28,009 bases of DNA, taken from the IMG/VR virus record IMGVR_UViG_3300006638_000019, positions 1 through 28,009 of that record. One strand, written 5' to 3'. Position 1 is the first letter of the stretch, and each line of letters begins with the position of its first letter. The translations under genes were made by a program, and so were the position numbers. This DNA comes from a virus. The notes below the pieces were generated by a model. The model was not told the origin of the DNA, did not search any database, and saw only the letters and a program-made list of their open reading frames with translations. Shown piece by piece: positions 1 to 28,009 of the stretch.

Positions 1-102
1 GACATCAGGGGCGTAGTAAACGATTACCGGGATTCACAGGAGCGCAACGCTGAGTATGCGGTGCGGGTGAACACACGGAAGAATAACGAGCGGGGGAAAT
101 GA
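1..102 (+). CDS. C-terminal end of a partial phage protein
   Basis: Frame 1 is open from the first base to a TGA at 100-102 and gives 33 residues, beginning DIRGVVNDYRDSQERN and ending NNERGK. The fragment is highly charged and probably helical. The start lies outside the window, so I cannot assign a function. It sits directly upstream of a small gene in the same direction and is probably part of the same early operon. It is supported only by frame, tight spacing to the next gene and composition. Confidence 0.5.
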   Translation, partial: DIRGVVNDYRDSQERNAEYAVRVNTRKNNERGK

Positions 103-109
103 AGTGATT

Positions 110-265
110 ATGTACGATGTTACAATTGAAGGCGATGGGGTTAAAGTAACCCGTCAGATAACACCTGAGCAGGCGGCGCGTGTTACTCGCGTTCTCTTGC
201 TTGCCGAGCAGGAGCAAAATGAAATTGAAATGTGTCATACACCTGTTGTAACCAACACTAACTAG
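110..265 (+). CDS. small hypothetical protein, 51 aa
   Basis: ATG at 110 opens a 51-residue reading frame (MYDVTIEGDGVKVTRQITPEQ...) ending with TAG at 263-265. A G-rich stretch at about 91-97 could be the ribosome-binding site. An in-frame GTG at 104 is better spaced from it, so the true start may be 104. The protein has a short predicted beta N-terminus (TIEGDGVKVTRQI) and a helix (TPEQAARVTRVLLLAEQEQNEIE). I do not recognise the family. It lies between a partial gene and the Cys-repeat gene, 9 bp before the latter's start, so all three are probably co-transcribed. Confidence 0.6.
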   Translation: MYDVTIEGDGVKVTRQITPEQAARVTRVLLLAEQEQNEIEMCHTPVVTNTN

Positions 266-274
266 GAGGATTTT

Positions 275-1108
275 ATGACTGAATGGGTAAAAGACAGCAG
301 AGGCAATAAATGTTCTGTTGAATATTTCGGAAGCAAAGAAGTGGCCAAAAAAGCACTCGCAAGTCTTGTGAACTGCGATAATTGCACCAACTGCCAGAAT
401 TGTAAGGATTGCTCGGATTGCTCGGGTTGCTCGGATTGCTCGGATTGCTCGCGTTGCTCGGATTGCTCGGGTTGCTCGCGTTGCTCGGATTGCTCGCGTT
501 GCTCGGATTGCTCGCGTTGCTCGGGTTGCTCGCGTTGCTCGCGTTGCTCGGATTGCTCGGATTGCTCGCGTTGCTCGGATTGCTCGGGTTGCTCGCGTTG
601 CTCGGATTGCTCGCGTTGCTCGGATTGCTCGGGTTGCTCGCGTTGCTCGCGTTGCTCGCGTTGCTCGGATTGCTCGGATTGCTCGCGTTGCTCGGGTTGC
701 TCGCGTTGCTCGCGTTGCTCGCGTTGCTCGGATTGCTTGGATTGCTCTTACATCGCAATGCTTATAAATAAGAAAAATCTCAAAGGCGATCCAGAATCCA
801 CATGGGAAGGGCCTCCACCGATTCCTGTTATCGAGAACATCCACAAAAAAGTTTACGAAGTGGCGTCAATACCGCCCGAGGCATTGGATATGTCAGCATG
901 GCACACATGCGGTGCTACGCATTGCCGAGGCGGATGGGTAGTCCATCTGGCCGGTGAAGCCGGACATGCACTTGAACGCTTTCATAACACGCTTCTGGCC
1001 GCGCAGCTTATTTACAGCGCCAGCGGGTATGAAATTAACCCATGCCGTTTCTTTGATGACAACGGAGAAGCACTTGCAGATATGAAGCGACTGGCAGAAG
1101 CAGCATGA
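275..1108 (+). CDS. Cys-tripeptide-repeat protein with a conserved C-terminal domain, 277 aa
   Basis: A strong AGGAGG at 265-270 precedes ATG 275. Residues 1-33 form a short lead (MTEWVKDSRGNKCSVEYFGS...). Residues 34-157 carry 42 cysteines, one every third residue: first degenerate (DNC, TNC, QNC, KDC), then 36 near-perfect C-S-[D/G/R] units and one C-L-D. Residues 158-277 are a normal globular-looking domain with the motif AWHTCGATHCRGGWVVHLAG near residues 208-226. From memory, this domain occurs in phage and prophage proteins fused to N/D/S-x-C tripeptide repeats, but I know of no assigned function. A period of exactly three suggests a regular fibre or helix that places every Cys on one edge, or a metal/thiol-binding array. 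Both are inference. No signal peptide or membrane span is visible. Coding-level confidence is high; function is unknown. Confidence 0.85.
   Translation: MTEWVKDSRGNKCSVEYFGSKEVAKKALASLVNCDNCTNCQNCKDCSDCSGCSDCSDCSRCSDCSGCSRCSDCSRCSDCSRCSGCSRCSRCSDCSDCSRCSDCSGCSRCSDCSRCSDCSGCSRCSRCSRCSDCSDCSRCSGCSRCSRCSRCSDCLDCSYIAMLINKKNLKGDPESTWEGPPPIPVIENIHKKVYEVASIPPEALDMSAWHTCGATHCRGGWVVHLAGEAGHALERFHNTLLAAQLIYSASGYEINPCRFFDDNGEALADMKRLAEAA
410..742 (+). repeat. 9-bp coding minisatellite, 37 units, with 117-bp higher-order period
   Basis: The array is 36 copies of TGCTCGNNT plus one TGCTTGGAT. The variable codon is GAT (14 copies), CGT (16) or GGT (6). Units 3-15 (428-544) and 16-28 (545-661) form two 13-unit blocks; 428-508 and 545-625 (81 bp) are identical. 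The next two units are swapped (CGT-GGT versus GGT-CGT). A third block starting at 662 has lost six units (54 bp). This is a signature of block duplication and slippage. Because 9 is a multiple of 3, all six frames stay open across it, which creates spurious ORFs. Confidence 0.95.
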
Positions 1109-1120
1109 GGAAGGAATTTT

Positions 1121-1510
1121 ATGGGAACTGATGCAAACGGCGTAGAGCAAAAATCTGGAGGTAAAATACCAGTTGAGCAACGCAACGCATATCACACCTA
1201 TTCAGATAAGGAATGGCGCACGAATGCGGGCGTTCTGGTGGCTAATTATCCTGTAACTTCTTGCATAGAAAAAAATATATTCCCTGCACATAATGGGTTT
1301 GTGACTGCAAACCTAGACGTTGTTTATGTTTTAAATGACATACCCGTAATGACGCGAAAATGCCAAGTTATGTTATGTCCAGATAAAAGCGAGGCGACTG
1401 TACATACTTCTGAGCGGTTCTTTGCGGCCTCAGTTCTAGCGGGTCATAATTCTGAAATGACAACAATAACGCGAGAGCAATTTGAATTGCTCAAAGAAAT
1501 ATGGAGTTAG
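1121..1510 (+). CDS. hypothetical phage protein, 129 aa
   Basis: ATG 1121 is preceded by AGGAAGG (about 1109-1114), eight bases upstream, and the gene starts 12 bp after the Cys-repeat gene stops. The product is soluble-looking, with no membrane span, and has scattered cysteines (SCIEKN, RKCQVMLCPDK). The mixed hydrophobic-polar pattern suggests an alpha/beta fold. I do not recognise the family. Its position makes it part of the same rightward early gene run. The C-terminus (REQFELLKEIWS) is helical. Confidence 0.7.
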   Translation: MGTDANGVEQKSGGKIPVEQRNAYHTYSDKEWRTNAGVLVANYPVTSCIEKNIFPAHNGFVTANLDVVYVLNDIPVMTRKCQVMLCPDKSEATVHTSERFFAASVLAGHNSEMTTITREQFELLKEIWS

Positions 1511-1518
1511 GGGTAATT

Positions 1519-1686
1519 ATGAGATACACGGAAAATAGCCGATTTGCGGAGTACGTTACTAATATTGCCTTTCATCTTTCGCTATCGCGTAGTCAATGCT
1601 CATACTTGCTTGCCATATGCGCGGAATCGAAAATAAAGAACAATAAGAAGTTTGATCTCAGAGGAAGCACTCCGACAACCGGATGA
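1519..1686 (+). CDS. small hypothetical protein, 55 aa
   Basis: I chose ATG 1519 because AGGGG (about 1507-1512) lies at a proper distance. An ATG at 1501 in the same frame would overlap the previous gene and lacks a site. The product (MRYTENSRFAEYVTNIAFHLSLSRSQCSYLLAICAESK...) is rich in short helices. The stretch SLSRSQCSYLLAICAE could be a helix-turn-helix-like segment, but this is too short to claim. It is the last gene of the rightward run before the convergent primase gene, and 69 bp with no clear terminator separate the two stops. Confidence 0.5.
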   Translation: MRYTENSRFAEYVTNIAFHLSLSRSQCSYLLAICAESKIKNNKKFDLRGSTPTTG

Positions 1687-1755
1687 AGACACTCCTGATA
1701 ATTTGGAGAGGTAGCCTGATTGTAACGGACAGAGTTATACCTACGAAGACCTGAT

Positions 1756-4020
1756 TCAGGCCGCCTCTTCTACTGCGGCCTCCTTCGCTATCCTGTAGAC
1801 TGTCTTTGGCCTTCCTCTGCCTTCATCCACCAGTCTTTCTGTATCCAGCACCTCCTGTTCAATGAGGCTATTTATAATCTCGTCTAGGTCACGCTTCTTT
1901 AGCTTCCTGAACTTACGCATGATATCCCTGCGCCCCATACTCCCTCCTGCCTCTTTAATGGCATTTAGCACCTCGTTATTCCCCTCTTCCTGGGGTGTCT
2001 CACTCATATGCCCTTGGGCCAGGGTTGTCAGGTATTCTATGGAGGACTCAACAATCATCTGGCCTATATCAAAATCAAGGGGTTCAAACTCCGGCTGCTT
2101 TCTATTGCGTGCTATCGCAAAGATCATGGCTATCTTTACAGTGTTTTCAAACAGGCGATCCCAAAGATGCCTGAATGGGGAATTCTCTCCTACTTTGTCT
2201 ACCTGCTTGCATTGGATGGCATAGCGGATCTCGTCACACTCTCCCCATTTTATAGTGACAGGATCCGGGGCCACCGTAGATGAGTTCACAATCTCGCCAA
2301 TACTACTGCCGAATTTAGCAGAGAAGTTTCCCCATCTTTTTACCAAATCATCGTCTAGCTGGTATTCCGGCATTTCCTTGTTAGGATATTCTTTGTCATT
2401 GCGCGCCTTGATGACCACGAACCGGTTAAGCTCTCCGCTTTCTATGGCAGACTTTCGCAGCGCCTTGACGTAGGTTTCCTCCGTGCTGGTGCCGTAGATG
2501 CAGAGATTGGGAGCCTGGATGATTATCGGGGTTGTTCGTGCATCGGCATAATCTCCGTGATTGTAGACACTGTTGGAAGCGCTGTAGAGTTTAAGAAGTA
2601 TCTTGGCCTGAGCGCGAATGTAATGCGGACTTTTCTCATTCGACAGACCCTGGAGAAAAAGGCCGAACTCATCAAGCATCATAAGCTGGCTGGAATTGTT
2701 CATCAGCCCGCGCAGCATTCCAGCGTCAGAGCGTATATCGTCTGCCCCTATGCGCTCATCTAAGCCTGCGGCATGCGCCAATTCTTTCATTGCCTTGCGG
2801 CTGGCGTCTTTTCCGGCCCCTGTTGAGGCAATACCAACCGTGTAGAGATTGGTGCGCGTGTTGAGAGGGGACGCATACCGGCGACCGAAGACAGCCCCGG
2901 CAAAGGCTAGTGTATTCAGCAGGGCAAGCTCTGGCTGCTTACGAATGGCATATTTGGCAATCCACCTCACCGTGTCACCAATCAGTCCCGGCACTTCCAT
3001 CGCATTGAAACCAAGAAGTGGAATATGCTTCTTTATAGCCACTGGCCTTATGATAAGTTGCTGTGCCTTTTTCACCAGCGGTTGGATATTGGATATATCG
3101 ACAGCTTCGCGTTCCTGTACCGCTGGCTTCCAGCCGTGGAGCTGGGCAGCATGAACAAGAGTCCCCATGGTGATCCCGTGATTGGGGTCAAACCCATGCC
3201 AGCGTTTTTCACAATCACCGTTCTGAAACTTACTTCCCGTTCTGCTCCATGCGTCCCAGATTGAAAGCGGGAAACCGCCCGAGTGAATGGCCATGCCAAT
3301 CTCGACCCATTCCTGATAAGTTATATCGGGGTCAAGAACATCCAGCATCTTTTGCACATCTTCGCGCATCCATTCAGAGCGAGCGCCGGTTGAATGATCT
3401 GCTTTTAAAGGCTCTATCTCCTCCTTCTTTTTTGTCTGCACCATGTCCAGTAGCCATTGTGGAGCTGCTATAGTATTTTGTGCACTGGTTTCTGTTAGCT
3501 CGTAATAAGTGCCGGACACATGGCGGCTTGGCACAGCAACGACATATCCATTATTTCCGCGTATATCAATTCCTTGCATTAGGTTTGTGCGGTTGCCGAT
3601 TTGTAGGCCAACCGGGTAAGCGAACCAGATATGGACTCCACCGCCTCCGGTCTTGACAATCACCGTCGGCTCAAATTCTCCGTATGTCTGGGATAATTTA
3701 TCGAGTGATTCAAAGCCGCCCTTTTTTCCGTCAATATCGACGGCGAAAAAGCCGGAAATTTCTCCGGTGATTAAGCCCAAGTTGAGGTCTGAACGATAAT
3801 TAAATAATCTAGCGATTTTCTCAATATCATTGCTCGCGTCTTTCAAGCCATGCTTGGTAAATGGATGTTTTCCCTGTGAACGGCAATCTGGGTTTCCGCA
3901 CGTGCACTTTAAGTCTGCGGTGATGCCATGCAGCGGGATGACGTAGCTGGTCTTGGCATAGGCAGCCGCGTATCGCCCGATAGATGAGGCAAGCCACGCC
4001 GCTGAAAGCGCGTCATCCAT
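1756..4020 (-). CDS. primase-polymerase / helicase-like fusion protein, 754 aa
   Basis: The N-terminal half is a bifunctional primase-polymerase (Prim-Pol, PF09250 type). It has a Cys cluster C39/C41/C46 with GKHP, the catalytic pair D95-x-D97 (FFAVDIDG), a GGGGVHIW motif with H130 and a third acidic motif near D152. Residues about 215-298 match PriCT-2. Residues about 340-600 resemble DUF3987 helicase-like ATPases, with a P-loop at 396-405 (GIASTGAGKD) and a Walker B LMMLDEFG at 446-453. The C-terminal about 80 residues look like a winged helix. It should prime, and perhaps extend, DNA at replication forks. ATG 4020 is preferred over GTG 4026 because GGGAG (4028-4032) is seven bases away. 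It lies 15 bp after the small regulator gene, in the same operon and on the strand opposite the rest of the replication genes. Confidence 0.92.
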   Translation of the reverse strand: MDDALSAAWLASSIGRYAAAYAKTSYVIPLHGITADLKCTCGNPDCRSQGKHPFTKHGLKDASNDIEKIARLFNYRSDLNLGLITGEISGFFAVDIDGKKGGFESLDKLSQTYGEFEPTVIVKTGGGGVHIWFAYPVGLQIGNRTNLMQGIDIRGNNGYVVAVPSRHVSGTYYELTETSAQNTIAAPQWLLDMVQTKKKEEIEPLKADHSTGARSEWMREDVQKMLDVLDPDITYQEWVEIGMAIHSGGFPLSIWDAWSRTGSKFQNGDCEKRWHGFDPNHGITMGTLVHAAQLHGWKPAVQEREAVDISNIQPLVKKAQQLIIRPVAIKKHIPLLGFNAMEVPGLIGDTVRWIAKYAIRKQPELALLNTLAFAGAVFGRRYASPLNTRTNLYTVGIASTGAGKDASRKAMKELAHAAGLDERIGADDIRSDAGMLRGLMNNSSQLMMLDEFGLFLQGLSNEKSPHYIRAQAKILLKLYSASNSVYNHGDYADARTTPIIIQAPNLCIYGTSTEETYVKALRKSAIESGELNRFVVIKARNDKEYPNKEMPEYQLDDDLVKRWGNFSAKFGSSIGEIVNSSTVAPDPVTIKWGECDEIRYAIQCKQVDKVGENSPFRHLWDRLFENTVKIAMIFAIARNRKQPEFEPLDFDIGQMIVESSIEYLTTLAQGHMSETPQEEGNNEVLNAIKEAGGSMGRRDIMRKFRKLKKRDLDEIINSLIEQEVLDTERLVDEGRGRPKTVYRIAKEAAVEEAA

Positions 4021-4035
4021 AGGCACGCTCCCATG

Positions 4036-4185
4036 CTATTTAGAGTTTTTATTTTTCTGCTTTATTTCGAGAAGAAGTTCAGTCAGGATGCTGCTGGCAG
4101 ATCGGCGCTTGACTTTAGCCAGTGAGTCAATCCACTTTACGAGGTCCGGCGCAAGGCAATAACACTTTGAAACAACTTTTCTCAT
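4036..4185 (-). CDS. ribbon-helix-helix (CopG/Arc-like) regulator, 49 aa
   Basis: This gene is easily missed because of its size. ATG at 4185 (complement) is preceded by CAGGAG at about 4194-4199, and TAG is at 4036-4038. The product reads MRKVVSKCYCLAPDLVKWID, then SLAKVKRRSASSILTELLLE. That is a short beta-strand, an amphipathic helix (DLVKWIDSLAKVKR), the S-x-S turn and a second helix, the classic ribbon-helix-helix order. Family members bind operator DNA as dimers. It stands at the head of the leftward operon, 15 bp before the primase gene and right next to the symmetric divergent promoter region. By inference it regulates one or both of those promoters and its own expression. Confidence 0.75.
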   Translation of the reverse strand: MRKVVSKCYCLAPDLVKWIDSLAKVKRRSASSILTELLLEIKQKNKNSK

Positions 4186-4215
4186 GACTGCTTTTTCTCC
4201 TGATTAAAATAATTA

Positions 4216-4244
4216 TTGACATTACATAACCGCTACATTATGGT
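4216..4244 (+). promoter_or_regulatory. sigma70-type promoter for the rightward replication operon
   Basis: TTGACA at 4216-4221 is a perfect -35 box. It is followed by a 17-bp spacer and TATGGT at 4239-4244. Transcription would start near 4251 and run into the gene at 4293 (ribosome-binding site AAGGAG at about 4280). The -10 box overlaps the -10 box of the leftward promoter by two bases, so the two are unlikely to be occupied together. An inverted repeat CATAA (4225-4229) and TTATG (4238-4242) overlies the core and is a candidate operator. Confidence 0.7.
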
Positions 4245-4263
4245 ATGCAGACTGATTAGTCAA
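4235..4263 (-). promoter_or_regulatory. sigma70-type promoter for the leftward regulator-primase operon
   Basis: On the complement, TTGACT (4263-4258), a 17-bp spacer and TAATGT (4240-4235) make a good promoter that starts near 4229 and reads into the ribbon-helix-helix gene at 4185. It is a mirror image of the rightward promoter: both -35 boxes and both -10 boxes are symmetric about 4239.5. Confidence 0.65.
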
Positions 4264-4292
4264 TAACATTCTTTAAACCAAGGAGCCACGCC

Positions 4293-4736
4293 ATGACCAA
4301 TACCGCACCAGACCTTACCAAGCTTAGTGATGCAGATATCATCGACCACCTATTAGCAGCAGAGGCAGATAAAACGGCTGCAGATTTAGCTTGCAAGAAG
4401 CTGAAAAACGAGATTCTCAATCGCAAGGCGGCTGAAATTCATGCTGCTTATACCGCAAAGCCGGAGCCGTTCGGCACCATTAACCTGCCAGTTGGCGGAA
4501 AGAACGTCAAGATAGACTCCCCGAAAAAAGTTGAGTGGTCGCAGGACATACTTGAAGCCCTGTGGAAGCAGATGGTGGCTGATGGTGCCGACCCCAAGCA
4601 GTACATCAAGATTGAATACAATGTCAGCGAAACGCTGTTTAAGTCGTGGGGCGACAATCTTAAAGCCTTCTTCATCCCTGCACGTACCGTGAAGGCCGGC
4701 AATCCGAGTGTGAAAATTGAGGAGGCGAAGGAATAG
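4293..4736 (+). CDS. conserved phage protein of unknown function, 147 aa
   Basis: ATG 4293 follows AAGGAGCCACGCC, a good ribosome-binding site. The N-terminal third is a charged helix (DADIIDHLLAAEADKTAADL..., KKLKNEILNRKAAEI), perhaps a coiled coil. The C-terminal part is alpha/beta, with VEWSQDILEALWKQMVADGA and a closing FFIPARTVKAGNPSVKIEE. From memory, proteins with this last pattern (pARTVK.G.p...i) sit next to exonuclease and Sak4-like genes in many proteobacterial phages, but I know of no function. It is the first gene of the rightward operon. The next gene starts two bases after its stop, so the pair is translated together. Confidence 0.8.
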   Translation: MTNTAPDLTKLSDADIIDHLLAAEADKTAADLACKKLKNEILNRKAAEIHAAYTAKPEPFGTINLPVGGKNVKIDSPKKVEWSQDILEALWKQMVADGADPKQYIKIEYNVSETLFKSWGDNLKAFFIPARTVKAGNPSVKIEEAKE

Positions 4737-4738
4737 TT

Positions 4739-5335
4739 ATGGAAATAATGGTAGATATTGAAACACTTGGCACAGACAATAATGCGGTTATTACTTCAAT
4801 CGGGGCGGTGGCATTTGATCTGTCTGCGCTGGAAACTGTTGAGGAGATTCTTGGGCGACCGTACTTTCACATGCATCTTAACGCCCACATGCAACAAGCT
4901 GACGGAAGGCAAATTTCAGCCGCCACCTCTATGTGGTGGATGGAGCAGAATCCCGTCGCTATAAAAACATTGCTTGATGGACAAAAAGCTATTGCCAAGG
5001 GTATCTCTGTCGCAGCAGCGCTCGAAGCTTTCTCAATATGGTGCAGTAACAACAAGGCTGCGAATATCTGGGGTAACGGCAATACGTTTGACAACATGCT
5101 TCTGCGCGATATCTATGCACAATACAAAGTGAAGTACCCCGTATCGTTTAGAAACGACTTGGATTTTCGCACGCTTAAATATCTGGTGAAGACCATCGAT
5201 CCCACATGGAAGGTGCCGTACCCAAAGTACGGCGAGTTCAAAGATACTGCTCATGTCGGGCATGTCGATGCGGCTTGCCAAGCCTACTCTGCCCAAAGAA
5301 TATGGGCGAAACTTAACAATAAGGAAATAGTATAA
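4739..5335 (+). CDS. DEDDh-type 3'-5' exonuclease, 198 aa
   Basis: The three exonuclease motifs are present. Motif I is MVDIETLG with D6 and E8. Motif II is WGNGNTFDN with D118. Motif III is TAHVGHVDAAC, in which H172-x4-D177 fits the DEDDh pattern. Length and internal motifs (ATSMWWMEQNP, LDFRTLKYL) resemble the DexA / Rv2179c-like exonucleases (PF16473 type). Family members degrade single-stranded DNA or RNA from the 3' end using two metal ions. In this operon it probably trims ends for recombination or removes nucleic acid during replication. Its stop overlaps the next start (TAATG), so it is coupled to the Sak4-like gene. Confidence 0.88.
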   Translation: MEIMVDIETLGTDNNAVITSIGAVAFDLSALETVEEILGRPYFHMHLNAHMQQADGRQISAATSMWWMEQNPVAIKTLLDGQKAIAKGISVAAALEAFSIWCSNNKAANIWGNGNTFDNMLLRDIYAQYKVKYPVSFRNDLDFRTLKYLVKTIDPTWKVPYPKYGEFKDTAHVGHVDAACQAYSAQRIWAKLNNKEIV

Positions 5336-6168
5336 TGTCAATTTCACTCGCATCTATCCAAAAATCGCTTAATGTTTCCCCACCCAGACTGTTAATTTAT
5401 GGGGTACAGGGTATAGGAAAAACTGAGTTTTGCTCCAATGCGCCAAATCCTGTTTTTGTTCTTACCGAGGACGGACTTGGAAAAAACGGAGTTGATGCAT
5501 TTCCGCTTTCAAAAAATCTTGAAGATGTGATGAATTGTTTTAGTTCTTTGGCCGTAGAACAGCATAATTTCAAGACACTTGTGTTAGACAGCCTTGATTG
5601 GCTAGAGCCTTTTGTGCAAGCAAAGGTTTGCGAAACACAAAAAGTTAAAACAATAGAAAATATACCATACGGCAAGGGGTTTGTGATGGCCATGGATTTC
5701 TGGCGGGAATATATAGCTGCCATAAACTACCTCAGAGATGAGAAGGGAATGATGATAATACAGACAGCACACTCAGAAATTAAGCGCTTTGAGTCGCCTG
5801 AATCTGATAGTTATGATCGATACCAAATAAAACTTCACAAATCTGCCGCTGCTTTAATTCAAGAACATTCTGACTGTGTTTTATTTGCTAATTATCGAAC
5901 ATCAATCACAGAAGAAGACCTTGGATTTAAACAGACGAGAACAAGAGCTGTGGGTAGCGGTAACAGAGTTCTGTATACTCAAGAAATGCCAACTCATAGT
6001 GCCAAGAACCGCTACAGCCTGCCGCCGCAGATTGAAGTCAAAGACCCTAACTGGCAGGATGTCTGGGGTGTGCTTGCAAACAATATCCCGTGGTTCAAGC
6101 AGTTTTCAATTCCCGTGCCTACACCCGAACAAACCAAAAACATAGCAACCGCAATCAAAGGAGACTAA
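5335..6168 (+). CDS. Sak4-like RecA-fold ATPase (AAA_24 family), 277 aa
   Basis: The P-loop is GVQGIGKTE (residues 23-31) and the Walker B is TLVLDSLDWLE with D85. The order of motifs, the length and the phrase PRLLIYGVQGIGKT are typical of the phage AAA_24 / Sak4 group, compact RecA-core proteins that help single-strand annealing and recombination with a partner ssDNA-binding protein. That partner is encoded immediately downstream. The FKQTRTRAVGSGNRVLYTQ segment and DSYDRYQIKLHK are family-like. The start overlaps the exonuclease stop. Its base composition is more AT-rich than that of the following gene, which may indicate separate histories. Confidence 0.85.
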   Translation: MSISLASIQKSLNVSPPRLLIYGVQGIGKTEFCSNAPNPVFVLTEDGLGKNGVDAFPLSKNLEDVMNCFSSLAVEQHNFKTLVLDSLDWLEPFVQAKVCETQKVKTIENIPYGKGFVMAMDFWREYIAAINYLRDEKGMMIIQTAHSEIKRFESPESDSYDRYQIKLHKSAAALIQEHSDCVLFANYRTSITEEDLGFKQTRTRAVGSGNRVLYTQEMPTHSAKNRYSLPPQIEVKDPNWQDVWGVLANNIPWFKQFSIPVPTPEQTKNIATAIKGD

Positions 6169-6170
6169 AC

Positions 6171-6722
6171 ATGGCTAATATCGGACTCGATACCACACAA
6201 TACAATCGTACAGCACCAGCAGGCGGACCACTTCCTCCCGCCGTATACACTATGACCGTTGTTCGTTCTCAGTCCAAGGAGACAAACGACAAGCAGGGTG
6301 TGTACGTTGAGGTGGAGTTTGACGTAGCCGGAACCAACCGCAAGTTCTGGGACCGCTTTAATATCATCAATAAGAATCCGAAGGCACAGCAGATTGGCCG
6401 TGAAGGGGTTTCCGATTTGGCCAAGGCTGCCGGTATCAATGGCGTTCTGAACGATGACCAGGACCTGCTTGGCAAGACGGTACAAGGACGCCTCATTGTG
6501 AAGCCTTCCGATAATCCGCAGTATCCCGAGCCGAAGAACGAATGCCGGAAGTATTATCCGGTTGGTGTGGATGCCGAGGCTGAGGACAGGAAGGCGAAGG
6601 GCGGAACGCCTGCTCAGGCGTCCGCCGCACCGGCAAAGGCCAACTGGAACACGGCTGGCACTCCTGCCGCTGAACCTGTGGCCGCACCGGCTCCTGCGGG
6701 AACTGCGCCGTGGAAGCGGTAA
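6171..6722 (+). CDS. DUF669-type phage single-stranded-DNA-binding protein, 183 aa
   Basis: AAAGGAG (about 6158-6164) precedes ATG 6171. An upstream in-frame ATG at 6090 lies inside the previous gene and is rejected. The N-terminus (ANIGLDTTQYNRTAPAGGPL) followed by VYTMTVVRSQSKETNDKQG and YVEVEFDVAGTNRKFWDRF is the DUF669 (PF05037) pattern, an OB-fold-like domain. From about residue 140 the tail is low-complexity Ala/Pro (AEPVAAPAPAGTAPWKR). The usual acidic SSB tip is missing and the end is basic. Members coat ssDNA and work with Sak4/Redbeta/Erf-type annealing systems, which matches its neighbour. Confidence 0.85.
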   Translation: MANIGLDTTQYNRTAPAGGPLPPAVYTMTVVRSQSKETNDKQGVYVEVEFDVAGTNRKFWDRFNIINKNPKAQQIGREGVSDLAKAAGINGVLNDDQDLLGKTVQGRLIVKPSDNPQYPEPKNECRKYYPVGVDAEAEDRKAKGGTPAQASAAPAKANWNTAGTPAAEPVAAPAPAGTAPWKR

Positions 6723-6730
6723 TTAGGAAT

Positions 6731-6836
6731 CCTCGCAAGAGGTGAGGCTACGGGTTACTTAGACGCGGAGGGTTGCTATCGACATGTAGACAGCTTATCG
6801 GCGGCAGAGGCGGTCACTGCATTGTCACCCGTAGCC
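6731..6836 (+). ncRNA. candidate structured RNA between the SSB gene and the next gene
   Basis: This noncoding stretch starts with a CCTC-GCAA-GAGG hairpin (6731-6742), a four-pair stem closed by a GNRA tetraloop. It is followed by a perfect 10-bp pairing of GGCTACGGGT (6746-6755) with ACCCGTAGCC (6827-6836). Inside the long loop, smaller hairpins are possible (GCTATC...GACAGC near 6775-6794, and GCAG...CTGC near 6804-6820). A short T-run (AATTTTTC) follows the stem. It could be a leader element acting on the gene at 6856, a processed small RNA or a weak terminator. I do not match it to a named class. Confidence 0.4.
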
Positions 6837-6855
6837 AATTTTTCAAAGGAAGTTT

Positions 6856-7242
6856 ATGTCCATCCACTCCACTATCCAAGCCCTCTATGCCATCGCTTGC
6901 GAGGCCCAGAAAGAACCGTCCGATACCATGAAAACATTGCTTCGCACCATCTCCGACGGCGATGTGAGCAAGTCCGTTTCCGAGCTTGAATGGCTTATGG
7001 CAGAGCTGGCTGCAATAAATAGCAATCTCAAGGGAATGTATATACTCCATTACACAACCGGGACGGACAGGGATAACAAGCACGTGCTGTTTCAGACCGA
7101 AGTTGTGTTCGGAAATCAGACGATAAAATTCACCACGCAGTTTGACGAGAAGGCGACACAAAGCCTGATCGAGGCATTGGGCATGTCTCTGGCCATGGTG
7201 AAGGCCGGGGATAAGCTAAGCCAGAAAGAGGGGAATGCGTGA
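6856..7242 (+). CDS. hypothetical phage protein, 128 aa
   Basis: AAAGGAAG precedes ATG 6856 with good spacing. The N-terminal half looks all-helical (HSTIQALYAIACEAQKEPSD, VSKSVSELEWLMAELAAINS). The second half begins with beta-strands (MYILHYTTGTDRDNKHVLFQTEVVFGNQTIKF split across strands) and ends in a helix rich in Ala/Leu. There are no catalytic motifs or membrane spans. It follows the candidate structured RNA and overlaps the next gene by TGATG, so it continues the rightward operon. I do not recognise the family. Confidence 0.75.
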   Translation: MSIHSTIQALYAIACEAQKEPSDTMKTLLRTISDGDVSKSVSELEWLMAELAAINSNLKGMYILHYTTGTDRDNKHVLFQTEVVFGNQTIKFTTQFDEKATQSLIEALGMSLAMVKAGDKLSQKEGNA

Positions 7243-7490
7243 TGAGAGCATTTAGCAGAGACGAGAAGATGAATATTCTTGAATTTTTTTGCCTCGTTTG
7301 TGACCATGACACGGTGGTAACTCTAGCGAGGAAAAGTGATGGCAGATTAGGCCCGACAGAAATAGGACCTACAACGAAGCGACTGATAAAGGAAATTTGG
7401 AAGGAGTTTGTAAAAAACCATGTTTCGCTTGATGATAACATCGCCATTACAAAAGAAGAAAAAGAGTGGATAGAAGGAGAAGGCGCGTGA
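7242..7490 (+). CDS. small hypothetical protein, 82 aa
   Basis: ATG 7242 overlaps the preceding stop (TGATG). A GTG at 7239 is also possible. The product (MRAFSRDEKMNILEFFCLVC, then DHDTVVTLARKSDGRLGPTE...) is charged, and its C-terminal half is predicted helical and acidic (TKEEKEWIEGEGA). A C-x-x-C-x-H segment (FCLVCDHD) is present but without partner ligands. Its end overlaps the start of the Fe-S nuclease gene (GTGA), which suggests tight co-expression. Function is unknown. Confidence 0.65.
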   Translation: MRAFSRDEKMNILEFFCLVCDHDTVVTLARKSDGRLGPTEIGPTTKRLIKEIWKEFVKNHVSLDDNIAITKEEKEWIEGEGA

Positions 7491-8449
7491 CAATTCTATC
7501 CTCTGTATTGGCTACAGATCCGACCTTAGCCGCATGCGATGCAGCCCTTGAGGCCAAGGCAGCGCAGGAGAAGCCGAGAGCATATTTAGGGATGTCGTCT
7601 ATCGGGGAAAGCTGCGCACGCAAGACGTGGTACAGATTCCGGTTTGCCATGAGAGAGAAGTTTGATGTGGCTACACTCAAGAGGTTTGCAGACGGCCATC
7701 GCACGGAAGAGCTTGTTATCGAACGTCTGCGGCTATTGGATGGTATAACACTTGTCAGCCATAACAAGGATGGCAGTCAGATAGGTTACAAAGACCATGA
7801 TGGACATTTCAGCGGACACCTTGATGGGGATATTCTTGGTATATTGCAAGCTCCGAAGACAAAACATGTCCTTGAGGTTAAGTGCTGTTCAGAAAAGAAG
7901 TTCAATGAGCTTAAAAAGGCCGTTGCTGAATTGGGCGAGAAGCAGGCGCTGAAGAAATGGAATCCGGTTTATTATACTCAAGCGCAATGCTATCTCGCAT
8001 ATCACAATTGTACGCGCCATTATCTTGTGGTGGCAACCCCCGGTGGGCGTGACTGGATGGGGGTGCGCACGGAGTATGATGCGGCTCATGCTATTCAGGC
8101 TGTGGCCAAGGCCAAACACATAATCCAAAGCAGCGAACCTTTGGACAAGATAAGCAACGACCCGTCCTATTTTGAATGCCGCTATTGCTCGTTTTCGCCG
8201 GTATGCCATGGCGGGGATATGCCTGACCGTTCCTGTCGGACTTGTACCCACAGTTCGCCGGTAGCTCAGGGAATGTGGCATTGTCAAAGATTTGGAAAGC
8301 AGCTTACGCTGGATGAGCAGATTGCAGGCTGTCCAGCTCACATCTTTTTAAAAACTCTGGTGCCGGGAGAGGTGATAGATGCTGACGAGTCTTCGATAAC
8401 TTATAAATTGAAATCCGGTGCTATCTGGAAGGATAGCGAAGTGAAATGA
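7487..8449 (+). CDS. Cas4-like PD-(D/E)XK nuclease with Fe-S cluster and extra zinc module, 320 aa
   Basis: GTG 7487 overlaps the previous stop and has GAAGGAG about eight bases upstream. The nuclease core shows D113 (GHLDGDI), E130-x-K132 (HVLEVKC) and a downstream Q motif (YYTQAQCYL). One cysteine near the N-terminus (C43, SCARKTW) and three after the core (C231-x2-C234-x5-C240, CRYCSFSPVC) follow the split four-Cys layout of Cas4/AddB-type 4Fe-4S nucleases. A further Cys quartet (C250, C253, C266, C282) forms a zinc-like module that recurs in the small protein at 10895. It likely resects DNA ends for the Sak4/SSB annealing system, just ahead of the helicase gene. Confidence 0.85.
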   Translation: MTILSSVLATDPTLAACDAALEAKAAQEKPRAYLGMSSIGESCARKTWYRFRFAMREKFDVATLKRFADGHRTEELVIERLRLLDGITLVSHNKDGSQIGYKDHDGHFSGHLDGDILGILQAPKTKHVLEVKCCSEKKFNELKKAVAELGEKQALKKWNPVYYTQAQCYLAYHNCTRHYLVVATPGGRDWMGVRTEYDAAHAIQAVAKAKHIIQSSEPLDKISNDPSYFECRYCSFSPVCHGGDMPDRSCRTCTHSSPVAQGMWHCQRFGKQLTLDEQIAGCPAHIFLKTLVPGEVIDADESSITYKLKSGAIWKDSEVK

Positions 8450-8640
8450 TGTGGAACCCTATGAATACAGCCCCAGCAGATGGAACCGTTGTTATTGGGA
8501 AATGCAAGGATTGTGAAATAGAAATCCTTTTCACTAATAATCATTGGGTGCATCCCTATGGACGAATTAATGGAATGATTGGTTTGGTTTTGAGTGAAGA
8601 GTATCAACCAAGCGGCTGGAGGAAACTAGATGATGCCTGA
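8446..8640 (+). CDS. small DUF551-like protein, 64 aa
   Basis: The start is ATGATG at 8446, overlapping the nuclease stop. The N-terminal MMWNPMNTAPADGTVVIGKC and the C-terminal YQPSGWRKLDDA match the general pattern of DUF551-type phage proteins (W.pM.tAP.dG... then a terminal W..L). These are short beta-rich proteins of unknown role that are common in phage early operons. It overlaps the helicase start by about 11 bp. Recognition is from memory of the pattern, so the family name is moderately sure and the function is not known. Confidence 0.7.
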   Translation: MMWNPMNTAPADGTVVIGKCKDCEIEILFTNNHWVHPYGRINGMIGLVLSEEYQPSGWRKLDDA

Positions 8641-10237
8641 TCTTCTCAGCCCAACTCCAGCCCGGAAAATTCTGCGAGACTATCAGTCCGATGCTGTCTC
8701 TTCGATATTCGCCTATTTCGGTAAGAAGAAGGGCAATCCGCTCGTAGTCATCCCGACTGCTGGCGGCAAGAGCCTTATTATTGCCGATTTCATTTCTCAG
8801 GCATACACCCTCTACCCGAACACCCGTGTAACCCTCGTTTCGCACGTCTCCGAGCTGATTGTCCAGAATGCTCAGGAACTCGCAGAATATTGTCCGCATC
8901 TGCGCATCAGCTTTTGCAGCGACAAACTCGGCAGCAAGGATCTGTCCGGCGATGTGGTTATGGGAACCATACAGAGCATGTATAAGCGTGCCTTCAAATA
9001 TCAGAATGCGCCAGATATATTGCTTATCGACGAAGCGCATTTGCTGTCACCGACCGATGACACCATGTACCGTCGCTTCATTGAGGAGCTTAAAATCATC
9101 AATCCTCATTTGAAAGTGGTGGGATTCACTGCAACCCCATTTCGCACCAATCATGGCTATCTGCATAAGGGAAAGAACAGGCTGTTCACCGATATTTGCT
9201 ATGAAATCGGCATCATTGACCTTATCAATCGCGGATACCTTGTCCCGCTTATCACCCCGACAGTCCAGACCCGCATGGATGTTCATGGTGTAAAGATGAG
9301 CGGTGGTGATTATGTTGCGGGAGAACTTGAGCGCGCAGTCGATGTCGATATGCTCACGCGCGCATGTGTACGTGAGATAATCGAGTTTGGGCAGGCACGC
9401 AAGAAGTGGCTTATTTTCACGGCGGGTATAAATCATTGCCTGCATGTGCGTGATGAAATCCGGAAGTACAATATCAACTGCGAGATGGTGACTGGCGAAA
9501 CACCGACCGAAGAACGAAATTCCATTCTATCGCGCTTTAAGAGCGGCGATGTGCAGTGCGTGGTCAACGTGATGGTACTGACCACTGGTTTTAATAACCC
9601 ATCAATAGATTTGATGGCCTTCATGCGTCCTACGCGCTCGCCTGTGTTGTATATACAAACTGCCGGACGTGGCATGCGGCTTGCGCCAGAAAAAAGCGAT
9701 TGTTTGCTTTTGGATTTTGGTTTGGTCGTTGAGGCCCTCGGGCCGATCGACCATGTTCATGTTAAGGAGAAGAAACCCGGTAAGGGGCAGGCCCCCGTCA
9801 AATACTGCCCGGAGTGCGGGGCGGAATGCTTTGCAGGGGTGGCCGAATGCCCGGACTGTGGATATAAATGGCCGCCGCATGAGCTGGAAATTGAGAAGGA
9901 GGCGTCCAGCGCCGCCGTCCTCTCCACCCAGCTCCAGACCGAAACACACGATGTCCAGTCCGTGTTTTATTATCGCCACACCAAGGAAGGGCGTCCTGAC
10001 TCCCTGCGTATAGAGTACCTTTGTGGTCCCACGAAGTCTTTCAGGCAGTGGAAGCTATTTGAGCACGCTGGCAGGCTCAGGGAAGACGCCTGTGCATGGT
10101 GGAGGGTGCATTCCAGCACTACACCACCAAACAACATTACAGAGGCCCTGGCACGCTCTGGCGAGCTTAAGAAGCCGCATAAGGTGGATGTCAGACGAGT
10201 GGGCAAGTATTTTAACATAGTGAGGGAGGAGTTGTGA
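8630..10237 (+). CDS. SF2 DEAD/DEAH-box helicase with zinc ribbon, 535 aa
   Basis: ATG 8630 follows GGAGG with good spacing. The helicase motifs are in order: LRDYQSDAV (Q-like), PTAGGKS (42-48, P-loop), DEAH (134-137), GFTATPFR (about 165-172), then in domain 2 ALTTGFN-like VLTTGFNNPSID and the arginine-finger motif QTAGRGMR. After the helicase core there is a zinc ribbon (CPECGAECFAGVAECPDCGY) and a C-terminal domain of about 110 residues with SVFYYRHTKEGRPDSLRIEY. The order resembles phage SF2 helicases that unwind branched or forked DNA. It is placed after the nuclease and before the methyltransferase. Confidence 0.92.
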   Translation: MMPDLLSPTPARKILRDYQSDAVSSIFAYFGKKKGNPLVVIPTAGGKSLIIADFISQAYTLYPNTRVTLVSHVSELIVQNAQELAEYCPHLRISFCSDKLGSKDLSGDVVMGTIQSMYKRAFKYQNAPDILLIDEAHLLSPTDDTMYRRFIEELKIINPHLKVVGFTATPFRTNHGYLHKGKNRLFTDICYEIGIIDLINRGYLVPLITPTVQTRMDVHGVKMSGGDYVAGELERAVDVDMLTRACVREIIEFGQARKKWLIFTAGINHCLHVRDEIRKYNINCEMVTGETPTEERNSILSRFKSGDVQCVVNVMVLTTGFNNPSIDLMAFMRPTRSPVLYIQTAGRGMRLAPEKSDCLLLDFGLVVEALGPIDHVHVKEKKPGKGQAPVKYCPECGAECFAGVAECPDCGYKWPPHELEIEKEASSAAVLSTQLQTETHDVQSVFYYRHTKEGRPDSLRIEYLCGPTKSFRQWKLFEHAGRLREDACAWWRVHSSTTPPNNITEALARSGELKKPHKVDVRRVGKYFNIVREEL

Positions 10238-10473
10238 GAAAATATAAGCCACGTGAAGGCATCGCTTTGCCGAAGAAAGCTCCAAAAACTTATTATATGA
10301 AATGGGATAAGGATAATTTTGGCCTTGCATGGCTACCAAACTCAGGCGGCGTATGTTTGGTGCTAAGAAGCGATGACGGCGATGAAATGTTTATGGAATT
10401 TAATGTGTCTCAAGTAGAGAAAATTATAGCCATGCTGTCAGATTCCCCATGGCGCGTGGAGATGAAAAAATGA
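10234..10473 (+). CDS. small hypothetical protein, 79 aa
   Basis: GTG 10234 overlaps the helicase stop (GTGA), with GGGAGGA just upstream. The product starts MRKYKPREGIALPKKAPKTY and continues as a small alpha/beta domain (NFGLAWLPNSGGVCLVLRSD, then an acidic strand and a final helix FNVSQVEKIIAMLSDSPW). There are no known motifs. The next gene starts four bases before its stop (ATGA), so the three genes are translationally coupled. Family and function are unknown. Confidence 0.7.
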   Translation: MRKYKPREGIALPKKAPKTYYMKWDKDNFGLAWLPNSGGVCLVLRSDDGDEMFMEFNVSQVEKIIAMLSDSPWRVEMKK

Positions 10474-10898
10474 TCAACAAAGCCCTTTATTCCAGCGCTA
10501 AAGACGATTGGGAAACGCCCCAATGGTTATTCGATGAATATAGCGACCGATTTGATTTCACGGTTGATGTATGCGCCAGCAAGAAGAACGCGAAGGTGTC
10601 CCATTTCTTTAATAAGAAGCAGAACGGACTTAAACAGCCATGGGATGGGCATCGGGTGTGGTGCAACCCGCCTTATGGACGCAATTCAACCGGCCTGTGG
10701 GTTAAGAAAGCGCACCTCGAAGTGCAGGCCGGAGAATGCCAATTGGTTGCCATGCTTCTACCGGCCAGAACCGATACGAAGTGGTTTCACGACTATATTT
10801 ACCGGCAACATAATATTGAGTTTTTACGTGGCCGCTTAAGATTTGTTGGCGCTCCTCACTCAGCACCATTTCCTAGTATGGTGGTGATATTCCGATGA
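10470..10898 (+). CDS. phage DNA N6-adenine methyltransferase (Dam-type), 142 aa
   Basis: ATG 10470 overlaps the upstream stop, with GGAG about nine bases before. An earlier ATG at 10449 lacks a site. The catalytic motif NPPYG (66-70, WCNPPYGR) and the N-terminal YSSAKDDWETPQWLFDEY plus FTVDVCASKKNAK match the phage DNA N-6-adenine-methyltransferase family (PF05869 type). Members transfer a methyl group from S-adenosylmethionine to adenine, usually to evade restriction or mark phage DNA. It is on the short side for the family, but both ends look intact. Confidence 0.88.
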   Translation: MINKALYSSAKDDWETPQWLFDEYSDRFDFTVDVCASKKNAKVSHFFNKKQNGLKQPWDGHRVWCNPPYGRNSTGLWVKKAHLEVQAGECQLVAMLLPARTDTKWFHDYIYRQHNIEFLRGRLRFVGAPHSAPFPSMVVIFR

Positions 10899-11104
10899 TC
10901 TCTCCCCATGACCGCTACTCGGCTATCGAGTACCTGAAAAAGGCCATAGAGGTGGTGAGCAGCTTGCCGACCACCACGCCTTGCCAGAACTGCCTGCACC
11001 TGTCCGCTGGCTATTGCAACCTCTGGAAATCAGTGGTTCCCAATGATATACTACCTAAAGGATGTGAAAAATGGGACTTCGATCGACTCAGCCCCGTGTC
11101 CTAG
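10895..11104 (+). CDS. small zinc-module protein, 69 aa
   Basis: The ATG overlaps the methyltransferase stop (ATGA). After a helix (YSAIEYLKKAIEVVSSLP) the protein carries C30-x2-C33-x7-C41-x15-C57, reading CQNCLHLSAGYC and later PKGCEKWDF. The last two cysteines are spaced exactly as in the extra module at the end of the Cas4-like nuclease (C266-x15-C282), with the same final Gly-Cys and an aromatic three residues after the third Cys. It is therefore probably a free-standing version of that module that binds zinc, perhaps for protein or DNA contact. The role is inference. Confidence 0.72.
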   Translation: MISPHDRYSAIEYLKKAIEVVSSLPTTTPCQNCLHLSAGYCNLWKSVVPNDILPKGCEKWDFDRLSPVS

Positions 11105-11289
11105 AATGGCAGCGTGAGAGGCTGTTTGTGAGGACATCATTTATTGTTCGCACCGACCACATTGCAATGGCCTGCGGCTGCTGGATGGGTGCCAAGCATA
11201 ACACCGACAACCTGCGAGGAATGCTCGCAATCCGTGTTGGCTTTCTGGCGTCTACTATCAACGCGCTTTACGAGCTTCTAGGGGTGTGA
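11071..11289 (+). CDS. small hypothetical protein, 72 aa
   Basis: ATG 11071 has AAGGATG upstream and overlaps the zinc-module gene by 34 bp. The product begins MGLRSTQPRVLEWQRERLFV and has a helix containing HIAMACGCWMGAKHN and a C-terminal helix (LAIRVGFLASTINALYELLGV) that is quite hydrophobic but too polar at its start to be called a membrane span. It is the last gene of the rightward operon and overlaps the end of the convergent RusA gene by 32 bp. Function is unknown. Confidence 0.55.
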   Translation: MGLRSTQPRVLEWQRERLFVRTSFIVRTDHIAMACGCWMGAKHNTDNLRGMLAIRVGFLASTINALYELLGV

Positions 11290-11611
11290 TCTCTATATAC
11301 ACCCCTTCGATATCATCCCATTCTACGATGTAATGGTGTATCCACGAGTCATCGGCTATGACACCCTCGTGGACCATGAGATCGTCGGGGGCTTTAATGA
11401 AATTACAGATGTCACGGATTCTGGCGTCAGGGCGTCCGAACCTGTAATGGGCCTGTAGCGGGATTTTCCCTAGCGGGGTGAATGGTTGGCTCCGCAACGC
11501 ATTGCGAGCTTCAATCTCCCATCGCACGTATCGCTTGCTCTTGTAGCGCCTCCCCCTCCCGGCATATAAAACGTTTACTGACGGCGGGAAGGGGAGGACG
11601 ATGATGGTCAC
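11258..11611 (-). CDS. rusA: RusA-like Holliday junction resolvase, 117 aa
   Basis: The N-terminal FPPSVNVLYAG is the RusA signature and is followed by a basic patch (RGRRYKSKRYVRW). The catalytic region reads PDARIRDICNFIKAPDDLMV, then HEGVIADDSWI. RusA dimers cut four-way junctions after binding them. In the classic family the segment is D-x-D-N...K...DD. Here D67, N70, K73 and D87/D88 are present but the second aspartate of the D-x-D pair is Cys69. GTG 11611 overlaps the stop of the upstream coiled-coil gene (GTGA). There is no strong ribosome-binding site of its own, so translation is probably coupled. It likely resolves branched DNA before packaging. Confidence 0.87.
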   Translation of the reverse strand: MTIIVLPFPPSVNVLYAGRGRRYKSKRYVRWEIEARNALRSQPFTPLGKIPLQAHYRFGRPDARIRDICNFIKAPDDLMVHEGVIADDSWIHHYIVEWDDIEGVYIEITPLEARKAR

Positions 11612-11751
11612 GCCACGTCGCTTTTACGGGTTAAGGCGCGCAAGGCGTTGATGTCTGACTGTAATATGGCTACCTGCTGTTCAAGCTTCTTGAGCCTGTT
11701 CTCCGTTGTCGGAAGCTCGCTGAGAGTAGTTGATTTTTCGATTGGCTGCAT
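11608..11751 (-). CDS. small coiled-coil protein coupled to RusA, 47 aa
   Basis: ATG 11751 (complement) follows AAGGAGGATTT, the best ribosome-binding site in the region. The 47-residue product (MQPIEKSTTLSELPTTENRL, then KKLEQQVAILQSDINALRAL) has a clear heptad pattern over residues 18-40, so it probably forms a short parallel or antiparallel coiled coil. It ends with SDVA and overlaps the RusA start by four bases. I do not recognise a family. It may be a partner of the resolvase or a small regulator. The coupling and strong translation signal argue that it is real. Confidence 0.72.
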   Translation of the reverse strand: MQPIEKSTTLSELPTTENRLKKLEQQVAILQSDINALRALTRKSDVA

Positions 11752-11760
11752 AAATCCTCC

Positions 11761-11807
11761 TTGACTTATTATAAGATGACCGTATTCTTCTGGTTATGAA
11801 CTGTCAA
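11761..11807. promoter_or_regulatory. candidate overlapping divergent promoters between RusA operon and 11819 gene
   Basis: Complement strand: TTGACA (11807-11802), 17-bp spacer, TACGGT (11784-11779), pointing to the coiled-coil/RusA genes. Plus strand: TTGACT (11761-11766), 16-bp spacer, TATTCT (11783-11788), pointing to the small gene at 11819. The -35 boxes are excellent and the -10 boxes are weak. A perfect TATAAT on the complement at 11773-11768 is 28 bp from the -35, too far to pair with it. The layout copies that at 4216-4263. Confidence 0.4.
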
Positions 11808-11818
11808 TAAAAAAAGTG

Positions 11819-12004
11819 ATGGCACGGAGGCCAAAGAAACCTCTAAAATACCCCGAAGACACGAGAGCCGAATGGCCCGTGATTGATTCCTACACCACCA
11901 AAGACGGCCTGTTTATCAAGGTATATCGGATTGGTTTTGCCTTGACAGGAATGCGCGGGTACACAGCAAAACCGACGACAAGGCCGCGCAATTTCAGCCC
12001 TTAA
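11819..12004 (+). CDS. possible small basic protein, 61 aa
   Basis: The frame reads MARRPKKPLKYPEDTRAEWP and continues with DGLFIKVYRIGFALTGMRGY and a basic tail (TAKPTTRPRNFSP). It is the only gene candidate between the endolysin stop and the RusA operon. A plus-strand promoter-like pair (11761/11783) lies upstream. Against it, there is no ribosome-binding site before ATG 11819 (an A-run precedes it), and it overlaps the end of the convergent endolysin gene by 11 bp. If translated, it may be a small basic nucleic-acid-binding protein. Confidence 0.4.
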   Translation: MARRPKKPLKYPEDTRAEWPVIDSYTTKDGLFIKVYRIGFALTGMRGYTAKPTTRPRNFSP

Positions 12005-12383
12005 GTTCGCAGTGGTCCCAGTCCTTGAATCCACCGGTCCACGCCCCTCCCCACGATAACCCAAGACTCTCTGCAATACCTCCAAAATCTGCATAATACT
12101 GGTGCTGTCCATCGGCTATGTAATTACCGCCATCGGTAAAACACGCGAAGTCAAACGCGCGTGCTGCCGGTTTGCCGTCTATGGTGACGTTGTGCTTCCC
12201 CTCTCCGGGTTTGCACTTTGACAGCCCTGCGTCATAAGCCGCTTGCTGGTCGTCATTTGACCGCCACGTGACTATAATGGATGCCGGGTGGCGGTCCGGG
12301 TAGGTGGTTTTATAGGCGTCCAGACAGCTTTGCGCCAGGGGTTGGAGAGATGGATCGAGGTCAGCAAGAGAGCGATCTGCCAT
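11994..12383 (-). CDS. endolysin, M15-type D-Ala/L-Ala-D-Glu peptidase family, 129 aa
   Basis: The metal-site pattern of M15 peptidases is present: H64 (GKHNVTIDG), D78 (ARAFDFACF) and H124 within DWDHCEL near the C-terminus. TWRSNDDQQAAYDAG around residue 39 matches the substrate-side helix of phage M15 endolysins. There is no signal peptide or membrane span, so export depends on the holin encoded just upstream (its TAA abuts this ATG). Members cut peptide bonds in peptidoglycan stem peptides at the end of infection. It is the last gene of the leftward late operon. Confidence 0.87.
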   Translation of the reverse strand: MADRSLADLDPSLQPLAQSCLDAYKTTYPDRHPASIIVTWRSNDDQQAAYDAGLSKCKPGEGKHNVTIDGKPAARAFDFACFTDGGNYIADGQHQYYADFGGIAESLGLSWGGAWTGGFKDWDHCELKG

Positions 12384-12680
12384 TTATTTCTTCACCCACC
12401 AGTCTATAGCGGCCACCAATATTCCGCCTATACCGCCCGCGACAAACTTACTAATGCCCAAAGCGCCTTCTTGTCTGTTACCAGTGTCCCACAGAGTTCC
12501 AACTTTATCATTGATTTCCTTCAGAACATTATTCTGCTTATCGAACTGATCCTTCATGAAATCAAAAGTTCGGGTAAACCGTTCGTCGTCATGTGTTTCG
12601 TGTTTATTCGACCACGCACTCATGCTGCTGACCTTCTCTTCGATTCGAGCTATCTTGAGGCTATCAGTATCACGTCCCAT
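12384..12680 (-). CDS. single-span membrane protein, holin candidate, 98 aa
   Basis: The first 70 residues are soluble and helical (SLKIARIEEKVSSMSAWSNK, DQFDKQNNVLKEINDKVG), a likely coiled coil. Residues about 74-93 (LGISKFVAGGIGGILVAAID) form one membrane span, followed by WWVKK. Size, charged C-terminal end and location directly before the endolysin suit a one-span holin or a holin regulator. Because a second one-span protein precedes it, either could be the holin, and the other an antiholin or spanin-like partner. Confidence 0.6.
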   Translation of the reverse strand: MGRDTDSLKIARIEEKVSSMSAWSNKHETHDDERFTRTFDFMKDQFDKQNNVLKEINDKVGTLWDTGNRQEGALGISKFVAGGIGGILVAAIDWWVKK

Positions 12681-12694
12681 ATAAAATCTCAGTG

Positions 12695-13036
12695 CTATTT
12701 ATGCAAAAATGTTATTAAGGTACATATAATATAACCCACCGCGCTCCCTACTGTGCAGGCTCCGGCCATGAAAGCGACAAAGCGAATCTTGTTATTTTTC
12801 AGGTCGAGTATATCCTGCCGTGCGCCCCTTGCGCCTCCGACACCGTCCATCCAGTCGAGAATCCGTAACACTCCGTTATACATAAGTTCGCGCTTTTCCG
12901 GGTCTATGGCTTTGTCTGTGGTCTGCTGCTGCTTATCCAGTGCGGGCATGATAGCTGCGCTTTGTGCTGCTACCTGAAGGCTCAGAGCATCGAGTTTGCC
13001 GCTTATCCTTCCGATTTCCAGTAAAATTTCAGGCAT
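12695..13036 (-). CDS. small membrane protein with C-terminal span, lysis-module candidate, 113 aa
   Basis: I use ATG 13036, because AGGAG sits eight bases upstream. A GTG farther upstream in the same frame lacks a site. The N-terminal 55 residues are helical (PEILLEIGRISGKLDALSLQ...), probably a coiled coil. Residues about 84-110 (IRFVAFMAGACTVGSAVGYI...) are a membrane span with small residues. It resembles in design, not in evident sequence, the 98-residue protein that follows. It may be a holin/antiholin pair partner. It overlaps the stop of the large ejection-protein gene by 8 bp. Confidence 0.6.
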   Translation of the reverse strand: MPEILLEIGRISGKLDALSLQVAAQSAAIMPALDKQQQTTDKAIDPEKRELMYNGVLRILDWMDGVGGARGARQDILDLKNNKIRFVAFMAGACTVGSAVGYIICTLITFLHK

Positions 13037-15041
13037 GTCTTCCGCTCCTTGTCTTCCCAACCTTCTTATTCACCTGCTGTATCTGAGCGGGTGTGAGGAT
13101 AGCACCACCGCGCTTGAAACTTCCGCGTATTCTTTTCTCCTCTGCGAGCTTTTCCTGTGCTGCTTGCCGTGCCTCAATGGCACTTTGTTTGGCGACAAAG
13201 GCCGGAGCGTCCGGATCAATATTTTGCAGCGACTTAATAGGATCTCCACCGATCATTTGCTTCAATTGCTGACCACCAGGGCCATCTATTGCACCTCCAC
13301 CAGGGGGATTGATAGTCAGTTTTAATGGTCGTCGCGCTGCCCCCTGATAAACATTCCCAGCGACCTGCATGCGTTCAGCGGGGGTAAGTTGAGATGTCAT
13401 CGAAGCGTCAATATTTTTTGGCATGGTGGTGTTCCCTGTGTCTTTAGGGAATGGCGGAGTACCACTGCCGATAGCACCAGTCTCTGCCACCGCTCCGGTG
13501 CTCGGCGGGGAATAAGATGCGCTGATAGGGGGTTGTACGACCCCAGACCGATTTACACGGACAGGTGGCGCGGGAAACAATTTCGGGGACGGCGTTGGTG
13601 AAAAGCCAGAATTTCCCGCACCTGCATTAGGACTTATTGGCTGTACGGGAACGCTCCGTTCTTCAAGGTTTTTAAGGAGTCCGTCAAATGCGCGTCTAAC
13701 TATTGTGCCGCGCGCTACATTGGCTGCGGTGCCAGCAACAACCGGAACAGCTAATCCTGCGGCAGTAAGCGGATTGCCCATTGCCAAGGCTATTGCTGCT
13801 GTCCCCGCATCTCCCCATGCCGGGAGAGATTTGCTGCCCGCACCAAAGCCTACCTTTCCAATTTTCTCCAATACGTTATTTAAACTTTCTGGATGGGCTA
13901 ATGTAGATATTATCTGTCTATCTGCAGGATCTGTGAAATTATAATATTCAGATTTATCATCAAACAGTTTTTTTAGCTTTGATTGTATGACGTTTGGATC
14001 GCCATTTGCCTGCCTTCCTATTTCCGTCAGGGTGTCGTGATTGCTTTCAAGGCCATGAGCAGTACGCGCTTCTTCAAGCGCTGTAATAGAATCAGGGCTA
14101 CCACCGCCAATCAGACTGGGGTTTGCTTGAATGGTTTTGAGATATGAATCTATAGATTGTTTCGCCGCTTGTGCTTTACCAACATCATTTGGGTTGGCAG
14201 CGTTCCATGCGATTCGGCCTAATTGTTTCCGGTATTCATCTATATATGGCAACGTCAACCCGCTTTCAGCCTCATCATCAAAAGCGTCAAGAAGAGCCGA
14301 AGTCTGGGGAGACGCCTTGGGAACTAAAGTTCCAACATCACTTCGTACCTGCGTTGCCATAGCCTGAGCTTCATCTGGCCCCAATGTCAATCCAAGATCA
14401 TGTGCCTTTTTATAGGCAGCGGTTGTATTGTCACCCAACGCATCATTCGCTGCCTGCACCTCGGTATAGGCTCGCACAGGGGGAAGCGCCATGCGTGCGC
14501 TGGTGTTATTTGCGAGGATGTTGCGTGACACATTCGGCGCTTGATTGGCTCCAATATCTGCAGCGGCTTTTATTCCTTTGCCAGTTAAGGCTGCGGCATC
14601 AGCTACTCCTTTTAATACCGGAATATTGCCAGCTAATTCTACATTTTGTCCAAAGGCAGACAAGTCCTTGGATAAATTGGGATCATAGGACTCTAAATCT
14701 TTCACATTATTAACGACAGGGGCAATAGCACCAGAAACAGCATTTTCCGCGCCCATCATTTTATCGCCAACCCATTGTCCGGCTCCGGTAGAATCAATGG
14801 CATTGGCCACGCCCTGTGCCGCAGGAGTTTCTGCCTGCCCTACACCACCCATAACTGTATTCACAGCGTTATTGATAGGCTTGGCCACCGCATTCATTGT
14901 GCCTTGATATGCAGAGCGGACAGGATCGGTTCCGATATTTGGCTGCAGATAGTTTTTTATTGCGCCATCAACTATGCTATCTGGGGTCCCGTCTGGGAAC
15001 TCATGCATTACACCATCTGGGGTTTGTGCTTGGACGGTCAT
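13029..15041 (-). CDS. large virion-internal (ejection-type) protein, 670 aa
   Basis: The N-terminus (TPDGVMHEFPDGTPDSIVDG, then AIKNYLQ) is the short segment with which many phage internal and tail proteins begin. The rest is Ala/Gly/Asn-rich with long helical stretches (TEVQAANDALGDNTTAAYKK, GLESNHDTLTEIGRQAN), a Pro/Ser-rich linker near 490-560, and a C-terminal tail with FKRGGAILTPAQIQQVNKK. There is no enzyme motif. Length, composition and position directly after the transglycosylase protein suggest an internal protein ejected with DNA, like the T7 gp14-16 set, though I see no specific homology. ATG 15041 overlaps the previous stop (ATGA). Confidence 0.65.
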   Translation of the reverse strand: MTVQAQTPDGVMHEFPDGTPDSIVDGAIKNYLQPNIGTDPVRSAYQGTMNAVAKPINNAVNTVMGGVGQAETPAAQGVANAIDSTGAGQWVGDKMMGAENAVSGAIAPVVNNVKDLESYDPNLSKDLSAFGQNVELAGNIPVLKGVADAAALTGKGIKAAADIGANQAPNVSRNILANNTSARMALPPVRAYTEVQAANDALGDNTTAAYKKAHDLGLTLGPDEAQAMATQVRSDVGTLVPKASPQTSALLDAFDDEAESGLTLPYIDEYRKQLGRIAWNAANPNDVGKAQAAKQSIDSYLKTIQANPSLIGGGSPDSITALEEARTAHGLESNHDTLTEIGRQANGDPNVIQSKLKKLFDDKSEYYNFTDPADRQIISTLAHPESLNNVLEKIGKVGFGAGSKSLPAWGDAGTAAIALAMGNPLTAAGLAVPVVAGTAANVARGTIVRRAFDGLLKNLEERSVPVQPISPNAGAGNSGFSPTPSPKLFPAPPVRVNRSGVVQPPISASYSPPSTGAVAETGAIGSGTPPFPKDTGNTTMPKNIDASMTSQLTPAERMQVAGNVYQGAARRPLKLTINPPGGGAIDGPGGQQLKQMIGGDPIKSLQNIDPDAPAFVAKQSAIEARQAAQEKLAEEKRIRGSFKRGGAILTPAQIQQVNKKVGKTRSGRHA

Positions 15042-18000
15042 TGGACTCTATTCCCATTGGTATCGTATTTGATTATTGATGTCGGCGCTGCAGATGCTGT
15101 GGAAGACGATGTCGCGGCAGGTGTGGCCCCGGCCTTATCATCGGACGGATAGTATTTCTCAATCAAATTTCTGGCGGCAGGCGTCATAAACCTCTTGCGG
15201 TAGTCAGTCAATCCAGAGCCAGAAGTATATCTCTGCTCCAAGCCATAGGCTTGACCGGCCATATATTTTCCGGCCTCATTAAGCTGCCCTTCGGCCTGTG
15301 CGCGGCTACTTCCGGTATCCATATTTTTTGTGAATGCCTGCCGGTCGGCCAGACTGGAGTTGGAGCCTAATATTGCCTTTGCCATTTCGTCATAGACGAT
15401 GGTTTTACCTAATTCAAAATTCGTCGGCACAGGACTGCCTGTCTGGCGCGCTATTCCCTGAGCCAGTGAATTAAAGAGCGGTACATTCCCATTATCAAGG
15501 GCTGAAACAGCATCCTGCAATGTACCGAAATGCTCCATCGTTACGTTCTGAGCCTGCACTGTCTTTGCTGTTTGCGCTCCCTTGGTAAAATCCTGAATCG
15601 TGGAGTATCTCTGCCCGGTCCATGTTGGGTCAGCTATACTTGCTGCCTGTTGTGCCGCCAATAAAACAGGCTTCGCAGCAAATCCGGTCGGAGGCGGAGC
15701 ATCGCCCTTCACATAAAGTCTGGCCTGCGCTGCGATATTAGGCGGCAAAGTTTGAAGAAAGGCTTCACCGCGCAATGGTTTTCCATCTGCGCCAACAGGT
15801 GGATTATAGACATTGGCTGTAGATTGATTTCCGCTTCCGCTACCGCTGCTTCCGGAAGATACCGGGATAGGATGTGCCGGGTCCTTGGGGTTGGGAATGA
15901 TAAATCCACCCCATCCATCGGGGATTGGTTTTTGGCGCTCCGCCACCTGATTGGCCTGATTGGCAGCATCCACCGTCTTCTCTTCCTTGAATTTATCTTG
16001 TGCCAACTGAGTATCATCCATCAGCTTCTGGGCATTCTGATGGAAACTACCCTCGTCATAGTTTTGCTTATTGGCCACCGCAGTCTGTTCTGCATAATTG
16101 TTCAGGCCAATCAGGCCGCCCTGCCCAATGTCCACCAATGGATTGCGTGAACGTCCGGCAAGCGTGCCGAGAACACCGGCGGCTACCGAGAGCCACGGAT
16201 TAGGCTGATTGTCCTTCGGCATCTCGGCTTCATACGGCGATTTGGAATTTGCCGGATGATCCTGTGCATTCGTGGGTGGTGTGGGCGGGGGCATAGAAGA
16301 GGTATCACCAGCTCCCATCGCCGCCATCACTTTGCCCGGATATTGCTGAGTCTCTTGCGGCAGGTCGCTCACAGAGGAATCACCGCTTGCCACCTTATCC
16401 AGCCTTCCGGGGCCACCATTATAGGCCATAAGCGTTGTGTTCTCGTCGCCACCGAAGTGATTGAGCAGAGCATTGTGATAATCAGTGGCAAAACGCTTGG
16501 CATCGCCAGCACCTTGATAGGGAGTCACGCCATAACCCGGATCTGCTGCTGTAGCTGGCATGATGCCATACTCAGTGAATGCGCCTGCCGGGGACACCGC
16601 ATCCGGATTATTTCCAGACTCCACCTGTGAGATACCGGACATAATATCGCCGCCGCCAGCATCGTAATGCTTTGGTACAATACCACCGCGCGACTTTCCC
16701 TTGCCATAAATCATATCCAGATCGGCTTGATTGTTTGCATTTATACCACTGACCTGAGGGGTCGATGAAGATGCGCTTGGGGCGGCAGATGGAGCGGCAA
16801 TGCCCCCGCTATTAGGGTTTGATGCTGCAAACTGAGCGTAAGTTGGTGCCGTCTGGGCTGCAAAGACAGGGGGGCCTGACGAAGCGCCTGTAGAAGCAGT
16901 GGCCCCCGGTCCGCCGTATGTCATGCCATATACTGCATTTTGCGCATCTGTGGCAGCAGAGTCTACCGGGGCAGTATATACCAGCCCCCCCGCCCCCGTG
17001 GTGCCCGGTGCCAGCCATGTTTGATTGTAGTTATCCCATTCGGCAGGGCCGCTTGCCGTATTTTCGTAGAGGTTGCCCTGTGACCCAGCCAATCCCGATG
17101 TGGAAGCGTTAGCATCATAAACTCCGGGGACATTATCAGTCATTGGATTCCCGCTGGCAAAGGCAGGAAGAGAGACACCACCGGTCGCAAGGTGTGGCTT
17201 AACTATGCCACCGCGCGCGAGCTTGGAATAATCCACCTTGCGATAGCCACTCTTGTCCATGAATACAGCATCAGGATTCTTCTTCTCGACCTCTTGTGCG
17301 ATAACACCGGAATGTCTCTGGTTGCTGCCCTTATACTCAAAGGTGTGCAGCGGATAGTCACCCTTGCTCCCGGCAAGGATTCCGGCATTGTGGATATTCT
17401 TCTTGAGCCGTCTGTCGCTGAATAACCCCTGCGAAGGCTGTGTGGTAGAGCTTGTGCTCTGACCACCTGTGTTGCTTCCGATACCTTCGGCAATGTTCCC
17501 GAGCCAACCGGTCGTCTGGAAGGGGTACGCCTGAGACTGAAGGAACTGTTCATACGGTACATTGAGGATGGACTGAGCCTGCTGTTGCTGTTGCTGGCCT
17601 GCACCAAGCTGGGCCTGCGCACCGGCAAGTGCATTGTTTTGGGCCGTGGTGCCAATCTGGTTTTGCGCAAGACCACCGCTTAGCTGAAGATTCTGGCTTG
17701 CCTCTTGCGCGCCGATACCAACCTGCTGCTGGGTATTGGCCTCCTGAAGCGCCTGTGAATACCCCTGATTGAGTATACCAGCGTTGGTGGCGTTATTTGC
17801 AAGCGCCTGCTGACCACCCAGAATGCCCTGTGCTACACCAGCCCTGTCGCCACCCCACGCACCACTGGAAATGGCGTTGCCCTGAAGCTGGGCCTGTTGC
17901 TGGGCATCCTGATTATTCTCAGCCGCCATTGTGCTGTTAAGTACATTCTGAGTGTATGGGCTTTCGTAATTCTGGATCTGCGATGCTGTGACGGTATTCG

Positions 18001-18370
18001 GATTGATATTCTGCGTTGCCTGACCGACCAGATTGCTCGCTGCGCCAGTGTACGGCGCAGAAATCCCCTGCATGTTGTTTATGGTATTATATGCACTTTG
18101 CTCGGTAGGAGTTGTGTCAGCAACAATCTGCCCCTGGTATTGATTGAGCGGAGCTGACGCGACTTGGTTCGCCTGATTGGTGACGTTTTGATACTCAGCT
18201 AGGACCTGTGGTGGGACCGTAGTGCTGGTATTACTTTGAGTAGTCCCACCGCCTCCGGAGGCTGTATATACATTTTTATATTCTGCCTTGTGAACGGCAA
18301 CTATCTTGCGCGCTTTAACAATGGCCTCGGCAATTTTCTTTCTCAGTACAATATTTTCTTCGTTGCTCAC
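15038..18370 (-). CDS. giant virion protein with internal S74 peptidase-like and lytic transglycosylase domains, 1110 aa
   Basis: I use GTG 18370 as start: it overlaps the previous stop (GTGA) and has GAGGGG seven bases upstream. Order: about 1-300, Gln/Asn-rich helical region with a QQQQQQ run; about 314-388, an S74-type segment (FSDRRLKKNI, HTFEYKGSNQRHSGVIAQEV, VDYSKLARGGIV) with the Ser-Asp-x-x-Leu-Lys catalytic pattern; about 400-570, Ala/Ser/Gly disorder; about 577-660, an SLT transglycosylase (SQVESGNNP with the catalytic Glu near 584, then AYNGGPGRLDKV); then a long helical C-terminal part. Transglycosylases in internal virion proteins open the cell wall for DNA entry. An S74 domain in the middle of a protein is unusual. 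Confidence 0.85.
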   Translation of the reverse strand: MSNEENIVLRKKIAEAIVKARKIVAVHKAEYKNVYTASGGGGTTQSNTSTTVPPQVLAEYQNVTNQANQVASAPLNQYQGQIVADTTPTEQSAYNTINNMQGISAPYTGAASNLVGQATQNINPNTVTASQIQNYESPYTQNVLNSTMAAENNQDAQQQAQLQGNAISSGAWGGDRAGVAQGILGGQQALANNATNAGILNQGYSQALQEANTQQQVGIGAQEASQNLQLSGGLAQNQIGTTAQNNALAGAQAQLGAGQQQQQQAQSILNVPYEQFLQSQAYPFQTTGWLGNIAEGIGSNTGGQSTSSTTQPSQGLFSDRRLKKNIHNAGILAGSKGDYPLHTFEYKGSNQRHSGVIAQEVEKKNPDAVFMDKSGYRKVDYSKLARGGIVKPHLATGGVSLPAFASGNPMTDNVPGVYDANASTSGLAGSQGNLYENTASGPAEWDNYNQTWLAPGTTGAGGLVYTAPVDSAATDAQNAVYGMTYGGPGATASTGASSGPPVFAAQTAPTYAQFAASNPNSGGIAAPSAAPSASSSTPQVSGINANNQADLDMIYGKGKSRGGIVPKHYDAGGGDIMSGISQVESGNNPDAVSPAGAFTEYGIMPATAADPGYGVTPYQGAGDAKRFATDYHNALLNHFGGDENTTLMAYNGGPGRLDKVASGDSSVSDLPQETQQYPGKVMAAMGAGDTSSMPPPTPPTNAQDHPANSKSPYEAEMPKDNQPNPWLSVAAGVLGTLAGRSRNPLVDIGQGGLIGLNNYAEQTAVANKQNYDEGSFHQNAQKLMDDTQLAQDKFKEEKTVDAANQANQVAERQKPIPDGWGGFIIPNPKDPAHPIPVSSGSSGSGSGNQSTANVYNPPVGADGKPLRGEAFLQTLPPNIAAQARLYVKGDAPPPTGFAAKPVLLAAQQAASIADPTWTGQRYSTIQDFTKGAQTAKTVQAQNVTMEHFGTLQDAVSALDNGNVPLFNSLAQGIARQTGSPVPTNFELGKTIVYDEMAKAILGSNSSLADRQAFTKNMDTGSSRAQAEGQLNEAGKYMAGQAYGLEQRYTSGSGLTDYRKRFMTPAARNLIEKYYPSDDKAGATPAATSSSTASAAPTSIIKYDTNGNRVQ

Positions 18371-18900
18371 TGCGCACCCCTCGTCACAGCAGGCCCACCT
18401 GCGAGATGCATATTGTACACGAACAACGCCCCAACCTGTGGCATCTTGCGGCGATAAAGCTCGATCTTTGGTGTAAGCCGCTCTGTGGTGTAGATTTGCA
18501 TACCGAGCGGGCGACTCGTTGAATCCGAAACCCACTTGCCGAATTTAATCAGGTCCTGCGCGTATGTGGATTTGCGATAATCCTTATGCACATTATTCCA
18601 GAGTTCATAAAGTACCCAGTCATCGCTATACCATGGCTGCGTGTACTCCACAGCCAGACTAGCAGCTATGCGATTCTTATCGTCATGAGCGTCGATTATG
18701 CCAATCATCACAAGATGTACGCACCCACCTCTTTCGTCCTTCGGGGGATTAATACCATGGTCAATCACCTTGCGCACCTTCTCTTCGCTAAGGGTGAACA
18801 TGGCGCTTTCGTCGTGGCCCGCACGCACAAATGAGAGAAGGCGCTCTCTGTCGCTTTCATTGCAGAATCGGATATGGGGTACGGGATTGGGGAAGGTCAT
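18367..18900 (-). CDS. GNAT-fold acetyltransferase-like protein, 177 aa
   Basis: ATG 18900 overlaps the upstream stop (ATGA). An upstream in-frame start would sit within the previous gene. The domain begins PHIRFCNESDRERLLSF and has the acetyl-CoA-binding loop and helix VHKDYRKSTYAQDLIKFGKW (residues 104-123) and a final strand with ERLTPKIELYRRKMPQVGAL, all GNAT-like. GNAT proteins acetylate amines using acetyl-CoA. Similar genes often lie between tail/internal-protein genes in phages, where the target is unknown. Its stop overlaps the start of the giant virion protein. Confidence 0.78.
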   Translation of the reverse strand: MTFPNPVPHIRFCNESDRERLLSFVRAGHDESAMFTLSEEKVRKVIDHGINPPKDERGGCVHLVMIGIIDAHDDKNRIAASLAVEYTQPWYSDDWVLYELWNNVHKDYRKSTYAQDLIKFGKWVSDSTSRPLGMQIYTTERLTPKIELYRRKMPQVGALFVYNMHLAGGPAVTRGAQ

Positions 18901-20258
18901 TTCTTTAATCCGCTCCCCACCGGCACATCCAGTTTTTTCAAGTCTTTGATATGCTTCTCTCTCTGCAAAAGCACCCAATGATCGAGAATTTTATGTCCTT
19001 TTTTCAGGCTTCCAAACTTATTTATAATCTGTTTCGGGCTGATGACATGCTCCCCACCCGCCACGATCACGGGGGCTTTATCATCTGCCTTACCGCCCTT
19101 AGCATATGCTCCAGCGCTGTTGATAAAAGATGTATCAACTGATTGCGGCTCAAGAGAATTATTCTCATATGCGGAAGACGGGGGGGTAGGAATTTTCACT
19201 CCGCGCCCCTCTCTGATTGGACGCGCCTGAATCCCATGGGGCTGTGTGGAGAACATACGGTCTATGACTGCAGAGCCTGCGAGTGTGTTGCCCTCGCCCA
19301 ACCCCGACACGACATCCGCAGGCACCACATAAGCGCCAGTCGGGACATTGGTGTTGATGGTATCTGTACGTCCCGGCCCAGCGCTATTAAGCAGCCCGCT
19401 GGGGTGGAAGGTTTCACCGGCCTCGCGCCGCATGAGCATGTTGGTGAGGCTATTTGCTTCGCCGCCATCGGCATATTCAGGAATCGCACCGCCATCTGCA
19501 AACATAGCAAATAAGGCGGGTAGCATGTCCATAATAGAACTGCCAAAGGCCGCTGCGCTCGTATCTGCAAGCCCAGCCATGCCTGCCGTAGCTCCGGCAT
19601 CTGCAATCGCAGCAGGGGCAGCAGAGGCGGCAATGGAGGCTCCAAGATCAGCAGCGGCAGGAAGTGCAGTTGCAGTCCCTGCAGCGCTATCCACGGCTAT
19701 GTTGGTTGCACCAGACCCAAGCGTATCGAGCGATGCACCGGGTGCAAAACTGTTAGAGCCAGCCATCCAATTTGCAGACTGCGCATTGGGGCCGCTTAAT
19801 ATCCCGCCGAAGCCGTTACCCTGCAGGCCGCTGCTTATACTTCCGAACATACTTGGATTGTTACCACTTCCACCAAGTATTCCGCTCGCCCCTTTATAGA
19901 GATTTGTCAGCCCGCTTGCTGCCTGCGTACCCTGTGCAACATCCTGTGCAGTGCTTGGCTGCTGCTGGGGTGTAGAATTCGCCTTGGCAACGCCAGGGCC
20001 AGCCCCGCTTGAGAGCTGCGGCGAGCTTATAAAGTTGATATCCGCGCTTGGAACATTGCCGCCGGGGGATATCGGTTGGAACATGTTCTGCAGGATACCA
20101 CTCTGTTGAGGGATGCCACCTCCAGCCAGATGAGTTCTGGGTGTGGCAATCCCCAGCCGCGCGCCCATAATCTTGCCAATAGCGGCAGGATGCGGCACCA
20201 TGCTCCCCAGTGTGCGCTTGACGTTTAACGGCCCATCTCCCGGTATTGCTACGCCCAT
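18897..20258 (-). CDS. virion-associated protein with C-terminal GGE-x-V-I-x-P motif, 453 aa
   Basis: Residues 1-250 are low-complexity Ala/Gly/Ser (AADLGASIAASAAPAAIADA), probably disordered or membrane-active, as in ejection proteins. A repeated short motif (FADGGAIPEYADGGE, YAKGGKADD) follows. The C-terminal about 70 residues read APVIVAGGEHVISPKQIINK, then GHKILDHWVLLQREKHIKDL, a pattern I recall at the end of many uncharacterised phage structural proteins. No enzyme motif is seen. It is tightly packed between the fibre gene (TAATG overlap) and the GNAT gene. The structural role is inferred from context. Confidence 0.65.
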   Translation of the reverse strand: MGVAIPGDGPLNVKRTLGSMVPHPAAIGKIMGARLGIATPRTHLAGGGIPQQSGILQNMFQPISPGGNVPSADINFISSPQLSSGAGPGVAKANSTPQQQPSTAQDVAQGTQAASGLTNLYKGASGILGGSGNNPSMFGSISSGLQGNGFGGILSGPNAQSANWMAGSNSFAPGASLDTLGSGATNIAVDSAAGTATALPAAADLGASIAASAAPAAIADAGATAGMAGLADTSAAAFGSSIMDMLPALFAMFADGGAIPEYADGGEANSLTNMLMRREAGETFHPSGLLNSAGPGRTDTINTNVPTGAYVVPADVVSGLGEGNTLAGSAVIDRMFSTQPHGIQARPIREGRGVKIPTPPSSAYENNSLEPQSVDTSFINSAGAYAKGGKADDKAPVIVAGGEHVISPKQIINKFGSLKKGHKILDHWVLLQREKHIKDLKKLDVPVGSGLKK

Positions 20259-21667
20259 TAACGGACTCTCCTTGCGCCGATTGTTCCCGCTCCAGTGCAG
20301 GTGCCTGTGCTAAAATTGCACTGCCCGACAAGATAGATGGTCGTGGTGGTTGATAACGAAAATCTGGCGGTGCCGGTTGGTATAACAGACTGAGTTCCAG
20401 AACTCGCCGGTGTCTCCAGCAAGGCTGTCCCAAGTGTGCCAAGGCCACCTGCCGTCCCGCTGGTTGAACTTACAGATCCTAGCCATGTAGTAATATTCCC
20501 TGTCGCTGCTCCCGAAAATATACCCCACACGTCCCAGTCTCCGGCGGTCAGGGATATGCTGGTTATATTTGCAGGTGTACTATTGGTTAGCGACACACCG
20601 CCTGCAGATCCGGTTATAAACTGCCCGACATTACCAGCAGATGCATTATCATTGGTTGAGGTGCCGGGAATTTGGCCCGGAAGGAAGGGGTAAGACACCT
20701 TTAAATAAATATTTCCATTGGCATCCGTAGAAAAATCTGCAAATGAACCCTGTGGCAATGTGTAGCTTGCTCCGGCAGCCAGAACCGTACCGCCAACAGT
20801 AATTACGTCTGCGGCATTTGGTGTTATCACAACCCCACCACCAACAGCCATGATTGAGCATGTAAAATAATAGGTAAGATTGGTAGTCTGCGTCACCGTT
20901 ATAGTAAGTGCTGCAGTGCATACCTGTAATTGAAACCACTGAGCAAACGATAGGCCAAAATCGCTGGTCTGTACAGCGGGCACAGCAGCAAAAACAACGT
21001 TAAGTGCAATCCATACGCTTCCGTTATATTGTGCGATAACAGGAACTCCGTCAAACAAATCCCCGCTTTCAAGGTTGATAAGACCGACAGCTCCGAGTTT
21101 TTGAATTGTTACCGCTCCCGTCCCACCAACATTCAGGGTGGCCGAGCCTGTATTATTGTTTGACGGGGTGAAAGTTATGAAGGTTCCGTTGTTGAGCGAG
21201 AAATTTACCGGGAATGTCTGGGCTACAGTGAGGGCATTTGCCGTGCCGCCAACAGCGCCGGCTACAAAATTATATTGAGTTCCCGTAACCCCGATAACAA
21301 GACCAGTAGCATCAACATAGGTCACAACCTGAGTCCCTTGCGGCACAGGAACGCTGCCAGTGCATCCGGTTGCCTTCAACGTCAGAGTGAACGCCCCGCT
21401 TGTTTGATTGTTTACGAAATAGAAGCCGCCCTGCTGGGGAAAGGCAACATCAATATTACCAGTCAACGCTCCGGTAAGATTATAAATTAAATTCTGAGCT
21501 TGAGATGCGGTAAGCAGGACATCGGAACTTCCGGCGACACTTAAGGCCAGCGTGCCGCCAAGGTTGTTGTCAATTGTAGAGAAAGTGCTATTGGCAACCG
21601 TACCCCACGTACCGACATTTGTAGCCGTAACTTGCAGTGGATAGCCCTTATTCGGTGTGCTGGTCAT
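20258..21667 (-). CDS. tail fibre-like protein, 469 aa
   Basis: The N-terminus (TPNKGYPLQVTATNVGTWGT, then VANSTFSTIDNNLGG) is the conserved start of a large set of phage tail-fibre proteins. Most of the rest is Thr/Ser/Gly/Asn-rich beta sequence of the trimeric-fibre type. The C-terminal about 110 residues (SISLTAGDWDVWGIFSGAAT, then a terminal GTIGARRVR) look like a globular knob that could contact the host surface. ATG 21667 has a weak site (AGAGAT). A small gene lies just upstream in the operon. Confidence 0.75.
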   Translation of the reverse strand: MTSTPNKGYPLQVTATNVGTWGTVANSTFSTIDNNLGGTLALSVAGSSDVLLTASQAQNLIYNLTGALTGNIDVAFPQQGGFYFVNNQTSGAFTLTLKATGCTGSVPVPQGTQVVTYVDATGLVIGVTGTQYNFVAGAVGGTANALTVAQTFPVNFSLNNGTFITFTPSNNNTGSATLNVGGTGAVTIQKLGAVGLINLESGDLFDGVPVIAQYNGSVWIALNVVFAAVPAVQTSDFGLSFAQWFQLQVCTAALTITVTQTTNLTYYFTCSIMAVGGGVVITPNAADVITVGGTVLAAGASYTLPQGSFADFSTDANGNIYLKVSYPFLPGQIPGTSTNDNASAGNVGQFITGSAGGVSLTNSTPANITSISLTAGDWDVWGIFSGAATGNITTWLGSVSSTSGTAGGLGTLGTALLETPASSGTQSVIPTGTARFSLSTTTTIYLVGQCNFSTGTCTGAGTIGARRVR

Positions 21668-21683
21668 GTATATACATCTCTAT

Positions 21684-21929
21684 TTATACGCTGGTGTAGT
21701 AAGGCACTTTTACAGTTACGCCGGTGCTTGGAAGGGTCACATTAAGAAAGCCCGTATAGTTCAAAGGCACGATTGCACCTGACTGGATTCCGCTTGTTGA
21801 TGTGCCTATAATCTGAGGAAAAACCTGATTTATAGTTTTTGTCTGCTGCGCGATCTGCAATGAAAGCTGGTTAAGGGCATTAACGATGCTCTGGGCCGGG
21901 TTTTGATTACCTTGATTTTGATCTGCCAT
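21684..21929 (-). CDS. small virion-region protein, 81 aa
   Basis: ATG 21929 is two bases after the upstream stop (TAATATG), so it is coupled. The N-terminal half is Gln/Asn-rich helix (MADQNQGNQNPAQSIVNALN, QLSLQIAQQTKTIN), a likely coiled coil. The second half is beta-like (GAIVPLNYTGFLNVTLPSTG). I recall similar small proteins next to fibre genes in other phages but no function. It may be a fibre adaptor or chaperone, by position only. Confidence 0.65.
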   Translation of the reverse strand: MADQNQGNQNPAQSIVNALNQLSLQIAQQTKTINQVFPQIIGTSTSGIQSGAIVPLNYTGFLNVTLPSTGVTVKVPYYTSV

Positions 21930-21930
21930 A

Positions 21931-23964
21931 TTACGGCCTGCGCCCCGATCCCGTTCCGATCCACAAAAATTCGCCTAGTCTCCAAAATGAACCAAGTCCA
22001 CTGCTACTTATAGATATTTGGGCAAATCTCCCACGGCCACGCACAATAATATACTCGGTTGTTCCCGCTATCCATGTAAAAGTCTGCGAAAACAAAGGAG
22101 TATCGTCCGGATAGTTTACCATATTTACAGTTATCTGTATAGAGGCACCAGATGTCGCCACAAAATCAGGAATCATGCGCTCAAGGAAGATAATAACCAA
22201 GCCTTCGGCGAGCTTGAAAAAGCCAGTGGTAATAGACGAGAGCATGGGAACACCATCGGCGTTGTTGGTATTTTCATGTTGCTGAATCAATGCATTGCCG
22301 TCCACACCTATAGGATTGTTTGACAGCACATCGTTCTGGTCAAACCAGGCGGTGCGCACAAGAGTTCCTTTGTCCCACACATTATCCACGTCATTGAATT
22401 TTATGTAGCTGTCTACTTCGCCGGAACCCGAAATTGACACAAAGAAATAAAAGAATTCATTGAAATGACTGTCTGAGGCAAGAAGGAATTTATCCTGCTC
22501 AGTAAAATTTGCATTTTGGAAGAAGAAGTCCCACACCGTGCATGGCAATGACTGAACGGCAGCTCCGTTAAACCGGTAAAACTGATTTATAGAGCACCAA
22601 TAGGCCACACCGCCGAGAACCCCGCACGACCTCATTGATATAAGTCCGCACCCCTGACCTATTTCGTTGAATCCGTAGACTAGCGGGAAGCCAATATACT
22701 GCTGAAGCCACACCCCGAGGTCTGTCCACAGCACCCCGTATTGCGGTCCTTGCAACCCACCGACAATCCTGCTGCCGCGCGAGAGCCGGAACGTACCAGC
22801 CTGATTCGTTGCCGAAGCTGTCCACACTGTAAGGTTCCCTACGTCGCACCATCCGATAAGCATCGGGTCCTGTGCACTGGTGTTGGGATCGGTTATGCCA
22901 TAAGCAATGATCTGTTGCTGCTGCATGGCAATAAATATGCCGGTAGCTACCGTCGGGGAATTATTGACAACAGTCGCAGGATTTTCAAAGAATCCTGAAG
23001 ACGGGTCCCATTCGTAGATAGCCCCACCAATCGGGCAGGCAATAAGGATTCTGCCAAATTGCCCCATGGTCCATTGCCGAAGCTGTGTCTGCGCTCCGGA
23101 TGTCCCACCCATACCCCACGGGCCAAGACCCCATCCGCCCTCGCCCCAGCCCCAGCCTGCCGCAACAGAGCTCGACACCAGCCCTGTCTGCAATAAATAC
23201 TGGATTCTTATGTATCCGCCGTTTTCATAAGCAGTTGTGGTGGTGTTCGCAGAACCCACTGCAGTTATGGTGAACGTATTTGCATCTAATACAGACTGGA
23301 CAACGTAGTTTCCGAGCAACGTGAGAGAGGCTATCGCCGTCGAAACATAGACGGTATAAACAGAGGTGAGTGCCGTGAACCCGTGATTGGCAAGCGTCAC
23401 AACGACGGTTGATTGGCCGCTATAAACATGGAATTGCGACATCAAACCGCCGCCGATTACATGAGAGGTCGCTGCAGATGCTGCCGTTATCGTATAGTGT
23501 GTGCCGTCGATAACGCTCTGGACCTGATAAAGTCCCTGCAGGATAATGCCGCCTACTGATACGTCAGAAGTAATATTTACCCAGTCACCGACAGCAGGGG
23601 CCGTTGTCGGGTCGTGCACAATGATGGTTGTCTGGCCGCTATAGGTGGAAAATGGGGGCGGATATCCGATATTATTGGTGGCATAAATAGGGGTGATGTC
23701 GTAAATAACCCCCTCATTATAAACCTCAAGACGTTGCTCTGTCCCCGCAGCTATATAGCCCACACCAGTTAGATCAGCCCATGCAAACAGGCCGCGACAA
23801 GTGCCAATAAGCGCCTGCGATGTGAGGCGAGACCATCCGCCCAATTTTTGAGCCAATCCCTGAAAAAATCGCATTAATTGCGAATTTGAGAAGCCCGACT
23901 CATTCAAGGTCTGCGACTTCTCGATGTTCACCCCCGGAATCATCTTTAAGGGTACTTGAGCCAT
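21931..23964 (-). CDS. tail/adaptor structural protein with tandem beta domains, 677 aa
   Basis: The start MAQVPLKMIPGVNIEKSQTL, then LMRFFQGLAQKLGGWSRL, is a conserved opening of podovirus-like structural proteins. Residues about 105-256 hold two copies of a beta domain of the FCCH-like kind (YSGQTTIIVHD... and YSGQSTVVVTLANHGF...), each ending in a V-x-S-V-x-D-x-x-x-(F/Y)-T-I strand, followed by YENGGYIRIQ. The C-terminal 420 residues contain WG/G-rich beta sheets typical of propeller-like tail hub or nozzle proteins (GAIYEWDPSSGFFENPAT, YWCSINQFYRFNG). GAGG is nine bases before the ATG. Structural function is confident; the exact part is not. Confidence 0.7.
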   Translation of the reverse strand: MAQVPLKMIPGVNIEKSQTLNESGFSNSQLMRFFQGLAQKLGGWSRLTSQALIGTCRGLFAWADLTGVGYIAAGTEQRLEVYNEGVIYDITPIYATNNIGYPPPFSTYSGQTTIIVHDPTTAPAVGDWVNITSDVSVGGIILQGLYQVQSVIDGTHYTITAASAATSHVIGGGLMSQFHVYSGQSTVVVTLANHGFTALTSVYTVYVSTAIASLTLLGNYVVQSVLDANTFTITAVGSANTTTTAYENGGYIRIQYLLQTGLVSSSVAAGWGWGEGGWGLGPWGMGGTSGAQTQLRQWTMGQFGRILIACPIGGAIYEWDPSSGFFENPATVVNNSPTVATGIFIAMQQQQIIAYGITDPNTSAQDPMLIGWCDVGNLTVWTASATNQAGTFRLSRGSRIVGGLQGPQYGVLWTDLGVWLQQYIGFPLVYGFNEIGQGCGLISMRSCGVLGGVAYWCSINQFYRFNGAAVQSLPCTVWDFFFQNANFTEQDKFLLASDSHFNEFFYFFVSISGSGEVDSYIKFNDVDNVWDKGTLVRTAWFDQNDVLSNNPIGVDGNALIQQHENTNNADGVPMLSSITTGFFKLAEGLVIIFLERMIPDFVATSGASIQITVNMVNYPDDTPLFSQTFTWIAGTTEYIIVRGRGRFAQISISSSGLGSFWRLGEFLWIGTGSGRRP

Positions 23965-23967
23965 ATT

Positions 23968-25251
23968 TTACGGCCTCGACGGAGTTGATTCCGGTGTCGG
24001 AGAATATGAACTCCAGTTTGGCCCCTGACCCTTCTGGCGCTGAATCTCAGAAAGCACGGACGCCTTCGACTTCTGGTATTCATTTTCCCATTTCGTGACA
24101 TCCGCACCAGGAGGAGCGCCTTGCGGTAAGTCGGCGTCCTTCTGATAAAGCATGCCGAACACCATACAGGCGTTCAGAAACAGATCGGGATAGGTCGTAG
24201 CAAGATAAGTGGTGGTGTTCGTGGCTGACATCGGGGCCGGACGAAACGTGCCGACAAACTGCACTATATAATTCTGGTCAGGAACGGGACCAACCTCCAG
24301 CGTGGTGTTATTCACCAATGCACCGTATTTCGGCACCCCCTGCTCGCTCAGGTCTGTGGGCCAGAGAATATCAAGCGCGTCCTTTGAAACTGGCTCTACG
24401 CGATTCTTAGTCCCACTCAGTGGATTGCCGAGATATTGGATAGCTATGACGTTGTTGTTCTCGAAAATCAGGTTTTCGGTATCAGAAGCGGGGGCCGGAA
24501 GATTAAAGGTGAATGTGGTTGCGGTCGGCGTGCTTGTGACCGTGTAATCCCCGGCAGTAATGTACGTCTTTGTTCCGAGCAGGGTGGTGACACCAACCGT
24601 TATGATGCTGCCTATGCTGAGGCCATGGTATTCGGCAGTCGTTGCCGTCACCTGAGCAGACCCAGACACCGTAGAATACCTGAACCCCGTATTTGCCCAT
24701 GTGATAGTCCCGGTAGCATTGGCTGGGCCGGTCAGTGTGTAAATCAATGACACACCAGGGGTGTTCAGCGATATAGACGCTATCTGGAATGGCCCCTGAA
24801 GAACAGACTGAGGCAGATACCCGTTGGTGCCGACTGCAGTCAATATATTTACCCACTGGCCAACCGAAATGAACGGGGTATTCGCATTTGAATCTGTAAT
24901 GCCGATTGTGTTGGTGTTTATGGACAGCGTGTAATTAATATTTCCGTTGGCCCCCGGCGAGGGTGTCTGGCTCAGAACATTCGGGTTCGTTATGATATTG
25001 GTGCCCTGCAAAACAATAGTAGTGGATGGCAAATCCACTACGCGCTGATTGGCTAAGGCGTTCGCTTCGTAAACCGTATCGCGTGTGTAGAGAAAGTCCA
25101 GCTCCCGGTAAATACGCTGCTCTCCGGAATCTATAATGCGCGGAAGGATATTATTGAAGTTCGTGTCATTGGAAGGCGTAGCGGAGGCTGCGTTGGTAAT
25201 TACCACCACCATCAAATCGCCAAGAGCAGTTGTCAGGTCTGAATATTGCAT
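23968..25251 (-). CDS. adaptor-like structural protein with tandem beta domains, 427 aa
   Basis: The N-terminal MQYSDLTTALGDLMVVVITN, then LPRIIDSGEQRIYRELDF, and the C-terminal YPDLFLNACMVFGMLYQKDA with a KWENEYQKSKASVLSEIQRQ helix fit the head-to-tail adaptor (tail-tube A / gp4-like) group, in which the two ends form a helical bundle. A pair of beta domains (about residues 120-274) is inserted between them and ends FENNNVIAIQYLG. The ATG overlaps the zinc-ribbon gene stop (TGATG). The adaptor assignment is by ends and context. Confidence 0.65.
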   Translation of the reverse strand: MQYSDLTTALGDLMVVVITNAASATPSNDTNFNNILPRIIDSGEQRIYRELDFLYTRDTVYEANALANQRVVDLPSTTIVLQGTNIITNPNVLSQTPSPGANGNINYTLSINTNTIGITDSNANTPFISVGQWVNILTAVGTNGYLPQSVLQGPFQIASISLNTPGVSLIYTLTGPANATGTITWANTGFRYSTVSGSAQVTATTAEYHGLSIGSIITVGVTTLLGTKTYITAGDYTVTSTPTATTFTFNLPAPASDTENLIFENNNVIAIQYLGNPLSGTKNRVEPVSKDALDILWPTDLSEQGVPKYGALVNNTTLEVGPVPDQNYIVQFVGTFRPAPMSATNTTTYLATTYPDLFLNACMVFGMLYQKDADLPQGAPPGADVTKWENEYQKSKASVLSEIQRQKGQGPNWSSYSPTPESTPSRP

Positions 25252-25559
25252 CAGTTTGGCACCGATATAGAATTAAAGGGGCCAGAGCCTGCGTTCTCTT
25301 CTGTTGCAAAAGGTTCGACACGCGGGTCCAGAACTGGCACTGGATCTGGCGGCAGCTTCACAGGGCGATTTCCTTGATACGGAACATCCATACACGGAGG
25401 GCAAACACGAAAGCGTGTGTTAGTGAGGGTATCCCCACGAAAATCATACTGGTATTGAAGTTTCGATAATTCCCACTGCTGGTTGCACCTATCGCATTGC
25501 CCATGGGCAACCCCATGATACGGATCGGGAGCATAGGAACCATGATATCTCCAGCTCAC
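25251..25559 (-). CDS. zinc-ribbon virion-region protein, 102 aa
   Basis: GTG 25559 follows AGGGGG with a six-base gap. The protein carries a two-pair zinc ribbon: CDRCNQQWELSKLQYQYDF and later FRVCPPCMDVPYQ, a pattern I recall as widespread among phage structural clusters (C..C....l...y.fr...L...r..VC..C.D.p). The tail is Pro-rich (PVKLPPDPVPVLDPRVEPF). Zinc coordination is read from the four cysteines. The exact role, perhaps a connector or scaffold, is unknown. It is coupled on both sides to adaptor-like genes. Confidence 0.75.
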   Translation of the reverse strand: MSWRYHGSYAPDPYHGVAHGQCDRCNQQWELSKLQYQYDFRGDTLTNTRFRVCPPCMDVPYQGNRPVKLPPDPVPVLDPRVEPFATEENAGSGPFNSISVPN

Positions 25560-25560
25560 A

Positions 25561-26769
25561 TCATCCCCCTATATTCCAGTACGGGCTGAGATTCGGTGCT
25601 AAAAATATTTCCGCCCTCTCTCTGTTTTCCGAAATAGCGGCTTCCCACGCCTCTTTCGCCATCGGCACCAGTACTTCTAACATCTTCTTTGCATATTTCA
25701 CCGCCAGTCTAACTGCCAAGCGCGCGCATAGAGCGTCCAGAAAAAGGAAATGCACATCCGGTATCTCATTCATACTGGGATTCGCATTCTGAATGCGGCG
25801 CATAAGATAAGTGCAAAGCATGTATGGGCCATTACCATCCGGCACCTGATAGAGCGTGACTGTCGGATTCACATTGCGCAGGAATAAGTATTGCGTGGGA
25901 ATGGTCTGGGTGAACTTGTCGGGGAATTGAGCATAATCCGTGCGACCGATCGGCGTGAGAATACGATCAATCGGATCTACATTATAGGATTGTGCCTGAA
26001 CGCGAAGCTGATTGTTATTTTCATATGCCTGTGCCGCACTGCTCGCAACCATATAGGTCTGGATGACAAAATTATTGAGGTCTATCACACTTGTGATTAG
26101 ATATGTTCCGTAAAGCGATAGCCCATCAACGCTCGTAGATGCTGCAACATTAAATAGCTGACCAGCGGCATACCCATGGTTGTTTAAAGTTATTTGCACC
26201 AGAGAGCTGGCAGAATTGGTGATAAACAAAGCAAGGGTTCCGCCCGTTGTTCCTGTGGTCCCATTACCGGTGGCTGCAAAGGTGAAAGTCGATGTGTTGA
26301 GCGTGTCGATGACCTCGTAATACCCCTCAAGCACCAGCCCATCAATATACACCGGGGTCACAATCTGGAACCACTGTCCGGGCAATAGCCCTGTGTTGTT
26401 TATGACTGCGGTGATGATATTGCTTCCGGCAGTCGTGGTAAAAGAAGGCGTGACGTTGAACTGGTTGGGAAGCTGGAACGTGCGTATATACGTGTCCAGC
26501 ATAGTCACGCAGTCGGTCGGAAGATTGTAGACTGATACTCCCTGCTGAAGGGGAATGAGGGTGGGTGTAGTATCTATCTTCCAAAGGAGGGGGACGAAAT
26601 TGTTTAGTGATTGCAGCTCTAAATTGAGAGAGCGCCTTCCGCTGACCATATGCTCCCCTGTAATCGCAGGGGGGCGCAATTCGATGCGATCAAAACTTTC
26701 GAGGAGAACATCCCCACACGAGAGGAAGTAGTCTGATTCACCTGATGTCTGCCCTGAAGTAGTAACCAT
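25561..26769 (-). CDS. adaptor-like structural protein with tandem beta domains, 402 aa
   Basis: The start (SDYFLSCGDVLLESFDRIEL, then RPPAITGEHMVSGRRSLNLE) is a conserved phage pattern, followed by TLIPLQQGVSVYNLPTDCVT. Residues about 106-260 carry the two beta domains shared with the next two structural genes and end in YENNNQLRVQ. The C-terminal about 110 residues are helical (FLFLDALCARLAVRLAVKYA, then MAKEAWEAAISENRERAEIF). The combination fits a head-tail adaptor or neck protein. Upstream, 44 bp separates it from the basic-protein gene. The ribosome-binding site is weak (GAAAGAG). Confidence 0.7.
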   Translation of the reverse strand: MVTTSGQTSGESDYFLSCGDVLLESFDRIELRPPAITGEHMVSGRRSLNLELQSLNNFVPLLWKIDTTPTLIPLQQGVSVYNLPTDCVTMLDTYIRTFQLPNQFNVTPSFTTTAGSNIITAVINNTGLLPGQWFQIVTPVYIDGLVLEGYYEVIDTLNTSTFTFAATGNGTTGTTGGTLALFITNSASSLVQITLNNHGYAAGQLFNVAASTSVDGLSLYGTYLITSVIDLNNFVIQTYMVASSAAQAYENNNQLRVQAQSYNVDPIDRILTPIGRTDYAQFPDKFTQTIPTQYLFLRNVNPTVTLYQVPDGNGPYMLCTYLMRRIQNANPSMNEIPDVHFLFLDALCARLAVRLAVKYAKKMLEVLVPMAKEAWEAAISENRERAEIFLAPNLSPYWNIGG

Positions 26770-26813
26770 TGCGCTCTTTCAATATGCGGACCAGCGCCGC
26801 TGGCGCAACGCTG

Positions 26814-27131
26814 TTATTTTTTATGCCACTTGGCCGCATTAGCTGCGAAGTTAGCTTCCTTGCCCAATGTGCCACCAGAATCTTTTTTCTCTTTCGCGTA
26901 CTCAGAAACAGTCTTACCGGCAGCTTTTGCCTTTGCAGTAAACTTGCCTTTGTTCTCCGGCTTTATATGAATACTGCCGCCTCTTGCCTTTTTATCCAGA
27001 CGATGTTTAGGTTTTTCACCATGCACCTTGCCTCCGCGCTTCTTTTTCTTAGGAGCGGGAGGCATATCCGGGGCATCACCATCGGGTTCGCTATCGCCAA
27101 TGTTATCAGGTTTAGAAGTATCGACAGCCAT
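26814..27131 (-). CDS. small basic virion-region protein with RGG motifs, 105 aa
   Basis: I use ATG 27131, one base after the upstream stop. Upstream in-frame starts lie inside that gene. An acidic N-terminus (KPDNIGDSEPDGDAPDMPP) is followed by KKKKRGGKVHG, RLDKKARGGSIHI and GKFTAKAKAAGKTVSEYAKE, then AANAAKWHKK. Excluding the N-terminus it is very basic and likely binds DNA or RNA. The RLDKKARGG segment repeats RMDKRARGG of the neighbouring 78-residue protein, which suggests duplication. By position it may be a packaged internal protein. Confidence 0.72.
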   Translation of the reverse strand: MAVDTSKPDNIGDSEPDGDAPDMPPAPKKKKRGGKVHGEKPKHRLDKKARGGSIHIKPENKGKFTAKAKAAGKTVSEYAKEKKDSGGTLGKEANFAANAAKWHKK

Positions 27132-27132
27132 T

Positions 27133-27369
27133 CTAGTCGTCCGATTTACCAATTTTAGCTTTCTCACTAAAACCAGCGCGCTCTTTTGACGGAGCTGCAC
27201 CAGACAGAGGGGATTTGGGTGTCATCACCTTGCCACCGCGCGCGCGCTTGTCCATACGCATCTTTGCAGCACCACCATGGGCGTGTGCCATCTTCTTTAC
27301 CTTGCCGCCCTTCTTGAGGGGTTCGTCGGTACCTTCTTCAGCACCGCCTTTTGCTTTGCACGATTTCAT
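27133..27369 (-). CDS. small basic virion-region protein with RGG motif, 78 aa
   Basis: AAGGAG lies seven bases before ATG 27369. The product (MKSCKAKGGAEEGTDEPLKK, GGKVKKMAHAHGGAAKMRMD, KRARGGKVMTPKSPLSG...) is rich in Lys, Gly and Ala with no hydrophobic core and is probably disordered. It shares R-M/L-D-K-x-A-R-G-G-x-V/I with the downstream gene. Likely virion or DNA-associated; there is no enzymatic motif. The upstream spacer (27370-27436) is 67 bp with AT-rich stretches but no convincing terminator or promoter. Confidence 0.72.
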   Translation of the reverse strand: MKSCKAKGGAEEGTDEPLKKGGKVKKMAHAHGGAAKMRMDKRARGGKVMTPKSPLSGAAPSKERAGFSEKAKIGKSDD

Positions 27370-27436
27370 CGGTATTCTCCTTGGGTTGGTTGATTAATAA
27401 GGTATTTTAACACTGTTTCGGCTGTTTTGCATCTGT

Positions 27437-28009
27437 TTATTTGGCATAGATAGATCCGCTCAATCCCTTTCGAGAGCTTAAGCCATGTCCCATAGAAAGT
27501 CCGGCAGGGGTAGCGCTGAGTCCCTTCCCGGCAGACACTCCGGTGCCTCCGCTGGAAGAAGAAGATCCATTAGATTTGAAACTTACTGTTGCGATGGCAT
27601 TTATTGTGAATGGAGCGTGGTTAGATTTTAAAGCGCCTTTGGCGGAAAATACGGCGTTCGGACTAAAAATTGCATTGCCCTTAGCGGTAGACTTGCCAAT
27701 GGAAGTGAACGAAGTACTTGCTGTCCACACCGCAGCTCCGTATGCAAAAGTAGGCGGGACAGTCGTGTAAGTTATCACAATCACGCCGTTCGCGCCGTTG
27801 CCACCGTTGCCGTAAGAAGTAGCAACAAGCGCGCCGCTTGCGCCACCGCCGCCGCCATAAAGGCCACCATTACCGCCAGTGCCGGAGGTCGATACGCTGG
27901 TGCCCCCGCTCCCGCCGCCGCCGCCGCCGCCAGAGCCCGCAGTCGCCCACGCGATGTCGGTCGAACCTGCACCGCCGTTATGCGCTGCAGCAACATTCCC
28001 GCCTGCACC
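27437..28009 (-). CDS. C-terminal part of a glycine-rich fibre-like virion protein
   Basis: The frame is open from the right edge for 190 codons to TAA at 27437-27439. The first about 75 residues are a glycine-rich run (GSGGGGGGGSGG, GGNGGLYGGGGGASGAL, YGNGGNGANG) that ends in VIVITY, the usual close of Gly-rich repeats in phage tail fibres and in related lectin-like proteins. The remaining about 110 residues are Ser/Ala/Lys-rich (TSFTSIGKSTAKGNAIFSPN, GALKSNHAPFTINAIATVSF), likely a small beta structure. The start is outside the window. It opens the visible leftward late operon. Confidence 0.75.
   Translation of the reverse strand, partial: GAGGNVAAAHNGGAGSTDIAWATAGSGGGGGGGSGGTSVSTSGTGGNGGLYGGGGGASGALVATSYGNGGNGANGVIVITYTTVPPTFAYGAAVWTASTSFTSIGKSTAKGNAIFSPNAVFSAKGALKSNHAPFTINAIATVSFKSNGSSSSSGGTGVSAGKGLSATPAGLSMGHGLSSRKGLSGSIYAK

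Follow-up and report, generated by a model that had tools for sequence, protein, structure and literature searches.

The window, i.e., the whole stretch of viral DNA that was analyzed (28,009 nucleotides), contains a 107-bp intergenic region at positions 4186-4292 from which two operons are read in opposite directions. This raises the question of how both operons are controlled from so short a segment, and whether the small gene at its left border encodes the regulator. Our best reading, which is based on the sequences and which we hold to be probable though far from assured, is that a small autorepressor acts here and governs a regulon with at least two sites.

Overlapping promoters between two opposed operons

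The gene content on both sides is as the initial annotation had claimed, namely, a leftward ribbon-helix-helix (RHH)-like gene with the primase, and a rightward recombination operon:

1756-4026, minus strand: primase (Prim-Pol + PriCT_2 + DUF3987), downstream of the regulator gene with a gap of 9 bp
4036-4185, minus strand: gene of the putative 49-residue RHH-like regulator (pN far below pS in three phages; predicted fold)
4293-4736, plus strand: gene that opens the rightward recombination operon (phrog_2480, DUF7173-like)
4739-10898, plus strand: remainder of the rightward operon (exonuclease, Sak4-like ATPase, SSB-like protein, Cas4-type exonuclease, helicase, Dam-type methylase)

The gene for the Dam-type adenine methyltransferase is located at 10449-10898, after the helicase gene. 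Relatives of the DUF7173-like gene are present in the Acidithiobacillus phage AcaML1 (L019) and the Synechococcus phage Ssp-JY40 (L020), in both cases directly downstream of annotated regulators (excisionase/transcriptional regulator; HTH-XRE and CII).

The intergenic region is predicted to be a shared control region with two overlapping back-to-back promoters of the sigma70 type, a prediction that belongs to the best explanation as a whole and shares its fair degree of confidence. The following motifs were found:

4216-4221, plus strand: rightward -35 box TTGACA, conserved in both relatives
4239-4244, plus strand: rightward -10 box TATGGT, which is TATAGT in both relatives
4258-4263, minus strand: leftward -35 box TTGACT, conserved in both relatives
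4235-4240, minus strand: leftward -10 box TAATGT, at a spacing of 17 bp
4237-4242, minus strand: alternative leftward -10 box CATAAT, at a spacing of 15 bp, which is TATAAT in both relatives

The pairs TTGACA-17-TATGGT (+) and TTGACT-17-TAATGT (-) had been described as mirror images about 4239.5 with -10 boxes that overlap by 2 bp, and the motifs, the symmetry center, and the overlap were all recovered when they were checked by position. The rightward promoter agrees with the consensus at 10 of 12 positions and the leftward promoter at 8 of 12, which makes the latter weak by motif. The leftward -10 box TAATGT matches at three of six positions, with the first T, the A, and the last T present, and CATAAT is the better leftward -10 box. 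Judged from the motif positions, the leftward transcript would start at 4228-4230, and the two divergent starts would be 21-23 bp apart. Bacterial bidirectional promoters have been described as a class with opposed starts at a distance of 7-25 bp and a reciprocal overlap of the -10 elements (PMC10268837). The present pair resembles this class in the overlapping -10 motifs and in the predicted distance of the starts, which falls within that range, but it differs from it in having a good -35 box for each direction and an apparent operator over one of them.

When the whole window was shuffled 60 times with dinucleotides preserved, 13 of the shuffles had at least one overlapping promoter pair with equal spacers and equal quality, as would be expected if the promoter-like motifs were due to chance. 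By the same criterion, such a pair occurred in 0.4% of the shuffles of the 107-bp intergenic region alone. The bare motif pair is not rare by itself, but it is unlikely at 4186-4292. A chance origin is unconvincing because the motifs are exactly conserved in two diverged related phages; together with the recurrence at a second junction, described below, this makes it extremely improbable.

The 49-residue protein and its relatives

A near-identical contig (L002) agrees with the window at 99.8% over 10.3 kb. In a relative of 66 kb (L011/G001), where the protein is 71% identical, and in one of 26 kb (L023/G003), where it is about 75% identical, the small gene has an equivalent location and likewise precedes the primase gene. 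All full-length relatives of the primase that were found have the RHH-like gene and the site described below; the 49-residue gene itself is represented by three independent lineages only. A megablast search with the first 12 kb of the window against phage records gave no match, no relative of the RHH-like and DUF7173-like proteins was detected among genome contigs, and the best E-value of the 49-residue protein against phages and plasmids was about 0.7.

In the three phages, pS of the small gene is close to saturation (0.69-0.84), and pN is 0.07-0.13. The low pN relative to pS identifies the open reading frame as a genuine gene on which purifying selection acts. RHH proteins have a strand-helix-helix fold with a length of about 45-50 residues, and their dimers insert a two-stranded sheet into the major groove of DNA. 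The AlphaFold2 monomer has two confident helices (residues 13-26 and 30-48) and a less certain N-terminal segment without an assigned strand. The rows returned by Foldseek and VIA-align were mostly RHH proteins, i.e., CopA(SO), MatP, PutA, Arc, CopG, and ParD. The Z values are moderate (up to 5.8), and the agreement among the rows is a stronger argument for the RHH fold than the values themselves. Pfam and PHROG contained no family match, which weighs little because RHH families are short and divergent. Matches by sequence in the PDB were weak and spurious, and were discarded. The RHH protein that had been proposed to lie beside the promoters is thus encoded by a genuine gene, is RHH-like by the fold of the predicted monomer, and is a probable DNA-binding repressor. 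The designation as a phage switch is without support in the sense of a lysis-lysogeny decision, as a search for a tyrosine integrase (PF00589) gave no match in five related, possibly incomplete records.

A candidate operator and its copies

The promoters owe their mirror symmetry to a perfect inverted repeat of 8 bp, TTATTGAC at 4213-4220 and GTCAATAA at 4259-4266, with a spacer of 38 bp. An 8-bp inverted repeat with a spacer of 20-50 was obtained in none of 100 shuffles, and any 8-bp repeat with a spacer of up to 60 in 6% of the shuffles of the AT-rich intergenic region alone. The arrangement TTATTGAC-N38-GTCAATAA has been kept exactly in two relatives despite the near-saturated synonymous sites of the 49-residue gene: among the three phages, 16 of 16 positions in the two arms are invariant, compared to 52 of 64 in the core (4205-4268) and 4 of 19 in the flank (4186-4204). 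Both -35 boxes, the loss of which in relatives had been named as an observation that would speak against the proposed control region, have been retained. A search of viral contigs with this arrangement gave 22 stretches, among which only the three RHH-bearing contigs were meaningful; most of the others lie within long reading frames. An Rfam search over the segment found nothing. The inner repeat CATAA-N8-TTATG, also noticed initially, is indeed present at 4225-4242, but it is not kept: the right arm is TTATA in both relatives, and the left arm is AATAA in one. As the repeat is changed in both relatives, it was ruled out as the operator.

With the gene calls used here, the window contains one other divergent junction, at 11752-11815. 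In an alignment of all twelve arms, one arm per junction could be extended into a longer common site, i.e., TTATTGACATTACATAACC at 4213-4231 (+) and TTATTGACAGTTCATAACC at 11810-11792 (-), which are identical at 17 of 19 positions. The features concerned are:

4213-4230, plus strand: proposed full operator TTATTGACATTACATAAC, a shared site that covers the rightward -35 box
4259-4266, minus strand: right arm of the mirror dyad, a half-site only, over the leftward -35 box
11258-11751, minus strand: genes read leftward from the second junction (47-aa ORF, then RusA-type resolvase)
11761-11807: overlapping divergent promoters of the second junction, with the dyad TTGAC-N37-GTCAA
11793-11810, minus strand: second proposed operator TTATTGACAGTTCATAAC, a shared site that covers the leftward -35 box of the second junction
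11816-12004, plus strand: rightward 62-aa ORF of the second junction
62194-62211 of the 66-kb relative: third copy of the proposed operator, over a TTGACA-16-TATGAT promoter that precedes a small-gene operon

Within the window, the 19-bp site has a single further copy, which is the one at the second junction. The best of 500 shuffles reached 16 of 19 positions, and the observed 17 of 19 was reached in none. The consensus TTATTGACANTNMATAAC is an 18-bp pseudo-palindrome, palindromic at 10-14 of 16 positions, and it is close to TTATTG-N5-CAATAA with half-site centers 11 bp apart. The Arc operator of phage P22 likewise has two half-sites about 11 bp apart.

Both relatives carry the site at both junctions. 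In the window and the 66-kb relative, the two junctions have C at position 13 of the operator, whereas both have A in the 26-kb relative. Such a concerted change would be expected if one protein reads both sites, and it concerns a single position only. The third copy in the 66-kb relative agrees with the first site of that phage at 17 of 19 positions, which was equaled in 1 of 300 shuffles of that stretch; weaker sites at 60234, 60429, 60965, 64711, and 65423 lie partly within coding sequence and were not counted. Just before the third copy (L077, i.e., positions 55000-66105 of the 66-kb relative), a 202-aa gene with no Pfam match encodes a protein whose N-terminus, MSNKLIRVDDDVHARIAKLADVNNKSAGEVV, looks RHH/CopG-like by eye.

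The spacing of the dyad at the second junction, N37, is identical in both relatives. The overlapping promoter pair is conserved there as well. TTGAC-N34..42-GTCAA is confined to the two divergent junctions in the window and in the 26-kb relative, and the 66-kb relative has three further, unrelated-looking matches.

All full sites include TTGACA, and a -10-like hexamer is found at a distance of 15-17 bp; bidirectional promoters are common in bacteria (PMC10268837). The shared words might, therefore, simply be the early-promoter style of this phage group, with an extended -35 region and AT-rich flanks that RNA polymerase or some unknown factor recognizes, while the RHH-like protein acts elsewhere. 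We consider this unlikely, as the site is pseudo-palindromic, follows the RHH gene across relatives, and includes an ATAAC part that is conserved although it falls inside the promoter spacer. Recognition by sigma70 does not lead one to expect such conservation in a spacer. The likely operator is the 18-bp site over the stronger, rightward -35 box, and neither the mirror dyad nor CATAA-N8-TTATG. Another phage protein or a host protein could also read it. The promoter motifs, the shared site, the conservation, the concerted change, and the co-occurrence of site and gene are all features of the sequences themselves.

Proposed regulation and comparison with known systems

From these features we infer the transcription starts, the binding, and the repression together with its direction. 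The 49-residue protein and the primase would both be expressed from the leftward promoter, the weaker of the two, and the protein would bind to the operator TTATTGACANTNMATAAC, covering the rightward -35 box and its own start region. Because the full site at 4213-4230 extends from the rightward -35 box to the predicted leftward start, occupancy should hinder both promoters, and binding would lower transcription of the recombination operon as well as of its own RHH-primase operon (autorepression). In the unoccupied region, polymerase would be shared in proportion to promoter strength, in favor of the rightward operon, because it cannot occupy both promoters together. Further targets of the protein would be the second overlapping pair (47-aa ORF/RusA versus 62-aa ORF) and the promoter under the third copy of the site in the 66-kb relative.

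The initial annotation had proposed a one-regulator toggle. In a true toggle, repression of the strong rightward promoter by the protein would release or activate the overlapping leftward promoter of its own gene, and two exclusive expression states would result. The promoters are indeed unequal in strength, the full site lies over the strong -35 box only, and RcoLS20 of the Bacillus subtilis plasmid pLS20 is reported to work in this way at overlapping divergent promoters, with an initial stimulation of its own promoter (PMC4207663). However, a site that reaches the predicted leftward start should hinder that promoter too, the mutual exclusion of polymerase does not by itself provide memory, and the same site at the RusA junction suits a regulon better than a dedicated toggle. 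We thus regard a toggle as improbable, and repression of both promoters as the more economical reading of a site that covers both regions. Nor does the region appear to be a single-site switch, since the regulator probably also acts at the RusA resolvase/62-aa gene pair. The similarity to pLS20 comprises unequal overlapping divergent promoters, a regulator made from the weaker one, and an operator over the pair, but Rco has been described as tetrameric, with DNA looping and conjugation genes as targets (PMC4207663), in contrast to a 49-aa RHH-like phage protein. A toggle of the pLS20 type, with early stimulation of the regulator's own promoter, is possible but is not indicated here.

Some plasmid RHH proteins function in replication control or partition, and the adjacent primase and the A+T content of the core (about 72%) would also fit a role of the AT-rich dyad as an origin of replication or as a partition site to which the RHH protein binds. 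This is very unlikely, as the site recurs at the RusA junction and before a small-gene operon, an iteron array was not seen, and the changes in skew at 4.2 kb, which track gene direction, are modest.

The proposed autorepressor can be compared with several known RHH proteins. It resembles the immI region of P22 (Arc, Mnt, ant) in that a phage RHH protein of about 50 residues is the proposed regulator of a nearby divergent control region, and Arc is among the many fold matches. However, P22 has two regulators, in contrast to one that is cotranscribed with the primase, the genes under control here would be those for recombination and the resolvase, no antirepressor gene was seen, and no sequence similarity was detected. 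Size and predicted fold are shared with CopG and with CopA(SO)/ParD-type repressors, which, in contrast, have roles in plasmid copy control or as antitoxins; a neighboring toxin gene was not seen here. The ingredients, i.e., small phage RHH repressors, bidirectional promoters, and overlapping divergent control regions, are known, and no description of this protein group, operator, and target set was found in the collections and literature searched. More tentatively, and with less confidence than is needed for a firm proposal, the protein may represent a new family of phage RHH regulators of about 50 residues that run a multi-promoter regulon (at least three sites in the 66-kb genome) and coordinate primase, recombination, and resolvase genes via superimposed divergent promoters, thereby balancing opposed operons. 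An uncultured phage group gains a concrete, testable control circuit with a very small regulator, a defined candidate operator, and named target operons.

In distant relatives (L005/L016, L015, and L017), a Cro/C1-type (XRE-type) HTH gene is divergent from the same operon:

L005, 3716-4000: XRE-type HTH gene in the RHH slot
L015, 344-625: XRE-type HTH gene in the RHH slot
L017, 3614-3892: XRE-type HTH gene in the RHH slot

The 18-bp site was searched for in three records of distant relatives and is absent apart from one match with three mismatches in G004. Because the HTH gene occupies the slot where the site is missing, the slot seems to be a regulator position, and the site seems to be tied to the RHH-like gene. 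The replacement of an RHH-like by an XRE-type regulator at the same slot would be a neat example of how regulators can be exchanged while the control point stays fixed.
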